Shown here: one piece after another, positions 1 through 64,000 of the stretch
Numbering within the stretch: position 1 is the stretch's first letter
Layout: each line of letters opens with the position of its first letter
Origin: Pseudanabaena sp. Chao 1811
Lineage (GTDB): Bacteria > Cyanobacteriota > Cyanobacteriia > Pseudanabaenales > Pseudanabaenaceae
DNA: 64,000 bases
Reading direction: 5' to 3'
Assembly (NCBI RefSeq): GCF_027942295.1
Contig: NZ_CP101416.1
Span: forward strand, 2,652,501-2,716,500
The notes under the pieces: generated by a model
The model's input: only the letters and a program-made list of their open reading frames with translations
Told to the model about the DNA's origin: nothing
Database searches by the model: none
Translations under genes and position numbers: made by a program

Positions 1-2
1 TT

Positions 3-1034
3 GAGCCTGACTATTCGTTAAGTGCATATGACTATGAGTTACCTAGTGATCGCATTGCTCAAGATCCAGTTACACCGAGGGATACGTCGCGATTGTTGGT
101 AATTGGTCAAAATCGCGAATTACAGCATTGTCACTTTTACGATTTGCCCAAGTTCTTGGAGGCTGGTGACTTATTAGTTTTTAATAACACCAAGGTTATT
201 CCTGCCAGAATGTATGGGCATAAAATATCGGGCGTTCCTGTAGAAATTTTGTTGATGGAGCCAATTGGTCATGATCGATGGCTAGCTTTGGTTAAACCTG
301 GTAAGCGTTTACCAATTGGTAGCACGATTATATTTGCTGAGAATGTCAAGGCAACTGTTGAAGGGATTGAAACAACGACAAGGGCAAGGGAGTTACAATT
401 TCATATCCCTGATGGAGCTGATCTAGACAAGATTATTGATCAGCTAGGTAAGATTCCTCTGCCTCCCTATGTCACGGATTCCCATACGGAGTCTGACCGT
501 TATCAAACTATCTATGCAGAGGTGTCAGGGGCGATCGCAGCACCAACTGCGGGCTTACATTTTACAGATCAGTTATTTGAGAGATTACAGGATAAAGGCA
601 TTGACAAAGCTTTTGTAACTTTGCATGTGGGGATTGGAACATTTCGACCTGTAGAGACTGAGGATATTACGCAGCATGTGATGCATAACGAGTGGTGTGA
701 AGTGTCTGAGGAGACTATATCTAAAATCAAAGAAACTAAAATGCGTGGTGGGCGTGTGATTGGCGTGGGTAGTACGGTGGCTCGCTCTCTAGAAAGTTCA
801 AACTTTAAAGCATTTAAGGGGAAAACTAATTTGATGATTTACCCAGGATATGAATGGAAAGTATTAGATGGAATGGTTACGAATTTTCATTTGCCGAAGT
901 CAACTTTATTGATGATGGTATCTTCGTTTTTAGGTAAGGATGGACGCGAATTTTTAATGTCTGTATATCAAGAAGCGATCGCCAAGGAGTATCGGTTTTA
1001 TTCTTTTGGTGATGCTATGTTGATATTTAAATGA
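3..1034 (+). CDS. queA: tRNA preQ1(34) S-adenosylmethionine ribosyltransferase-isomerase (5' partial)
   Basis: QueA transfers and isomerises the ribosyl group of SAM onto preQ1 at the wobble base of tRNA, making epoxyqueuosine in the cytoplasm. The frame is open from nucleotide 3 with no in-frame ATG, GTG or TTG before the conserved DYELP and RDTSRLLV segments. The true start is therefore outside the window, and a TTG at 93 inside RDTSRLLV is not the start. Family signatures seen include EVSGAIAAPTAGLHFT and HVGIGTFRPV, and the C-terminus ends normally with TGA at 1032. The gene converges on the next one with about 30 bp between. Family assignment is secure; only the N-terminus is missing. 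Confidence 0.95.
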   Translation, partial: EPDYSLSAYDYELPSDRIAQDPVTPRDTSRLLVIGQNRELQHCHFYDLPKFLEAGDLLVFNNTKVIPARMYGHKISGVPVEILLMEPIGHDRWLALVKPGKRLPIGSTIIFAENVKATVEGIETTTRARELQFHIPDGADLDKIIDQLGKIPLPPYVTDSHTESDRYQTIYAEVSGAIAAPTAGLHFTDQLFERLQDKGIDKAFVTLHVGIGTFRPVETEDITQHVMHNEWCEVSEETISKIKETKMRGGRVIGVGSTVARSLESSNFKAFKGKTNLMIYPGYEWKVLDGMVTNFHLPKSTLLMMVSSFLGKDGREFLMSVYQEAIAKEYRFYSFGDAMLIFK

Positions 1035-1063
1035 ATTTAGGCAATTTGCTCCAAAATTGGTTG

Positions 1064-1873
1064 TTATAAATACATGTAGTAATTAATTTCAGATGGGGCG
1101 ATTGCTAGCATTAATTTTTGTGTGATTCGGACTAGGGATAATCGTTTTAAGGCTATTTCGCGATTGACTCCAAAAATTTGGCATTGATCATAAAATTCCA
1201 AAAAGGATAGTGCTAGCGATCGCGATAATTTAGAACGAAATTTAGGAGTAATTGGTACAAGGGAAATTTTATTGTCTAAATCTAGAAATTCAACGATCGC
1301 GAGATTCTGCATATATAAACTAATCTCATGGGGGTCTGTGAACCTTTGATTTGGAGTTGTAGGGCTATTAATAATTTCTGATTGATATTCATAGGGAATC
1401 AAATTTTCTCTATATGCCAATCTAATTAAGGCGCAGCAACGGGCATAGGCATATTGTTGTATTGGTTCAGGAAGTTTTGAGTCGTTCATTGCTATATGGC
1501 TCTTGACCCAGAACCCCTGAAAATATTCAATGCCTTCGATTAGGAAATCTTCCAGAATTTTTATATTTGACAACATATATTGCTCACTTAAGCAAATATT
1601 CAGCCAACCTTTGCCAAAGACTTTGATCTGCCATTGCGCTGCTATTTGTGGATTTTGCGAACATTTTTTGACGATCGCTTCGGCAATGTGCAAGGAATCG
1701 ACGCTCAATTTGTTAGAGATTGCTAAGGCAATTGGCGATGTGTAATGGGCATCATATTTGGGATAGCAAATATTGATTGGTATTTCGCTAGGGGTAAGCG
1801 AAGTTTGGAATGCTAAATAAATGCTATTGGAGATCTCAGTTTGGATATTGAGGGATGGAGAGATAAATTTCAC
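1064..1873 (-). CDS. ArgRS-like DALR anticodon-binding domain protein lacking the catalytic domain
   Basis: The 269-residue protein resembles two non-catalytic parts of arginyl-tRNA synthetase. Residues about 40-97 look like the N-terminal Add-1 region (YTSPIALAIS, then FGKGWLNICLS). Residues about 138-269 look like the DALR helical anticodon-binding domain (QQYAYARCCALIRLAYRE). No Rossmann fold, HIGH or KMSKS motif is present, and no frame remnant of one is visible, so this looks like a stand-alone protein rather than a broken argS. It starts 11 bp after the K+ channel gene ends, so the two are probably co-transcribed. I infer tRNA or RNA binding; the function is unknown. A divergent family with only chance similarity is possible. 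Confidence 0.7.
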   Translation of the reverse strand: MKFISPSLNIQTEISNSIYLAFQTSLTPSEIPINICYPKYDAHYTSPIALAISNKLSVDSLHIAEAIVKKCSQNPQIAAQWQIKVFGKGWLNICLSEQYMLSNIKILEDFLIEGIEYFQGFWVKSHIAMNDSKLPEPIQQYAYARCCALIRLAYRENLIPYEYQSEIINSPTTPNQRFTDPHEISLYMQNLAIVEFLDLDNKISLVPITPKFRSKLSRSLALSFLEFYDQCQIFGVNREIALKRLSLVRITQKLMLAIAPSEINYYMYL

Positions 1874-1884
1874 GTCTATATAGT

Positions 1885-2988
1885 CTATTTAGTGCGTGGC
1901 AACCTGAGAATATTTTGCTCGTGGTGGAGAGGACTAAGAATCTGATTGAGTGCTCGGAGTTGTTCAGGGGTTCCCATCGAAATTAGTACATCGCCTTGCA
2001 AAATCTCAGTGTTACCATCTGGCCCTGCGATGATATCCCCATCGGCGCGACGAATTGCTAAGACCAATGCCCCCGTTTGCGATCGCAGGCTGGCTTTCTT
2101 GAGAGACATACCCACATAACTCGGTTCATCAATGCGATATTCCTCAATATAAAATGAGCGATTTGAACCTGCAATAATTCCATCTACAAAATCCATTACT
2201 TGTGGGCGTAAAGCCACTGCTGCCATCCGTTTACCGCCTGTAATATAGGGGGAAATTACTTCGTCTGCCCCACCACGGCGTAACTTTTTCATAGACTCTT
2301 CGGTACTTGCCCTTGCGATCGCTCTGATCTCAGGGTTTAAGGTTTTTGCCGATAACACGGTGTAGAGATTTTCAGCATCCGAAGGTAAAGCTGCCACAAT
2401 GCAAATAGCTCGTTCAATTCCTGCTAGCAATAAAGTGTTATCGAGAGCAGCATCGCCTTGTAGAGCTGGATATCCTGCTTGCTCAGCCTGATCGATCGCT
2501 ATAGGGTCGCTATCAATGACTACAAATGAAATTTCTCCCTCAGCTGCAAATTCGGCTGTGACCTGTCGCCCCGTTCGTCCAAAGCCACAAACTATGTAAT
2601 GTTTGTCTAGTGATTCCATGATTCTTTTCTGCCGCCTTGCCTGAAAAATATTATAGATATGACCATTGGCGATCGCGGTTGTAAACTGAGCCGCAATGTA
2701 ACTAATACTAATCACCCCCATTATGATTAAAGCAAGTGTAAATATTCGTCCTTCAGTATGGAGGGGATTCGTTTCTCCATAACCAATGGTTGCAAGGGTA
2801 ATGATTGTCATGTAGAGGGCATCAAACCAGCTCCAGCCTTCGAGTAGGTGATAGCCCAATGTTCCAACTACTACTAGCCCAACTAAAATCCCAATATTAG
2901 TAAGTAAAGTACGCTGATATTGTAATAACTCACGCTGTAAAACAATTGGTTGTAACTGTTGGTAGTTAAGAGAACTTTTAGGAAGCAT
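1885..2988 (-). CDS. Two-TM potassium channel with RCK (TrkA-N/TrkA-C) domains
   Basis: Inner-membrane K+ channel of the Kch/MthK type. The sequence shows TM1 at about residues 28-48, a pore loop with the selectivity filter TIGYGE at 67-72, TM2 at about 82-103, then a cytoplasmic RCK_N domain opening with the nucleotide-binding GFGRTG at 135-140, and an RCK_C domain at about 275-360. At 367 residues it is complete for this architecture. The ATG start lies just before a hydrophilic N-terminus. It is the first gene of a likely two-gene unit with the ArgRS-like protein. The gating ligand (NAD, Ca2+ or c-di-AMP in relatives) cannot be told from sequence. Confidence 0.9.
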   Translation of the reverse strand: MLPKSSLNYQQLQPIVLQRELLQYQRTLLTNIGILVGLVVVGTLGYHLLEGWSWFDALYMTIITLATIGYGETNPLHTEGRIFTLALIIMGVISISYIAAQFTTAIANGHIYNIFQARRQKRIMESLDKHYIVCGFGRTGRQVTAEFAAEGEISFVVIDSDPIAIDQAEQAGYPALQGDAALDNTLLLAGIERAICIVAALPSDAENLYTVLSAKTLNPEIRAIARASTEESMKKLRRGGADEVISPYITGGKRMAAVALRPQVMDFVDGIIAGSNRSFYIEEYRIDEPSYVGMSLKKASLRSQTGALVLAIRRADGDIIAGPDGNTEILQGDVLISMGTPEQLRALNQILSPLHHEQNILRLPRTK

Positions 2989-3329
2989 ATATATCTGTAC
3001 TGTAGCCTGTAAGTAATTTAACTAAGAACGCAATTAAAAAAAATGTTAAGCTGCTTATAGCAATCCTAATTGGGCTTAGAATCACTTCTACTAAAACTGC
3101 CTATTACTTTGATTTAGTTCATTTGGACTGTCTAGCTAAGTTCATTCTTCCTTTGAGCAATTTTCAAATAAACACAAGATTATTTGAAAATTACCAACTG
3201 ACTCTATTTAGAGAATTTGGGGTTTCGATTTGTTATGTTCAAATTAGAAATCGCTATGGTTAGGAGGAAGCGTTGTAGCATAAGTCTGAATACTTAGTCC
3301 CTATAGATGCTGTCACTCAAGAGACAAGT
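2989..3329. other. Intergenic region with one strong hairpin
   Basis: Divergent promoter region between the K+ channel and the 180-residue protein. It holds a perfect 13-bp inverted repeat (3159-3171 with 3180-3192, 8-nt loop) that is AT-rich and lacks a T-run, so it is not an obvious terminator. An AGGAGGA at about 3261 looks like a ribosome-binding site but the only codons after it (TTG TAG) give no reading frame. No small gene or known RNA was recognised. Confidence 0.5.
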
Positions 3330-3872
3330 ATGACATCAGAGCCACCTTCAGACATTACACAAGCTAATCGTGTTGTTACTTCTCCTTATCGTTCTGCCGT
3401 CGATATTAATGACGATAATTTAGAGAAGTTTCACACTTGGACTGGATATAACACTCATACCGATATGAGTAGCAACACGAAATTCCAAATGCGAGATTTT
3501 CATATTGATTTAGGTATGGCAGTTATTGGGTTTGGTGTGTTGTGCGGATGGGAACTGCGATCGCGAAAAATTGATTTTAAGGGTAAAACCCATATTATTT
3601 ATGAATTAAGGGGCGATACTGATCCGCAAGCTGTGCCAATGTTGCGTCAGAATTGTAGTGATGAAATGGCAACATTTTTGCATAGCCGCTTAATTAGAAC
3701 TTTAGACTTTTTGCGTTCCTGTTCAAAATTCTCTGGGATTCCCCATGTCCATATCATATCGATCCGCAATCACTATGTTATGAGTGCGGTATGGCGACCA
3801 TATCAAAATAAAATTTGGATGATCCCCATTGATCAAATTGAGGGTTTATCTTTTTCTAATCATTTAATCTAG
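3330..3872 (+). CDS. Unrecognised 180-residue protein
   Basis: I do not recognise this family. The protein is soluble in appearance, with no signal peptide and no clear membrane helix. Residues about 30-55 are rich in Thr, Asn and His, and the middle carries GFGVLCGWELRSRK followed by alternating hydrophobic stretches that suggest a mixed alpha/beta fold. The ATG start is chosen because it opens the frame after a run of stops; the upstream AAGAGACAAG is only a weak ribosome-binding site. It lies upstream of rsmD on the same strand with about 90 bp between. Codon use matches its neighbours, so it is probably a real, lineage-restricted gene. Confidence 0.6.
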   Translation: MTSEPPSDITQANRVVTSPYRSAVDINDDNLEKFHTWTGYNTHTDMSSNTKFQMRDFHIDLGMAVIGFGVLCGWELRSRKIDFKGKTHIIYELRGDTDPQAVPMLRQNCSDEMATFLHSRLIRTLDFLRSCSKFSGIPHVHIISIRNHYVMSAVWRPYQNKIWMIPIDQIEGLSFSNHLI

Positions 3873-3962
3873 ATTTTGTAGGACACAGCGCTTGTTACTG
3901 TGTGCTACATCATAAACTTTTTATTTCAATCTCATTATTTCAATCTCAAAAAGCTTACTTAA

Positions 3963-4499
3963 GTGTCTATTCGCATTAAAGGCGATCGCGCGATCAAAAC
4001 ACCAACGGGTTTATCTACGCGCCCAACGCCAAGTAAGGTGAGGGCGGCGGTTTTTAATATTCTTCAAAACCATATTAACGGTGCAAATTGGTTAGATATT
4101 TGTGCTGGTTCAGGGGCGATGGGGGCAGAGGCTCTAGTTCGTGGTGCTAATCAGGTTGTGGGGATTGAACTATCGGCGATCGCTTGTCGAATTGTGAATG
4201 AAAATTGGCAAAAAGTTGCGAAACCCCATCAAGCTTTTCAAGTGATTAAAGGTGATGCTGTGAAAGTTTTGCCAAAATTACAGCCTAAATTTTTTGACTT
4301 AGTTTATTTTGATCCGCCCTACCAAAGCGATTTATATCAACCTGTACTCCAAACTTTGCCACCATTGCTTGCTGAGGATGCGATTGTGATTGCCGAATGC
4401 GATCGCTTACGTCCGCTTCCTGATGTGATTAGCGATTTGGTTTGTAGTGATCGTCGCCAGTATGGACAAACTTCTTTAGTTTTTTACCGATTGACGTAA
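3963..4499 (+). CDS. rsmD: 16S rRNA (guanine(966)-N(2))-methyltransferase
   Basis: RsmD methylates G966 of 16S rRNA using SAM during small-subunit assembly. The N-terminal RIKGDRAIKTPTG and RPTPSKVRAAVFNIL segments are family hallmarks. The Rossmann SAM site is seen in LDICAGSGAMGAEALVRGA and the catalytic DPPY motif in YFDPPYQSD. The start is GTG at 3963; no ATG precedes the conserved N-terminus. Length (178 residues) is normal. The 3' end is only 6 bp from the convergent DUF4278 gene, with no room for an independent terminator. Confidence 0.93.
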   Translation: MSIRIKGDRAIKTPTGLSTRPTPSKVRAAVFNILQNHINGANWLDICAGSGAMGAEALVRGANQVVGIELSAIACRIVNENWQKVAKPHQAFQVIKGDAVKVLPKLQPKFFDLVYFDPPYQSDLYQPVLQTLPPLLAEDAIVIAECDRLRPLPDVISDLVCSDRRQYGQTSLVFYRLT

Positions 4500-4505
4500 G
4501 GAACC

Positions 4506-5048
4506 TCAATCGATATATGAGCCACGATATTTCATTCTTTCTTTGGGCTTTGCCGATTTTTGGATTGGTTGATCTGTTGAGAGGGAGTCCTTTGACGTAG
4601 TTGAGGAAGTATCGCTATTAGTAATGATTGCGCCTCGATATTTAATAACAGGTGGTGCGCTATTATCACTCTGGTTATTACTTTGGTTAGTTGCTTGTTT
4701 AGGTGCTAAATCTTCAGGCTTGTATTGAATGCCTCTGTATTGCATCGTTTCTAAATCTTTATTAATGATCGCATTAGGCTCATTTGTATCAGAGTCTATA
4801 TCCTTATTAACCCGTGAAGTTTCATCGCGAAACCTTGATGCTGGTGGGGTGTAGATTTTGCCCAAAGCCTTGAAGCATAGGTAAGGAAATACAACAGCGA
4901 TCGCCAAAATCACAAACAGTGTATTTATGTTGGTGATCGTATGAGAAACGATATCTACATGGTTTTCTGAAGCCCATATCGAAGTCACAGAATAAATCGT
5001 GACAGCGGCAGCGATTTGCAAAGTGCGATAGATTGAGGACTTTTTCAT
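4506..5048 (-). CDS. Membrane-anchored protein with three DUF4278-like YRG motifs
   Basis: The 180-residue protein has two hydrophobic segments near the N-terminus (about residues 8-26 and 42-62), the first possibly a signal or anchor. A long polar tail rich in Ser, Asn and Asp follows. The tail carries three short motifs, MQYRGIQY, IKYRGAII and MKYRGSYID, the last at the very C-terminus. These match the YRG core of the cyanobacterial DUF4278 family. The function of DUF4278 is unknown. The gene is convergent with rsmD. The repeat of YRG cores in one chain suggests a binding motif displayed on a flexible linker, which is inference. Confidence 0.65.
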   Translation of the reverse strand: MKKSSIYRTLQIAAAVTIYSVTSIWASENHVDIVSHTITNINTLFVILAIAVVFPYLCFKALGKIYTPPASRFRDETSRVNKDIDSDTNEPNAIINKDLETMQYRGIQYKPEDLAPKQATNQSNNQSDNSAPPVIKYRGAIITNSDTSSTTSKDSLSTDQPIQKSAKPKERMKYRGSYID

Positions 5049-5203
5049 GCTGAATTTAATAACCGCTATACTCTACTAGGATATCGGTTATCTATGGTAG
5101 CGATCGCCATATTAGCTACGATTTTCAGACATCGTCATATATACCGATGCAAAAAGTGTTAACACTATGTTTTGAATCTAAAAACCTTACGGGGTTTATT
5201 TTT

Positions 5204-5306
5204 AATTTCATGAGATATATAAGGATGTGCAGAAAAATAAGGCAAAGATTTTTTGTGGTGCAGCAAAGCTACACCACAAAAAATCTTTGCCTTACCTCAT
5301 GAAATT
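5204..5306. repeat. Palindromic element with nested inverted repeats upstream of dedA
   Basis: An outer perfect 11-bp inverted repeat (5204-5214, AATTTCATGAG, with 5296-5306) encloses a near-perfect 23-bp hairpin (5238-5260 with 5272-5294). This is the organisation of a small non-autonomous element. It sits about 30 bp before the dedA start and contains a spurious in-frame ATG, so longer dedA starts should be ignored. No transposase is present. Confidence 0.7.
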
Positions 5307-5333
5307 GTTGTCATTCGTAATTTGGTAAACATA

Positions 5334-5948
5334 ATGCAGGAATGGATTACAAACACAATGAATTCCCTAGGCTATCTAGGGATCGGACTACTGATGTTTT
5401 TAGAAAATCTATTTCCGCCAATTCCCTCAGAGTTGATTATGCCCCTTGCGGGCTATACTGCGACTTTGCCGAATAGCCAAATTCAAGTACTGCCTGCGAT
5501 CGCTGTAGGCGTAATTGGGACGATTGTGGGAGCGATCCCTTGGTACTATGCTGGCTTGCTGTTGGGGCAACAGCGTCTGCAACTTTTGGCAGAACGTTAT
5601 GGTAAGTGGATTGGGATTTCTAGTGAAGACATCGGAAAATCAGTACGGTGGTTTCAAAAGCATGGTGCAAAAGCAGTCCTTTTGGGTCGCCTTGTCCCTG
5701 GAATTCGGACATTGATTTCGATTCCCGCAGGGATTAGCAAAATGCCAATAATTCCCTTCTTTTTCTACTCGACTATTGGCACAATTGGTTGGGTATCTCT
5801 ACTAACCTATGCAGGTTACTTTTTAGGGAAAAATTATGCACTAGTCGAAAAATACATAGATTTAATTAGCAAAATAGTTGTTGTTGGTCTTCTAGTTGCG
5901 ATCGCCTCATTTATTGGCTATCGGCTCTATAAGCGATCGCGTCCATAA
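5334..5948 (+). CDS. DedA-family membrane protein
   Basis: DedA proteins are integral inner-membrane proteins with membrane-homeostasis or lipid-flippase-like roles. The sequence has the typical N-terminal MFLENLFPPIPSELIMPLAG, the central GRLVPGIRTLISIPAGISKM signature with conserved Arg residues, and several hydrophobic spans up to a basic C-terminus. I use the ATG at 5334 because it starts the conserved region; an in-frame ATG at 5253 lies inside a palindromic repeat. The resulting length, 204 residues, is normal. It ends in a bidirectional terminator shared with convergent infA. Confidence 0.9.
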   Translation: MQEWITNTMNSLGYLGIGLLMFLENLFPPIPSELIMPLAGYTATLPNSQIQVLPAIAVGVIGTIVGAIPWYYAGLLLGQQRLQLLAERYGKWIGISSEDIGKSVRWFQKHGAKAVLLGRLVPGIRTLISIPAGISKMPIIPFFFYSTIGTIGWVSLLTYAGYFLGKNYALVEKYIDLISKIVVVGLLVAIASFIGYRLYKRSRP

Positions 5949-5982
5949 AAAATAAAAGCCCTCTAGAGGGCTTTTATTTTTT
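5947..5982. terminator. Bidirectional terminator between dedA and infA
   Basis: A 36-nt perfect palindrome (A-run, GCCCTCTAGAGGGC, T-run) starts within the dedA stop codon and ends 6 bp before the infA stop. With A/T runs on both sides it reads as a rho-independent terminator in both directions. This places the end of the ribosomal block at infA. Confidence 0.85.
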
Positions 5983-5988
5983 GAGTTT

Positions 5989-6228
5989 CTACTTTTTGCC
6001 GCCGCCTTGGTTCTTGAGGCGGTAAGTAATGCGTCCTTTAGTGAGGTCATAGGGTGTTAGCTCCACCTTAACGCGATCGCCTGGCAAAATCTTAATGTAG
6101 TTACGACGAATCTTACCCGAAATATGAGCAAGTACATTAAAGCCATTATCGAGGGCAACTCGAAACATAGCATTAGGAAGTGACTCAGTTACCGTCCCTT
6201 CCATTTCAATAGCATCTTCTTTTGACAA
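5989..6228 (-). CDS. infA: Translation initiation factor IF-1
   Basis: IF-1 is an S1-fold protein that binds the 30S A site during initiation. The 79 residues contain the conserved core [40 protein letters not shown] and [14 protein letters not shown]. It follows adk on the minus strand with about 80 bp between. In most cyanobacteria rpmJ, rpsM, rpsK, rpoA and rplQ follow infA. Here a terminator and the opposite-strand dedA follow instead, so the cluster ends here. Confidence 0.95.
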
Positions 6229-6309
6229 ATAAACTCTCCAAAATTCAGTATAAGTTCTATATATTGCGATAATTTTATGAAGCTTAGCTCCATAAAATTA
6301 TCAGACTGC

Positions 6310-6867
6310 CTATGCAAGGAATTGTTTGATTGTTTCAGTTACTTCTGGCATCGACGGTGTGCCATCAATCTGCTTAACCTTATGACCATAAAATTCTAGC
6401 AGAGGTCTTGTTTTGGCATTGTATTCCTCCAATCGATTCTTGATTACATCTTCAGTGTCATCAGCACGTCCTTGATCAATTGCCCTTGCTTTGAGGCGAT
6501 CGATCAAAAACTGATCTGGTACATCGAGATTAATCACGGAATCGTAGGGTTGATTCAATTCTGCTAGTAAAACATCTAAGGCTTCAGCTTGGGCAACTGT
6601 GCGTGGAAATCCGTCGAGAATCCAACCAGATTGAGTGTCAGGTTGTCTCAAGCGCGACTCGATCACTTCAATTACTACAGCATCAGGAACTAGTCTGCCA
6701 GAGTCACTATAGGACTTAACCTTTAGCCCTAACTCCGTACCTTGCTTAATTTCAGCTCGAAAAATATCACCAGGTGCAATTTTGGGTACTTGCCATTCAG
6801 TAGCCAAAATTTCGCCTTGTGTACCCTTACCAGCCCCAGGGGGACCCATCAAAATCACTCTAGGCAT
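6310..6867 (-). CDS. adk: Adenylate kinase, short-LID form
   Basis: Adk interconverts ATP plus AMP and two ADP in the cytoplasm. The P-loop GPPGAGKGTQ is at residues 7-16, the AMP-binding stretch includes GWILDGFPRTVAQAE, and the LID is short (about 127-137) without the zinc-type insertion, giving 185 residues as usual in cyanobacteria. The start overlaps the secY stop by one base (TAATG), so translation is probably coupled. The secY-adk-infA order is the standard one. Confidence 0.96.
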   Translation of the reverse strand: MPRVILMGPPGAGKGTQGEILATEWQVPKIAPGDIFRAEIKQGTELGLKVKSYSDSGRLVPDAVVIEVIESRLRQPDTQSGWILDGFPRTVAQAEALDVLLAELNQPYDSVINLDVPDQFLIDRLKARAIDQGRADDTEDVIKNRLEEYNAKTRPLLEFYGHKVKQIDGTPSMPEVTETIKQFLA

Positions 6868-8207
6868 TATTGTTTAACCATACCTTCATAACGTTGAGAA
6901 ATTACATATGTTTGAATTTGTTTTGAAGTTTCGATCGCCACACCAACCAAAATCAGTAAAGAAGTTGCACCAATACCACTAAAGGTAGATACACCAGTTG
7001 CCTTTTCCAAGGCACTAGGAATAATGGCAATTCCACATAGGAATATCGAACCGAGTAGGGTTAGTCGGTTTAAAACACCACTGATGTAATCAGAAGTTGC
7101 TTTACCTGGACGTACTGTCGGAATGCTGCTACCCATTTTCTTGAGGTTTTGCGATAACTCAATCGGATTCAACACAAGTGTCGAATAGAAGAAACTAAAG
7201 CCCAAAATCAGTAGCATATACACGGGAATGTGACCCGCACCGCTAGGAGAAATCCAAGTGGCGATCGATACAAATACTTCGTTATTAATACTTTGGCTTA
7301 AATAGGCAGGCAAGATCATCACCGATGAAGCAAAGATGATAGGCATAACCCCGCCTTGGTTTAAGCGCAAGGGTAAATAAGATGCTTGTTCCCGATAGAG
7401 CTTGCGTCCCACTTGACGACGTGCTGAGATAATCGGAATCCGTCTTGTCCCTTCTTGCACAAATACAATGCCAATGATCATGATCAAGAAGATCACTAGC
7501 AATAAGATTACTCCGCCAACTCGCGAACTATCTTTTTGAGCAAGAGAGATCGTATCCCCCAAGGACTTTGGTAGGTTAGCGACAATACTAATAAAGATAA
7601 GTAAGGATGCGCCGTTACCAACGCCTTTCTCAGTAATTAGCTCACCTGCCCACATCACAAACATAGAACCTGCCGCTAAAGCAACAGTTGTCTGAAAAAT
7701 GAAGCTAGAGAAAATTACCCTACCATCACCAATCGTGAGCCAATTGGAACTGACCTCTGATAGTACCCCTGAGTTTTGTACCCAGACTCCTAAACCCCAA
7801 CTTTGAATGATCGCCCAGACAAAGGCAACATAGCGAGTATATTGAGAAATCTTTCTTCTACCAGCTTCACCTTCGTTTTTTTGAAGATTTTCTAAGGTTG
7901 GTAATGCTGAAGTCATCAACTGCATGATGATTGAAGCATTAATAAATGGCAAAATGCCAAGGGCAAAAATACCAAGTAGTGACAAGCCACCACCTGAGAA
8001 AATATCTAAGAAATTAACTACAGCGTTATTTCTGACAATTTCTGTAAATCTTAGGCGATCTACTCCTGGTAATGGTAAATAAATGCCTAATCTAACTAAT
8101 ATCAAAACGCCCACAGTAACTAACAAACGTCCCCGCAATCCTGCGGCTTGAGCCATTTGTAAAAAAGTTTCTTGGGCTGTCGGAGTTTTGCCTTTGCTGA
8201 CAACCAT
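6867..8207 (-). CDS. secY: Preprotein translocase subunit SecY
   Basis: SecY forms the protein-conducting channel of the SecYEG translocon in plasma and thylakoid membranes. The 446-residue sequence has about ten hydrophobic spans and family segments such as LPGVDRLRFTE near the N-terminus, FALGILPFINASIIMQL for TM2, and GTRRIPIISARRQVGRK in a cytoplasmic loop. It is 183 bp downstream of rplO. That gap holds a strong hairpin followed by T residues, so secY-adk-infA may have a separate promoter or be partly attenuated. Confidence 0.97.
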   Translation of the reverse strand: MVVSKGKTPTAQETFLQMAQAAGLRGRLLVTVGVLILVRLGIYLPLPGVDRLRFTEIVRNNAVVNFLDIFSGGGLSLLGIFALGILPFINASIIMQLMTSALPTLENLQKNEGEAGRRKISQYTRYVAFVWAIIQSWGLGVWVQNSGVLSEVSSNWLTIGDGRVIFSSFIFQTTVALAAGSMFVMWAGELITEKGVGNGASLLIFISIVANLPKSLGDTISLAQKDSSRVGGVILLLVIFLIMIIGIVFVQEGTRRIPIISARRQVGRKLYREQASYLPLRLNQGGVMPIIFASSVMILPAYLSQSINNEVFVSIATWISPSGAGHIPVYMLLILGFSFFYSTLVLNPIELSQNLKKMGSSIPTVRPGKATSDYISGVLNRLTLLGSIFLCGIAIIPSALEKATGVSTFSGIGATSLLILVGVAIETSKQIQTYVISQRYEGMVKQ

Positions 8208-8336
8208 AACTAAACTTACCTCAAGGCTAATGGTCTATGGATTAGGGTAGGTGATGCTTTGCACTACCTACCCTAGCTATGAAATATATTGTAGTTCGAT
8301 GATGAACAGTGCAATGTGTAGTTATCTCAAAACGAA

Positions 8337-8387
8337 AAAAGAGAAAATGTGGCGAAGTGTCTAGCACCTCGCCACATTTTCTCTTTT
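8337..8387 (-). terminator. Hairpin with T-run between rplO and secY
   Basis: Inverted repeat of about 19 bp per arm (AAAAGAGAAAATGTGGCGA and its complement), beginning 2 bp after the rplO stop. Read on the minus strand it is followed by TTTTTT, the form of a rho-independent terminator or attenuator inside the ribosomal operon. The stem is only moderately GC-rich, so partial termination is as likely as full termination. Confidence 0.6.
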
Positions 8388-8389
8388 AC

Positions 8390-8836
8390 TTACGCTGTAA
8401 CTTCTACAGTCCCGCCAGCCGCTTCAATTTTTGCTTTAGCAGAGGCAGTAATTGAATGAGCGCGAACAGTTAGCGCTACACTAATTTCTCCTCTTCCTAA
8501 TACGCGCAGTACACCATCATTTTGAGTAATAATTCCTGCATCCATTAAGGAATCAAGAGTTACGACAGTACCCTTAGGTAATCCACTTAATTGATCAAGA
8601 TTTACAATTGTGAAATGCTTAGGATTTACAATTGTGAAGTGCTTAAGTTTGGGTACTCGTCTGTAAAGGGGGATTTGACCACCTTCAAATCCAGGTCTGG
8701 TGGGGCGACCTGAACGAGACTTTTGACCACGCATACCAAATCCACCGCTAGCACCTTGCCCTGCGGCAATACCACGTCCAATCCGACGTTTGCGATGCTG
8801 TGAGCCTTCTTGAGGCTGAAGATCGTCAATTCTCAT
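8390..8836 (-). CDS. rplO: 50S ribosomal protein L15
   Basis: L15 is a 23S rRNA-binding protein of the large subunit. The Gly/Arg-rich N-terminus ([29 protein letters not shown]) and the C-terminal [22 protein letters not shown] are typical, at 148 residues. Oddity: residues around 65-80 read [15 protein letters not shown], and the two underlying 22-nt stretches differ at one base. This could be a recent small duplication or gene-conversion patch, or a coincidence of a naturally similar pair. The gene follows rpsE on the minus strand. Confidence 0.96.
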
Positions 8837-8891
8837 AGTTTCTTCTCATTTATCATTTGGTGCAATAACGGCGCTACCCGCCGTCATTGCA

Positions 8892-9506
8892 TTAATTAAA
8901 TAGCTGCTCAAGGGTAATACCACGCGATCTGGCAACTTCACCAAAGGTACGCAATGTTGAAAGTGCGTTAATTGCTGCGCGAGCGTTGTTCAAGGGACTG
9001 CTGGAACCTAATTGCTTTGCCAAAATGTTTTTTACTCCAGCAAGTTCGAGGACGGTTCTTACTGCTCCACCAGCAATTACCCCAGTACCTGGAGATGCGG
9101 GACGGATAATGACTTTAGCGCCACCGCCAATACCATTGGTAGGATGAGGAATGGAGTTAGCTTTGGTCAGAGGTACGTCGATCGCGTGCTTTCTAGCATC
9201 GGCGACACCTTTTTTGACAGCGTTAATTACGTCGGCTGCTTTACCAACACCAACACCAACTTGTCCTTTCTCATTACCGACGACCACGATCGCACGGAAG
9301 CTGAGTTTTTTACCACCTTTAACTACCTTAGTTACACGGCGGATTTGGACAACACGTTCTTGCCATTCGGATTCTTTTTCGGTACGAGCGCGATCGTTTT
9401 TCTTACTATCACGCTTACCTTTACGTTTTTCATCGCGGTTATCGCCACTGTCGCCACCGCCACTGTCGCGACCACCACCTGGTCTTGATTCTCTATTCTT
9501 AGCCAT
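8892..9506 (-). CDS. rpsE: 30S ribosomal protein S5
   Basis: S5 helps form the mRNA entry channel and affects decoding fidelity. The conserved core begins near residue 45 ([30 protein letters not shown]) and includes GVGVGKA and [12 protein letters not shown] low-complexity N-terminal extension of about 45 Gly, Arg, Asp and Lys residues makes it 204 residues long, somewhat more than the bacterial norm; such charged extensions occur in cyanobacterial S5. It lies between rplR and rplO. Confidence 0.97.
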
Positions 9507-9541
9507 ATTTGTTTCTATCTACTGATTCACTGCTGGATACA

Positions 9542-9907
9542 TTAGAATTCGAGACCTGCTTCGCGAGCAGCTTCAGCGAGAGCTTGGACTCTTCCATGAT
9601 AGAGGTTACCACCGCGATCGAATACGACTTTGGTAATTCCCTTGGCGATCGCTCTTTCTGCAATCAATGCGCCGACCTTTGCCGATGCTTCAGAATTTGC
9701 TGTGGAACTAACAGCCCCACGAACGTCTGACTCGAGAGTAGATGCGGCAACAAGAGTATGTTGAGCTACATCATCAATCACTTGCGCCACAATGTGATTG
9801 TTAGAGCGATAAATGGATAAGCGAGGGCGTTCGGATGTGCCTGATAGCCCTTTACGAATGCGCTTATGGCGGCTTATGGTTGCTTGTCTACGACTACTAG
9901 CACTCAT
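9542..9907 (-). CDS. rplR: 50S ribosomal protein L18
   Basis: L18 binds 5S rRNA in the central protuberance. The sequence shows [24 protein letters not shown] and the C-terminal [26 protein letters not shown], both diagnostic. 121 residues is normal. It lies 35 bp upstream of rpsE and about 80 bp downstream of rplF; the latter spacer is an A-rich stretch without structure. Confidence 0.97.
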
Positions 9908-9987
9908 GTTTTTTATATAAGTAAAGATTAAGAAAATTAAGAAGATTAAATAAAGAAGCTAGAAGAGGCTCAAAAAGATTCTTAGTC

Positions 9988-10551
9988 TTACTTCTTACCA
10001 GTCTTACCAGCCTTACGTCTGACGAATTCACCGAAGTAGCGAATACCCTTACCTTTGTAAACTTCAGGTGGACGTACAGCACGAATTTTGGCAGCTAAGT
10101 TACCGACAACTTCTTTGTCGATACCTTCAACGACAATAAATGTTCCTTGAGGTACTTTCTTCCCAGAGGCATCTTCAACTGCAAGGGAAACTCCTGTAGG
10201 AGGCACAATATCAACGGTATGGCTATAGCCAACTGTCAATACTACATTGCTGCCATTAAGGTTGGCACGATAACCAACCCCTTGAATTTCTAATTTGCGC
10301 TGAAATCCAGTAGATACACCTTCAACCATGTTGGCGACGAGTGTACGGAAGAGACCATGCTGCTGACGAGCAGGTCGGGATTCATTAACGCGATTGACAA
10401 TCAAGGTGTTTTCTTCTTGAAGCACTTCTACCGTATTCGGTAGTACACGCTTGAGTTCACCCTTAGGTCCTTTGACTGTCACCTCTTGCCCTGCGATGGA
10501 GACCGCAACTTTGGGAGGCAGAGGAATGGGACGTTTTCCAATACGAGACAT
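9988..10551 (-). CDS. rplF: 50S ribosomal protein L6
   Basis: L6 sits near the GTPase-associated centre of the large subunit. [12 protein letters not shown] at the start and [21 protein letters not shown] at the end are diagnostic, with both L6 repeats present between them. At 187 residues it is slightly longer than the usual 178-180, the difference lying in a loop near [12 protein letters not shown]. It follows rpsH with a 48-bp spacer. Confidence 0.97.
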
Positions 10552-10599
10552 ATCTGTTTTCCTTTGCTTGTGTGTTATTCCTGAATTAACAGTTCTGAG

Positions 10600-11001
10600 T
10601 TACCAGATATAGCAAAGAACTTCACCGCCGACCCCTTGTTTGCGAGCTTCGCGATCGGTCAAGATGCCTTTGGAGGTGGAAATAATGGCGATGCCGATTC
10701 CACCTAATACACGGGGTAGTTCCTTAGAATTTGAGTAAACCCGTAAACCAGGTTTGCTAACGCGCTTGAGGCGCTTAATGATTGATTGACGGTTCTTGCC
10801 TTCATATTTGAGAGAAACTACTAAGCGTCGATCAATGTTTTCGCCAGTTTCTTCAAAGTCTGCAATAAAACCTTCTTGCTTTAATACTCGAGCGATGCTT
10901 AACGTCAATTTTGTTGCAGGAATTGCCGTTGTTTGATGTTTCGCAAGTGTGGCATTGCGAATACGTGTAAGCATGTCCGAGATGGTGTCGTTGGTAGCCA
11001 T
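10600..11001 (-). CDS. rpsH: 30S ribosomal protein S8
   Basis: S8 is a primary 16S rRNA-binding protein and, in E. coli, a translational repressor of the spc operon. Diagnostic segments are [36 protein letters not shown] and [11 protein letters not shown] at the C-terminus. 133 residues is the usual length. It lies 23 bp downstream of rplE, without an intervening rpsN, as is normal for cyanobacteria. Confidence 0.97.
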
Positions 11002-11024
11002 CCTTATCTCCTAATTCGATCTAC

Positions 11025-11570
11025 TTATGATTCTCTAAAGGGCATACCGACTGCTTTCAGGAGCGCACGTCCTTCTTCGTCTGTTTTGGCAGTGGTAATG
11101 ATGGAAATATCAAGCCCCCGAATTTGCTCAATACTGTCGTAGCTGATTTCGGGGAAGATAAGTTGCTCGCGAACACCGAGGGTATAGTTACCACGTCCAT
11201 CAAAGCTCTTGGGGCTAACACCGCGAAAGTCACGGATGCGAGGTAATGAGAAGTTAATCAGACGATCCAAGAAGTTATTCATCTTGTCGCGACGCAGGGT
11301 TACTACGATCCCAACAGGCATTCCTTGACGCAGTTTAAAACCTGCGATCGCTTTTTTGGCTCTTGTCACTACAGGCTTCTGACCAGCGATCGTTGCGATT
11401 TCGGTTAAAGAAGCTTCTAGAGACTTAGCATTCTGGGCAGCTTCACCCAGACCGCGGTTGATTACCACCTTCTCAAATTTGGGAACTTGATGGATGTTTG
11501 TGTACTTGAACTGTTCCATCAGCTTAGGAACAGCTTGCTTGGCATAGACTTCGGTGAACGGTGTTAGCAT
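11025..11570 (-). CDS. rplE: 50S ribosomal protein L5
   Basis: L5 contacts 5S rRNA and P-site tRNA. Conserved segments include [32 protein letters not shown] and the region [21 protein letters not shown]. 181 residues is normal. It lies 47 bp after rplX. Confidence 0.97.
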
Positions 11571-11617
11571 TTTATCTTCCTCGATGAATTTTCCTGGGCT
11601 TGGTCAGGTTTCTAGAA

Positions 11618-12001
11618 CTATTTCTTGTCAGTCTTGACAGAATCGATGATTTCGCCAGTTTTCTTGAGCATTCTCACCTTCTTGCCATCTTCTGTAAAGG
11701 TGAAGGCAGAACGACTAGCGGTCTTTTCCTTCTCTGAATACAACAAAACTTTAGAACTGTGAATGGGAAACTCGCGAGTGATGATTTGTCCAGACTCACC
11801 ATCAGCTTGAGGCTTGACATGTTTAGTCTTGACATTGACACCCTCAACGATGATGGTGCTGTCTTTAGGGAAAACTTGGAGGACTTTGCCAACAGTTCCC
11901 TTAGAACTTCCTGAAATTACTTGTACTAGATCGTCTTTTCGGACATGGATCTTAAAAGACTTGCGATTTCCACGATATTCGGGCTTGGGTTTGAAGGGCA
12001 T
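11618..12001 (-). CDS. rplX: 50S ribosomal protein L24
   Basis: L24 is an early 50S assembly initiator with an N-terminal KOW motif, seen here as [20 protein letters not shown] followed by GKVLQVFPK. At 127 residues it is slightly longer than usual, with a Lys-rich tail. Its ATG overlaps the rplN stop by one base, implying translational coupling. Confidence 0.96.
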
Positions 12002-12369
12002 TACAGTACCTCTGGCGCTAAGGAGATAATTTTGGTGAAGTTTTTATCCCGCAACTCACGCGCAACAGGACCAAATACGCGCGTTCCTTTGGGGTTGCCG
12101 TCTTGGTTGATGATTACAGCAGCATTGTCGTCAAAACGAATTCTCATACCGCTTTCACGGTTGATTGATGCTTTGGTACGAACAATTACGGCGCGGACAA
12201 CATCAGATTTTTTAACTGGCATATTAGGCGCAGCGTCTTTAACAGTGGCAATAATTACATCGCCAACTGCACCAAAGGCACGATTACCGCCTGCCAATAC
12301 GCGGATACATAGGAGCTTTTTGGCTCCACTATTATCCGCAACGTTTAGATAAGACTCTTGTTGAATCAT
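12001..12369 (-). CDS. rplN: 50S ribosomal protein L14
   Basis: L14 lies at the subunit interface. [19 protein letters not shown], the RGVI-type [13 protein letters not shown], and [13 protein letters not shown] are diagnostic. 122 residues is normal. It starts 3 bp after rpsQ ends and overlaps rplX by one base, a tightly packed stretch of the operon. Confidence 0.97.
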
Positions 12370-12372
12370 GGC

Positions 12373-12624
12373 TTATGCTTCCGAGCTAGATGAGAGAATC
12401 TCTACAACTTCCCATCGCTTTGTACGGCTGAGGGGACGGGTTTCCCGAATTTTGACGCGATCGCCTTCACGGGTTTTATCTTCTTCATCGTGGGCTTTAA
12501 ACTTAGTCGTTTTGACCACGATTTTTCCATATTTGGGGTGAGAAGTACGGTTTTCGACCGCTACAACTACCGTTTTCTGCATTTTATCGCTGACGACAAC
12601 GCCAACTTTCTCTTTTACTGCCAT
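12373..12624 (-). CDS. rpsQ: 30S ribosomal protein S17
   Basis: S17 is an early-binding 16S rRNA protein with an OB fold. [38 protein letters not shown] and [18 protein letters not shown] are diagnostic. 83 residues is normal. It lies 58 bp downstream of rpmC. Confidence 0.96.
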
Positions 12625-12682
12625 TGCTAGTTCCTATGTCTTTAAATCTTAAGTTTTTAAAAGGTGCTTTTGAATAGCTCTC

Positions 12683-12886
12683 TTAAGCTCTGGACTGGCG
12701 TTCACGCTCGACAGTCAGCAGTTGTGACAAACGATGCTTTGCGTGCTTGAACTGATGGGGTTGTACAGGCTGTCTAGTTGCCTGCTTGAAGCGCAGATCA
12801 AATAGATCTCTCTTGACGGTCAAGATTTGCGCTTGTAACTCATCATCAGATAGCTCTCTAGTTTCTTGGACTTTTGGGAGTGCCAT
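12683..12886 (-). CDS. rpmC: 50S ribosomal protein L29
   Basis: L29 sits beside the polypeptide exit tunnel. The 67-residue protein starts at the ATG ending at 12886 ([18 protein letters not shown]), which matches the family N-terminus. A longer in-frame opening reaching into rplP is not used, since it would code through the L16 gene in another frame. The middle [11 protein letters not shown] is diagnostic. It starts 4 bp after the rplP stop. Confidence 0.94.
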
Positions 12887-12890
12887 ATCT

Positions 12891-13304
12891 TTACTCCTTC
12901 TCACGGATAACAAATCTGGTTTTGATTGGCATCTTGGCTGCGGCCAAACGAATTGCCTCTCTTGCGGTCTCTTCAGCAACACCTGCGACCTCAAACATGA
13001 TGCGGCCAGGTTTGACTACTGATACCCAAAACTCTGGAGCACCTTTACCAGAACCCATACGGGTTTCAGCAGGACGCATAGTTACAGGCTTGTCTGGGAA
13101 AATACGAATCCAAATCTTGCCACCGCGACGGATGTAGCGGTTCATGGCACGACGGGCGGCTTCGATTTGGCGAGAAGTAATCCAAGAAGGCTCTAGAGCC
13201 TGCATGGCGTAATCACCAAAGTTGATTTCAGCTCCTCTGGTAGCGGGACCCGCCATCCGACCGCGTTGCTGCTTACGAAATTTTGTACGTTTAGGACTTA
13301 ACAT
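12891..13304 (-). CDS. rplP: 50S ribosomal protein L16
   Basis: L16 organises the A-site tRNA elbow region of the 50S subunit. [17 protein letters not shown] at the N-terminus, the Gly-rich [23 protein letters not shown], and the C-terminal region MPIKTRFV are diagnostic. 137 residues is normal. It follows rpsC by 26 bp. Confidence 0.97.
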
Positions 13305-13330
13305 GGTTCAAAACTCTAGATGACAGAAGT

Positions 13331-14077
13331 TTATCCTTCAGCGCTAGAACGATCCTCAAATTGGGGACGACGTTGCTGGCGACGACGGGGTTGAGCGGCT
13401 GGAGCAGGAGCTTCTTCGCCTTCGATAATTTCGCCTTTAAAGATCCAGACTTTGATGCCAATGACACCATAAATAGTTCTGGATGTTTTATAGCTGTAGT
13501 CAATGTCAGCACGGAGGGTATGTAGAGGTACGCGACCTTCACGAACCCACTCAGTTCTCGCAATTTCAGCGCCGTTGAGACGACCACTGATCTGCACCTT
13601 AATACCTTCAATGCCTGCACGCTGCGCTCTTTGAATTGCTTGGCGAACGACACGACGGAAGGAAACACGACGTTCGATTTGTTGAGCAATGTATTCGGCA
13701 ATCAGAGGTGCTTCTGCATCAACTCTGGTAACTTCGGTAACATTGATCCGAACTTGGCTGGTTCCTGTTTTTTTGAGGGAGCCGTCTTGTTCAAGGTACT
13801 TTACTAGACCGACACGCAATTGCTCGATACCAGCACCACCACGACCGACAACTACACCAGGACGAGCGGTACGGATTTCGAGATCAACTTGATCAGCCTT
13901 GCGGTCAATCAAAATCTCAGCGATACCTGCATTGCTCAAGGTCTTTTCAATATACTTACGGATCTTGTTGTCTTCTTCAGCCAAGACACCGTAGCGATTG
14001 ACATCAGCATACCAACGAGAAAGGTGGGACTTGGTGATGCCGAGGCGTAACCCTGTTGGGTGAATCTTCTGACCCAT
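13331..14077 (-). CDS. rpsC: 30S ribosomal protein S3
   Basis: S3 shapes the mRNA entry pore. I place the start at the ATG ending at 14077 ([18 protein letters not shown]), the universal S3 N-terminus; an upstream in-frame ATG would overlap rplV. The KH domain with [15 protein letters not shown] is at about residues 75-90. The C-terminus ends in a Pro/Arg/Gln-rich tail ([16 protein letters not shown]), longer than in E. coli, giving 248 residues. It starts 2 bp after the rplV stop. Confidence 0.96.
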
Positions 14078-14079
14078 AC

Positions 14080-14436
14080 CTATTCTTCCTCCGATGGTTT
14101 GACGGTAATCGTAATATGACAAGTAGGCTTACGAATTTGGTAAGCACGACCTTGAGCGCGGGGACGGAAGCGCTTGAGGCTAGGTCCCATATCGGCGAAG
14201 GCTTGGTTAACTACTAGGGATGCGGGATCAAGTCCAGCGTTATGTTCAGCATTAGCTACGGCAGAACGCAATACCTTGGTGATTGGTTCGCAGGAGCGAT
14301 AGGGCATGAACTCAAGAATCATTAATGCTTCACGGTAGCTACGACCACGGATTTGGTCGAGTACTCGGCGCACCTTGTGGGGTGACATCCGAATGTATTT
14401 AGCTACGGCAGGGATTTCGTTTTGGGCAAGGATCAT
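14080..14436 (-). CDS. rplV: 50S ribosomal protein L22
   Basis: L22 lines the exit tunnel. [25 protein letters not shown] at the N-terminus and the tip region [22 protein letters not shown] with CHITITV are diagnostic. 118 residues is normal. It lies 18 bp after rpsS. Confidence 0.97.
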
Positions 14437-14454
14437 TTTTATCTACCTGTCTAC

Positions 14455-14733
14455 CTATCTCTTGGCCTTTTTGTCGCTCTTGGCATGACCGCGGAAGGTG
14501 CGAGTAGGGGCAAACTCACCGAGTTTGTGTCCTACCATTTGCTCCGTGACATATACAGGAACGTGCTGTTTTCCGTTATGGCAGGCAATGGTATGCCCGA
14601 TCATTTGAGGAAGAATTGTGGAAGCGCGAGACCATGTTTTGACAACTTGCTTTTCGCCTTTGGCGTTGAGCTTTTCGATTTTGGTCAGTAAGTGATCGGC
14701 AACAAAGGGACCTTTTTTTAGCGATCGCGTCAT
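14455..14733 (-). CDS. rpsS: 30S ribosomal protein S19
   Basis: S19 is in the head of the 30S subunit. [42 protein letters not shown] and [13 protein letters not shown] are diagnostic. 92 residues is normal. The 64-bp spacer from rplB carries a hairpin. Confidence 0.97.
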
Positions 14734-14761
14734 AATTTGTATTCTCTAAATAAGTCTTTGC

Positions 14762-14790
14762 GCTAAGCAAATGCAAAGCAGTTGCTTAGC
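14762..14790. repeat. Hairpin in the rplB-rpsS spacer
   Basis: A perfect 9-bp inverted repeat (GCTAAGCAA with TTGCTTAGC) and 11-nt loop, just after the rplB stop on the minus strand. On that strand the T-run comes before the stem, so it is not a terminator for rplB. It may protect or process the mRNA. Confidence 0.5.
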
Positions 14791-14797
14791 AAAAAAA

Positions 14798-15664
14798 TTA
14801 AGCGTTACGTCCGCCCTTACCGCGCTTCGAGGACTTGCGACGGCGACGAACAATGAGGGCATCACTGAGTTTGCCCTTCTTGCGAGTCTTGTAACCCAAG
14901 GTTGGTTTACCCCAAGGCGTAACAGGACCACTACGTCCGATGGGGGCACAACCTTCACCACCACCATGGGGGTGATCGACGGGGTTCATGACCATACCAC
15001 GAACTTTAGGACGACGGTTCAACCAACGACTACGACCTGCTTTACCAAGACTGGTGTTGCTATGATCGAGATTGCCAACTTGTCCGATAGTCGCGAAGCA
15101 ATCCTTACGAATCAAGCGAACTTCACTGGAAGGAAGCTTAAGGGTAACGAAATCACCTTCTTTTGCTGCGATTTGAGCACCAGCACCAGCCGAACGCACA
15201 ATTTGACCACCCTTTCCAGGTACCAGTTCAACGTTGTGAACAATTGTACCGAGAGGTATGTTTGCTAGAGGCATAGCGTTACCGATTTCAAAAGGAACGT
15301 TACTTGTCCCCGCTTGAATTTTGTTGCCAACGGCAATGCCCTTGGGAGCAAGAATATATCTTTTTTCGCCATCTTCATATTGCAATAGAGCAATACGAGA
15401 GGTGCGGTTAGGATCGTACTCGATCGCAATGACTTCAGCGATGATGTCACGTTTGTTGCGCTTAAAATCGATAATCCGATAAAGACGCTTGTGACCGCCG
15501 CCACGTCTACGGCTAGTAATTACACCACGGTTATTACGTCCACGCTTACGGTGGACATGGGTGGTTAAAGACTTTTCGGGTTCTGATTTGGTGATTTCCG
15601 CAAAGTCCGAGACAACGGTTTGTCTGGTACTAGCGGTATACGGTTTATATGCACGAACGCCCAT
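14798..15664 (-). CDS. rplB: 50S ribosomal protein L2
   Basis: L2 is essential for subunit association and peptidyl transfer. The N-terminus [17 protein letters not shown] and the highly conserved C-terminal [17 protein letters not shown], with the catalytically implicated His, are present. 288 residues is slightly above the usual 275-287. It is separated from rplW by 82 bp that contain a hairpin. Confidence 0.97.
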
Positions 15665-15712
15665 AATTGTCTGATGTTGTTAAAGAACAGTTCTCTGGTT
15701 TTGTTTTCCTAG

Positions 15713-15739
15713 ATAAAAATAGCCAAAGGCTATTTTTAT
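15713..15739. repeat. Perfect hairpin in the rplW-rplB spacer
   Basis: A perfect 12-bp palindrome with a 3-nt AAA loop (ATAAAAATAGCC then GGCTATTTTTAT), 7 bp after the rplW stop on the minus strand. It has the same short-loop form as the other intergenic palindromes in this window. Confidence 0.6.
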
Positions 15740-15746
15740 GGGGAGG

Positions 15747-16061
15747 TTACACATCTGGGAACAAATCGATTTTGCTGCCTTCAGCGAGGGTGACGATCGC
15801 TCTTTTGATTTGAGCGCGTTTGCCTGCGAACTTACCAATCCGACGCGCCTGTGCGGGTGGGTTATGGGTATTCACTTTCTTAACCTTGACTGAGAACAAA
15901 CTCTCAATTGCAGCTTTGATTTCAGGCTTAGTGGCATCATGCACAACATCAAAGGTGTACTTGTTGCTTTCTAATTGTCTGGTTGCCTTTTCATTGAGCA
16001 GAGGGCGACGAATGAGATCGGGCAAGCGACGGGGATCGAATTGGGTTGGGATCTTAGCCAT
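15747..16061 (-). CDS. rplW: 50S ribosomal protein L23
   Basis: L23 is at the tunnel exit and docks trigger factor and [48 protein letters not shown] and the Arg/Lys-rich end are diagnostic. 104 residues is normal. It lies 28 bp after rplD. Confidence 0.96.
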
Positions 16062-16089
16062 GGTGTTTCTTTCTTCTACTTAGATTCCG

Positions 16090-16761
16090 TTATTCTGCAT
16101 CTTCGACCGTAACGATCTCAGTTGCTAGCTTCGCATCGCCACCATACACTTCATGAATCTTGGCGATCGCCGAGCGCGTTGCCACAATTTTCTCAGCATT
16201 AACGATGTCGAAAATATTCAATTGATCAGCCGCAAGCAACTGCAAGTTACGAATATTGCGTGCAGACAAAACAATGTTTTCTTCTTTTTGATCAGTAATG
16301 ACCAAAACCTTGCTACCAGCAACCACGCCCCAACGCTCAAGAGCTTGAGTGAGTTCCTTAGTCTTAGGCTGTACGAGATTTACGGCAAAATCTTCAACTA
16401 CGATCAAATCTGCTGCGCGACCAGTGAATGCGGTGCGAAGAGCAAGACGACGCTCTTTGCGGTTCATCTTGGTATCGTAATCTCTAGGTTTTGGTCCAAA
16501 AATAGCACCACCACCACGGGTTAGAGGAGAACGAGTCGAACCTGCACGGGCGCGACCAGTCCCCTTTTGTCTGAAAGGCTTACGACCACCACCACGAACT
16601 TCGGCGCGGGTCTTGCTGCTGGCTGTACCTTGGCGGGCATTAGCGAGCTGTCTGACGAGGGCACGGTGTACTAGACCCTTTGCAGTTGCTTCTTTAGCAA
16701 CACGCAATTCCAGATCTACCTCACCGACTTCCTTCCCTGTCCAATCTTTTACTATAGGCAT
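16090..16761 (-). CDS. rplD: 50S ribosomal protein L4
   Basis: L4 lines the exit tunnel and in some bacteria regulates the S10 operon. The loop region [32 protein letters not shown] and [18 protein letters not shown] are diagnostic. 223 residues is a little longer than usual, with an acidic C-terminal extension. It follows rplC by 41 bp. Confidence 0.97.
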
Positions 16762-16802
16762 AACTTAAACTCTCTCGATCTCACGAACAAACTACTTAGT
16801 TC

Positions 16803-17444
16803 TTACTTAGCCTTGCCGACAATTACGGTAGGAATGACATTAAGCAATGCACCAGCTTTACCAGGTACTGCTCCTTTAATTAGCAGCACGTTGTTCGCTG
16901 CATCGACCTTGACTATAGTTAGTTTCTTTACGGTGATTTGCTTACCGCCAAGACGACCAGCCATGCGCTTACCAGGATAAACACGACCAGGAGTTGTACC
17001 TGCACCTGTCGAACCAGGTTGTCTGTGGTTTTTAGAACCGTGAGCCATCGGACCGCGACCAAAGTTGTGGCGCTTTTGATAACCAGCGAAACCTTTACCA
17101 ATGCTAGTTCCAATCACATCAACGATGTCGCCATCCTTGAACTGACTTACATCTAGGGTTTGTCCGATGGTGTAGTTGCTCACATCATCTAAACGATATT
17201 CACGTAGGTGCTTAACAGGTTCTGCACCTGACGCTTTCAAATGTCCTAACTCTGGTTTGGTGAGTAGCTTCTCGCGGGTCTTGCCATAACCAACTTGAAT
17301 AGCTTTATAGCCTTCTTTGGTGTCAGTCTTGACTTGAGTTACGGTGATAGGACCTGCATGGACAACGGTTACAGGAACAGCGTTGCCATCCGAATCGAAT
17401 ACTTGGGTCATCCCAAGTTTTGTGCCGAGAATTCCGACAGTCAT
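16803..17444 (-). CDS. rplC: 50S ribosomal protein L3
   Basis: L3 is an early assembly protein close to the peptidyl-transferase centre. The start is the ATG ending at 17444 ([17 protein letters not shown]), the family N-terminus; the frame stays open upstream for 60 codons but that stretch has no L3 similarity. [24 protein letters not shown] and [12 protein letters not shown] are diagnostic. 213 residues is normal. It is the first gene of the minus-strand block, as rpsJ and tufA are elsewhere in cyanobacteria. Confidence 0.96.
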
Positions 17445-18254
17445 TAAAATTAGCTCCGCTTGCTTGTGGCTGCAAATTAAATAAGGTTTTTCTTGCAGAT
17501 TTTTGACAGGCTCAAAAGAGATCGGTTTCGATCTTAAGAAGGATTGTTTTTGAAGACTGGTTAAGGGACTTCGAGACGACTTACAAAAGATGTCTAACCA
17601 AATTGTTAGACTTGAGAAACACAATCTCTTGGGTTGGTGATGGACAACTAAAAATTTTTGAGTATTCTTAGGTTGCTTATCCCAATGCGTGACTCAGACT
17701 TAAGAAAATGTAGTGTTAGCTTCTTTTTCTTAGTTTCTGTTTTTAGTCACGATTAACAATCCTAACTCTAAGCGAGATGTTTTGTCTATAGTTTCTTAAA
17801 GTTTTTTGAAAAACTACTATTACAGGGTCTATTAGCTCTTGCTCCTGAACAGATCCTCATCCTAAATACGATCGCATTGCACGAAATTTATGTAAAACGA
17901 AAAATGGATGCAGAAGGTTTCGTTTCTTCTGATCTTTCAGATGTCTTCGCGATCGCTTAGGTGATCTGATAGCTAAAAAGTGCTTATAAGGTTTAGTTTC
18001 TCTATTTAAGAGGGGTATTATGGTTGTAGCTTGGTATACAGGTAAATTATTAGGATAAATAATCGCTATACAGGGTTTTACCTGAGCATGGAATTAATTG
18101 AGAATTTCATTTTGGCTATGCTACAACCTTTTTATAGTCCGAGTTGGGGAGAGTCTTGGGGGTATTAATAAAGTTATTTATTCAATAATTTTACTAATAT
18201 TTAGAATCTGTTCTTGTTGATAAGGACGATATATGAATTAGGTGATGGGAAAAT
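17445..18254. other. Divergent 810-bp regulatory region, rplC versus phytochrome kinase
   Basis: This long region must hold the promoter and leader of the ribosomal block (minus) and of the phytochrome kinase (plus). I could not assign a convincing -35/-10 pair on either strand. It contains the branched structure at 18022-18128, listed separately, and a small symmetric AGTTTTTTGAAAAACT near 17807. No open reading frame with recognisable content was found. Confidence 0.5.
18022..18128 (+). ncRNA. Candidate structured RNA (three-way junction) upstream of the phytochrome kinase
   Basis: Three nested or adjacent helices can be drawn by hand. P1 is GGTTGTAGC (18022-18030) with GCTACAACC (18120-18128). 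P2 is CAGGTAAA (18039-18046) with TTTACCTG (18077-18084), enclosing a small ATTATT/AATAAT hairpin. P3 is ATGGAATT (18088-18095) with AATTTCAT (18103-18110), including one G-U pair. The octamer TATACAGG occurs at 18035 and again at 18067. P1 is followed by TTTTT on the plus strand. The structure lies about 125 nt before the kinase ATG and could be a 5' UTR element, a small RNA or a decayed palindromic repeat. It matches no RNA family I know. Confidence 0.35.
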
Positions 18255-21062
18255 ATGGAAATAGCGCAACCTATAAATTCAGGAATTTCTGAAATTTCAA
18301 GACCAGTTGGTTATCAAATCTGCGATCGCGAACAGATTCACTTATTGGGACATATTCAGTCCCACGGTGTGTTGTTGAGCATTCTTGAAGCAGATTTGCG
18401 AATAATGCAGGTGAGCGAAAACGCAATTCACTTTTTTGGCAAAAACGCCATATCTCTGATCAACCAACCTCTGAATGCAATATTTTCACAGTCTCAGATT
18501 AATACTCTATTATCTTTTACCACTCACCAAAATTTAGAAGTATTCAATCCAATTAAACTATCTGTTCAGATTAATCGGAAGAAATGCTGGTTTCAAGGCA
18601 TAATGCACCGTGCTGATGGACTACTCATTTTAGAATTAGAACCTTTATCGGAAGATCCGACTCCTAATCTGGGATTTTATTACCTAGCAAAATCTGCGGC
18701 AATTAATGTTAGAGAAGCGAAGGATTTTGATGAAATATCGGATTTACTAGTTAAAGAAATTCGGAAGATAACTGGATACGATCGCGTACTCATCTACAAA
18801 TTTGATTTGGACAATAGTGGAGTTGTGATTGCTGAGTCTAAAGCTGAAGAGCTAGAACCTCTGTTAGGATTGCATTATCCAGCCTTTGATATTCCTGAGC
18901 TTGCCCGTAAACTCTATTACAGAAATTGGTTGCGCCTAATTGTTGATTTAAACTGCCAACCTGTACCAATTATCCCCCTCAATAATCCCATTACGCAGAA
19001 ACCCCTTGATTTGAGCCTTAGCACCTTGAGAAGTGTTTCGTCGTTTCATGTGAAATACTTACAAAAAATGGGGGTTTCAGCTTCTTTAGGCATCTCTCTA
19101 ATTAACTCAGGCAAGCTATGGGGATTGATTGTTTGCCATCATTATTCACCTAAGTATATAGACTATGAGACTAGAAAGACTTGTGAGTTTTTAGGTCAAA
19201 TCATGTCTGTGGAAATTGTCCATAAACATGAGCAATACCTTAAAAAAGCCCAAGATAACATCAAATTTATTCAAACTAAACTGAAGCAAGATATTCTAGA
19301 AGGCTATCAATTAGTTAATTATACTTTTCTTCAAGATATAGAGAAACTACTCGATTTAGTCAATGCTAACGGAGCAATCATTTGCTTCGGAGATCGCATT
19401 TCTGAAATTGGTACATGTCCACCGCCAACATTTGTTTCTAATTTGTTGGAGTGGTTAGAGCAGAAGTCTCAAGATGTTTTTTATACTAATTGCTTAAGTC
19501 AGTTATTGCCTGAAGCAATGGAGTTTAAGGATAGGGCAAGTGGATTATTATCTATTTCTATTAAGCTTAATCATACTTCTTATCATATAATTTGGCTTCG
19601 TTCTGAAGTTGTACAAACTGTTAACTGGGCAGGTGATCCGAGCAAATTGTTAGATATTGATGATGATTTTGATCCATCACCTCGTCGATCTTTTGAATTA
19701 TGGAAAGAAACCGTTAGAGCTAAATCCTTACCTTGGGATGAAGTGGAAATTGAAGCTGCTTTAGAATTGAGAGGTACGTTTATGCTGGCAGCTTTAGAGT
19801 TTTCACAACAGGCTCTAAAGCAAGAGGCAGAACACTCTGAAGTGGCAAATCGGGCTAAAAGTAGTTTTCTAGCAAGAATGAGTCATGAGTTGAGAACTCC
19901 TCTAAATGCGATTTTGGGATGTACACAATTGATGAGTCGAGAAGATGGACTTACTGAAGCGCTTGGAGAATATGTCAAGATTATCAGTCATAGTAGTGAA
20001 CATTTGCTTAACTTGATCGATGATGTTTTAGAAGTATCTAAAATTGAAGCAGGAAAGATAATTCTGGAAGAGTCAATATTTGATTTGCAGCTATTTCTCA
20101 ATAATCTTCAGGAGATGTTGCAAATTAGAGCAAGAGATAAGAACTTGCAGCTAATTTTTGCGATTCATCCCAGACTGCCGCAGTATATTAAGGCGGATGA
20201 GCGTAAAATTCGGCAGATTTTATTGAATCTTTTAGGTAATGCGATTAAGTTTACGCACAAAGGCTACATAATTCTTCGTGTCTCATTAGTAGATACAGAT
20301 CAGGATCTCTCTAAGTCAGTTATTCAATTTGAAGTAGAAGACACTGGCTGTGGAATTGCTCCAGAAGAAATTAATAATTTGTTTGAAGCTTTTGTGCAAA
20401 CGGCTTCAGGTCGAGCATCACAGACAGGTACAGGTTTAGGTCTAGTGATTAGCCAACAGTTTGCAAGGTTTATGGGTAGTCATATTCAGGTGAGTAGTAC
20501 TTTAGGTAAAGGTACAATTTTTCAATTTGAACTGACTATTGAGAATGTGGCTACTCCAGAGTTGAAGGTAGAGCAGGAAGTTGATGCTGTTAAGCCTCTA
20601 GCTATATTGCCATTGGCGGATATCCAGATAGAGCAAAATCAAAGTATCCAATATATCACGGAGAAAATTACTGATGAGAATCATAAGCAATCTTTGAGAA
20701 TTCTGTTGGTCGAAGACAACACGTTTAATCAGATGATCGCTTTACGACTTCTAGCGAAATTAGGATATTATGCGGATTGTGCAATGAATGGCTTAGAGGT
20801 GTTACAAGCCTTGCAAAATAAATCCTATGATTTGATTTTAATGGATGTTCAGATGCCAGAAATGGATGGTTTAGAAGCTACTCGTAGAATTCGGCTAATT
20901 GAGAAAGATGGAGATACCGTTAATAAAATCAAAATTGTGGCAATGACTGCAAATGCAATGAAGGAAGATCGAGAGAAGTGTATCTTAATGGGAATGGATG
21001 ATTTTATTAGTAAGCCTGTGAGGATAGAAGATCTCAAAGGGGTGTTAAAAAAATTTGCTTGA
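18255..21062 (+). CDS. Bacteriophytochrome-type hybrid histidine kinase (PAS-GAF-PHY-HisKA-HATPase-REC)
   Basis: Red/far-red photoreceptor kinase, 935 residues. The N-terminal PAS domain opens with CDREQIHLLGHIQSHG. Cys23 is in the position that binds biliverdin in bacteriophytochromes. The GAF domain (about 148-325) has PAFDIPELAR in place of PASDIP. At the site of the cyanobacterial Cph1 Cys it has Phe264, followed by the conserved His265. The PHY domain shows WAGDP and the tongue PRRSF (476-480). HisKA has phospho-acceptor His544 in SHELRTPLN, then an HATPase domain with DTGCGI and GTGLGL, and a C-terminal receiver with Asp864 (ILMDVQMPEMDG). All signalling residues look intact. The ATG follows AGGTGATGGG. 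The output partner is not in the window. Confidence 0.9.
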   Translation: MEIAQPINSGISEISRPVGYQICDREQIHLLGHIQSHGVLLSILEADLRIMQVSENAIHFFGKNAISLINQPLNAIFSQSQINTLLSFTTHQNLEVFNPIKLSVQINRKKCWFQGIMHRADGLLILELEPLSEDPTPNLGFYYLAKSAAINVREAKDFDEISDLLVKEIRKITGYDRVLIYKFDLDNSGVVIAESKAEELEPLLGLHYPAFDIPELARKLYYRNWLRLIVDLNCQPVPIIPLNNPITQKPLDLSLSTLRSVSSFHVKYLQKMGVSASLGISLINSGKLWGLIVCHHYSPKYIDYETRKTCEFLGQIMSVEIVHKHEQYLKKAQDNIKFIQTKLKQDILEGYQLVNYTFLQDIEKLLDLVNANGAIICFGDRISEIGTCPPPTFVSNLLEWLEQKSQDVFYTNCLSQLLPEAMEFKDRASGLLSISIKLNHTSYHIIWLRSEVVQTVNWAGDPSKLLDIDDDFDPSPRRSFELWKETVRAKSLPWDEVEIEAALELRGTFMLAALEFSQQALKQEAEHSEVANRAKSSFLARMSHELRTPLNAILGCTQLMSREDGLTEALGEYVKIISHSSEHLLNLIDDVLEVSKIEAGKIILEESIFDLQLFLNNLQEMLQIRARDKNLQLIFAIHPRLPQYIKADERKIRQILLNLLGNAIKFTHKGYIILRVSLVDTDQDLSKSVIQFEVEDTGCGIAPEEINNLFEAFVQTASGRASQTGTGLGLVISQQFARFMGSHIQVSSTLGKGTIFQFELTIENVATPELKVEQEVDAVKPLAILPLADIQIEQNQSIQYITEKITDENHKQSLRILLVEDNTFNQMIALRLLAKLGYYADCAMNGLEVLQALQNKSYDLILMDVQMPEMDGLEATRRIRLIEKDGDTVNKIKIVAMTANAMKEDREKCILMGMDDFISKPVRIEDLKGVLKKFA

Positions 21063-21065
21063 TGG

Positions 21066-22115
21066 TTATGCGCCAAAGGCGATCGCACTCCAGCGTTTTA
21101 ACTTAACTAGTCGCCAGATCGTGATGCCAATGAGCCATGATACTGTAGCGGCAAGGGGGACGTATAAAATACCACCAACTACTTCGAGGGGAGCGATCGC
21201 CCTTAAGATCCATACATGAATGAGATAGGTCGTAAAACTTGCACTAGCAAAAATCTTGTTGGAAAGTATTGCTTTGATAGGTTCTTTAATCTGCCAAGAG
21301 ATTGTCCATAGTAGGAAGGTTAAAGTAACCAGAATTATCGTTGGTCTAGTGTAATGTCCGACCGCTTCCGCAGAGTTCTTAAGTATAGCAGTTCCATAGA
21401 ATTCGCCTAGTTCCAAAATTGCGGCGATCGCAAATAGATACCCCCATGTATGCGATCGCCATTGCGATACAAGTTGCTTACTCCATCCATGATCTTTAGA
21501 TAGCCAGATACCAATTTGGAAATAGGGTAACCAATAAATTACATGATTGCCGTCGGGGAGAAAACTGGTAAGGTTGGGAAGTAATCCAAACGTCGCAGAA
21601 ATCCAACGCAAGCTAAATAGGGAAAACGCGATCACCAGTAATATCCATAAGTTCTTGACTGTAAAAGTAATGCGACGGAGAAATGGATAACTTACATAAC
21701 ATTGTAAAATAATGCCCAAGAAGTAAAGATGATAATCTCCCATACCTGTAGAGAGGGCTTGCCAGATTTGTTGGAGTCGCTCTTGCCAACTTCCTGCAAG
21801 AAATTGCGATCGCCCAACGACATTGAGTAGAGTGAAGAGAATATATGGCGGGATGATCCGCCAGAGGCGGCGTTGACAAAATATTTTTAAATCGAAGGGA
21901 TGCTTCTCTTCTGATTTGGATAGGGCGAATCCAGATAGAATTACAAATATGGGGACAGTAAAGCGTCCGACTTGGTTAATGAATGTGTCAATAAAAATTT
22001 CAGGGTTCATCGTCACGGTATCCTTTACCCCAAACCACCAGTGATGGGAGGCATGAATGCCAATCACAATAGTGGTAGCGATCGCCCTTAGTAGATCCGA
22101 GAGTTCCCAAGTCAT
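21066..22115 (-). CDS. Acyltransferase family 3 membrane protein
   Basis: A polytopic protein of 349 residues with about ten hydrophobic spans. The N-terminal LLRAIATTIVIGIHASHHWW carries the His expected in acyltransferase-3 enzymes, and FVILSGFALS is the typical second segment. Relatives acylate sugars, polysaccharides or lipids at the membrane. The substrate cannot be told. It is convergent with the phytochrome kinase, with 3 bp between stop codons. A small palindromic element lies just upstream of its start. Confidence 0.85.
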   Translation of the reverse strand: MTWELSDLLRAIATTIVIGIHASHHWWFGVKDTVTMNPEIFIDTFINQVGRFTVPIFVILSGFALSKSEEKHPFDLKIFCQRRLWRIIPPYILFTLLNVVGRSQFLAGSWQERLQQIWQALSTGMGDYHLYFLGIILQCYVSYPFLRRITFTVKNLWILLVIAFSLFSLRWISATFGLLPNLTSFLPDGNHVIYWLPYFQIGIWLSKDHGWSKQLVSQWRSHTWGYLFAIAAILELGEFYGTAILKNSAEAVGHYTRPTIILVTLTFLLWTISWQIKEPIKAILSNKIFASASFTTYLIHVWILRAIAPLEVVGGILYVPLAATVSWLIGITIWRLVKLKRWSAIAFGA

Positions 22116-22123
22116 AGTTTTGA

Positions 22124-22245
22124 CGATAATGATTTAGATGGGGCGATCATGCTAATTAGCTGGGCGCAATCCCAAAAGCTGTGGCGCAAGCGCAGCGTGA
22201 GCCACAGCTTTTTGTTCTGGTTTTTACTTAATTTAATCATTATCG
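22124..22245. repeat. Palindromic MITE-like element (AGCTGGGC...CTGTGG family, copy A)
   Basis: Outer perfect 11-bp inverted repeat CGATAATGATT (22124-22134) with 22235-22245 encloses an AGCTGGGCGCAAT segment and a hairpin AAAGCTGTGGC / GCCACAGCTTT. The inner part matches copies at 34803 and 38113. The right end overlaps the last codons and stop of the DUF309 gene. Confidence 0.6.
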
Positions 22246-22646
22246 CTATTAGGGATTTTATATAGTTGAGGAGTAGGTAAATTTCCCTGATCAAGCTGTT
22301 TTAAAACATCGACAATTCCTTCTTTCCCACTTAACTGCACAGTTCTTAATATCTGTAAACTCTCTGTTAATAAAGTCTCAACATCAATGGATTGATATTC
22401 AGGAAGATAAGCGGGTAAGCGACTTGTACCTTCACCTAAGAGAATTGTGGCTCCATGCCAATTTTGATTGCGGAGATGATATAGACCAACTGCGATTTGT
22501 AATATCCCTTGATAAAAAGCTCGATCGCTTTGCCAAGCATCATTCCAAATGGCTTCTAAGGTATCGTGACAGGTGTAATAGTCTCCATGATTAAACTGGG
22601 CGATCGCTTCAATAAATAAGGGATTTTCTCCTGCTGGCTCAAACAT
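22233..22646 (-). CDS. DUF309 family protein
   Basis: 137-residue all-helical protein of the DUF309 family. FNHGDYYTCHDTLEAIWND, with the conserved His-Glu pair, and the next helix FYQGILQIAVGLYHLRNQNWHGA are diagnostic. The biochemical role is unknown. Its ATG overlaps the stop of the upstream 169-residue gene by 8 bp, so the two are translationally coupled. Its final codons (Asn-Asp-Asn-Asp) and stop lie in the right inverted repeat of a small palindromic element. Confidence 0.85.
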   Translation of the reverse strand: MFEPAGENPLFIEAIAQFNHGDYYTCHDTLEAIWNDAWQSDRAFYQGILQIAVGLYHLRNQNWHGATILLGEGTSRLPAYLPEYQSIDVETLLTESLQILRTVQLSGKEGIVDVLKQLDQGNLPTPQLYKIPNSDND

Positions 22647-23148
22647 GGTTTATTACAGTAGTTAATATTTGGGCGATCGCCTGTTTTTGTTCGGCATCAT
22701 AGCCCCATCTTGTCAGAAAATCTGCATATGCACCAGTGTTAAAAATCGCTGCTTCTTTGACCTGTGTAGCAATTGTACGAACTTCCGTAATATCTACTTT
22801 CTCTATTAAAAGTGCAGTCCGCTTAGCGACACGATGGGAACCATCGGCTTGTTCTATATTCCCTGCTCGGCGATGGGTGATTGCCATCGCGGTAGACATT
22901 GCTAAATTTTTAACTAAGAGTTCGGCGATCGCGTTAGGAGCAGATTGCAATGCCCGAATGACGCTAGTATTAGGTGCGTCAGCGAGCTGCCAGTCTCCTG
23001 TTAAGAAGCAGACGAAAAATCCTCGCGCTCCATTGATAGTTTGTACCAGTTTAGAAATTTCTGATTCTAATTGAGCATCGTCTAGATCGCTGCGTAGGAG
23101 TAGTTCTTCTGTGTAGGCGATCGCTTCTTCAAAGGTGATATTTTCCAT
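22639..23148 (-). CDS. Unrecognised conserved-looking protein coupled to DUF309
   Basis: 169 residues, predicted largely helical, acidic N-terminus (FEEAIAYTEELLLRSDLDDAQLE) and a central MAITHRRAGNIEQADGSHRVAKRTALL segment. I recognise no domain. The 8-bp overlap with the downstream DUF309 gene argues that it is real and functionally linked to it. The start ATG lies after a spacer containing a strong hairpin. No signal peptide or membrane span is seen. Confidence 0.65.
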   Translation of the reverse strand: MENITFEEAIAYTEELLLRSDLDDAQLESEISKLVQTINGARGFFVCFLTGDWQLADAPNTSVIRALQSAPNAIAELLVKNLAMSTAMAITHRRAGNIEQADGSHRVAKRTALLIEKVDITEVRTIATQVKEAAIFNTGAYADFLTRWGYDAEQKQAIAQILTTVINHV

Positions 23149-23184
23149 AAGTTGCTAACTATAGAGCTTGTCATTTTGCCCATG

Positions 23185-23219
23185 TGATGATGTGCTGCAA
23201 TGAAAGCAGCACATCATCA
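23185..23219 (-). terminator. Hairpin between the 217-residue gene and the DUF309 pair
   Basis: A perfect 14-bp stem (TGATGATGTGCTGC with its complement) and 7-nt loop. It lies downstream of the 217-residue gene on the minus strand and before the next start, so it can act as a terminator or mRNA-processing site. The flanking T-run is on the plus-strand side only, which weakens a minus-strand terminator call. Confidence 0.5.
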
Positions 23220-23255
23220 GTTTTTAGGAATTCTGAATTCTCTAATTAATGTGAT

Positions 23256-23909
23256 CTAATTAATGTGATCTAAGCAATGATTTGGTAAAAATGCTGTCCA
23301 GCCATTATCTAACTTGACACGGCAGCTTACGCTAATCACTTGCTCAACGATCCCCTTATGATTGGCGTATTGCTGACGATTAGCGTTGACGATGACGCGA
23401 TCGCCAACTTTGAAAGCTTTACTTTTGGCATTTACATCTTGTTTCTTTTCAGCAACATTGGGAATTGCTGCTTTTTTGAGGGTCGGCGCGGAATGAAATG
23501 TTAGAGAAGCTGCCTGTTGTCCATTGACCTGATAGTTATATCCCCTTCCTTGAATAAGCTGCAAACTACCGATTTGGACATTGGCAAGATATTGGACGAA
23601 CCGATCAACGGAAATTTCCATGGTTTCCGCTAAATCTTCAAACATTACAGGGTAGCTCCAAAAATTTTCACCGACTTGGAGATCCGCTAGCTCTTTCCAC
23701 GCATCAAATAGTTTTTGTCCAAATTGTGATGCGAGATTATCAGCGCGATCGCTCTGGGGCTTGGCGACAGAATTTGATGATGTACTACTAGATATCAGAG
23801 TTTCTAATGTTTTAAGAAGGTTTTGAGCAACGCGATCGCTTGCTTCTGTCCTCGCTCGGAGATATTCGAGAATCTGCTCAAACAAAGATTCACTAACATT
23901 AACAGCCAT
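23256..23909 (-). CDS. Unrecognised protein with a C-terminal SH3/KOW-like domain
   Basis: 217 residues. The C-terminal 55 (FKVGDRVIVNANRQQYANHKG, then VEQVISVSCRVKLDNGW) resemble a KOW or SH3-like beta barrel. Residues about 80-135 look like a small helical domain preceding a YNYQVNGQQAASL segment, and the N-terminus is helical. No signal peptide is present. A 14-bp tandem duplication (23242-23255 and 23256-23269) covers the last codons and the stop TAG. I infer a nucleic-acid or protein-binding role, without direct evidence. Confidence 0.6.
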   Translation of the reverse strand: MAVNVSESLFEQILEYLRARTEASDRVAQNLLKTLETLISSSTSSNSVAKPQSDRADNLASQFGQKLFDAWKELADLQVGENFWSYPVMFEDLAETMEISVDRFVQYLANVQIGSLQLIQGRGYNYQVNGQQAASLTFHSAPTLKKAAIPNVAEKKQDVNAKSKAFKVGDRVIVNANRQQYANHKGIVEQVISVSCRVKLDNGWTAFLPNHCLDHIN

Positions 23910-24117
23910 ATGATTACTCGTACTAATCTTCTCTAAGAAATCTAAAAAATACTTGTTTTCACGCTGAGCAGATGAAAAGTACAGTTTCTAGACAACTTTT
24001 TCATATTCTCTAAAGTAACACCAATAAGTTAACACCAATTTGTCATTCATCCCTATGTTGCGATTTTTTTACACTTGGTGACGATTTTGGGTGATACACA
24101 TTAACCTATAGACCTAC

Positions 24118-24222
24118 TAAGTAGCTCGACATAGTTATAAACGAAACCCGTATTTCTGTAACGCTCGCTACGCGAGCGTTACAGAAATACGGGTTTTAAG
24201 TTTACTTATGCTTGCCTACTTA
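24118..24222. repeat. MITE-like element (TAAGTAG family) with a 24-bp palindrome
   Basis: TAAGTAG at 24118 and CTACTTA ending at 24222 form the tips of imperfect terminal inverted repeats. Inside is a perfect 24-bp palindrome (24144-24167 with 24173-24196) around CTACG. The tips match the elements at 34803 and 38113. No coding capacity. Confidence 0.7.
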
Positions 24223-24253
24223 GAAATTTTGGTAGTCCTAAAAATTTGGTATT

Positions 24254-24308
24254 GCTAAATAGGCAAGGATAGGCGGCGCTTCGCGCCGCCTATCCTTGCC
24301 TATTTAGC
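24254..24308. repeat. Perfect 26-bp palindrome with TTC loop
   Basis: Arms of 26 bp (24254-24279 and 24283-24308), GC-rich at the centre (GGCGGCGC), with no mismatch. It ends 5 bp before the GST stop and could terminate that minus-strand gene. Flanking TTTGGTAGTCC resembles the flank of the palindrome at 26346. Confidence 0.75.
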
Positions 24309-24312
24309 ACTT

Positions 24313-24999
24313 TTAAACTTGACCCAGTCCCGCTTCCCAGTTTGTTGGCAAAGGCTCATGACAAAGCTGATGAATTACGGTAATGCGATCAAATAACCAA
24401 GGATAAGTATGACGGTAGCTAGGAATTAGCCCCAATGGTGAGAGTAGCGCTGCTGCCGTCAAATCCGCAACACTAAAGCGATCTCCGATTAAATAGCCCT
24501 TTTGCCAACGCTCACTGAGCATCGCGATCGCCTCATCAATTTTTTGAGATGCCAACTTTGCGGAGTCTGCATTAATGCCATATTGCGATCTGACGATCGC
24601 AATTACGAGCTGACTCATCCATGAGGGATCGATATGCTTACCCTCATTAGCGCGAAATTGGTAATAAACAAACCTTGCTGATGTCCCTATAAACTCATCG
24701 AAATAATCCTCTAGCTGTAATGCTTCCTTTTGTTGTTGTTCATTTGCTAAATAAAGGGGTGGATTGGGGTGATAACCTTCGAGAAAGCGAATAATTTCGG
24801 TGGAGTCCGCAACTACTGCGGGGCAATTTTTTTGTTGTGGTAGTAGGACAGGGACAGTCTTTTTGCCTGAAAGGGGCTTAATTCTAAGAATATGTAGTCC
24901 GGGAGTGAGGTTCTCGACTTGGTAGGGAATTTGTTTGTAACCAAGAGCTAGTCTAGCTTTACGGCAATAGTGAGAAGTACTAAACTGTAATAGAAGCAT
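24313..24999 (-). CDS. Glutathione S-transferase family protein
   Basis: 228 residues with an N-terminal thioredoxin-like domain (FSTSHYCRKARLALGYKQIPYQVENL) and the GSH-contact region KKTVPVLL followed by DSTEIIRFLE. A helical C-terminal domain (GYLIGDRFSVADLTAAALLSPLGL) completes the GST fold. A Ser/Tyr rather than a classical Cys is near the expected catalytic position, so transferase activity is plausible but the substrate is unknown. Single gene, with repeat elements on both sides. Confidence 0.85.
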   Translation of the reverse strand: MLLLQFSTSHYCRKARLALGYKQIPYQVENLTPGLHILRIKPLSGKKTVPVLLPQQKNCPAVVADSTEIIRFLEGYHPNPPLYLANEQQQKEALQLEDYFDEFIGTSARFVYYQFRANEGKHIDPSWMSQLVIAIVRSQYGINADSAKLASQKIDEAIAMLSERWQKGYLIGDRFSVADLTAAALLSPLGLIPSYRHTYPWLFDRITVIHQLCHEPLPTNWEAGLGQV

Positions 25000-25117
25000 G
25001 AGTCTAAATTAAATTGGCAATATAGCACTTAGGGTTCTTGATTTTACTGCGCGTCCCTTATCACTGACATTACAGCCGATTGTCGTTCTCACAATTCTGC
25101 TCTAAAAATTGTCCTAT

Positions 25118-25216
25118 CTATAGCCATGAAAGCAATAGCTAGGAACAATCAAAACCCAGATAAATGAAGGCGACGCGAAGCGTTGCCTTCATTTAAGCAA
25201 AACTTTCATTGCTATA
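25118..25216. repeat. Small element with nested inverted repeats
   Basis: Terminal inverted repeats TATAGCCATGAAAG (near 25120) and CTTTCATTGCTATA (ending near 25216) match at 13 of 14 positions. They enclose a 16-bp stem at 25161-25195 with one G-U pair and a GAA loop. The same GAA-loop stem style recurs in this window. Confidence 0.65.
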
Positions 25217-25220
25217 TCTA

Positions 25221-25362
25221 ACCCAAGTTGCTACCTATTAAAAATCGGCTCAAAACAAGTTAAAAACAGCCTCGCTAAGTCCAAAATGACGCTTTTTTTA
25301 TATAAAAATCTAGCATTTTTTATTTTAACTTTAGTCTTAAATGAATAGGTAGCAACTTGGTT
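25221..25362. mobile_element. MITE with 17-bp perfect terminal repeats and TATCTA flanks
   Basis: Perfect inverted repeats CCAAGTTGCTACCTATT (25223-25239) and its complement (25344-25360), extendable by two bases with one mismatch. The interior of about 104 bp is not palindromic. TATCTA stands directly before (25215-25220) and after (25363-25368) the extended ends, the pattern of a 6-bp target duplication. No transposase is encoded. Confidence 0.7.
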
Positions 25363-25505
25363 TATCTAGTTACAGCGCTTGGTGATACTGCTTTGTTATC
25401 TCTGACCTCATAAAAATTGCTGAATTTCGGATTGTATTGAAGCAAATTAGTAAATCATATGTTATAGTCTCGACTAAATTTTTACAGTCGAAGGTGCTGT
25501 CGCCT

Positions 25506-26282
25506 ATGCAAGCCAATCCAGTCTCTAAACCTACAACTTCTCAATCTGGTTATCAGACCTCGCAATCTGGTTATCAGGCATCAGTGCCTGTCACTGTATA
25601 TCGAGAACTGGCTGCGGAGTTGCAATCTACTCAAGCAAAACTGTCTTTTTTTCAGTTGCAAAATGAGCAACTTACTAAGCAAAATCAAATGTTATTGCAA
25701 GAGTTTGAGGCGATCGCCCAAGCGACAGATCGAGTACAGTCAATTCTTACCCAATCAAATTTACCAGAATCAAAACTGTCGGAAGTTTTAGCGGGTATCC
25801 GTGCCTCCTCGCAGATTAATCCTGCACCATCTCGTAACAATCCTCAGCCTCAAGGTCGTCCCCCTGCGGCTAAACCTCGTACTACTGATAAGCCTGCGAC
25901 ACAGGCTAGTCCCCGTAAAGCGGCTGTACAGCAAACAACTAATGCAATTCAAGAAGCCATTTCTAGAGCGAGACAACTTGCTACTGACTCCACCCCTCAA
26001 AGCTCTAACGAACCAATGTTAGGTGAGGCACTTTATTACGATAGCTCTTTTGCCTCGTTTGATGCGCCTACACCTGCACCTGTGTCTGCACCTACTCCTA
26101 AAGTATTGCCTAAGCTAGAAATTCGTGAAGAAATTTCGTCACGTCCACTCCGCCATGAGTCAATAGAAGAAGCCAACGAATCAACAGGTTTGAGTGGTTG
26201 GGTTTTGACTTTAACTATTGTGGCGATCGTGCTAACTTCCTTTGGAGCTGGCTATTTGCTAATGAGACCATTTGTAAAATAA
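25506..26282 (+). CDS. Coiled-coil, proline-rich protein with a C-terminal membrane anchor
   Basis: 258 residues from the ATG at 25506 (MQANPVSKPTTSQS); an in-frame TTG at 25437 is also possible but less likely. A short direct repeat TSQSGYQ opens the protein. Residues about 35-90 form a Gln/Leu-rich coiled coil. A Pro/Ala/Gln-rich linker follows, and the last 25 residues are a single membrane span (WVLTLTIVAIVLTSFGAGYLL) with a short tail. This is the layout of a tail-anchored protein. I do not recognise the family. Confidence 0.6.
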   Translation: MQANPVSKPTTSQSGYQTSQSGYQASVPVTVYRELAAELQSTQAKLSFFQLQNEQLTKQNQMLLQEFEAIAQATDRVQSILTQSNLPESKLSEVLAGIRASSQINPAPSRNNPQPQGRPPAAKPRTTDKPATQASPRKAAVQQTTNAIQEAISRARQLATDSTPQSSNEPMLGEALYYDSSFASFDAPTPAPVSAPTPKVLPKLEIREEISSRPLRHESIEEANESTGLSGWVLTLTIVAIVLTSFGAGYLLMRPFVK

Positions 26283-26345
26283 ATTTGTGAGTTTTGAGAT
26301 TGCCTATAGCAGTATCAAAACTTGGGTAGTCCCAAAAAAGGATTT

Positions 26346-26390
26346 ATAGATAAGGATGGGCGGCGCGAAGCGCCGCCCATCCTTATCTAT
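26346..26390. repeat. Perfect 21-bp palindrome with GAA loop
   Basis: Arms 26346-26366 and 26370-26390 with GGGCGGCGC at the centre. Flanks carry TTGGGTAGTCCC on the left and TAGCACTACCAA on the right, an imperfect inverted pair like that around 24254. It lies between a plus-strand gene pair and makes a good terminator candidate. Confidence 0.75.
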
Positions 26391-26422
26391 GTAGCACTAC
26401 CAAAAATCGTAAACTTTTTAGG

Positions 26423-26453
26423 AAAAGAGGTGGTGCGAAGTGCTGCCTCTTTT
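26423..26453. repeat. Decayed 14-bp hairpin with GAA loop
   Basis: AAAAGAGGTGGTGC and GTGCTGCCTCTTTT pair only if four G-U wobbles are allowed. The changes keep RNA pairing rather than DNA symmetry, suggesting the RNA fold is what is kept. It lies just before the lipoprotein start. Confidence 0.45.
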
Positions 26454-26474
26454 TTCTGTTTTAATGAAGGGGAT

Positions 26475-27575
26475 ATGTTTAGAAGATTCATGGATAGACG
26501 TAAGTTTTTAGTTTTAGGTGGTGCAGCGATCGCCTCAATTGGGGGATGCCAATTTGCAAATCCTTTCGATCAACGCGATCGCCTCAAGATTGTGGGTTTA
26601 CTAGGGGCAATCCCCAGTAAATTGATTAACCAATTTGAATCTGCATCACAATTAAAGGCTGAATTTAAAGCTGAGAACTTACCCTCGAAAATTTGGCAAG
26701 AACTCCAAACTTATCCCAATTCTAAAGACAAAATACCGAATGTGATTAGTATTGGTGATGGTTGGCTAGATTTAGCGATCGCTAATTCATTAATTCAACC
26801 GATCGCCCCTAACTTGCTCGAAAAAATTCCCCAATGGCAGAAGCTGAGTCCAATCTGGCAAAAAAGTGTGACCCGCAACAATCAGGTCTGGGGGATTCCC
26901 TATCGTTGGGGAACAACAGCGATTGCTTACCGCAGTGACAAACTTAAATTTGATATTACCCAATGGTCTGATCTCTGGCGATCGGAATTGAAACTTAAAT
27001 TGACATTACCCGATGATGCAAGAGAAGTCATTGGGCTTGTATTAAAAAAGATGGGGCAATCCTACCAGCAGGAAAACTTAGTAGAACATCAGGATATTTT
27101 CGCTACACTGACCAAAGAACTGAAAAGTTTGAATTCACAGGTTTTAACCTATACCTCTGAAAACTATTTGCAGTCTCTATTAGCCGACGATACGCTGGCG
27201 GCAGTTGGTTGGACAAGTGATATGTACAAAGCCAAACGTCAAAATCCCGATCTCAAAGTGGTAATTCCTCAGGATGGAACGGCGCTATGGAGTGATATTT
27301 GGGTAATGCCTAAGGGAGATGCTCCGATTGCTGCGGCAGAATGGATGAATTTTTGCCTGACCCCTGCGATCGCAGCTCAAATTACATCCTTAACTGATGC
27401 AGTTAGCCCTTCTAGTGAACTAGATCAAGTGCCTGCCAGTGTTAAAGCCGATCCCATCAAATTTTTTCCGCAAGAGATTTTAGCTAAGAGTGAAGTCCTA
27501 TCCCCATTATCGTCATCAACACTCTTGCAATATAAAGAGATATGGACAAAAATGCGATCAGGAACGCTATCTTAG
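26475..27575 (+). CDS. PotD-like extracellular solute-binding lipoprotein
   Basis: Periplasmic binding protein related to polyamine-binding PotD. The start is MFRRFMDRRKFLVLGG; the Arg-Arg pair is Tat-like and SIGGC is a lipobox, so it is probably exported and lipid-anchored. The middle IPYRWGTTAIAYRSDKL and LTLPDDAREVIGLVLKKMG match PotD segments. I chose the ATG at 26475 (26490 is an alternative), since longer openings run through a palindromic repeat. No ABC permease or ATPase gene is adjacent, so it is an orphan. The ligand is unknown. Confidence 0.8.
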   Translation: MFRRFMDRRKFLVLGGAAIASIGGCQFANPFDQRDRLKIVGLLGAIPSKLINQFESASQLKAEFKAENLPSKIWQELQTYPNSKDKIPNVISIGDGWLDLAIANSLIQPIAPNLLEKIPQWQKLSPIWQKSVTRNNQVWGIPYRWGTTAIAYRSDKLKFDITQWSDLWRSELKLKLTLPDDAREVIGLVLKKMGQSYQQENLVEHQDIFATLTKELKSLNSQVLTYTSENYLQSLLADDTLAAVGWTSDMYKAKRQNPDLKVVIPQDGTALWSDIWVMPKGDAPIAAAEWMNFCLTPAIAAQITSLTDAVSPSSELDQVPASVKADPIKFFPQEILAKSEVLSPLSSSTLLQYKEIWTKMRSGTLS

Positions 27576-27598
27576 TTGTCTTCAAAGGGGACAACTAA
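27570..27598. terminator. Bidirectional hairpin between convergent genes
   Basis: CTTAGTTGTC (27570-27579) and its complement (27589-27598) form a perfect 10-bp stem with 9-nt loop. It covers the stop codon of the lipoprotein gene and lies just before the stop of the ComFB gene. Confidence 0.55.
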
Positions 27599-27602
27599 GA
27601 AT

Positions 27603-28664
27603 TTAAGAATTATAGGGGTAGTTATAATCACTCCGTTTGCGCCATTCTAGTTCGTTAATTACGGCTTTTTGCAAACATTCTTCTACAATAAACGGAGCAT
27701 TCCGCCAATTAATATCATCGCGTTGTAAAATCCAGCGCACTTGTTCTAGGGCTTCTTCTAGCTCTGCTTCAAAACGAGCTAGAGGTAATGGTGATTTTTT
27801 TAAATTCGGTGCTTCTACACAAACAGCGATCGCTTCTTTGAGGACAGCGACAACTTCTTTCCCATAAACTTCTCTTGCCCGCAATCTTAACTCTCGATAA
27901 CCCTTTTCTGTAGTGGCATACATCGTTGGTAAGCGATTTAAAACATAGGCAGTTGTTTCACCCAAATCAACAGTTTCGATGATGGCGGGATGGAGTTTTT
28001 GAATTTGATGATAGGCGAGGGATAAAACGAGTTTCTCCAAGACATTACTGAACTGATAGTTGACATCCACCATATAGGTTTGGAAGTCTCTTGCCTTTTG
28101 TTCATCTTTAGCTAAACTAGTTGAGGTCACCATGGGTCTGCCTTTCCAAGAAATTTCAGGTGGTTTCTTCCCAAAAACAGTGTCCTCTTTTCCTGCGATC
28201 GTGTCGCGCTTACCTAATACCATGTAGGTATTACTCACTGAGCTTTTGAGTTTAATGGTCATCAAAGCATTCTCTAATGCATTCGGAATATCCTTCCAAG
28301 ATGCATTCTCAGCCCCTAAGATTTGCTGGAGTTCGGCAAGCGATCTCGCATGGTTCGCGACTTCCTGTGATGGCAAAGGTCGTGAATCTCTCAATGCATC
28401 TGGCTTGACACTGATAAGGGCGCGACGTACTGCGGATTCTATTTGTGGACGCATTTCGGTAGCGGCTTTCTTCCTCTGTCTCATCCAACCCGCTTTAGAT
28501 GTGGCATACATGGGTGGAAGCCGATTGAGCGCATAGGCAGCAACTTCGCTCAAATTAATCTGCTCGCGTCGATATTGCGGTAAGTGCGAAATTTGGAGGT
28601 CAATTTCTGCAATTACTAGTTCCTCTATAGCATTTTTACAACTTTGCATATCAAGCCGTCCCAA
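27603..28664 (-). CDS. Protein with two ComFB domains
   Basis: 353 residues with two copies of the late-competence ComFB domain. Copy 1 is at about 8-95: NAIEELVIAEIDLQISHLP, then AAYALNRLPPMYATSKAGW. Copy 2 is at about 210-310: VLEKLVLSLAYHQIQKLHP, then AYVLNRLPTMYATTEKGY. Each is followed by a low-complexity or helical linker. Single-domain ComFB proteins from cyanobacteria have been reported to bind cyclic di-nucleotides, linked to competence, motility or cell size. The tandem form would offer two such sites or a fixed dimer, which is inference. The start could also be Met6. It stands alone on the minus strand. Confidence 0.85.
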   Translation of the reverse strand: MGRLDMQSCKNAIEELVIAEIDLQISHLPQYRREQINLSEVAAYALNRLPPMYATSKAGWMRQRKKAATEMRPQIESAVRRALISVKPDALRDSRPLPSQEVANHARSLAELQQILGAENASWKDIPNALENALMTIKLKSSVSNTYMVLGKRDTIAGKEDTVFGKKPPEISWKGRPMVTSTSLAKDEQKARDFQTYMVDVNYQFSNVLEKLVLSLAYHQIQKLHPAIIETVDLGETTAYVLNRLPTMYATTEKGYRELRLRAREVYGKEVVAVLKEAIAVCVEAPNLKKSPLPLARFEAELEEALEQVRWILQRDDINWRNAPFIVEECLQKAVINELEWRKRSDYNYPYNS

Positions 28665-28857
28665 ACCTAATATGAAATTTAAATGTTAATAAAATTAAAA
28701 ACATTACTTTAAACTTAAACTAACTATAAACTTTTTGATAATTCCAAGCAGAAAAGCTGTCATGCAAAATCAAGTGCTTTGATGACATTTATTATTTTTT
28801 AAATTTTCGCGATCGCTTCTTTTACCTATGGTTTTTGGTAATGCTGTGGCGACGTAT

Positions 28858-29100
28858 CTACTTACTGCGATCAATCCGATAAAGCCATATTACCAAAGCT
28901 AAGACCCCAATTTGTAAAGCAAAGTTTCCTAAATTAGCTTCTAATTGACCGTTACCTGCAATAAGCCTAGTGAAGAAGATCACTGCACCAATAAAGCCTG
29001 AACCTGCAAAGGCAATGTAAATGAAGATGCGTAGACCTCGGTAGGGCGATTTAGCTTCGCGCTTCAGCCGTTCGTATTGTTGAGGATTGAGCTTGGACAT
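28858..29100 (-). CDS. DUF3493 family small membrane protein
   Basis: 80 residues from the ATG ending at 29100 (MSKLNPQQYERLKREAKSPYRGLR), with two hydrophobic spans (about 24-43 and 55-73). The KREAKSPYRGLR opening followed by a membrane hairpin is typical of the DUF3493 family, widespread in cyanobacteria and plastids. Family members have been linked to thylakoid complex assembly in plants; the bacterial role is unknown. An upstream in-frame ATG would overlap pgl and is not supported by the family N-terminus. It is 71 bp downstream of pgl. Confidence 0.75.
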   Translation of the reverse strand: MSKLNPQQYERLKREAKSPYRGLRIFIYIAFAGSGFIGAVIFFTRLIAGNGQLEANLGNFALQIGVLALVIWLYRIDRSK

Positions 29101-29171
29101 AAGATTGCATTGTGAAAGTCTTGACGATAAGAGCAAAGTCAATGCAAGCATCGCCTTTGCTTTTAGGTTTT

Positions 29172-29888
29172 TTAATGATTTTTTTGATTCATGGCTGTAC
29201 GATCGCATAGCCAAATCGTATTACCAGTAATTAATCGTGAAGGATATTGGTTTACATCACCACTAGGTGCTAGCACTGCCTTGAGTGCTCTAGCTTTAGC
29301 TGCCCCCTCAATCATAAAAATAATTTCTTTAGCCCGATTAATGAGTGGTACTGTCAAGGTGATCCTTGGCTGCCCATCTTTTGAGCCAACTGTGACAAGG
29401 CGATCGCCCACTTTAAGGGCGGAGGTGTGGGGAAATAACGAAGCGGTATGTCCATCGTCACCCATTCCTAGTAAAACCAGATCAAATTGGGGAATTTCAC
29501 CTGCACTCACTCCAAAAAATGCTTGAATATGTTGCTCATATTGGGCAGCAGCGATCTCAGGATCATCTTTGTCTGTCGGAATCGCATGGATATTTGCCGC
29601 AGGAATTGCCACGCGATCGAGCCATGCTTGGCGGGTCATGCCTTCATTGCTTTGGGGATCGGTGACAGGGACATAGCGTTCATCTCCCCAAAAAACATGC
29701 ACCTTTGACCAGTCCCATTCCTTACTGGCTAAGAGTTCATATAAAACCTTAGGTGTGCTACCACCTGCGGCAACAATGGTAAATCTTTCACCCTTTGCGA
29801 TCGCCTCATCATAGGCGATTTGACATAGCATCAATGCTCGGTTGGCAATTTCTGCGCGATCGTTCCAAATTTCTACTTGCCTAGCCAT
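29172..29888 (-). CDS. pgl: 6-phosphogluconolactonase
   Basis: Hydrolyses 6-phosphogluconolactone in the oxidative pentose-phosphate pathway. Diagnostic segments are FTIVAAGGSTPKVLYELLA, WGDERYVPVTDPQSNEGM and DLVLLGMGDDGHTASLFPHT. 238 residues is typical of the DevB/SOL family. It is upstream of the DUF3493 gene and may be co-transcribed with it. A strong palindrome lies upstream of its start. Confidence 0.93.
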   Translation of the reverse strand: MARQVEIWNDRAEIANRALMLCQIAYDEAIAKGERFTIVAAGGSTPKVLYELLASKEWDWSKVHVFWGDERYVPVTDPQSNEGMTRQAWLDRVAIPAANIHAIPTDKDDPEIAAAQYEQHIQAFFGVSAGEIPQFDLVLLGMGDDGHTASLFPHTSALKVGDRLVTVGSKDGQPRITLTVPLINRAKEIIFMIEGAAKARALKAVLAPSGDVNQYPSRLITGNTIWLCDRTAMNQKNH

Positions 29889-29936
29889 AATTCCAACGAT
29901 ACCTTTCCAAGATGGTTAGTGCTAAAGATAGCAGTT

Positions 29937-29987
29937 TTTTTATATTAAGAAGGGTGACTCAAAGAGTCACCCTTCTTAATATAAAAA
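29937..29987. repeat. Perfect 24-bp palindrome with AAA loop
   Basis: Arms 29937-29960 and 29964-29987 without mismatch, T/A-rich outside and GGGTGACTC at the centre. Outer TAGTGCT (29917-29923) and AGCACTA (30010-30016) form a second inverted pair, similar to the flanks of 26346. It is upstream of pgl, so it is not at a gene 3' end here. Confidence 0.75.
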
Positions 29988-30229
29988 TCTAGTTTTGATG
30001 ACAGCGCAAAGCACTATATACGGGGATCACTACAATCACTGTCCGATCCTACTGAGGACGACCAATTATGAATGAATTAATGACACGTTTTGTGTAGATA
30101 TCTATACAAGTTATCTGCGACACCAAAAGTAAAAACTCTTTACCAGTATAGTTTCTAGGCTCTCCTAGTACTGTCGGTTATCTCAATCAATCTTGGGGGA
30201 GGTGTTTTTTATTTCATTTTGTGTGAATT

Positions 30230-30258
30230 TTGACAGTACTCACGTAGAAATGTACTAA
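30230..30258 (+). promoter_or_regulatory. Possible sigma-70-type promoter
   Basis: A perfect TTGACA at 30230-30235, 17 bp, then TACTAA at 30253-30258, a poor -10. It is upstream of the 69-residue gene at 30302. Confidence 0.3.
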
Positions 30259-30301
30259 CCTATAGAATGTTAGGAAAATATTAAGGTTAAGGTAAACAAA
30301 C

Positions 30302-30511
30302 ATGTCACCTGCTATTATACGTCTTTTCTGGGACTCAGTTAACCAAGCACAGCCTAATCTGCTCTTAAATCTTGATGATGATGGTCTCATGAGTTGGTTG
30401 GTTGACCAAGTTAAGCAACGCTCGTCTCTTGATTCCCATCAGCAAAATGATCTCAGTCACTACATTAGCGATCGCCTACCATTGATCCGTGAAATGGCAT
30501 ATCAGAATTAA
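30302..30511 (+). CDS. Unrecognised 69-residue protein
   Basis: A small acidic, probably helical protein (FWDSVNQAQPNLLLNLDDDGLMSWLVDQVKQ), with no signal or membrane span. The ATG is preceded by AAGGT at a suitable distance, and a TTGACA lies about 70 bp upstream. Such short helical proteins are common in cyanobacteria, but I recognise no family. It is 215 bp upstream of asnS and probably separate from it. Confidence 0.6.
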   Translation: MSPAIIRLFWDSVNQAQPNLLLNLDDDGLMSWLVDQVKQRSSLDSHQQNDLSHYISDRLPLIREMAYQN

Positions 30512-30726
30512 GCCATTTCAACCTAATTTTCAAGTTAATTCGCAAGCTAATGTCAAGCTTTAATTGCTGGGGAATCGTTCTCAAGGGGAACATCTAGGGG
30601 TTTCTATCGATGTCATGCTCTGAAGTGTTAGGATACTTGCCTGAGCTTTGTAATCATTAATTTCACTGATTAATTTCATAGCTCCATAGCCTATTCACAG
30701 TTATTTCTAGCGGTTATTTCTAGCGT

Positions 30727-32127
30727 ATGACATCTGCAAGAATTATTGACCTGTTACGTGATGGTCAGACTAATGACTCATACACACTTCGTGGTTGGGT
30801 GAGGACTAAACGAGAAGGTAAGGGAATAGCCTTCTTGGAGTTAAACGATGGCTCATCGCTACAAGGGCTACAAATTGTTTTACCTCAGACAATTGATGGC
30901 TATGAAACGCTAATTAAACAAATAACTACAGGTGCATCCATTGAGGTATCAGGGACTCTAGTGGAGTCTATGGGTAAAGGTCAAAGGGTGGAAATGCAGG
31001 CTAATGCGATCGCTGTATTTGGCACTGCCGATCCTGAGACCTACCCTTTACAAAAAAAACGTCACTCGATCGAATTTTTACGAACGATCGCCCATTTACG
31101 TCCCCGAACAAATATGTTTGGGGCAGTATTTCGGGTGCGAAATGCCTGTGCTTTTGCCATACATAAATTTTTCCAAGAGCGTGGTTTTTTGTGGGTACAT
31201 ACGCCAATTGTGACTGCTAGCGACTGTGAGGGGGCTGGCGAAATGTTTGGTGTGACCACTTTTGACTTAAATAAATTGGCAGCATCAGGAAAGCGTGTGG
31301 ATTTTTCGCAGGACTTTTTTGGTAAGCCCGCCTTCTTGACCGTCAGTGGTCAGCTAGAGGCAGAGATTATGGCAACTGCCTTTTCTAATGTCTATACCTT
31401 TGGCCCCACGTTCCGTGCTGAAAACTCGAATACTTCGCGCCACCTTGCCGAGTTCTGGATGATTGAGCCAGAAGTTGCCTTTTGCGATCTTGAAGGCGAT
31501 GCAGATCTTGCTGAGGATTTCCTCAAATATATTTTCAATTATGTGTTGGAAACCTGTCCCGAAGATATGGAGTTTTTCCAAGAGCGGGTAAATAATCAGG
31601 TGATGGCAAATGCTTGCAAGATTGTGGATGAGCAGTTTGAGCGGATTACCTACACTGAGGCGATCGCTATTCTCGAAAAGAGCAGCAAAACCTTTGAGTT
31701 TCCTGTGTCGTGGGGCTTGGATTTACAATCGGAGCATGAAAGGTTTCTCGCTGAGGAGCATTTCCAAAAGCCCGTCATTGTGATGGATTATCCCTTGGGG
31801 ATCAAGGCTTTTTATATGCGCGTAAATGATGAATCGGCAAGCGATCGCCAAACTGTGCGGGCAATGGATATTCTTGCACCTGGGGTCGGCGAGATCATCG
31901 GTGGTTCGCAGCGTGAGGAGCGCCTTGAGGTCTTGGAATCGAGAATCCGCAGTGTGGGGCTAAATCCTGAGGATTACTGGTGGTATCTCGATTTACGTCG
32001 TTATGGCACTGTGCCTCACGCTGGCTTTGGTTTAGGTTTTGAGCGTTTAGTTCAGTTCATCACTGGCATGGGCAATATCCGCGATGTGATTCCATTCCCC
32101 CGTTTTCCTCAAAGCGCAGAATTTTAA
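30727..32127 (+). CDS. asnS: Asparaginyl-tRNA synthetase
   Basis: Class IIb synthetase charging tRNA-Asn in the cytoplasm. The N-terminal OB-fold ([31 protein letters not shown]) binds the anticodon. Class II motif 2 is [21 protein letters not shown] and motif 3 is [27 protein letters not shown]. 466 residues is normal. The stop codon lies inside the left arm of a palindrome that probably terminates the transcript. Confidence 0.97.
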
Positions 32128-32161
32128 TTAAAAGGTGCTTTGCGCCTTTTAATTAAAATTC
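32119..32161 (+). terminator. Palindrome spanning the asnS stop codon
   Basis: A 20-bp stem (32119-32138 with 32142-32161) with TTT loop and one G-U pair. The asnS stop TAA at 32125 lies in the left arm, so the element supplies the last codons of the gene. Confidence 0.65.
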
Positions 32162-32197
32162 GATTAAAACTTCAAGTTTTTGTCTTTGCATAAAGCC

Positions 32198-32737
32198 ATG
32201 AATCAGATTCTTTTTCCTGATATCCAATCATCTAAGACAGAACAAGAATGTCAATGCTTAGATAATTGCTCAAGTTATCAAGAATCTAAGAAATATATTG
32301 AGGAAATTGCCAATCGTGATTTCTTAAATGCAATAGCTTTAAGCTTGAATTCTGCTAATCAAATAGCTGCCTATATAATTACTGGTGGAGCTTTTGGCTA
32401 TTCATTTCGAGATGCAATTGTGCAAGTAACGCCGAGTCTCCTCTATGTTTATCGTTGGACTGAAGTTACTGAAAATATTGTCGAATCTGGATTTATCAGA
32501 GGAAAAATTGATTGGCAAAAAGTTATAGCCGCAATGAAACAAGACGGACATACACCAGACGAAAATCTTAAAAGTAAAAATTTTCAAGACCATTTCGGGA
32601 GGGATATTATGACTTATGCAGTCTCAAAAAGCGATCGTGCTTGGGTCAAAATCCTGTCAGGTAGTTATCGACTCAGTGTTCATCGATTGCATCACCTAAT
32701 GGTAGAACTCGTAAACCGCAAAATCCCACTAAATTAA
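32198..32737 (+). CDS. Unrecognised 179-residue protein
   Basis: From the ATG at 32198 (MNQILFPDIQSSKTEQ). The N-terminus has Cys-rich QECQCLDNCSS. Later segments are helical (FLNAIALSLNSANQIAAYIITGGAFGYSFRD) and basic near the end. I recognise no domain. An in-frame TTG at 32180 is a weaker start. Its 3' end overlaps the convergent guanine deaminase gene by 9 bp. Codon usage is like that of the neighbours. Confidence 0.55.
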   Translation: MNQILFPDIQSSKTEQECQCLDNCSSYQESKKYIEEIANRDFLNAIALSLNSANQIAAYIITGGAFGYSFRDAIVQVTPSLLYVYRWTEVTENIVESGFIRGKIDWQKVIAAMKQDGHTPDENLKSKNFQDHFGRDIMTYAVSKSDRAWVKILSGSYRLSVHRLHHLMVELVNRKIPLN

Positions 32738-34060
32738 AGCTAATTCTCCCATGATATAAGTTGCAGTGATCGCACGGTCATCTCCCATAATGAGCGTGGC
32801 AAATAACTGATCGGATATTTCAGTGAGGATGGGTGGATTATCTAAATCGAGCGGTTTATTTCTTAACGCCATAATTGGTGTTGGGCGGAGATTCAGCACT
32901 ACAAAATCAGCTTCCTTGCCGATCTCGAAATTTCCTAACTTATCCTCAAGACATAATGCTCTTGCGCCGCCCAAGGTGGCAAGAAATAGGGCTTGAAAGG
33001 CGGATAACTTTTGCGATCGCAACTGTGCGACTTGATAGGCGGCGCAAGCAGTCTTTAACATTGAAAAGCTCGTTCCTGCACCCACATCAGTACCTAGACC
33101 CACTTTTACAGGATTTTCCTGCGACTTTGCCTTTTCAATTTTAAAAAGCCCACTTCCTAAAAACATATTTGAAGTTGGACAAAAAGCGATCGCTGCTTTT
33201 GCCTCAGATAGTCTCGCGAATTCCTGATCGGTAAGTTGCACCCCATGAGCAAAAACTGATCTTTCCCCAACTAAACCCGCCTGATCATAAACATCCAAAT
33301 AACCTGCACTCTCAGGAAAAACTTCCGCAACATAGGCAACTTCTTTGACATTTTCCGATAGATGCGTGTGTAAATACACATCAGGAAATTCAGCTAATAA
33401 CTTACCGATATTAGTTAATTGCTCTGGTGTGGATGTCACGGCAAAACGTGGGGTGACAGCATAGAGCAGGCGATCGCATTTATGCCATTTCTCGATTAAC
33501 TGTTTTGTTTCTATGTAAGATGACTCGGCGGTGTCGGTCAAAAAGTCTGGGGCATTGCGATCCATCATCACTTTCCCCGCAATCATTCGCAAATTACGTC
33601 GCTGTGCTTCCTCAAAAAAAGCATCCGTCGATTGCGGAAAAATAGTTGTAAAGACTAGAGCCGTAGTAGTGCCATTTCTCAGTAACTCTTCCAGAAATAT
33701 AGAAGCGATTTTCGACGCATAGTTGCGATCGGCAAATTTGCGTTCAGTGGGAAAAGTGTAAGTACTCAGCCATTCCAATAACTGCTCACCATAGGAAGCA
33801 ATCATTTCTGTTTGAGGAAAGTGAATATGCGTATCGATAAATCCTGAGACAATAAGGCGATCGGGGTAATGGGTGATTGCTAGATCTGCATACTGAGTTG
33901 CTAAATCTACATAGTTGCCAAAATCCTTAACTTTGCCATGCTCAACCACTAACAGACCATCGGCAAAGTAGCGAATACAGTCAGCCTCAGGTTCATAAAA
34001 TGGATCAGCGATCGCATCTAGGAAACTAGCTCGAAATCCTCGGATGGCTTGGTTTTGCAT
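32729..34060 (-). CDS. guaD: Guanine deaminase
   Basis: Zinc amidohydrolase converting guanine to xanthine plus ammonia in purine salvage or catabolism. Metal ligands are seen in GFIDTHIHFPQTEMIASYG, HTHLSENVKEV and FAHGVQLTD, and the Asp in GLGTDVGAGTSFSMLKT. 443 residues is normal. It is followed upstream on the same strand by an RNase D-like gene only 3 bp from its start, so the two may be co-transcribed. Confidence 0.9.
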   Translation of the reverse strand: MQNQAIRGFRASFLDAIADPFYEPEADCIRYFADGLLVVEHGKVKDFGNYVDLATQYADLAITHYPDRLIVSGFIDTHIHFPQTEMIASYGEQLLEWLSTYTFPTERKFADRNYASKIASIFLEELLRNGTTTALVFTTIFPQSTDAFFEEAQRRNLRMIAGKVMMDRNAPDFLTDTAESSYIETKQLIEKWHKCDRLLYAVTPRFAVTSTPEQLTNIGKLLAEFPDVYLHTHLSENVKEVAYVAEVFPESAGYLDVYDQAGLVGERSVFAHGVQLTDQEFARLSEAKAAIAFCPTSNMFLGSGLFKIEKAKSQENPVKVGLGTDVGAGTSFSMLKTACAAYQVAQLRSQKLSAFQALFLATLGGARALCLEDKLGNFEIGKEADFVVLNLRPTPIMALRNKPLDLDNPPILTEISDQLFATLIMGDDRAITATYIMGELALI

Positions 34061-34063
34061 AGT

Positions 34064-34687
34064 TTAATGGGCAAACACATCGGCATAGCCTAGTAAGTCT
34101 AAATATACAATTGTAGGAATATGTGCAAAACAGGCTTTTGCTAAGTCATGGCGGTTTTCTCGAATCAGCATATTAATGAGCTTACGGTATACAGGCAAAA
34201 GATATCGGACATCATTTGCAGCATACTTCAATTGTTCTTCAGAAAGTGCATGAACATTCCCCCAGTCTGAAGATTGGGAGGTTTTATCTAGCTCAACTTT
34301 TTCGAGTTCGCGTACTAGTTCCTTTAAACCATGCTTGTCGGTGTAGGTTCTAGCTAGCTTGCTAGCGATTTTAGTACAAAAAATTGGATGTGTCGCAATA
34401 CTAAGATGAGCTTCCAGCATGGCGACATCAAATCTGGCAAAGTGAAAAACCTTCGTAACGTCAGGTGATTCCATTAAGTACTTAAGATTTGGTGCTTCCG
34501 TAATTCCCCGTCCAATTCTCACTAAGCTTACGTTCTCAGCATCATTACAAATTTGAATTAAACATAGGCGATCGCGTCTAGGGATCAACCCCATAGTTTC
34601 CGTATCAACGGCGATCGCTTCACAACTGAGATATTCTTGCAGGGTTTCAAAGTCAATATCGTTATCAAAAATTTTAAAAGCTGGCAT
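34064..34687 (-). CDS. RNase D-like 3'-5' exonuclease
   Basis: DEDD-superfamily exonuclease domain only, 207 residues, without HRDC domains. The Exo I motif is AVDTETMGL, Exo II FHFARFDVAML, and Exo III YAANDVRYLLPVY. Likely roles are RNA 3' trimming or tRNA maturation. The ATG ends at 34687. It sits directly upstream of guaD; a functional link is not obvious. Confidence 0.88.
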   Translation of the reverse strand: MPAFKIFDNDIDFETLQEYLSCEAIAVDTETMGLIPRRDRLCLIQICNDAENVSLVRIGRGITEAPNLKYLMESPDVTKVFHFARFDVAMLEAHLSIATHPIFCTKIASKLARTYTDKHGLKELVRELEKVELDKTSQSSDWGNVHALSEEQLKYAANDVRYLLPVYRKLINMLIRENRHDLAKACFAHIPTIVYLDLLGYADVFAH

Positions 34688-35541
34688 CTTAATTTTTAAG
34701 TTAGATTCTTAGGTTAGCTCTAGCAATGTTATACAGCTTATCTCCATTTTATGCTCCTTTAAATTTGCCAAGCTTTGGCAAATTTATAAGACTTTGCGCA
34801 ATTAAGTAGCTGGGCACAATTAAATATAAAACCCAAAAAGCTGTGGTATATACACAGAGTGCATCACAGCTTTTTGATTATTTTAATATCTCATTAAAAT
34901 AATTTTGGGAGGTTCACTCCAAAGAGGTTAACTTCCCAAAACTATTTAGAATTGCCATATAGCAAATTTGGCGCAGGATTGGTCAAAATCAGAATCTGAT
35001 CTAGCAATCCTGCGTTAATTGTGATATTTAGTATTAATCTCAATTTCCATCTATAAAAGTTGACTGAAAAGTAACAAAGTCCTTGTTTAACTTATCAGTA
35101 CAATTTTTATCCAGCAAATACATGTAGTAAAGGCTTGAGTATGATGGCAATAGTTATACAATGTGTTTAGTAGTGCGCGTCTAGTAGTAAATTATGGTGA
35201 TTTTGCTGTAAGCATAGGTAAATGGCAAAATCAAAAATCCCCAAAAGCAATTGTTGGGTTTTTAATATTTTTAGCGGATCCTCGACAAACTAAAAAATAT
35301 TAAAACCTTATTCTAAGGAAAATGATTTACCTTAAAACACTTACAATTGTGGTTCCTAAAATTTTTACAAGGTTTATCTTAGCCTTTTGCCCCAAAATTT
35401 TAGGGTAATGTTTTCATTATAACAAAATGAACTTTTTGATAGATTTTTAAGTCATTTCTTAAGTCATCTTTATTTAATTAGTATAATGTTGATCAAACCT
35501 TTGGTTTGAGAGCTTTTACTGTTGCTGAGGAATATATCGAT
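34688..35541. other. 854-bp intergenic region with a cluster of hairpins
   Basis: No gene seen on either strand. 34760-35014 holds several inverted repeats in a row: 34760-34786 (12 bp, GCT loop), the element at 34803, 34877-34903 (11 bp), 34903-34941 (12 bp, one wobble), and 34972-35014 (10 bp with an inner ATCAG hairpin). A further AT-rich hairpin is at 35260-35305. The last 200 bp are AT-rich and probably hold the promoter of the 455-residue gene. Confidence 0.6.
34803..34900. repeat. MITE-like element (TAAGTAG family, copy B)
   Basis: The first 44 bp (34803-34846) are identical at 41 positions to 38113-38156, starting TAAGTAGCTGGGCACAATTA and including AAAGCTGTGG. The right half is degenerate but keeps CACAGCTTTT. 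The right end is uncertain. Confidence 0.7.
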
Positions 35542-36906
35542 ATGGCACAGTTTTATAATAACTATGAATCTGGAAACTTCCACGAACAAATTACGGATAT
35601 AACCTCGAATAGTCTTGAGCAAGCTCAGCAACATATCTATAACTTCTTTCTAAGCATCGTCAAAAATTATCAGGCTGATGAGGTTCTAAATCAGTTTGAC
35701 AAATTATTTATTAGATATGAAGAAATTGATAGTACTAAAGCCTACTATGCTCTAGGTGAAATCATATTTTATAATAAAGAAGATGAGTTTAAAAATACAC
35801 TTCTTCGCTGTTGCTATATTCTTAATAACAACTGGGCAATCAATGGCAATATTAATCTTTGTCATCGCTTAGTTGATCTTTTTTTGTCAAATTCTATTGG
35901 TATTCCAACCCGTATTTATAAACTTAAAAAGTTAAGAGAATGGCTCCAAAGGTTTGTTCGATCTGAAGAATATAATACCTTGCGATCGCTTTCAGGTAGA
36001 GCAGGGGTAAGCAAAAGTTATCATAATTGGTCTGATCGGTTTTCTGCGTATTTATTGACTTCGGAATATACAGATTGCAATAAACCCATCGAACAACGCC
36101 AATATGCAGAAACTTTGGCGCGCAAAATCAAAAGACAATTTAAGTTTGATTTGGCTATGTATACGGCGAGGATTGACTCTAATCCAAATGTAAATCCCCA
36201 TCGCCCAAATCCTACAACATTAGGAGATGGTGTCCTAATTTTAATAAAGAGGGTATTAAATAAACAGGGGCATGAAGACTTGAGGTCTGTCGCAAAGAGA
36301 TTTCGTCATCATATGAGTGGCATGACTTTAGCGGAATTTAAAGATCATCTCCTCTCATATTTAGGTATTTCACGGGATGATTTAGATATTCCTGAAGTGA
36401 TGCGCTTAACTGTAGTGGAAAAGTTAAAACATTTTCAAGAACATCAAGATCAGGAATTGATTACGCTTAGCTCAATACATATAGTGTGCAATCGTATTTT
36501 GCAATATCTTTTGTTAAATGAGCGCCGTAATCCCTCTGACTTTTTACAATTATCCTTGGAAAGTAATAACTTTCTTGGCTATGTAATTCTATTGCTTAAG
36601 GTTGTATTGATATGTCCTAGAAGTCGCTTGTATTTAGAAAGTTATATCGCAGAATTAATTAAGTTCTACAGTTCCTATGATGAAGTGGAATGTCGTTCTT
36701 TTATTAACTTTTTGGATGTTGTGAATGTTACCCTAGCAATATTTGATGAGGATACTGACTATAGTTTGGTGAAAATGAGAGATCTTGAAAATGATTTTCC
36801 CGATGTAAATTTAGACAACTATCGTGTTTTCTCACAATCAAAGAAATTAGTTGATTTAGCAAGTAAACCACCTAGTTCACAGGATACGAAAACTTTGATT
36901 TCCTAA
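35542..36906 (+). CDS. Conserved-looking 455-residue protein of unknown function
   Basis: From the ATG at 35542 (MAQFYNNYESGNFHEQI). The protein is mostly alpha-helical with no signal peptide and no clear membrane span, though FLGYVILLLKVVLICPRSRLYLESYI is fairly hydrophobic. Segments such as NWSDRFSAYLLTSEYTD and QRQYAETLARKIKRQFKFDLAMYTAR look like conserved positions. My impression is of a cyanobacterial family, but I can give no function. An in-frame TTG at 35506 would add 12 residues. It is followed by a symmetric terminator. Confidence 0.7.
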   Translation: MAQFYNNYESGNFHEQITDITSNSLEQAQQHIYNFFLSIVKNYQADEVLNQFDKLFIRYEEIDSTKAYYALGEIIFYNKEDEFKNTLLRCCYILNNNWAINGNINLCHRLVDLFLSNSIGIPTRIYKLKKLREWLQRFVRSEEYNTLRSLSGRAGVSKSYHNWSDRFSAYLLTSEYTDCNKPIEQRQYAETLARKIKRQFKFDLAMYTARIDSNPNVNPHRPNPTTLGDGVLILIKRVLNKQGHEDLRSVAKRFRHHMSGMTLAEFKDHLLSYLGISRDDLDIPEVMRLTVVEKLKHFQEHQDQELITLSSIHIVCNRILQYLLLNERRNPSDFLQLSLESNNFLGYVILLLKVVLICPRSRLYLESYIAELIKFYSSYDEVECRSFINFLDVVNVTLAIFDEDTDYSLVKMRDLENDFPDVNLDNYRVFSQSKKLVDLASKPPSSQDTKTLIS

Positions 36907-36910
36907 AAAG

Positions 36911-36945
36911 ATAGAAATATCTGAACCTTGTGCAGATATTTCTAT
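36911..36945. terminator. Bidirectional hairpin terminator
   Basis: ATAGAAATATCTG (36911-36923) and its perfect complement (36933-36945) with a 9-nt loop, between two convergent genes. AT-rich, without strong T-runs. Confidence 0.5.
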
Positions 36946-36947
36946 GA

Positions 36948-37988
36948 TCATACTGATTCTATCCATTCAAAAATGCGATTCCATGCCCACCAACGATCGC
37001 GATCGCCATATTGGTGTTGACATCTCTTACTGCTGACATAACCCACATGACCGCCGTATTGTGTGACTATGAGTTTGATTGCTGGATTGTCTTGAGCAAT
37101 TTTTTCTAGGTCAGGAATGATCGATGGATCAAACATGGGATCGTCTTGAGCATAAAGAATTAAAGTTGGCTTCTGAAGATGGGGCATGAAATATAAAGGA
37201 CAACTAGCATCGTAATATTCCTCAACACTAGTAAATCCTAGTTTAGAGATCGTCAGCTCATTATCAAATCCCCAAATGCTATTAGCGCGTTCGACCGCTT
37301 CTCGATCAATTGCTTCAGGGTGATTTTTTGCCATAACTCGCCCTAGTTTCTTCAGCTCACGGGCGATCGCCTTTTCTAAGAATTTACCCAGTTCATCTTT
37401 GACCAAATAAGTAAGCGATCGATTGGAGTCCACACTAGGGCAAATCACCGCAACACCTGCGATATCCGCAGAGGTAATTGATAAATCACTACCCCAACTA
37501 GCGATCGACTCTCCTGCCTTAATTCCCCATAGCGCTAACTGTCCACCGAGAGAATATCCCGTTAGCCAAAATGGTGATGGACATCCTAATTGCTTAGCGG
37601 TATTAGCGATGCGAATAAAATCTTCGCCTTCATACAGTCCATCTGAGGTAAGAGTTGGTGACATCTCAGCTGTTTTGCCATGGGCGCGCCAATCAAATAA
37701 AACCACTGCATAGCCTTTGTCAAAAGCCTTGCGACCAAGAATTTTGAGAAACCATTGATTATCTAAATCTCCTGTGATGCCATAGGTTCCTACTACTGTG
37801 CCTTTGGCATTGGGGGGAATTGCATATTTGCCAAAAATAGGAACTCCATTTGCACCCGTAAAAATATGCTCTTGGTAAATGGGTTCTGCTTCAATTGTGA
37901 AGTCTTCCCACTTTTGGCTTGCCCGCAAAGCTGTATAAAGAGTCATTAACAATCCATTGCTTAGATGCCAAGGTGGTGTGTAGAGCAT
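36948..37988 (-). CDS. Alpha/beta hydrolase, YheT-like
   Basis: Serine hydrolase of the YheT type. The nucleophile elbow is GYSLGGQLALWG. The preceding strand VVLFDWRAHGKTA has the oxyanion turn, and the catalytic His is in QYGGHVGYV near the C-terminus with Asp in LYAQDDPMFDP. I start at the ATG ending at 37988 (MLYTPPWHLSNGLLMTLYTALRAS); the frame also allows an ATG 6 codons upstream. The fragment PPWHLSNGLLMTLY is typical of the family N-terminus. The substrate is unknown. Confidence 0.85.
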   Translation of the reverse strand: MLYTPPWHLSNGLLMTLYTALRASQKWEDFTIEAEPIYQEHIFTGANGVPIFGKYAIPPNAKGTVVGTYGITGDLDNQWFLKILGRKAFDKGYAVVLFDWRAHGKTAEMSPTLTSDGLYEGEDFIRIANTAKQLGCPSPFWLTGYSLGGQLALWGIKAGESIASWGSDLSITSADIAGVAVICPSVDSNRSLTYLVKDELGKFLEKAIARELKKLGRVMAKNHPEAIDREAVERANSIWGFDNELTISKLGFTSVEEYYDASCPLYFMPHLQKPTLILYAQDDPMFDPSIIPDLEKIAQDNPAIKLIVTQYGGHVGYVSSKRCQHQYGDRDRWWAWNRIFEWIESV

Positions 37989-38493
37989 ATGAATGCAAGT
38001 CCTCATTTACATTTCTTTACGTTTAACTATAATAGCAATCCTCAAGCATTTTGAGATCTCTAACGCTGTGTAAAGAGAGCATCCGCAGGGTCTACCAATT
38101 GAAAATTTCTTATAAGTAGCTAGGTGCAATTAAATATAAAACCCAAAAAGCTGTGGCGCACGCTGCGCGTGCGCCACAGCTTTTGACTATGGTTTTTAAT
38201 TATGCCCAACTACTTAGTAATCCTCAATGGATGATGAGAAAAAGTCTCTATATCAGTTACTAAAATCCTATCAATTATTTAAGCAACTATCATGCAATTA
38301 ATTAGGATGAAAATGATAGATTTCTTAATTGATTTCACTGATTCTTTTTTTATATTCTTAATGTACAATACGTGCAAATATTTTATTTTCAAGCAAGCAG
38401 GATACTAAGGGGTGACAAACATAGCTTTAAACCTATAGAGATCATTCTTATTATCCTTTGCTAGATTATTGTGAGTTTGTGGAGGCGGCTCAT
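37989..38493. other. 505-bp intergenic region
   Basis: Divergent region between the hydrolase and the porin. It contains one MITE-like element at 38113-38216. The AT-rich stretch 38330-38370 with TACAAT near 38363 could be a -10 for the porin. I see no gene or other structure. Confidence 0.5.
38113..38216. mobile_element. MITE-like element (TAAGTAG family, copy C, best preserved)
   Basis: Imperfect 22-bp terminal inverted repeats (17 matches) start with TAAGTAG at 38113 and end with CTACTTA at 38216. They enclose AAAGCTGTGGCGCACGC and its palindromic partner. If the outer TA pair is a target duplication, the ends are AGTAG...CTACT, as expected for IS630/mariner-type insertion. No coding capacity. 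Confidence 0.7.
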
Positions 38494-40281
38494 ATGACTT
38501 ATAGAGTTTATGTAGATAGGCAAATATTGTTGCGACTATTCGCATCTTCTTGGCAGTTTTTGCTATTTTTTGTTGTGTCTGTAATAGGATTTGACACAAG
38601 TGCGATCGCTCAGACTAAATCAAAGCTGAACAACAATCAAATTAGTAATCAAAAGGATGTCTCAAAATCTCAGGTTGAAAGAAAAGGAAATCTGCAAAAC
38701 TCTTTGGTAAATCTCCAAGATTCTTCAAATCTTGTTGTTTCTCCAAATGAAAATGTTGATACAAATATCTCGCAATCAGTGACATCGGTTTCTCAATTGA
38801 GTGATGTGCGATCGACTGACTGGGCATTTACGGCTTTGCAATCTTTAGTTGAACGTTATGGATGTATTGCGGGTTATCCAGATTATAAATTTCGTGGTCA
38901 ACAAGCTATTTCGCGTTATGAATTTGCGGCAGGTTTAAATGCTTGCTTAGATAGAATTAATGAAATCATTGCTACAGGTCTATCAGACAAAGCTAATAAA
39001 GAAGATCTGGCAACTATCCAAAAACTTCAAGAAGAATTTGCAACGGAGTTATCTGTGTTGCGTGGTCGGGTAAATACGTTAGAAGCAAAAACTGCCACCC
39101 TAGAAGCACAGCAATTTTCAACAACAACCAAACTCTTCGGTCAGGCAATCTTTGGATTGCAGGGGCGTTTTGGCAATACGGCTGATATTTTCCCGCGAAA
39201 TGGTATTCGGACAGCAGGTGAAGTTGATCAAGGCACAAATGTCACCTTTGGCTATAACTTGGGAATCACATTCCTCACTCAGTTTGATGCCTTCAATCGT
39301 AGTATCCTCCTTGTGGGATTAAATTCGGGTAATTTAGCTCTTAATTCAGGACTGCTATTACGAGATAGTTATACATTACTCGGATATGAGGGAACGACGG
39401 CTAATCAAATCACTCTGTCCGATCTCTCCTATCGTTTTAAAGTTAGTAATAATGCTGCTTTCATTATTGGTGCGGCTGGAGTTGCTCCTAGTGCTGTATT
39501 TCGTGGTCCCAATCGTGTAGAAAGTTCAGGAACTGGTCCAATTTCCGCCTTTGCTCAGCGCAATCCGATTTTAGGGCTTGGTGCAGGTAGTGCAGGGATC
39601 GGGTTTGACTGGCAGATCAGCGATCGCATTAGTTTGCAAGGTGTATATGCCGCAGGTGATCCTGCTAATCCTACTAAGGGAGGACTGACGGGTGGTTCGT
39701 ATGTTACAGGTGTACAAGCTATGCTGAGACCAACCGATTCGATTGATACAGCGCTTTATTACCTGCATTCATATACGACAACTGGCTCCCTCAATACTGG
39801 TATTGGCGATAGTGTAATTGGTCTTGGCTCGAGTTTTTTAACTGATGCGATCGGGGCAACTCTCAACTGGCGGATTAGCCCCTATGTAACTTTAGGGACA
39901 TGGGGTGGCTATACCAAATCTAATGCGGTTATTGGTGCTTCGGGTACGGTGGAAACTACGAACTGGATGGTCTATTTGAACTTTCCCGATCTGTTTAAGC
40001 AAGGGAATCTAGGGGGGATTTATATTGGACAACCGCCCAAAATTACGAGTAGTAATTTATCAATTGGTAATGTCCCTAGTTTTCTAAATAGTGCTGGATT
40101 TGCTAGCGAAGTAGCAGGTGCACAGCCTGCTAGCACAACCCATCTAGAACTTTTCTATGTGCATCGACTGACCGATCGCATCAGCATTACCCCTGGGCTG
40201 ATCTTTTTGTTTAATCCTGCCCAGACTTCAACAAGTGACACAGTCACGATTGGCACAATTCGCACGACTTTCTCATTCTAA
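38494..40281 (+). CDS. SLH-domain porin, iron uptake porin family
   Basis: Outer-membrane porin of the SomA/Slr1908 type, 595 residues. The start is the ATG at 38494 (MTYRVYVDRQILLRLF), 7 nt after GGAGG. A signal peptide ends near IAQ. A single SLH domain (VRSTDWAFTALQSLVERYG, then GYPDYKF and ISRYEFAAGLNACLD) binds the cell-wall layer. A coiled coil (about residues 180-205) follows, then an OprB-like beta barrel ending in TFSF with the terminal Phe typical of outer-membrane proteins. Members have been linked to inorganic iron uptake. The next gene, encoding a CHAT protein, is 44 bp downstream. Confidence 0.92.
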   Translation: MTYRVYVDRQILLRLFASSWQFLLFFVVSVIGFDTSAIAQTKSKLNNNQISNQKDVSKSQVERKGNLQNSLVNLQDSSNLVVSPNENVDTNISQSVTSVSQLSDVRSTDWAFTALQSLVERYGCIAGYPDYKFRGQQAISRYEFAAGLNACLDRINEIIATGLSDKANKEDLATIQKLQEEFATELSVLRGRVNTLEAKTATLEAQQFSTTTKLFGQAIFGLQGRFGNTADIFPRNGIRTAGEVDQGTNVTFGYNLGITFLTQFDAFNRSILLVGLNSGNLALNSGLLLRDSYTLLGYEGTTANQITLSDLSYRFKVSNNAAFIIGAAGVAPSAVFRGPNRVESSGTGPISAFAQRNPILGLGAGSAGIGFDWQISDRISLQGVYAAGDPANPTKGGLTGGSYVTGVQAMLRPTDSIDTALYYLHSYTTTGSLNTGIGDSVIGLGSSFLTDAIGATLNWRISPYVTLGTWGGYTKSNAVIGASGTVETTNWMVYLNFPDLFKQGNLGGIYIGQPPKITSSNLSIGNVPSFLNSAGFASEVAGAQPASTTHLELFYVHRLTDRISITPGLIFLFNPAQTSTSDTVTIGTIRTTFSF

Positions 40282-40325
40282 AAAATGGATTGTAAAAAAT
40301 ATAGCAAAGTGATAGAGCAAAGTTT

Positions 40326-41768
40326 ATGAAAATACGTTCGTTGATGTGGAAAACTGGATGTGCTGTTGTAATTGGAGTGATTTGCAGTGTTGCTCCTTCC
40401 TCAGTACAGAGGAGTACTGCTCAATATGCACCGTTGCCTTCTCCTTCTATTAGTTTTTCTCCTAGTAGTAGTTTTACTCCTACTCCCCCCGGACCGCCGA
40501 TTGTTTTCCCGACTGCCTCACCTGGAGTAATTTGCGATCGCTTAACAAATACAATATGTGGTTATACTCCTCCTACTCCTAAGGGACCTAGCATCGGTGA
40601 GCTAGATAACAAAATAACTAGAGATGTGTGTGCCTATGCAAAGTGTTCGTCACCTTCGCCAGTCACTCTTGAATATGTTCAAGATGCAATGCAAAAGTCA
40701 GCACAGGTTACAGATAGTGCCACTGCTTTGGTTTACCCCAATATCTTTCCCGATCGTATAGAGATTTTAATCGTGCCATCGTCGGGGAAAGAAATCCGTA
40801 AAGTTGTTCCCAATGTGCAAAGTTCCGAAGTAACTGAAACAGTCCAAGAGTTTCTCAATTCTTTGCGCGATTCTAGTAATGAGGATTACTTACCCCTAGC
40901 ACAGAAGCTCTATAACTGGCTAATCCGACCAATAGATGAAGATTTACAGTCAGAGGGAATCAAAACTCTAATTTTTGTGATGGATGGTCCTTTAAGGTCA
41001 ATTCCGATTAGTGCTTTGCATGATGGTAATAAATTCGTAGTTCAGAAATATGCCACAGCAACCATCCCATCAATGGGTTTGGTTAATTTACAGTTACGCG
41101 ATCGCCGCCGTTCGAGCATACTTGTGATGGGGTTAACTCAGGCACAGCAGGGATTTACGGCTTTACCGAATGTGGAAGTTGAAACCAATGTAATCGCCGC
41201 TAAGATTTTGCAAGGCAATCTGTTTCTCAATCAGGACTTTACGATTGACAACCTCAAGAAGCAGCAAAGTAAAAACAACTATGGAATTGTCCATTTAGCG
41301 ACTCATGCGCAATTCTTGAGCGATAACATTGATGGTGCTTTTATTCAGTTTTGGAATGAGCGGCTTTATCTTAACAATCTTCGCACCCTTAGATTGGGAG
41401 AAGAACCAATTGAAATGCTGACCTTGAGTGCCTGTGAGACCGCAGTAGGAAGAAACTTAGGGCTTAGTGGTATGGCTCTTGTATATAAAGCTAAGAGTGT
41501 ACTTGCATCACTATGGACAGTTAGTGATGCAGGCACTACGCCCTTGATGTTGTCTTTTTACGGTTATTACCCAACTTCTAAAAGTAAGGCGATCGCAATT
41601 CAGCAAGCGCAATTAGATTTGTTAGAAGGCAAAGTGCGAATTGAATCTGGACAGATCAAGGGAGTTGGTAATCTACCTGCAATTCCTCTCAGTCAGGTTA
41701 CAGGTAATATAAACCTCAAACATCCGTACTTTTGGGCTTCCTTTGTTTTGGTGGGTAATTGGCTCTAA
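40326..41768 (+). CDS. Secreted CHAT-domain protein
   Basis: 480 residues. The N-terminus has a signal-like hydrophobic stretch (TGCAVVIGVICSVAPSS). A Pro/Ser/Thr-rich linker follows, then a CHAT caspase-like domain at about residues 190-480. The expected catalytic pair is present: His327 in LATHAQF and Cys370 in LTLSACETAVG. The C-terminal HPYFWASFVLVGNW is the CHAT signature end. No TPR repeats are present, unlike many CHAT proteins. It is probably co-transcribed with the porin upstream and ends in a strong terminator. Proteolytic activity and substrate are unproven. Confidence 0.88.
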   Translation: MKIRSLMWKTGCAVVIGVICSVAPSSVQRSTAQYAPLPSPSISFSPSSSFTPTPPGPPIVFPTASPGVICDRLTNTICGYTPPTPKGPSIGELDNKITRDVCAYAKCSSPSPVTLEYVQDAMQKSAQVTDSATALVYPNIFPDRIEILIVPSSGKEIRKVVPNVQSSEVTETVQEFLNSLRDSSNEDYLPLAQKLYNWLIRPIDEDLQSEGIKTLIFVMDGPLRSIPISALHDGNKFVVQKYATATIPSMGLVNLQLRDRRRSSILVMGLTQAQQGFTALPNVEVETNVIAAKILQGNLFLNQDFTIDNLKKQQSKNNYGIVHLATHAQFLSDNIDGAFIQFWNERLYLNNLRTLRLGEEPIEMLTLSACETAVGRNLGLSGMALVYKAKSVLASLWTVSDAGTTPLMLSFYGYYPTSKSKAIAIQQAQLDLLEGKVRIESGQIKGVGNLPAIPLSQVTGNINLKHPYFWASFVLVGNWL

Positions 41769-41805
41769 AAAAAACAACCCACGCTTAGCGTGGGTTGTTT
41801 TTTTT
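41767..41805. terminator. Bidirectional terminator, CHAT gene and tRNA-Ser
   Basis: Perfect 18-bp palindrome with TTA loop (A8-CAACCCACGC / GCGTGGGTTG-T8), overlapping the CHAT stop codon and ending 3 bp before the tRNA 3' end. Serves both strands. Confidence 0.85.
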
Positions 41806-41807
41806 AA

Positions 41808-41894
41808 CGGAGAGAGAGGGATTCGAACCCTCGTTAAAGTTTCCCCTAAACAGCATTTCCAGTGCTGCGCCTTCAACCACTCGGCCATCTCTCC
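41808..41894 (-). tRNA. tRNA-Ser (anticodon GGA)
   Basis: Read on the minus strand: 7-bp acceptor stem GGAGAGA/TCTCTCC, D-arm GGCCGAGTGGTTGAAGGC, anticodon stem CAGCA/TGCTG with loop CTGGAAA giving anticodon GGA, a long class II variable arm (TTTAGGGGAAACTTTAAC), T-loop GTTCGAATC and discriminator G. 87 nt, with no encoded CCA. It decodes UCC and UCU. Confidence 0.95.
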
Positions 41895-42006
41895 TCGCTT
41901 GATGTCACAGCAACTTTAAATAAGTTACTTATTTCATCGTGCGGATTTTAATCATACCAAAGCTTGGTACATATGCAAGCCTTGTGGGCATAAAAAAGAG
42001 AAAATT

Positions 42007-42043
42007 TTTTATTAATCGGGCGCGAAGCGCTCGATTAATAAAA
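42007..42043 (-). terminator. Palindrome at the 3' end of fcl
   Basis: 17-bp stem (42007-42023 with 42027-42043), GAA loop, one G-U pair, immediately adjoining the fcl stop codon. On the minus strand the distal arm ends in AAAA rather than a clean T-run, so termination is likely but not certain. Confidence 0.6.
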
Positions 42044-43015
42044 CTAGGCGGCGTGCTGGCGATACCAAGCGATCGTCTGGTTTAAACCTTGACGAAAACC
42101 TACCTGTGCCGTGAATCCAAAGGATTGTTTGGCACGTTCGACATCCAGACAACGACGGGGCTGACCATTGGGTTTGTCAGTTTCCCAGACAATCTCGCCA
42201 TCGTAGCCCATTAGCTCGGCAATTAGATGAATCAAGTCCTTGATTGAAATCTCAGAACCAGTGCCAATATTGACAGGCTCAGATTCGTTATAAAGGGCTG
42301 ATGCAAGGGTAATGCCGCGTGCGGCATCCTCAGAATAGACAAACTCTCTAGTAGGTGTACCATCGCCCCACACCGAAATAGTGCGATCGCCTCTTTGTTG
42401 AGCTTCATGAACCTTGCGAATCAGCGCAGGAATTACATGGGAGCTACGGGGATCAAAATTATCTTCAGGTCCATATAGGTTTACAGGTAGGAGATAAATA
42501 CCATTAAATCCATATTGCTGACGATAGGACTGTAACTGCACTAGCAAAGCTTTCTTAGCTACGCCATAGGGGGCATTGGTAACTTCAGGATAACCATTCC
42601 AGAGATCTGATTCCTTAAATGGTACTGGGGTGAAGTTGGGATAGGCGCAGATCGTACCAACACAAACAAATTTCTGCACACCTGCTTGGTAGGCGGCATG
42701 GATTAACTGTACGCCCATCATCAGGTTGTCGTAGAAAAGTTCTGCGGGTTTTTCCCGATTGAGTCCAATGCCACCAACATGAGCCGCAAGATGAATAATG
42801 AGATTTTGGTCTTGAACGACTTTTTCACAAACCGCTAGCGATCGCAAATCATGCTCTTTTGACCTTGGTACAGTGATCAAATCTGGGTTAGCGCCTGCGG
42901 CGACTAGTTGGGCAATCACTTGCTTGCCTAGAAAGCCTGCACCACCAGTGACGAGAATCTTCTGATCTTTAAATTGATCTTGCTGTAGTTGAGAATTGGT
43001 TTGAGTTTCTGGCAT
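42044..43015 (-). CDS. fcl: GDP-L-fucose synthase
   Basis: Epimerase-reductase making GDP-L-fucose from GDP-4-keto-6-deoxymannose for surface polysaccharides. 323 residues from the ATG ending at 43015 ([14 protein letters not shown]). NADP site [12 protein letters not shown], conserved HLAAHVGGI, and catalytic Tyr/Lys in [32 protein letters not shown] is diagnostic. It is downstream of gmd, and a hairpin lies in the spacer. A longer in-frame opening through that hairpin is not used. Confidence 0.94.
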
Positions 43016-43060
43016 AGAAATTTCTGTAAAAAATTTAGAGCAATTTGTAAATAGTTGAAT

Positions 43061-43085
43061 AAAAACCCTGCAAAGCAGGGTTTTT
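43061..43085 (-). repeat. Perfect 11-bp hairpin between gmd and fcl
   Basis: AAAAACCCTGC, AAA loop, GCAGGGTTTTT, ending 3 bp before the gmd stop on the minus strand. It has terminator shape but lies inside a likely operon, so it may act as an attenuator reducing fcl relative to gmd. Confidence 0.65.
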
Positions 43086-43088
43086 AAA

Positions 43089-44159
43089 TTACCAGTTGGA
43101 AGATTGTCCAGAACTTCGCAAGGTAGCAATATCTTGAGCGATCGTTCCTTTGGGATTGGGCAAGCCTAATGCTTCTAAATCCGCATCAACCATCAGCTCA
43201 ACCAAGCCCTTAAAGGTGACTTTGGGTTCCCAACCCAGCTTTTGCTTTGCCTTAGTGCAATCACCCAATAGCAAATCAACTTCGGCAGGACGGAAATAAC
43301 GGGGATCGATCTCTACATAGTCTTCCCATTTGAGATTGACGTAAGCAAAGGATTCTTCGAGAAACTCACGCACAGAATGGGTTTCACCAGTTGAGATCAC
43401 ATAGTCATCGGGCTGATCTTGCTGCAACATTAACCACATTGCCTCAACATAATCTTTGGCATAGCCCCAGTCACGCTTAGAGTCGAGATTGCCCAAGTAA
43501 AGCTTTTTCTGAGTACCTGCAACGATACGTGCGATCGCCCGTGTAATTTTGCGAGTAACAAAGGTTTCACCACGACGGGGTGACTCATGGTTAAACAAAA
43601 TGCCATTACAAGCAAATAGTCCATAGGATTCGCGATAATTCACAGTTTGCCAATGGGCATATACCTTGGCACAGGCATAGGGACTACGAGGATAAAAAGG
43701 GGTTGTTTCACTTTGAGGTACAGCTTGGACTAAGCCGTACATTTCTGATGAACCTGCTTGATAAAAACGAATTTCTTTATCATTACGTTGTTGATAATCC
43801 CTTAGAGCTTCTAGTAAGCGTAAAGTCCCCATACCCACGGCATCAACGGTGTATTCGGGGGAGTCAAAACTGACACGCACATGGGACTGCGCTCCAAGGT
43901 TAAATACTTCATGAGGCTGTACAGCTTCTAAAATACGTCCTAAGGTCGTGCCGTCAGTCAAATCGCCATAGTGCAGAAATAATTTGGTTTCTGGTAGGTG
44001 CGGATCTTGATACATATGATCAATGCGATCGGTATTGATCGTTGAAGAACGACGAATGATCCCGTGGACTTCGTACCCTTTAGCTAATAAAAGTTCTGAT
44101 AAATAAGATCCATCTTGACCCGTAATGCCTGTGATTAAAGCGCGTTTGGATGTACTCAT
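43089..44159 (-). CDS. gmd: GDP-mannose 4,6-dehydratase
   Basis: First committed step to GDP-L-fucose and GDP-D-rhamnose. [19 protein letters not shown] has the NAD(P) GxxGxxG, the active-site Ser is in QAGSSEMYG and Tyr/Lys in [31 protein letters not shown] is diagnostic. 356 residues is normal. It is the upstream partner of fcl. Confidence 0.96.
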
Positions 44160-44308
44160 GAAGTATGCTTTGAAAGAACTCTACAAGATTTTACTCGCTA
44201 GCATACCTAATAAATTCTCTAGTTTGTGAAGATTTCATAGTAATCAGTGAAAAGGCTTAAATTGTTAGAGAAGCAATATAGCTTCCTCTAGATTTCATTA
44301 TTAAGAAA

Positions 44309-46030
44309 CTATAAACATTTACCATCGATCAACATTTTCTCAAACTCAGCGGCTGGTAGTGGCGGACTAAAGAAATATCCCTGCATCTGATCACAACCAT
44401 GTTCTTTTAGAAACTGTACCTGTTCCGCAGTTTCTACACCTTCGGCAATAACTTGAAGTGACAAACTATGTCCCAAATCAATAATTGCTAAGGAAATGGT
44501 GGCATCATGGCGATCAGTAGTGACATCTTGGATAAAGCAGCGATCGATTTTGAGCGTATTTACTGGAAAATGTTTGAGATAGCTTAGAGATGAATAGCCT
44601 GTACCAAAGTCATCGATCGCTACTTTTACTCCCATTTGCTGCAACTGTGATAAAACGCCAATCGTAAATTCTGCATTTTGCATAATGATGCTTTCGGTGA
44701 GTTCCAGCTCCAAATGATGTGCCTCAGTACCACTTTCCTGTAGTATTTTGCCGATGATTTCGATTAAGTTATTGTCTGGGCGAAAATGCTGACCAGATAG
44801 ATTAACCGCAACAAATCCATAATGTATTCCTGATTCTCGCCATGATCGCATTTGCTCACAAACTTCTCGGAGGATTAACTCACTTAACCGAAGAATTAGT
44901 CCTGTTTGCTCAGCAACGGGGATAAACTTGCTGGGCAGAATGATTCCCAGATCAGGATGTTGCCATCTGGCTAATGCTTCTGCGCCAACAATTTGTCCTG
45001 ACTGAAGACTGATTAGGGGCTGATAAAAGACTCGAAATTCATAGCGATCAAGTGCCCGATGTAGACTATTAGCTAACGCCATGTACTCCGAGGATTGGAC
45101 ATTTAGCTCTGAGCTATACAACTTGTAGCTATTTCTGCCGTGGGTTTTAGCATAGTACATTGCCAATTCGGCATTTTTAATTAATCCATCTGCGTCTTGT
45201 TGATCATCAGGAAAGATGGAGATGCCAATGCTACTGGTAATGAAAACCTCATGACCATACAAGTTATAGGGACGACTTAATAGATCTAGAATTTTTTGGG
45301 TTTCAAGTTTGATGCTCATCGGATCTCTAATATCAGAAATGATCATGGCAAACTCGTCACCCTGCATTCTCGCTACCATATCGCAGGGAGCTGTATATCG
45401 CTTTAAACGTTCTGCGATCGCTTTGAACAATTGGTCGCCAATATCATTACCAAGAGTGTTGTTAATGATATTGAAGTTATCCATATCCAAAAAGAGTAAG
45501 GCTAGGGATTTATTGTTGATTTTGGCATGGAGTACAGCTTGGCTTAAGGACTCATGAAACAAAATTCGATTAGGTAATTGTGTCAGTCCATCATGGTGAG
45601 ACAAATATTCAAATCTTGCTCCTACGGCTTTGATCTCGTCATAATAATGTTCTCGAACGGAATTGTATTTTTGTAAGCGGGAGGCGATCGCCCCTAATAA
45701 CTCCGCAGAAGTAAATGGCTTAGTGAGATAGTCGTCTGCCCCCATTTGCATTGCTTGACGCATATCTGCCTTTTCCGTCATCGCCGTTAAAAATATAAAC
45801 GGAATCATTGACGTTTTTGGCTCTTGGCGCAGTGCCATGAGCGTTCCATAGCCATCTAGCTCTGGCATGGCGATATCGCAGATAATTAAATTTGGTAGAT
45901 AGGTTTTGGCAGTCTGTACCCCCACGACTCCATTCTCAGCTCCCAATACATCGAATCCTTCATAGGAGAGCGTCTCCATGATCTCTTCGCGTAAAGCTTC
46001 TACATCTTCGATTACTAGAATCGTTGTCAT
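44309..46030 (-). CDS. Response regulator REC-GGDEF-EAL
   Basis: 573 residues. The receiver domain (1-120) has Asp52 as phospho-acceptor (LIICDIAMPELDG) and Lys in LTKPF. The GGDEF domain (about 145-300) reads MQGDEF in place of GGDEF and has no RxxD I-site just upstream, so cyclase activity is doubtful. The EAL domain (about 320-560) has EALARW, NLSG, ELTES, DDFGTGYSSL, LKIDR and AEGVET, all residues expected of an active c-di-GMP phosphodiesterase. It starts 61 bp downstream of the LOV kinase on the same strand. I infer that the kinase phosphorylates it to tune c-di-GMP breakdown. Confidence 0.93.
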   Translation of the reverse strand: MTTILVIEDVEALREEIMETLSYEGFDVLGAENGVVGVQTAKTYLPNLIICDIAMPELDGYGTLMALRQEPKTSMIPFIFLTAMTEKADMRQAMQMGADDYLTKPFTSAELLGAIASRLQKYNSVREHYYDEIKAVGARFEYLSHHDGLTQLPNRILFHESLSQAVLHAKINNKSLALLFLDMDNFNIINNTLGNDIGDQLFKAIAERLKRYTAPCDMVARMQGDEFAMIISDIRDPMSIKLETQKILDLLSRPYNLYGHEVFITSSIGISIFPDDQQDADGLIKNAELAMYYAKTHGRNSYKLYSSELNVQSSEYMALANSLHRALDRYEFRVFYQPLISLQSGQIVGAEALARWQHPDLGIILPSKFIPVAEQTGLILRLSELILREVCEQMRSWRESGIHYGFVAVNLSGQHFRPDNNLIEIIGKILQESGTEAHHLELELTESIIMQNAEFTIGVLSQLQQMGVKVAIDDFGTGYSSLSYLKHFPVNTLKIDRCFIQDVTTDRHDATISLAIIDLGHSLSLQVIAEGVETAEQVQFLKEHGCDQMQGYFFSPPLPAAEFEKMLIDGKCL

Positions 46031-46091
46031 GATTTTATTTTTTCTATCAAAGTTTGTAGCTTAAAACGAGCAGATAGCAACTCTGCTGATT

Positions 46092-48890
46092 TTAACCCGT
46101 AGATATAGGTAACTTGACTCGCACGGTAGTACCTTGATTTTCAACACTAGTAAGTTGAATTGTGCCACCGAGAATGTCAATTGAATTTTTGATAATTGCC
46201 ATTCCTAAACCCGTTCCTGCAATCATACCAACATTATGAGCGCGATAAAAATGCTCAAATATCTTTTCTTTGTCAACTTCAGGTATGCCAATTCCTTTGT
46301 CTTGAAATTCTAATAATAGCTTAGGTATCCGATCGTTAGTTTGAGAGATCGTGAAATAGACCTCCACACTATTTGGGGAATACTTAATCGCGTTAGACAA
46401 TAGGTTGGAAATAATTTGTTTAAAAAACTTAGTGTCAATTACGATATTAGTAGGTGTATTGATATTTTTGAAAATGACTTTATGCTTACCATTTCCTAGC
46501 AGCTTTGTCTGTTCAATTATTTCTAAACAAAATTTTTCTAGATTAATTGTCTCGCCCCGTACTTCAAATTTTCCTGATTCAGTCTTGCCAATAACTAATA
46601 CCTCCTCTAATAGGTTAGTCATGCCTTTAACTTCACGTTGGATTTTATCAATTCTTTCTAGCTTTTTATCCTCTGACATCTTATGTCCATAGTTGCGGAG
46701 TAGATCGCTTGCTGTTTGGATAGTAGCAAGGGGAGTCCGAAACTCATGGGAGGCTCTAGAAATAAATTGGGATTTTAGTTCGTTTAACTCTTTTTCCTTG
46801 CGTAAAGCTCGTTCGAGTTGACTGAGGCTTTGTTCTAGTTGTTGAGTTCGATCGGCAACCTGTCGCTCCAGATTTTTGTTGAGATCTTGGACTCTTTCAA
46901 ATAGTTTGACCTGTTGAATAGCGATCGCCACATGATTAGCTAATTGCTTGAGTAAATCAAGTTCAAATTCTTCCCACTGACGGGCTTCTAAACATTGATG
47001 GGCAATGAGCAGCCCCCATAATGTATCTCCAAAGGAAATTGAAGCGACAATATTTGCTTTGACTTGAAAACATTGTAAAAGCTCTTTATGGCAAGGGCTT
47101 AAATCGGCAAGCTCAACATCATTGATACTGGAAATTGCTTGATTCTTATAACGTTGGGCATATTCTTGATTAAAACAAGGATCGTTAACTGTTTTTCCAA
47201 GAATCGATAATGATGAATCGTTGACAGCTTCGACAACAAATGTACCGCTCCAATCATCTTGGAATTGGTAAATAGCTACACGATCAATACGTAATAGTTC
47301 CTGAGTCTCTTTAACTGTAATTGCTAAAATTTGATCAAGATTTAATTCACGTTGAATCTTAAGTAAAATTCCATTTAGTAAGCGTTCTCTTTCACTTTGA
47401 TACAGTAGTTGGGTTTCAACTCTTTTGCGTTCAGTAATATCATAATAGCTACTTAAATACATCCGTTTCCCTTTATAGGTCATGATTCTTGTGGATACTA
47501 AAACATCCTTGAATGTACCGTCCTTATGACATATACGGGTTTCAACGGTATTTGCTCGACCAGTTTCTTGAAGTTGTTGCAATCTTTGTAAAGCTTTGTC
47601 ATGTTCGCTGCGATCAGGATATAAAAAATTGGTGAAATCTTGACTCGCATTTGCTTCGTTGATTGTATAGCCCGTGAGATTTTCCATCCCAGAATTAAAA
47701 ATTGAGAAATAGCCTAGGTCATCACTAAAGGTGATCCCTTCCTTAATAGAAGTAAGGACTGTGCGCAACCGTTCTTCACTTTCTAGTAATCTTTGGGTAG
47801 ATTTTACTTGCTCCGTAATATCGGTTTGAATGCCGATATAGTTGGTGAGTTCACCATGATCATTAAATACTGGCGCAATATATAGATCATTCCAAAAGGG
47901 TGAGCCATCTTTGCGGTAGTTGAGTAATACAGCGTGACATTCCCGTTTTTCTTGAATGGCTTGATGTAGATCTAAAATGCCAATCTGATTGCGATCGCCT
48001 CCTTGTAAAAATTTACAGTTACGTCCAATCACCTCAGCCGCACTGTAGCCTGTAATCCTCTCGAAGCTAGGATTGACATAGATTATCGGGTTGTCTGGTT
48101 GAGTGGCATCAGTAATCACAATTCCGTTAGAACTTGCTGCGATCGCCCGTTCGCGTAATTTCAAAGATTCATCTATACGATTACGTTCAGAGACATCCCG
48201 TAAAGAAGCAACTACATACACCATGCGATCTTCGTCTATGGCTTCTGATACGCGCATTTCTGCTGAAGTGGTCTTGCCTCGGTTGAGAATATCGATATCG
48301 ATACTTTCTCCAGCAACTATAGGCAGACCAAAACTTTCGCCGACAATATCTTCAGCTTTACAACCAAAAAGTTCTTCAGCAGATTGATTAACGTAGCGAA
48401 CAATGCCTTCGCGATCAACCACGACAAAAGCATCGGAAACAGAACTCACTAAATGACTGAATTTTTGATCGTTGGTATGTTTAGTTAGAGATTTTGATCG
48501 CGATAAATTTGTAATATCCTGACAAGTCCCGATAATCTGCTGTGAATTGTCGCTATCACAAGTTTTGAGGGATAAAGAAATTAAGAGAAGCCGATTGGTG
48601 ATCAGATTGAGTTTCGCCTCATACTCAACCCGTTGTTGCGATCGCAAGCATTCACTGACATGGCTGTTTAATAGCTGTGTAAATTCTGAGGGTAAGCATT
48701 CATGGGGTTGTAAACCTATGAGATCAACGGTTTGATCAATACTCCGTTCTCCAAATACGAGATGGACAAAGGGAAGATTGGCGATCGCAAAGCGCATCTC
48801 AAAATTGAGACCATCACTTGATCCCTCTGGGTTTGTTTCAATCGTCAGGACAAAAATTCCGCATTGAATATGATCTAGGATATTTTGCAT
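46092..48890 (-). CDS. Multi-PAS histidine kinase with a photoactive-type LOV domain
   Basis: 932 residues from the ATG ending at 48890; a TTG 7 codons upstream is also open. Domain order: PAS-like (1-125), PAS (about 145-250), LOV (about 260-375), PAS (about 380-495), GAF (about 510-660), coiled coil, HisKA with His715 in SHEFRTPLATIQ, and HATPase with DKGIGI and GTGLGM. The LOV domain reads GRNCKFLQ, with Cys292 where the flavin adduct forms. It also has Asn in LNYRKDG, Asn in FWNDLYI and Gln in GIQTDIT, the full FMN-contact set of LOV photosensors. No receiver is attached; the REC-GGDEF-EAL gene follows. It is divergent from the HMA gene. Confidence 0.9.
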   Translation of the reverse strand: MQNILDHIQCGIFVLTIETNPEGSSDGLNFEMRFAIANLPFVHLVFGERSIDQTVDLIGLQPHECLPSEFTQLLNSHVSECLRSQQRVEYEAKLNLITNRLLLISLSLKTCDSDNSQQIIGTCQDITNLSRSKSLTKHTNDQKFSHLVSSVSDAFVVVDREGIVRYVNQSAEELFGCKAEDIVGESFGLPIVAGESIDIDILNRGKTTSAEMRVSEAIDEDRMVYVVASLRDVSERNRIDESLKLRERAIAASSNGIVITDATQPDNPIIYVNPSFERITGYSAAEVIGRNCKFLQGGDRNQIGILDLHQAIQEKRECHAVLLNYRKDGSPFWNDLYIAPVFNDHGELTNYIGIQTDITEQVKSTQRLLESEERLRTVLTSIKEGITFSDDLGYFSIFNSGMENLTGYTINEANASQDFTNFLYPDRSEHDKALQRLQQLQETGRANTVETRICHKDGTFKDVLVSTRIMTYKGKRMYLSSYYDITERKRVETQLLYQSERERLLNGILLKIQRELNLDQILAITVKETQELLRIDRVAIYQFQDDWSGTFVVEAVNDSSLSILGKTVNDPCFNQEYAQRYKNQAISSINDVELADLSPCHKELLQCFQVKANIVASISFGDTLWGLLIAHQCLEARQWEEFELDLLKQLANHVAIAIQQVKLFERVQDLNKNLERQVADRTQQLEQSLSQLERALRKEKELNELKSQFISRASHEFRTPLATIQTASDLLRNYGHKMSEDKKLERIDKIQREVKGMTNLLEEVLVIGKTESGKFEVRGETINLEKFCLEIIEQTKLLGNGKHKVIFKNINTPTNIVIDTKFFKQIISNLLSNAIKYSPNSVEVYFTISQTNDRIPKLLLEFQDKGIGIPEVDKEKIFEHFYRAHNVGMIAGTGLGMAIIKNSIDILGGTIQLTSVENQGTTVRVKLPISTG

Positions 48891-48988
48891 AACAGCCACA
48901 TCCCTTACCAACTATCGCGGTTATAGTAATTCTACCTTGCCAAATTGCTTAGGGCTTTATAATTTAAGATCATTTACTAACATCTCCT

Positions 48989-49183
48989 ATGTCTTTAACG
49001 CTCTCAGTTCCTTCGATTGGTTGTGCTAGCTGCATTGAAACTATTACCAAAGCGATCCAATCTGCTGATACTTCGGCATTGGTGACTGGTGATCCTGCTG
49101 CTAAGACAGTTAATATTGAGACTCAGTTACCTGAAGCCCAAATTCGTGAACTAATTAAGATCGCAGGGCATAAGGTTTCCTAA
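48989..49183 (+). CDS. HMA-domain metallochaperone (Atx1-like)
   Basis: 64-residue ferredoxin-like metal-binding domain. The metal site is in VPSIGCASCIETITKAI, with the CxxC Cys pair, and the C-terminus has AQIRELIKIAGHKV. In cyanobacteria such proteins pass Cu(I) to P-type ATPases of plasma and thylakoid membranes. No ATPase gene is adjacent. The canonical Atx1 Met before GC is replaced by Ile, which may alter metal preference. Confidence 0.85.
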   Translation: MSLTLSVPSIGCASCIETITKAIQSADTSALVTGDPAAKTVNIETQLPEAQIRELIKIAGHKVS

Positions 49184-49200
49184 AATTCAGTAAATTCGGA

Positions 49201-49713
49201 TTAAAGATCACAAAATGCCCCTCTAGGTGCATTAAAGTCTCCTGACTTCCCGCCACTTTTATGCAATAACCTTGCATTGGAGATAACCATTGTTTTGTCT
49301 AAGGATTTTGCCATATCGTAAATGGTTAAAGCCGCGATCGTAACTGCGGTCAATGCCTCCATCTCTACTCCCGTCTCAGCCTTGGTCTTGACATCTGCCT
49401 CGATCTGATACCCAGGAATATTTTCATCGAGGATGATTTTGACATCCACACTGGTTAAGTTGAGGGGATGACACATGGGGATTAAGTTAGCAGTTTGCTT
49501 TGCTGCCATAATACCTGCGAGCCTTGCTGTTCCTAAGACATCTCCTTTGGGGACATCTCCTGCTTGGATGGCATCTAAGGTTGTTGTTTTCATGGATATT
49601 TCGCAAACTGCGATCGCTCGTCGTACCGTTTGCGGTTTATGAGTCACATCCACCATTTGAGCATTACCACTTTGATCAAGATGAGCGAGTGACAGAGGAG
49701 TATCCGTATCCAT
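49201..49713 (-). CDS. moaC: Cyclic pyranopterin monophosphate synthase
   Basis: Second step of molybdenum cofactor biosynthesis. [21 protein letters not shown] at the start, [16 protein letters not shown] and [23 protein letters not shown] are diagnostic, with the active-site His and Lys residues in place. 170 residues is normal. It is alone here, without moaA, moaB or moaE nearby, and is convergent with the HMA gene. Confidence 0.95.
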
Positions 49714-49788
49714 AAAAGATTTGCCGAAATTAGCACAATAATAAAAAACAAAGTTTTTAAGAATTTGCTAATACTTAAGCAAGTAGGA

Positions 49789-49876
49789 TGAATTTAATAT
49801 AAAACCCTAAAACCTGTGAAGCAAGCTCAGCTTGAGCCGCAGGTTTTGATCTGTTTTTTTAGTTATTCTACTTACT
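49789..49876. repeat. MITE-like element (TAAGTAG family, diverged copy D)
   Basis: AAGTAGGATGAATTTAATAT at 49791 and CTACTT ending at 49873 are the ends. The interior has AAAACCTG and CAGGTTTT arms around GAGCTTGCTT-like symmetric sequence. Layout and spacing resemble the element at 38113, but the hairpin sequence is different. Confidence 0.55.
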
Positions 49877-49922
49877 CAGTATCAATAAACTCTTTCTCTA
49901 GTACAAAAGTCTACCCGAATAT

Positions 49923-50486
49923 ATGCCTGAGACCATAACGATTGAGGTTTATGCAGATAATCTTCATGCTACCCAAGCGATCGCAACTCAACTTGCTCAA
50001 TTAGTTCATGCAGGTACAATTATTTTGCTGGAAGGCAATCTTGGTAGTGGCAAAACTACCTTTATGCAAGCTTTTGGTTATGCGCTTGGTATTAACACTA
50101 CGATTGCTAGCCCCACGTTTACCCTTATTGATGAATATATCGAAGGTCGTCTGCCGCTTTACCATATTGATCTCTACCGACTAGAGCCATCTCAAGTTCC
50201 TAGCCTATATTTAGAAGAATATTGGCGAGGTGAAGATTTTCCTCTCGGTGTAGTGGCAATTGAATGGGCAAGTAAATTGCCCAGCATTCCCGCCGAGCAT
50301 CTCAAGATCAATCTTTCAGTACCAATACAATCATCCTGTAACAAAAATGAAGATCTCAATCTATCTCAAGCGGATATCACTTTAGATGAAGATTTTATAG
50401 ATGATTTGCCGAGCGATCGCCTAATTCAACTAATCGGACAAGGTAAAGCCTATGTTGAGCTTCTTAAACAATTCCACCCTGTGTAA
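49923..50486 (+). CDS. tsaE: tRNA threonylcarbamoyladenosine biosynthesis ATPase
   Basis: TsaE is the ATPase partner of TsaB/TsaD in t6A modification of tRNAs that read ANN codons. Walker A is EGNLGSGKTTFMQAF, followed by SPTFTLIDEY and LYHIDLYRLE. 187 residues, somewhat longer than the usual 150-160 because of a C-terminal extension (DDLPSDRLIQLIGQGKAYVELL). It is not linked to tsaB or tsaD here. Confidence 0.93.
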   Translation: MPETITIEVYADNLHATQAIATQLAQLVHAGTIILLEGNLGSGKTTFMQAFGYALGINTTIASPTFTLIDEYIEGRLPLYHIDLYRLEPSQVPSLYLEEYWRGEDFPLGVVAIEWASKLPSIPAEHLKINLSVPIQSSCNKNEDLNLSQADITLDEDFIDDLPSDRLIQLIGQGKAYVELLKQFHPV

Positions 50487-50564
50487 AATACGTCAGTGAA
50501 ACATAACGCATAAACCATTTAGGCGATCGCTAACCTAATCCTTACCAGTAACTAACTTACTTGA

Positions 50565-50744
50565 TTAACTCTCTTTATCTTGAGTTTTGATGGAATCATC
50601 TTCACCTTGTCCCTTCATCTCATCTTGAAATCCTCTCAAAGCTTGCCCCACACTACGCCCGATCTCAGGGATGCGCTTGGCTCCGAAAATTGCCACACCC
50701 ACAAGCGAAATTACAACTAACTCTGGCCAGCCAATTCCAAACAT
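50565..50744 (-). CDS. tatA: Twin-arginine translocase subunit TatA/E
   Basis: A 59-residue protein read on the minus strand from the ATG ending at 50744. The N-terminal MFGIGWPELVVISLVGVAIF is the single transmembrane helix. FGAKRIPEIGRSVGQALRGFQ is the hinge and amphipathic helix, matching the family FGxxKLPELG pattern. A charged tail (KGQGEDDSIKTQDKES) follows. TatA multimers form the pore for folded substrates in plasma and thylakoid membranes. It is a stand-alone gene between tsaE and an unrelated plus-strand gene, and is easy to miss because of its size. Confidence 0.9.
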   Translation of the reverse strand: MFGIGWPELVVISLVGVAIFGAKRIPEIGRSVGQALRGFQDEMKGQGEDDSIKTQDKES

Positions 50745-50890
50745 TGCTTTTACATCTCCTTAAACGTATCTGCTATCCTTTTATACAGCCTTTTGTAAGC
50801 AAAAGAATTACAAATAACTTTGGAAAGATTAGTTTTGCAAGTCTTTCCGCAATTATTTGGATAATGATTAATCAACGTACCTAAAAACTA

Positions 50891-51418
50891 ATGGAATCAA
50901 CCATTATTTGGACACTTGGCAGCACTGATCCTAATGCTGAAGCAAATCTTGCCCGCATTGCCCAATGGTGGACATCTCTTGCTGGTCAAGAAATTATTTG
51001 GCAACAACGCCCGATTAATGAAAATACTGATCGAGAGGCGATCGACTGGAGTAAACAAGCACTTGATGAAAACTTCGCGCTTCAAGCTCCTACCCTCCGA
51101 GGTATTACCCTCTATTGGTACAAACCTAACAGTCCTGAAGAGCGCAATATCTCAGTTGGTTATCTCAAACTCGATCTTTTTAACCAGCAATTAGATGTCC
51201 TGCCATCATCAGGCAGAAATTATCAACTGCGTATAACCCTACCCAAAATTGTCTACCAAAAAATCCAAGTCACTGATCCTCAATTTGGTAGTCTTGTTCA
51301 ACCTAATGGTGATGCAGTTCTGCTCCTACGAGATGAAAATCAGCGTCTTGAAATTCAAATTAACCTCAATTCTGTAAATGTTGCCTTACTTCAACAAAAA
51401 CTTGCTGCAAATTTATAA
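50891..51418 (+). CDS. Unrecognised 175-residue protein
   Basis: The protein has no signal peptide or membrane span. WTLGSTDPNAEANLARIAQWWTSLAGQEIIWQQRP at the N-terminus and a beta-rich second half (SVGYLKLDLFNQQLDVLPSSGRNYQLRITLPKIVYQKIQV) are seen. I recognise no domain. The ATG start fits the frame after a stop-rich spacer. It is followed by a TerB-like gene after about 170 bp. Probably cyanobacteria-restricted, which is inference. Confidence 0.6.
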   Translation: MESTIIWTLGSTDPNAEANLARIAQWWTSLAGQEIIWQQRPINENTDREAIDWSKQALDENFALQAPTLRGITLYWYKPNSPEERNISVGYLKLDLFNQQLDVLPSSGRNYQLRITLPKIVYQKIQVTDPQFGSLVQPNGDAVLLLRDENQRLEIQINLNSVNVALLQQKLAANL

Positions 51419-51586
51419 GGGGTTTTGTCCTTTGGCGATGAAAGATCTTATAAATTTTGGAAATGCAATAGTCGTTAATATTAATGAATATTAATGAAGT
51501 ACGGAATCTTTTAATAGTATCAACCCTATGCTTTGTCCTATTATCTGTTGATATTTGGCAAATAAGTTTGACTCGCGGGTAAATCT

Positions 51587-52072
51587 ATGACACTTCAAGA
51601 ACTCCCCCCTCCGATTAGTCCCCGTCAGATGGATATTCTTCGTGCAGTTGCGGCAATGGCTTGGGCTGATGGCAAGCTGGAACCTGACGAAATTCGTCTT
51701 ATGCTGGATGAGTTTGCGATGTTATTTGCCAAGAGTGAGTCAGAGCACAATTCCCTAAAAAGTCGTCTTAGAGAATACTTAGGGCAAAATATTCCTCTAG
51801 AGGAAGTTGTCCCACATATCAAAAGTATTGAAGATCGCAAACTTACTCTGAGACTTGGGTATCAGGTTATTCAAGCTAGTAGGCGTAGTCCTAACGAGCC
51901 AAGAGTAAATCTTGATGAAGCAGCAGCTTACCAAAGACTGGTTAGAATCCTTGATTTGCCATCGGATATGGTTGCTGATATCGAAGCATCGATTGTTCCT
52001 CCAGAGGAGTCTCAGTCCAATGGAATTATCAAAGCGTTAGCATTAAGACTACATAAGCTACTGAATAGCTAA
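51587..52072 (+). CDS. TerB-like protein
   Basis: 161-residue helical protein. AVAAMAWADGKLEPDEIRLML, with acidic residues in metal-binding-like positions, is the hallmark of TerB and related DjlA N-domains. DLPSDMVADIEASIVPPEE near the end fits the last TerB helix. TerB proteins are tied to tellurite resistance or membrane-stress complexes, but no other ter gene is near, so its role here is open. Confidence 0.75.
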   Translation: MTLQELPPPISPRQMDILRAVAAMAWADGKLEPDEIRLMLDEFAMLFAKSESEHNSLKSRLREYLGQNIPLEEVVPHIKSIEDRKLTLRLGYQVIQASRRSPNEPRVNLDEAAAYQRLVRILDLPSDMVADIEASIVPPEESQSNGIIKALALRLHKLLNS

Positions 52073-52203
52073 TTACTGAGATAACTAAGTCATTGTGCTG
52101 ATTGGCAATGCCTTAGTTACAAACTCAGATAAAGTGATTACTTACAGTAAATTTTTACACACAATACCTATAGCAAAGTTTTTAGGGGCTACGAGCAGCT
52201 ACT

Positions 52204-52896
52204 ATGCGGGATGGAACTGATCTTCAGCAAAAAATTATGTCTGCCCCATTCTTTATGGGGTTGCCTGATGAGGCGGTGATAAGAGCAACCGCTCATATGG
52301 TTACGCGCACTCATCCAGCAGATCAGGTGATTTTGCTAGAAAATGACTGGGGTAACTCGGTATATTTTATTTTGAGTGGCTGGGCAAAAATTCGCACCTA
52401 CAACCTTGACGGGAAAGAAATCACCCTCAACATTCTTGGCTTTGGCGAAATGTTTGGCGAGATGGCTCCCCTCGATCAAGTACCGCGATCGACTGATGTA
52501 ATTACGTTGACACCAACAACTATTGGTAGCCTTCCTGCTTCTGATTTTGTGCATCTGATTGAAACGGAACCAACCGCAGGTATCCACCTAGCGAGACTAA
52601 TGGCGAAACGATTACGTCAAGTTAATCGACGGTTACGATTACGTGAAGCAGATAGCACTTCACGAGTTGCTGATGTGCTGCTCTTTTTGGCAGAAGGTCA
52701 AGGCACTAAAGGTACTAGTGGTATGGAAATACCTAATTTGCCTCATCGCGAACTGAGTAGTTTAAGTGGTTTGGCTAGGGAAACTGTAACTCGTGTACTT
52801 GGTAAGCTAGAGCGTAAAAATTTGATTCAACGTATCCCCGATCGCGATGTTTTATGTATTCTTAACCCTGAAGGCTTGGAAGCTTTGATGGTTTAA
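52204..52896 (+). CDS. Crp/Fnr-family transcriptional regulator
   Basis: 230 residues. The N-terminal cyclic-nucleotide-binding fold (DQVILLENDWGNSVYFILSGWAKIRTYN, then GEMFGEMAPLDQVPRSTDVITL) is followed by a long dimerisation helix and an HTH_Crp domain (PHRELSSLSGLARETVTRVLGKLERKNLI). The cAMP pocket residues FGE...RS are partly conserved, so a ligand is possible. It is not NtcA by sequence as far as I recall. Its own operon partner is not evident; murC follows after 77 bp on the same strand. Confidence 0.9.
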   Translation: MRDGTDLQQKIMSAPFFMGLPDEAVIRATAHMVTRTHPADQVILLENDWGNSVYFILSGWAKIRTYNLDGKEITLNILGFGEMFGEMAPLDQVPRSTDVITLTPTTIGSLPASDFVHLIETEPTAGIHLARLMAKRLRQVNRRLRLREADSTSRVADVLLFLAEGQGTKGTSGMEIPNLPHRELSSLSGLARETVTRVLGKLERKNLIQRIPDRDVLCILNPEGLEALMV

Positions 52897-52972
52897 CCCT
52901 AAGCCTAGCTTTGCTGTGCCACCTTGTAATCTGTTATTATTAGGCTCGTTATTTGGTAGGTAAAAAGTATAA

Positions 52973-54355
52973 ATGCTGAATCCAGTTGATTTCAGCGGTA
53001 GACCGTTTCATTTTGTGGGTATTGGTGGGATCGGCATGTCAGCGATCGCCTATATCTTGGCAAAGCAAGGCTTTACGGTTTCTGGCTCAGATCTTAGTAG
53101 CAATCGCATCACTCAAAAACTACAGGATCTCGGTGTCAAGGTCTTTAAAGGACATCACGCAGACAACATCGATTTGGCAAATGCGCCTCAAGTTGTCTGT
53201 TCTACGGCAATCAATCAACAGAATCCTGAATTTCAAGTAGCCTTAGCTAATGGGCTGCCAATTTTACATCGTTCAGATTTATTAGCAGCTTTGATCGAGC
53301 AGTTTCAAGGTATTTCGATCGCAGGTACGCATGGGAAAACTACAACCAGCAGTTTAGTTGGCTTTTTACTGCTTAAAGCTGGAGTTGATCCCAGCATTAT
53401 CATTGGCGGTGAGGTGAGCGCATGGCAGGGCAATGCGCGGCTCGGCAATGGTAAATACTTGGTTGCCGAAGCCGATGAGTCCGACGGCACTTTGGTGAAG
53501 TTTTTATCTCACATTGGCGTAATTACCAATATTGAGCTAGATCATCCAGATCACTACAACAGTCTTGAACAGGTAATTGAGATTTTTCAAACCTTTGCAA
53601 AACGCTGTGAGGTAATGATTGGTTGTATTGATTGCCCAACAGTCAAAGCCCATATCAAGTCTGATATTACCTATAGCCTGAGCGATCCTAGTGCTGACTA
53701 TACAGTGACGGATGTAAAGTACAACCCATCTGATACGCAAGCAGTGGTAATTGAGCGTGGGCAACCCTTAGGCAAACTTTCTTTGGGACTGCTGGGTAAA
53801 CATAATTTGAGTAATGCTCTAGCGGCGATCTCTGTAGCGCGTTATGTCGGTGTGGAATGGCAAGCGATCGCTGATGCGCTACCTGATTTTGTGGGCGCAA
53901 GCAGACGGTTTGAAATTAAGGGTATACAAGATGGGATTACCTTTGTTGATGACTATGCCCATCACCCTAGCGAAATTATTGCTACTCTCGCTTCGGCAAG
54001 ACAGCAAAATACGAATAGCCGTGTGATTGCCATTTTTCAGCCCCACCGCTATAGTCGCACCCTCAGATTTTTGGATGAGTTTAGTCAGTCCTTTGGTGAT
54101 GCTGATGTGGTAGTGGTCACGGATATCTATGCGGCAAGTGAACCTAATGATGGCAAGATCACGGGTGAGCAAATGGCAAAAGCGATCGCTAATATTCGCG
54201 ATCAGGTGCATTACCAGCCAACGCTCAAGGATGTGCAAGACTTTTTAGTGAAGAACCTAAAGTCGGGAGACCTAGCTGTATTTCTCGGAGCTGGTAATCT
54301 CAATCAGGCGATCGCCCCCACTATGCAGGAAATGGCAACCGTCTTTAAAGCTTGA
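52973..54355 (+). CDS. murC: UDP-N-acetylmuramate--L-alanine ligase
   Basis: Adds L-Ala to UDP-MurNAc in peptidoglycan synthesis. HFVGIGGIGMSAIAYILA binds the nucleotide, AGTHGKTTTSSLVGFLL is the ATP loop, and FVDDYAHHPSEI is the catalytic signature of Mur ligases. 460 residues is normal. It is followed by murB after a 63-bp spacer, the usual cyanobacterial pairing. Confidence 0.96.
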   Translation: MLNPVDFSGRPFHFVGIGGIGMSAIAYILAKQGFTVSGSDLSSNRITQKLQDLGVKVFKGHHADNIDLANAPQVVCSTAINQQNPEFQVALANGLPILHRSDLLAALIEQFQGISIAGTHGKTTTSSLVGFLLLKAGVDPSIIIGGEVSAWQGNARLGNGKYLVAEADESDGTLVKFLSHIGVITNIELDHPDHYNSLEQVIEIFQTFAKRCEVMIGCIDCPTVKAHIKSDITYSLSDPSADYTVTDVKYNPSDTQAVVIERGQPLGKLSLGLLGKHNLSNALAAISVARYVGVEWQAIADALPDFVGASRRFEIKGIQDGITFVDDYAHHPSEIIATLASARQQNTNSRVIAIFQPHRYSRTLRFLDEFSQSFGDADVVVVTDIYAASEPNDGKITGEQMAKAIANIRDQVHYQPTLKDVQDFLVKNLKSGDLAVFLGAGNLNQAIAPTMQEMATVFKA

Positions 54356-54418
54356 TTGTAAATTTTGAGATTGGTTTGCAGATGGCAAGCTTTTCTATCA
54401 TTAGAACTAAATCTTTCT

Positions 54419-55315
54419 ATGTCTATCGATTTACTAGACCAACCGCCAATCCGCGCTCATGTCTCCCTTGCAGGATTGACATCGATGAAAGTTGGAGGGG
54501 CGGCTGAATATTTCATCTCGCCCCGTTCTGCCGATGAGTTGGCGGCTAGTTTGGCATGGGCAAGTGATTGCCAGTTACCGATCACAATTATTGGTGCAGG
54601 CAGCAACCTTCTAATCAGTGACGATGGTTTAGCAGGGCTAGTAATTTGTACTAGACATCTGCGGGGCATCGAGTTTGATGAACAAACTGGACAGGTTACT
54701 GCTGCCGCAGGTGAGCCTGTTGCTCGTTTAGCCATGCAAGTGGCAAGTCATGGTTGGGCTGGCTTTGAATGGGCAGTTGGTATTCCGGGGACTGTGGGTG
54801 GATTGGTAGTCATGAACGCAGGGGCGCAGGGCGGATGTGCGGCTGATTGTGTTGTGGAGGTGCAGACAGTGACATTAGCTGGTGAAACTAAGCTAATTTA
54901 TCCAAAGGATTTGGATTTTAGTTATCGCACTTCAGCTTTACAAGAGTCACCATATCTAGTGACAGGTGCAACCCTCAAATTTCAAACTGGTGGTCAGCCA
55001 GAGGCGATCGCGGCGGATACTGAAGCAAAACTCAAGGCAAGGCATACTACCCAGCCATACCATTTACCCAATTGTGGCAGCGTGTTTCGTAATCCTCTGC
55101 CCCAATTTGCTGCCAAATTGATTCAAGATGCAGGATTGAAAGGCTATCAAATTGGTAATGCCCAAATTTCGGAGTTACACGCTAACTTCATCGTTAACCT
55201 TGGCAATGCAAAAGCCCAAGATATTTTCAGTCTTATAGAACACATTAAAACTGTAATCAGCGATCGCTATGGCGTGGTACTGGAAACCGAAGTAAAGATG
55301 CTCGGTAATTTCTAA
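54419..55315 (+). CDS. murB: UDP-N-acetylmuramate dehydrogenase
   Basis: FAD-dependent reductase giving UDP-MurNAc. I start at the ATG at 54419 (MSIDLLDQPPIRAHVSLAGLTSMKVG). IIGAGSNLLISDDGLAG is the FAD-binding motif, GIPGTVGGLVVMNAGAQG follows, and the catalytic Ser is in NCGSVFRNP. 298 residues is normal for the family. An upstream in-frame TTG at 54365 has no family support. Confidence 0.95.
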   Translation: MSIDLLDQPPIRAHVSLAGLTSMKVGGAAEYFISPRSADELAASLAWASDCQLPITIIGAGSNLLISDDGLAGLVICTRHLRGIEFDEQTGQVTAAAGEPVARLAMQVASHGWAGFEWAVGIPGTVGGLVVMNAGAQGGCAADCVVEVQTVTLAGETKLIYPKDLDFSYRTSALQESPYLVTGATLKFQTGGQPEAIAADTEAKLKARHTTQPYHLPNCGSVFRNPLPQFAAKLIQDAGLKGYQIGNAQISELHANFIVNLGNAKAQDIFSLIEHIKTVISDRYGVVLETEVKMLGNF

Positions 55316-55383
55316 TCACATCTGAATATTGAGGGGTTGCCAAATTGCTTATTCACCTATAGATAGATTTAAGATTCTAACTA

Positions 55384-55412
55384 TTTACAATACTCAACAC
55401 TTACCCTAATCT
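55384..55412 (+). promoter_or_regulatory. Possible psbA promoter
   Basis: TTTACA at 55384-55389, 17 bp, TAATCT at 55407-55412. The placement would give a leader of about 65 nt before psbA, a length reported for cyanobacterial psbA genes. The -10 is imperfect. Confidence 0.35.
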
Positions 55413-55481
55413 AATTAATAAGCGCAAGCTTACATATAAATTTTCATAACTTATTCATTCCCAATAGGATTATTTGCAATC

Positions 55482-56564
55482 ATGACAACAGCAGTACAAA
55501 GACGTGAAAGCGCGTCACTGTGGGATCAGTTTTGCAATTGGGTCACCAGCACCGAAAACCGCCTCTATGTAGGTTGGTTCGGCGTAATCATGATCCCTTG
55601 CTTACTCGCAGCGACCATTTGCTTCGTAATCGCCTTCATCGCAGCACCACCCGTTGACATCGACGGTATCCGTGAACCAGTAGCAGGCAGCTTGCTATTC
55701 GGTAACAACATGATTTCTGGCGCAGTTGTACCTTCCTCCAACGCAATTGGCCTGCACTTTTACCCCATTTGGGAAGCAGATAGCCTTGACGAATGGCTAT
55801 ACAACGGTGGTCCTTACCAATTGGTAATTTTCCACTTCTTGCTCGGAATTTTCTGCTACATGGGACGTGAATGGGAATTGTCTTACCGTCTCGGTATGCG
55901 TCCTTGGATCGCAGTAGCATACTCCGCACCCGTAGCAGCAGCAACCGCAGTATTCTTGATCTACCCAATCGGACAAGGATCATTCTCTGACGGTATGCCT
56001 TTGGGTATCTCTGGTACTTTCAACTTCATGATCGTATTCCAAGCAGAGCACAACATCTTGATGCATCCTTTCCACATGTTGGGAGTAGCAGGTGTATTCG
56101 GCGGTTCCTTGTTCAGTGCAATGCACGGTTCCTTGGTAACCTCCAGCTTGATTCGTGAAACCACCGAAAACGAAAGCCAAAACGCAGGCTACAAGTTCGG
56201 ACAAGAAGAAGAAACCTACAACATCGTTGCAGCCCACGGCTACTTCGGTCGCTTGATTTTCCAATACGCTTCTTTCAACAACAGTCGTCAATTGCACTTC
56301 TTCTTGGCACTATGGCCAGTAGTCGGCATTTGGTTCACCGCATTGGGTGTAAGCACAATGGCATTCAACTTGAATGGCTTCAACTTCAACCAATCAATCG
56401 CTGACAGCCAAGGTCGTGTAGTACCTAGCTGGGCAGATGTAATCAACCGCGCAAACTTGGGTATGGAAGTAATGCACGAGCGCAATGCTCACAACTTCCC
56501 TCTCGATTTGGCTGCTGTTGATGTTGCTCCTGTTGCTATGAGCGCTCCTTCTATCAACGGTTAA
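55482..56564 (+). CDS. psbA: Photosystem II protein D1
   Basis: D1 binds most redox cofactors of photosystem II in the thylakoid. TyrZ is Tyr161, and Mn/Ca ligand Asp170, chlorophyll ligand His198 and iron ligand His215 are all at the canonical numbers. Residue 130 is Glu, the type associated with high-light D1 forms in strains with several psbA genes. The C-terminus has the processing site after Ala344 (LDLA|A) followed by a 16-residue extension that CtpA would remove. 360 residues is normal. It is followed by a strong terminator, so it is probably monocistronic. No psbD or other PSII gene is adjacent. Confidence 0.98.
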
Positions 56565-56588
56565 TCTTCGAGATTAGTTTTTAAAAAC

Positions 56589-56618
56589 AAAAAAGCAACC
56601 CCTAGGGGTTGCTTTTTT
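56589..56618 (+). terminator. psbA terminator
   Basis: Perfect 30-nt palindrome A6-GCAACCCCTAGGGGTTGC-T6 located 25 bp after the psbA stop, a textbook rho-independent terminator. Confidence 0.9.
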
Positions 56619-56670
56619 GTGCTTTATGATCGCTTAATTAAAGAATCAAGGAAGCACAAACTTCTTGTCA

Positions 56671-56773
56671 TACCAAATCAAAAAAGTGTAGCTACACTTT
56701 TTTGATTTGGTAACAAAACCTAGTATGGGTTTTGAAATAAAGAAATGGCGTAGCCATTTCTTTATTTGGTATC
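56671..56773. repeat. Composite cloverleaf-like inverted-repeat element
   Basis: Outer ATACCAAAT (56671-56679) pairs with ATTTGGTAT ending at 56773. Between them lie a 40-nt perfect palindrome (56673-56712), an AAAACC/GGGTTTT hairpin, and a 15-bp stem with GTA loop (56736-56768). The outer and first inner pairings are mutually exclusive, so the element can fold in two ways. It lies between the psbA terminator and hisH. Confidence 0.65.
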
Positions 56774-56797
56774 AGATTATTAATTAGGAGTAATATC

Positions 56798-57421
56798 ATG
56801 CCAGTTGTGGCAGTGATCGACTACGACATGGGCAACTTGCACTCAGCCTGTAAGGGATTAGAGATTGCAGGGGCAACCCCAATTGTTACTAATGATCCTC
56901 TAGAACTATCTAACGCCGATGGTATTGTTTTACCGGGGGTGGGATCTTTTGATCCCGCAATGCATAAATTAAGGGCTAATCATCTAGAGCAACCAATTAA
57001 GGATGCGATCGCTTCAGGTAAGCCTTTTTTAGGAATTTGCTTAGGGATGCAGATCTTGTTTGAAAGTAGCGAAGAGGGACAAGAATCAGGATTAGGCATT
57101 ATTCAAGGTCAGGTCAAAAGGTTTATTTATGAGCCAAATGTGACAATTCCGCATATGGGTTGGAATCAGCTAGCGCTTACTCAAGCTGACTGTCCACTTT
57201 GGCAGGACTTGGGCAATAGTCCTTGGATGTATTTTGTGCATTCCTATTACACTGCGCCTGTTGATAATAGGGTGACTGCGGCAACGACAACCCACGGTAG
57301 CCAAACTGTGACTGTGGCGATCGCTCAAGATAATGTCATGGCAGTGCAGTTTCATCCTGAAAAATCATCCACTGACGGGATACATTTACTATCAAACTTC
57401 GTCAGAATGATTAGTGCGTAG
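56798..57421 (+). CDS. hisH: Imidazole glycerol phosphate synthase, glutaminase subunit
   Basis: HisH supplies ammonia from glutamine to HisF in histidine synthesis. The catalytic Cys is in GICLGMQILFES and the His/Glu pair in VQFHPEKSS. DYDMGNLHSACKGLE at the start is diagnostic. 207 residues is normal. The ATG has a good ribosome-binding site (TTAGGAGTAAT). hisF is not adjacent. Confidence 0.96.
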   Translation: MPVVAVIDYDMGNLHSACKGLEIAGATPIVTNDPLELSNADGIVLPGVGSFDPAMHKLRANHLEQPIKDAIASGKPFLGICLGMQILFESSEEGQESGLGIIQGQVKRFIYEPNVTIPHMGWNQLALTQADCPLWQDLGNSPWMYFVHSYYTAPVDNRVTAATTTHGSQTVTVAIAQDNVMAVQFHPEKSSTDGIHLLSNFVRMISA

Positions 57422-57447
57422 CATAATAGTAAAGTCTTGAGAGATTT

Positions 57448-57975
57448 ATGAAGATCCAAATGATCAAAAAACTGGGTATTGTTTCTTGTCTAGCTGTGGC
57501 TTGTGCTGTAGTTTCGCCCTCTGTAGTTCGCGCCCAATCCAATGCAGGATTTATTCTATTTGGTGGAATCAAAGATAATGCACTTGACTATTGCCTTGAT
57601 AGTGGCAGTAGTGGCCGTAGCGATCGCTATTACCTAGAAGTTAAACCACAAAAGTTTAAAGTTTCTGAAGTTATTATTACCTATCCTGATCATTTCACTG
57701 GGAGCTTTGATACTTCGGATATCAAATTGCGCGTAACCGATCAATGTCGTGGGGGCAAAGATTTAGAGCTTGAATCGGTAACTTGGGATAAAGAAACTCG
57801 CCGCCTTACGATCATCCCTAAAGAAGCAATTCCTTCTAAAACAGCGCTGAGAGCTGTTTTATCCAATGTGCGAAATCCAGACTATAGCGGTTTTTATCAA
57901 TTTGATGGCAGAGTTATGCGTGCTGATGTACCAGTACCTGTGTATGTTGGATCTTGGGTCATCACCTTGGACTAA
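57448..57975 (+). CDS. DUF2808 family exported protein
   Basis: 175 residues with a cleavable signal peptide (IVSCLAVACAVVSPSVVRAQS). The mature part includes YYLEVKPQKFKVSEVIITYPDHFTGSFD and the RFDP-like region typical of DUF2808, a periplasmic or surface beta-sandwich family widespread in cyanobacteria. Function unknown. It starts 26 bp after hisH and may be co-transcribed. A strong palindromic terminator follows. Confidence 0.85.
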   Translation: MKIQMIKKLGIVSCLAVACAVVSPSVVRAQSNAGFILFGGIKDNALDYCLDSGSSGRSDRYYLEVKPQKFKVSEVIITYPDHFTGSFDTSDIKLRVTDQCRGGKDLELESVTWDKETRRLTIIPKEAIPSKTALRAVLSNVRNPDYSGFYQFDGRVMRADVPVPVYVGSWVITLD

Positions 57976-58000
57976 AAGTATTCCTAAGCTGACAGGAAAT

Positions 58001-58031
58001 GAGAAAGGGGACGCTTAGCGTCCCCTTTCTC
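58001..58031 (+). terminator. Terminator after the DUF2808 gene
   Basis: Perfect 14-bp palindrome GAGAAAGGGGACGC / GCGTCCCCTTTCTC with TTA loop, 26 bp after the stop. GC-rich centre as in the other palindromes of this window. No clean T-run follows. Confidence 0.65.
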
Positions 58032-58060
58032 GATTATTTAAATATTGTGCAAATTGAAAT

Positions 58061-58855
58061 ATGAATATTCTTATTAGTAATGATGATGGCATTTATGCTC
58101 CTGGGGTAAGAGCTTTAGCTGAGGCACTTAGCGATACTGAACATCGGATTACGGTGGTTTGTCCTGACCGTGAGCGCTCGGCTACTGGTCATGCGCTAAC
58201 TTTGCAGGAGCCTTTACGAGTTGATCAAATTTCTGGTATCTACCCCCAAGGTATTGAAGCTTGGGCTTGTTCAGGTACACCTTCGGATACGGTGAAATTA
58301 GCACTCGATGCGCTGCTAGTCGAGCGCCCCGATCTAGTCTTATCAGGAATTAATAGGGGCGCAAATTTGGGGACTGATGTTTTGTACTCTGGTACAGTAT
58401 CGGCAGCAATGGAAGGTGTATTAGAAGGTGTACCAAGTATTGCCTTTAGTCTTTCTAGCTTTACGCATTTGGACTATAGTGCGGCAGCGAACTTTGCTAA
58501 AAAAATGGTACAGGCGATCGCCGATTATCCTCTTGAAGAACCCATTTTATTAAACGTGAATATTCCTGCGATCGCTGAGGAAGATATTTGTGGTGCTGTG
58601 GTTACTCGCTTAGGTATTCGCCGCTATCGTGATCAATTTGAAAAGCGCATTGATCCACGCGGTAAAACTTACTATTGGCTATCGGGTGTGATTATTGAAG
58701 AGGAAGCAGAGCCAGATACTGATATTCAAGCGATTAGAGATAATTACATCACGGTTACACCGCTTAAATATGATTTGACCTACGCTGCTGCTATGCCGTT
58801 TATGAACACATGGACAGATAAATTAGCCCATTTAGCGAATTTCGTAACCAAATAA
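58061..58855 (+). CDS. surE: 5'/3'-nucleotidase SurE
   Basis: Metal-dependent nucleotidase. NILISNDDGIYAPGVRALAEAL holds the Asp-Asp pair, PDRERSATGHALTL and SGINRGANLGTDVLYSGTVSAA are diagnostic. 264 residues is normal. Its last 24 bp overlap the 3' end of the convergent ubiD-family gene. Confidence 0.95.
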   Translation: MNILISNDDGIYAPGVRALAEALSDTEHRITVVCPDRERSATGHALTLQEPLRVDQISGIYPQGIEAWACSGTPSDTVKLALDALLVERPDLVLSGINRGANLGTDVLYSGTVSAAMEGVLEGVPSIAFSLSSFTHLDYSAAANFAKKMVQAIADYPLEEPILLNVNIPAIAEEDICGAVVTRLGIRRYRDQFEKRIDPRGKTYYWLSGVIIEEEAEPDTDIQAIRDNYITVTPLKYDLTYAAAMPFMNTWTDKLAHLANFVTK

Positions 58856-60349
58856 ATTGGGGTCGGCGGCATCGAGCTTAATATCCGCTAAGCCATACTC
58901 AGCCCAACGTCTTGTGACCATATCCGCCACATCAGGATCGCTCTCTAAAGGATCGCCCCAATCGCGATCGGTTTCAGGATAAATTTTGGTTGTAGCGTCA
59001 ATACCCATGCGTCCGCCCAGCCCTTCCTTCTCGCAAGCAAAGTCGAGGGAATCGAAGGGATTGTCGGGCAGAATAAATACATCGCGGGTGGGGTCAACCT
59101 TGGAACTGAGCGCCCAAACCACTAAACGCGGATCACGAATATTAATCGTATGGTCAACGACGATCACAAATTTGGTGTAGGTAAACTGAGGCAAGGCACT
59201 CCAAAAGGCAAGGGCAGCGCGTCTAGCTTGACCGGGATAAGCCTTTTTGATGGAAATAATCGCTGCCTTGTAGGAAAGCGCTTCCATTGGTAGGAAGAAA
59301 TCGGTGATTTCTGAAACTTGTTGGCGGAGGATGGGGGTATAGATGCGATTTAGGGCGATCGCCATCATTGCTTCTTCCTTGGGAGGCAAGCCGCTAAAGG
59401 TGGTGAGATAGATCGGATCTTTACGATGGGTCATGCAATGGAAGCGAATCAGAGGCGCTTGATCATTAATACCGCCGTAATAGCCCATGTGATCGCCAAA
59501 AGGTCCATCGGTTCCCACTTCATGGGGCGTAATCGTTCCTTCCAAAACATATTCCGCACAGGCAGGAACTTCTAAATCGAGGGTTTTACATTTGGTAAGC
59601 TGTACGCCTTCATTACCATAGAGTCCCGCAAAAATCCATTCCGATAAATCTACAGGAATCGGTGTTGCGGCTGCCATGATTAAGACTGGATCGACTCCGA
59701 TCGCGATCGCAATTTCTAATTTCTTGCCCGCCTCAGTCGCCTTGCGTAAATGCCTTGCGCCACCCCGCACAGATAACCATTGCACCGTCATCGTATTTTT
59801 GGACTGCTGCTGTAAACGGTAAACCCCCACATTCGGAATCCCATTCTCAACATCCTTAGTAATCACTAGCGCCAGTGTCACCGCCCTTCCACCATCTTTA
59901 GGATAGGGTTTGAGAATGGGAATCTGATCGAGATTCACCTCGTCACCTTGCAATACTATTTCTTGACAGGGTGCATTCCCAAATAGAAGTTTTTGTGGAC
60001 GGGATTTGACCACATCAAAGAGAATCTTCCCAAATTCGATCGCCTGTGAGATTTTCTTCGGCGGCTTCGGACTTTGTAGTTTGCCTAGTTTCTCACCAAG
60101 AACTTCTAATTCTGATTGTTCTTTCATACCCATTGCCCAGCAGACGCGCTCTACTGTCCCCAACAAGTTCACGGCAACAGGTACGTTATAACCCTTGACA
60201 TTCTCAAATAGTAGTGCAGGACCTCCTGATTGCAGGAGACGATTGCTAATTTCGGCAATTTCTAACTGGGAATCAACTTGGGTTTTGACACGATGTAGTT
60301 GTTTGCGCTCTTCGAGCAGTTTGAGAAACGATCGCAGGTCACGGGTCAT
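58832..60349 (-). CDS. UbiD family decarboxylase
   Basis: 505 residues from the ATG ending at 60349 (MTRDLRSFLKLLEERKQ); a TTG 7 codons upstream is also open. Diagnostic UbiD segments include PALLFENVKGYNVPVAVNLLG, the prFMN-site region NVGVYRLQQQSKNTMTVQW, then GPFGDHMGYYGG and the catalytic-region DHTINIRDPRLVVWALS. In cyanobacteria this enzyme class is thought to act in plastoquinone synthesis (decarboxylation of the 4-hydroxybenzoate-derived intermediate), which would require prenylated FMN from UbiX. It overlaps surE by 24 bp tail to tail. Confidence 0.93.
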   Translation of the reverse strand: MTRDLRSFLKLLEERKQLHRVKTQVDSQLEIAEISNRLLQSGGPALLFENVKGYNVPVAVNLLGTVERVCWAMGMKEQSELEVLGEKLGKLQSPKPPKKISQAIEFGKILFDVVKSRPQKLLFGNAPCQEIVLQGDEVNLDQIPILKPYPKDGGRAVTLALVITKDVENGIPNVGVYRLQQQSKNTMTVQWLSVRGGARHLRKATEAGKKLEIAIAIGVDPVLIMAAATPIPVDLSEWIFAGLYGNEGVQLTKCKTLDLEVPACAEYVLEGTITPHEVGTDGPFGDHMGYYGGINDQAPLIRFHCMTHRKDPIYLTTFSGLPPKEEAMMAIALNRIYTPILRQQVSEITDFFLPMEALSYKAAIISIKKAYPGQARRAALAFWSALPQFTYTKFVIVVDHTINIRDPRLVVWALSSKVDPTRDVFILPDNPFDSLDFACEKEGLGGRMGIDATTKIYPETDRDWGDPLESDPDVADMVTRRWAEYGLADIKLDAADPNLFGYEIR

Positions 60350-60426
60350 AGGGCTATGGGGAATGGGCAATTAGTCAGTACCCTATTGTAACTAAATGTT
60401 ACGTTTATTACCCGCTAATCATCTAA

Positions 60427-60798
60427 CTAATTCAAGGCTTCAAGTGTAACGCGCCCGCCTTCAACTGCCTCAATCTGAAGTTTAAAACCATACAACAAAC
60501 CCATCCCCACTAATGGATCTGCCTCAGAAGCTGCCACATCAATAATTTGCTCTTGCCCATCCCAGATTACAGAAGCTTTGTATATTTCAAAAACAACTTC
60601 GCTTCCATCGCCTAATGTGCCAATATCTCGGTAGTACCAAGGCAATCCAAGATCTGTAATCACAGAAAGCGGTAAAGATAAAAAGCTAGTGAATCCTGTG
60701 TCAATTACAGCATCAAGAGCTATTTTAGGTGAGCCGATGCGACCGACTGCGACTTTGATAATTGCTTCACAATTGTTATTGACAAAACCGAACATCAT
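60427..60798 (-). CDS. Retropepsin-like clan AA aspartic protease domain protein
   Basis: 123 residues. The catalytic signature is AVIDTGFTSFLSLP, DTG followed by Phe-Thr as in single-domain clan AA proteases, and hydrophobic-hydrophobic-Gly (VGMGLLYG) follows near the end. Two such chains would form the active dimer, as in retropepsins. Its ATG overlaps the stop of the upstream 91-residue gene by 4 bp (ATGA), so the two are coupled. The natural substrate is unknown. Confidence 0.8.
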   Translation of the reverse strand: MMFGFVNNNCEAIIKVAVGRIGSPKIALDAVIDTGFTSFLSLPLSVITDLGLPWYYRDIGTLGDGSEVVFEIYKASVIWDGQEQIIDVAASEADPLVGMGLLYGFKLQIEAVEGGRVTLEALN

Positions 60799-61070
60799 AC
60801 GGTCTTTCTTAGGTTGCGACTGCCAAAACGGAAGACTGCTCTATGTCCAATCCGTATCACCCAAGGCTGAGCATCGGGGTTTCGTTCATAAAGTTTATCC
60901 ACCGCTAAGATCGGTGAATTGGCTAGCTCAAAATCTCCAGTCTCAATGTCAATAGCAACTATTTTGCCATGATTACCTACTTCGACCTGTGGGCGTATCT
61001 GAGTTTGATAAATTAGATCGCCTCGTTGGGCAAATTCTTCTTTGCTATAGCGTGGTTGACGAACTGCCAT
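60795..61070 (-). CDS. Partner protein of the aspartic-protease gene
   Basis: 91 residues, basic, with EEFAQRGDLIYQTQIRPQVEVGNHGKIVAIDIETGDFELA and a C-terminal RFGSRN-rich tail. I recall the pattern from cyanobacterial genomes, where it occurs next to the protease gene, but no function is known. The N-terminus is basic and the centre has a beta-hairpin-like pattern. A 4-bp ATGA overlap with the downstream gene shows coupling. It resembles the layout of small two-gene toxin-antitoxin-type units, which is inference. Confidence 0.7.
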   Translation of the reverse strand: MAVRQPRYSKEEFAQRGDLIYQTQIRPQVEVGNHGKIVAIDIETGDFELANSPILAVDKLYERNPDAQPWVIRIGHRAVFRFGSRNLRKTV

Positions 61071-61199
61071 AAATGTTAATTTCTCTTGATCGCTGCCTTA
61101 TCTAGCATTATAACTGACCAGAAATTGCTGCAAATACATTGATTTCATTAGAACAAAACCAAGGTGCGTTACATTTCATTAACGTACGCTACAAGATCA

Positions 61200-61322
61200 T
61201 TGGCGTTGCACATATTCATAATGATATTTAAATATTTAAATTTAAACTTCTTACCCAGCAATCATTTCAGGATAAATTTTATGTGTACCTACCTTCGATC
61301 ATTATGAATATGTGCAATGCCA
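61200..61322. mobile_element. MITE with 25-bp terminal inverted repeats
   Basis: TGGCGTTGCACATATTCATA at 61201 and its partner ending at 61322 match at 24 of 25 positions over 61201-61225 and 61298-61322. The interior is about 72 bp and AT-rich. GATCA lies beside both ends (61195-61199 and 61323-61327), a possible 5-bp target duplication, offset by one base on the left. No transposase. Confidence 0.7.
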
Positions 61323-61340
61323 GATCAGCGATCGCACTAA

Positions 61341-61373
61341 TATAACTTTTATATAACTTTTATATAACTTTTA
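61341..61373. repeat. Three-copy 11-bp tandem repeat
   Basis: TATAACTTTTA repeated exactly three times without gaps, about 220 bp before the exported-protein gene. The period equals about one turn of DNA, so bent DNA or a protein-binding array is possible. Confidence 0.8.
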
Positions 61374-61595
61374 AGGATTGCTTATACTCAATAAAAGTGA
61401 GATTAATCTATTATTAAGCTGTGTAAGATTTCATACCAAAAAAAATGAGACAACTTTAATGATTTCTTTAAGAAAAAATATTGAATTAGATTTATAAGTA
61501 TCATGGATTAAATAAATTTTTCTAATCATTTTTGAATCATTTTTTGTAGTAACTATCCGTTTAACACCTTAAGCAGTCACATAAAAGAGGATTTA

Positions 61596-62345
61596 ATGAA
61601 GACTAAAATATTTACTGGTACTACAATTGCACTATTGTCTAGCTCTATGCTTAGTGCAATTCCTGCGATGGCAGCCTCAATTACAAACGGTGGCTTTGAA
61701 GCTGGTTTTACGGGGTGGACTACTGTAGTTCAGCCAAACTCAAATGGCAATTTATCTATTACAGGTGGCGGAACATCTCCTATATCTGGAGCAAGGATTC
61801 CTAGTCCATCAGAAGGCACTAAATATGCTGTTACAGATCAATTTGGTCCTGGTTCATATGTACTCTACCAAGATATATCTTTAGAATCTGGAGCTAATGC
61901 TTTATTGTCTTTTGACTGGTTTGCTCAAGGTTATGCTCCACTCTCAACTACACCAAGCCCTGCTGGTTCAACTGATTTTACGGTTGCGCCGAATGAATTC
62001 TTTCGGGTTGATGTGGTTTCTGCTGGATTTAATAGCTGGTTTGGCTCATCAACCGCAGGGGTTTTGGCGACAATTCTGAATCCAGTAAACCAAGGTAATC
62101 CAGTTAATGGCTGGACAAAAACTACCTATAACCTGAGTGCCTTTAATGGTCAAACTATCCGCTTAGCATTTAGAGAAGTTGACAATCAAGGAAACTTCCA
62201 AGCTGGCGTAGACAATGTGTCTATTAATTCAAGACCAGTTCCAGTACCTGCAATTCTTCCTGGAATGGTTTTAGCTGGATTGTATATAGGCAAGAGAGTG
62301 TTAAACCGCAAATCTGCTTTGAGTTCTACTAAAGTATCTTCTTAG
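61596..62345 (+). CDS. Exported protein with a PEP-CTERM-like C-terminal sorting signal
   Basis: 249 residues. Signal peptide ALLSSSMLSAIPAMAAS at the N-terminus. The mature part (ITNGGFEAGFTGWTTV, VLYQDISLESGANALLSFDWFAQ, NVSINS) looks like a carbohydrate-binding-like beta-sandwich. The end VPVPAILPGMVLAGLYIGKRVLNRK has Pro-rich motif, hydrophobic span and basic tail, the layout of cyanobacterial PEP-CTERM/exosortase substrates. No exosortase is visible in the window. Role probably extracellular-surface; the specific function is unknown. Confidence 0.8.
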   Translation: MKTKIFTGTTIALLSSSMLSAIPAMAASITNGGFEAGFTGWTTVVQPNSNGNLSITGGGTSPISGARIPSPSEGTKYAVTDQFGPGSYVLYQDISLESGANALLSFDWFAQGYAPLSTTPSPAGSTDFTVAPNEFFRVDVVSAGFNSWFGSSTAGVLATILNPVNQGNPVNGWTKTTYNLSAFNGQTIRLAFREVDNQGNFQAGVDNVSINSRPVPVPAILPGMVLAGLYIGKRVLNRKSALSSTKVSS

Positions 62346-62486
62346 TAATTAAACAAAGCTTGAATTGTCACGTAAATTAATTACTTTTTGGAGTCACAAA
62401 AAATTTGTGGCTCCATTTTTTATAACTTCAGTAGTCTATGAATCTAAAACAACAAAGTCAAAATTTAGCTATGACCCCTCAACTTT

Positions 62487-62807
62487 TTACAAACCCAAAT
62501 TTTTCGCATATTCACAGTCAGCATTTGCGCCTTCAGCATCGCCGAGCTTAGCCTTTGCCATGCCGCGATTAAAATAGGCTGGGGCAGCATCAGGAGCTAA
62601 CTCGATGACTTTGCTGTAATCCTCGATCGCCCCTGAATAGTCCTTAATCTCTGAGCGATCGTAGGCACGGTTGTAGTAAGCCTCCGCATAATTGGGATCG
62701 ATCTCGATCGCTTCGGTATAGTCAGCGATCGCCCCAGTATAGTCACCATTTTCCGCGCGTTCCATGCCGCGATCATTGTAGGCTTCAGCAGAATTTAGTT
62801 TTTCCAT
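62487..62807 (-). CDS. TPR-repeat protein
   Basis: 106 residues with three tetratricopeptide repeats: AYNDRGMERAENGDYTGAIADY, AYYNRAYDRSEIKDYSGAIEDY and AYFNRGMAKAKLGDAEGANADC. Each has the TPR pattern of Gly/Ala/Ala positions. No signal peptide. Such minimal TPR proteins act as adaptors, but the partner is unknown. It is divergent from the ictB-like gene, 68 bp away. Confidence 0.88.
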   Translation of the reverse strand: MEKLNSAEAYNDRGMERAENGDYTGAIADYTEAIEIDPNYAEAYYNRAYDRSEIKDYSGAIEDYSKVIELAPDAAPAYFNRGMAKAKLGDAEGANADCEYAKNLGL

Positions 62808-62875
62808 TTCCTTTTTCCTTTGCCATCAAGATGTCAAAATAACTTTACCGTAAGTTCAAATATGCTGATTGCTCT

Positions 62876-64000
62876 ATGAATTCCAAGCTCAAACTACCGA
62901 TGCCCAAGTTTTTGCAAACCCTGCAATCATGGTGGCTCAGCAGCCAAGCTAAATTTTTTCAAATAATTAGCCCATTGCAAGCATGGCGCGAAGGTAGTCG
63001 CTTGTTAAGTGCTAAATTTTTGGGCGGATTGCTAGTGGTGATGCTCGCGACTTTGCCCTTTTTAGAAAATGCTCAGACAGGGGTAATCGGAGCAGCCGTA
63101 GCGATCGCATGGTTATTACTATGGCTTAGCGATCGCCGTGAGGAGGATCAAACAGTACCGATTTGGACGGCTATACATACACCTTTGATTGCCTATTGGG
63201 CGATCGCTTTAATTGCCACCTTACTATCACCCGTAAGGGTAGCGGCTGCCGATGGCATGGTGAAGCTCACGCTATATATGCTTGCCTTTGTGTCGATGAG
63301 TCGGTTAATGCGCTTGGGATGGCGATCGATTTTCATTGCCGCATATTTAGGCTCAGCATTAATTGCCAGTGCCTATGGTGTGCAGCAATGGTATCTCGGC
63401 GCACCCGAACTCGCCACATGGACAGATCCCACTTCCGAAACGGCAGGCGTGACCCGTGTTTATAGTTTTCTGGGTAATCCTAATTTATTTGCGGGTTATT
63501 TAATGCCAGCGTTACCGTTGGGCGCGATCGCTGCGATTCATTGGCGTGGTTGGGGCTTGAAGGCGTTAGGAATTATTACGGCAATTTTTGGGGCATTTTG
63601 CATTACGCAAACCCAGAGTCGGGGTGGACTTATGGGCTTAGCGGCGGCAAGCTTAACGCTAGTTTTGTTATTAGTATATTGGTGGGGCAAGCGGTTACCG
63701 AAGTGGACTTTTCCTACGGTTTTTGGGGGTATGGCTGGGGCGATTGCCTTGGGAACTATTCTCGTTCCCACTTTACGCAAACGGGTGTTTAGCATTTTCG
63801 GAACCGATGATAGTAGTAATGCTTTTCGGGTCAATGTTTGGCAAGCGGTTTTCAATATGATTAAGGCTAAGCCAATCTTAGGCATTGGTCCGGGAAATAA
63901 AGCTTTTAATCAAATCTATCCGCTTTATCAGCGATCAGGATATAGCGCCTTGGGTACTTATTCTGTGCCATTGGAAATCACCGTGGAAACGGGGATTGTT
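62876..64000 (+). CDS. IctB-family membrane protein (3' partial)
   Basis: 375 codons are open from the ATG at 62876 to the window end, so the gene is cut off. It is a polytopic membrane protein with a basic N-terminus (MNSKLKLPMPKFLQTLQSWW). FLGGLLVVMLATLPFLENAQTGVIG and LGNPNLFAGYLMPALPLGAIAAIH match the cyanobacterial IctB family, which shares the O-antigen-ligase-type Wzy_C region. QTQSRGGLMGLAAA and ILGIGPGNKAFNQIYPLYQ are further family segments. The name comes from a proposed role in inorganic-carbon uptake, which has been disputed; a polysaccharide ligase function is equally possible. Confidence 0.85.
   Translation, partial: MNSKLKLPMPKFLQTLQSWWLSSQAKFFQIISPLQAWREGSRLLSAKFLGGLLVVMLATLPFLENAQTGVIGAAVAIAWLLLWLSDRREEDQTVPIWTAIHTPLIAYWAIALIATLLSPVRVAAADGMVKLTLYMLAFVSMSRLMRLGWRSIFIAAYLGSALIASAYGVQQWYLGAPELATWTDPTSETAGVTRVYSFLGNPNLFAGYLMPALPLGAIAAIHWRGWGLKALGIITAIFGAFCITQTQSRGGLMGLAAASLTLVLLLVYWWGKRLPKWTFPTVFGGMAGAIALGTILVPTLRKRVFSIFGTDDSSNAFRVNVWQAVFNMIKAKPILGIGPGNKAFNQIYPLYQRSGYSALGTYSVPLEITVETGIV

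Follow-up and report, generated by a model that had tools for sequence, protein, structure and literature searches.

A candidate light-controlled two-component system in Pseudanabaena: a kinase with predicted LOV and cyanobacteriochrome sensors beside an EAL-domain response regulator

Introduction

In cyanobacteria, c-di-GMP is known to be under the control of LOV domains as well as of cyanobacteriochromes, two well-known kinds of photosensor. Neochromes, found in plants and algae, combine bilin and LOV sensors and use a phytochrome for the former, and Ppr uses PYP. Both are cited, ahead of tandem cyanobacteriochrome arrays, as proteins in which a single chain carries several photosensor modules (PMC9614035). 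SL2 of Synechococcus elongatus is a LOV-GGDEF-EAL protein whose activity rises in blue light (PMC8846402, PMC5812497), and SesA and Cph2 are blue/green cyanobacteriochromes that control c-di-GMP (PMC5812497). About 18% of bacterial LOV proteins carry GGDEF or GGDEF and EAL domains, and the soluble photoreceptors that co-occur most in bacteria, counted within organisms, are those of the LOV and bilin-GAF superfamilies (PMC4844311).

Here, we analysed a locus of Pseudanabaena sp. Chao 1811 located in a window of 64,000 nucleotides (the whole stretch of DNA considered; contig NZ_CP101416.1, positions 2,652,501 to 2,716,500). A previous sequence-only reading had described it as a LOV-type blue-light kinase, with extra PAS and GAF sensors, next to a REC-GGDEF-EAL regulator, with blue light controlling c-di-GMP breakdown by phosphorelay.

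Results

Organisation of the kinase

The kinase gene encodes a protein of 932 residues from the ATG at 48890, and the cysteine of its GRNCKFLQ motif is residue 292, in agreement with the numbering originally proposed. An alternative TTG start is located at 48911, 21 nt upstream of the ATG. The domain order is a PAS-like N-terminus, PAS, LOV, PAS, cyanobacteriochrome GAF, HisKA and HATPase_c, with the following features:

46092..48890 (-): histidine kinase, 932 aa (ORF, Pfam, PDB matches, relatives)
48171..48464 (-): PAS domain, approximately residues 143-240 (Pfam PAS_8, best stretch 143-188; end approximate)
47796..48152 (-): LOV domain, residues 247-365 (Pfam, PDB sequence and structure matches)
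48015..48017 (-): Cys292, predicted flavin-adduct cysteine in GRNCKFLQ (Cys in 29/30 aligned relatives)
47421..47783 (-): PAS domain between LOV and GAF, approximately residues 370-490 (PAS fold in model; boundaries approximate)
46911..47342 (-): predicted cyanobacteriochrome GAF, DXCF class, residues 517-660 (Pfam GAF; PDB 6oap E 1.9e-41; TePixJ 4fof E 4.8e-28; 4glq Z 23.6)
47175..47177 (-): Cys572 of DPCF, corresponding to TePixJ Cys494, the second, C10-linking cysteine (27/30 aligned relatives)
47091..47093 (-): Cys600 of SPCH, corresponding to TePixJ Cys522, the canonical bilin cysteine (27/30 aligned relatives)
46572..46775 (-): HisKA, with phospho-acceptor His715 at 46746-46748 (Pfam; His in 30/30 aligned relatives)
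46104..46436 (-): HATPase_c, retaining the N, G1 and G2 box residues N833, D864 and G892 (Pfam; each in 30/30 aligned relatives)

The Pfam matches to the kinase include neither a REC domain nor a PHY domain, and the protein thus lacks the PAS-GAF-PHY arrangement of a phytochrome. No Pfam name covers the full architecture, and among the matches listed the NCBIfam equivalogs fall below their own cut-offs. The host genome, a single contig of 4.73 Mb, is rich in kinases and returned 159 matches to the kinase query.

A second photoreceptor kinase is located in the window at 18255-21062 (+). This protein of 935 aa has the order PAS_2-GAF-PHY-HisKA-HATPase-REC, with an N-terminal cysteine in QICDREQ and no cysteine at the usual GAF position (RSVSSFHVKYL), a pattern that we take to resemble a biliverdin-binding bacteriophytochrome rather than the Cph1 type. 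At 38458-41768 (+), the window also contains a gene for an OprB-type porin that carries an SLH domain and, after it, one for a CHAT-domain (caspase-like) protein.

The LOV domain

In a sequence search of the PDB, the LOV region matched PF5-LOV (PDB 7r5n, E 9.8e-45) and a Meiothermus LOV domain (PDB 9vf7, E 3.3e-39), which bears out the original description of a LOV-type kinase with Cys292 at the adduct position. An AlphaFold model of kinase residues 240-680, built with 27 sequences, had a mean pLDDT of 86.4; its pTM of 0.48 reflects an uncertain domain arrangement, and inter-domain geometry was therefore not used. The LOV fold in this model is supported by Foldseek (VIA-align rows mostly span model residues 145-430), with 7r5n, 9vf7 and 7a6p matching at rmsd values of 1.0-1.7 and chain 7r5n_B at 1.0 over 135 columns. 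The many LOV structures matched by sequence and by Foldseek rule out a chance motif or a generic PAS domain.

Asn324, Asn334 and Gln355, which we take to be LOV flavin contacts, are present as initially read, and are retained in 29/30, 27/30 and 29/30 aligned relatives, respectively. The adduct motif of the relatives is of the GR[ND]C type; of the 30 aligned kinases, 9 have Asn and 20 have Asp at residue 291. The residue following the adduct cysteine is lysine (Lys293) in the window copy and arginine in 22/30 relatives, and position 309 is occupied by histidine in the window copy and by arginine in 18/30. We assume that these positions are the usual arginine sites for the FMN phosphate; Lys293 and His309 may therefore weaken FMN binding in this LOV domain. 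Elsewhere in the same genome, one other frame, of 1213 aa, gives a strong LOV match (E 4.6e-46); three further matches are weak (E 6e-12 to 6e-15) and may represent PAS domains of the ordinary kind.

The GAF domain as a predicted cyanobacteriochrome

When the GAF region was searched against the PDB, 22 sequences matched at E <= 1e-10, with cyanobacteriochrome GAF domains or proteins derived from them on top: 6oap (E 1.9e-41), miRFP670nano (E 8.8e-35) and entries of the AnPixJ/TePixJ type (1e-30 to 3e-27). These top matches, together with the lack of PHY in Pfam, rule out that the domain is of the generic or the phytochrome kind.

The GAF domain of the model aligned with the blue-absorbing TePixJ GAF structure (PDB 4glq) with a Z score of 23.6 and an rmsd of 2.3 over 149/149 residues, model residues 275-423 lying on chain residues 436-584. 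Based on these equal spans, and provided that the structural alignment is gap-free, Cys572, Cys600, Asp570 and His601 of the kinase fall on C494, C522, D492 and H523 of TePixJ. In TePixJ, C522 and C494 are the two cysteines that form thioethers with the bilin, and D492 and H523 lie beside the chromophore (PMC6955287). As in other domains of this kind, the canonical cysteine of the kinase is followed by a histidine (Cys600-His601).

The WXDXXL tryptophan that defines the XRG class (PMC11284453) is absent: the position is V568 in the window copy and V or I in 30/30 relatives. This rules out the XRG class, even though the best match, 6oap, has a tyrosine at the DXCF cysteine site. Typical DXCF domains absorb blue light in their dark state and switch to a photoproduct that absorbs green light (PMC11284453). 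Bilin supply is represented in the genome by one gene of the ferredoxin-dependent bilin reductase family (PF05996, E 2.2e-73). Together, sequence and model lead us to predict a two-cysteine DXCF cyanobacteriochrome whose bilin input is probably blue/green. The GAF domain described earlier is thus present, but as a predicted bilin photosensor with Cys572 and Cys600 and not merely as an extra GAF sensor.

The response regulator

The neighbouring gene encodes a response regulator with the following features:

44309..46030 (-): response regulator REC-GGDEF-EAL, 573 aa, 61 nt past the kinase stop codon (ORF, Pfam)
45875..45877 (-): REC phospho-acceptor Asp52 (Asp in 29/29 rows)
45350..45364 (-): QGDEF (Q223-F227) at the GGDEF site (motif reading, aligned rows)
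44360..45070 (-): EAL domain with E351, N410, E446, D473, D474, K494, E530, E533 and Q550 (Pfam EAL E 3.4e-74)

Pfam domains and motif residues agree with the earlier assignment of REC-GGDEF-EAL with an altered MQGDEF and an intact EAL set. We take the listed EAL residues, including those of the DDFGTG loop, to have catalytic roles. Eight of them (E351, N410, E446, D473, D474, K494, E533 and Q550) are kept in 28/28 rows reaching those positions, and Glu530 is replaced in 4/28, by glutamine in three genomes (G002-G004) and by lysine in L091; the alignment rows contain near-duplicates, such as G007 and L104. At the GGDEF signature, 23/28 rows have QGD[EQ]F, and the others have RGDEF (G001), RGDVF (G005), GGDEF (G004), GGEEF (G003) and GEEVF (G002).

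The window copy reads RMQGDEF at this site, and its I-site position reads APCD, with no RxxD. From the motif readings of the window copy and the aligned rows, we rejected a normal cyclase. Based on this signature and the lack of an RxxD inhibitory site, the GGDEF domain is probably not a cyclase and phosphodiesterase is the likelier output of the regulator. Degenerate GGDEF domains with a regulatory role have precedent, and by analogy the domain is perhaps regulatory here.

Pairing of kinase and regulator

At a cut-off of E <= 1e-110, the kinase was found in 34 of the 38 genomes of the order searched, including 26/26 of the genus. The regulator lies directly downstream on the same strand in 29/30 loci, with gaps of 8-398 nt; in locus L030 the contig ends within the regulator. 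It also follows the kinase in four further genomes (G001-G004), which brings the arrangement proposed from the window to 33/34 kinase-bearing genomes. In the exception, G036, and in G037, the regulator is located elsewhere (58% identity) with no kinase adjoining. G033 encodes the regulator at 52% identity and has no kinase at E <= 1e-110, and G034 and G035 contain weaker regulator matches (42-43% identity). The regulator can thus occur where this kinase is not its neighbour, and its presence in G033, G036 and G037 (52-58% identity) indicates that it can have partners other than the kinase.

A scan of positions 43900-49300 gave 11 promoter-like sites against 15.5 expected and no terminator-like sites against 3.5 expected. 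Operon structure was therefore deduced from orientation and spacing only. Upstream of the kinase, at approximately 49000-49190 (+), a short protein of heavy-metal-associated type (MSLTLSVPSIGCASC..., identified by eye) appears to be encoded between the kinase and a moaC-like gene at 49201-49713 (-). Since the strand of this short protein is the opposite one, the kinase probably stands first in its operon.

Sensor loss among relatives

All three photosensor cysteines are present in 25/30 aligned kinases, or in 26/34 if G001 is included on the assumption that its two contig pieces are one gene. Both cyanobacteriochrome cysteines are kept in 26/30; L023 lacks Cys600 and L036 lacks Cys572. In L027 (G008) and L028 (G015), both are lost (DSNF, SYK), and the LOV domain and the regulator are intact. 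The reverse loss is seen in L039 (G036), where the LOV cysteine is replaced by alanine and the two-cysteine GAF is kept, and in G002-G004 (L042, L041 and L040, respectively), where the LOV domain is deleted, DHCF and the canonical cysteine are kept, and the regulator still adjoins. The regulators of these three genomes differ in their motifs, with GEEVF, GGEEF and GGDEF at the GGDEF site and AQGIE versus AEGVE.

This pattern of loss fits two separable inputs into one output, and, given the partial losses, neither predicted photosensor is indispensable. In a tree of the kinase core, 12 of 31 inner branches within the genus were left open, branches were long and the label test returned no separate origins; given this poor resolution, we did not count independent sensor losses.

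Occurrence of LOV and cyanobacteriochrome motifs in one kinase

At E <= 1e-58, the LOV-PAS-GAF stretch had matches in 20 of the 386 genomes searched in the phylum. Among 19 matching loci outside the genus, LOV and cyanobacteriochrome cysteine motifs occurred together in one, G233 (L052). This genome, which lies outside the order, encodes an 814-aa LOV-PAS-CBCR kinase with DPCF and KCH (L071, 4075-6516), and no REC-GGDEF-EAL neighbour was found among the ORFs of the 10-kb stretch.

In a second, named genome collection, for which the best 80 of 160 loci were considered, both motifs were found in 18/22 Pseudanabaenaceae-type loci (L085-L106), which share contigs with the G-numbered loci and are not independent samples of them. 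Only one of the 58 other loci among these 80 contained both motifs; these are regular-expression counts, which unusual motifs can escape. The locus in question, L116 (2202-7400) of Microcoleus vaginatus WJT46, encodes a 1733-aa kinase with the LOV motif GRNCRFLQ and a DXCF cyanobacteriochrome GAF approximately 700 residues apart, and none of the neighbouring proteins with at least 150 aa is such a regulator. LOV, GGDEF and EAL motifs in one chain, as in SL2, were present in 26 of the same 58 loci, and 11 of the 80 had no LOV pattern. All of these counts depend on the patterns and on the query ranking of matches, and a LOV and cyanobacteriochrome kinase with another domain order would escape them.

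In the literature searched, mostly open-access and as titles and abstract openings, we found no description of a natural kinase with both LOV and cyanobacteriochrome sensors. The modules are known, and their combination and pairing with the regulator were not found described in that literature.

Discussion

Based on sequence, fold, motif and synteny evidence, we favour, with some reservation, a light-controlled two-component system in which a LOV domain and a DXCF cyanobacteriochrome would act on one kinase and the neighbouring EAL regulator would be its target. For this system we infer chromophore binding, photocycles, direction of control, phosphotransfer, phosphodiesterase activity and a c-di-GMP phenotype. 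In blue light, the LOV domain would form a Cys292-flavin adduct. The DXCF GAF would bind a bilin (phycocyanobilin or phycoviolobilin) through Cys600 and, reversibly, through Cys572, with a dark state that absorbs in the blue and a photoproduct that absorbs in the green. Both sensors would act via helical linkers on one HisKA/HATPase core; as LOV, PAS and GAF are arranged in series upstream of this core, both signals should reach it. Phosphate would then move from His715 to Asp52 of the adjacent regulator, whose EAL phosphodiesterase activity would change as a result. Since blue light would convert both sensors and green light would reset the bilin sensor only, the output would read blue versus green plus blue intensity. 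The sign of each sensor's effect cannot be told from the sequence.

With respect to the sequence-only reading, the LOV kinase, the conserved pairing, the degenerate GGDEF and the intact EAL domain all stand; the single photoreceptor input gives way to one with a second, predicted bilin sensor. Blue light controlling c-di-GMP breakdown is accordingly a reasonable but incomplete reading, and the response to light may be more than a plain blue one. Strictly speaking, a single kinase acting on a single-step response regulator would be a case of phosphotransfer and not of a multi-step phosphorelay.

Loss of the cyanobacteriochrome cysteines, both in L027 and L028 and one in L023 and L036, next to a LOV cysteine conserved in 29/30 kinases, would also be expected if only the LOV domain worked as a photosensor. 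The GAF would then bind bilin poorly or not at all and serve as a structural relay, and the pair would be a plain blue-light kinase with a phosphodiesterase regulator. The LOV region is also better conserved than the GAF within the genus (mean column identity 0.931 versus 0.869). We nevertheless consider this reading unlikely: both cysteines persist in 26/30 aligned kinases and in G001-G004, three of which have no LOV, and this would be surprising for a mere relay. The opposite assumption, that in practice only the bilin GAF senses light and the LOV domain serves as a flavin module of the redox or constitutive type, appears highly improbable in view of the retention of the LOV cysteine, N324 and Q355 each in 29/30 and of N334 in 27/30 aligned kinases, although the two-cysteine GAF outlasts the LOV domain in G002-G004 and its cysteine in G036, and the window copy has Lys293 and His309 at the arginine sites.

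The choice of target can be questioned as well. A kinase that senses light but acts mainly on another regulator, leaving the neighbouring REC-GGDEF-EAL protein partly or not controlled, would agree with the close regulators that have no adjoining kinase (G033, G036 and G037) and with intergenic gaps of up to 398 nt. However, the regulator is the downstream, same-strand neighbour in 33/34 kinase-bearing genomes across several genera of the family, and the kinase itself contains no REC domain; we therefore regard a different main target as distinctly unlikely.

Under the two-sensor reading favoured here, motility or clumping would be a plausible target of the pathway, since Pseudanabaena is motile and phototaxis is described in one strain (PMC8365994; the passage available makes no mention of c-di-GMP). 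With both sensors in series on one core and relatives in which one has been lost, the system would offer a way into two-signal integration by a bacterial kinase. The LOV-less kinases of G002-G004 and the cysteine-less cyanobacteriochromes of L027 and L028 could serve as natural single-sensor controls for the combination of inputs. The system could show how blue intensity is told apart, in cyanobacteria, from the ratio of blue to green, which serves as a proxy for depth or shading, and is a possible natural template for two-colour optogenetic kinases. Even if only one sensor works, the pair would still link light to c-di-GMP by a pathway that is conserved throughout a genus of mat-forming, motile cyanobacteria.

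Several proteins with matching structures resemble the kinase in part. The best PDB sequence match of its GAF domain, 6oap (E 1.9e-41), is a cyanobacterial GAF-containing kinase that we take to be Anacy_2551, a "dual sensor histidine kinase"; it has tyrosine at the DXCF cysteine site, and the match covers the GAF region only, with no LOV. The TePixJ GAF, which is 34% identical overall according to the model alignment, shares the fold and the DXCF and canonical cysteine positions. The annotation of TePixJ entries is that of methyl-accepting chemotaxis proteins, whereas the Pseudanabaena GAF is part of a LOV-PAS-GAF histidine kinase. Brucella LOV-HK and engineered LOV kinases, which are the top Foldseek hits (6ph4, 6pps), have the LOV-PAS-kinase order, but their matches span LOV-PAS and not the bilin GAF.

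In terms of output, SL2 resembles the kinase-regulator pair as a cyanobacterial LOV domain that controls a GGDEF-EAL output. In SL2 a single chain holds everything, and LOV is the light sensor, whereas in Pseudanabaena the LOV and GGDEF-EAL domains lie on two separate ORFs, with a kinase step and an added bilin sensor. SesA and Cph2 share with the pair a two-cysteine or blue/green cyanobacteriochrome input to c-di-GMP metabolism; their bilin domains are fused directly to GGDEF or EAL domains, without a kinase step, and no LOV is described in the part of the source available. Neochrome and Ppr carry two photosensors per chain like the Pseudanabaena kinase, whose bilin module differs in being a single-GAF cyanobacteriochrome without PHY. 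More tentatively, and with slightly less conviction than an even chance would warrant, the kinase may be a bacterial counterpart of neochrome, in which both sensors would be photoactive and jointly set the phosphorylation of the regulator, acting as a meter of the blue versus green ratio and of intensity that would make filaments motile or sessile.
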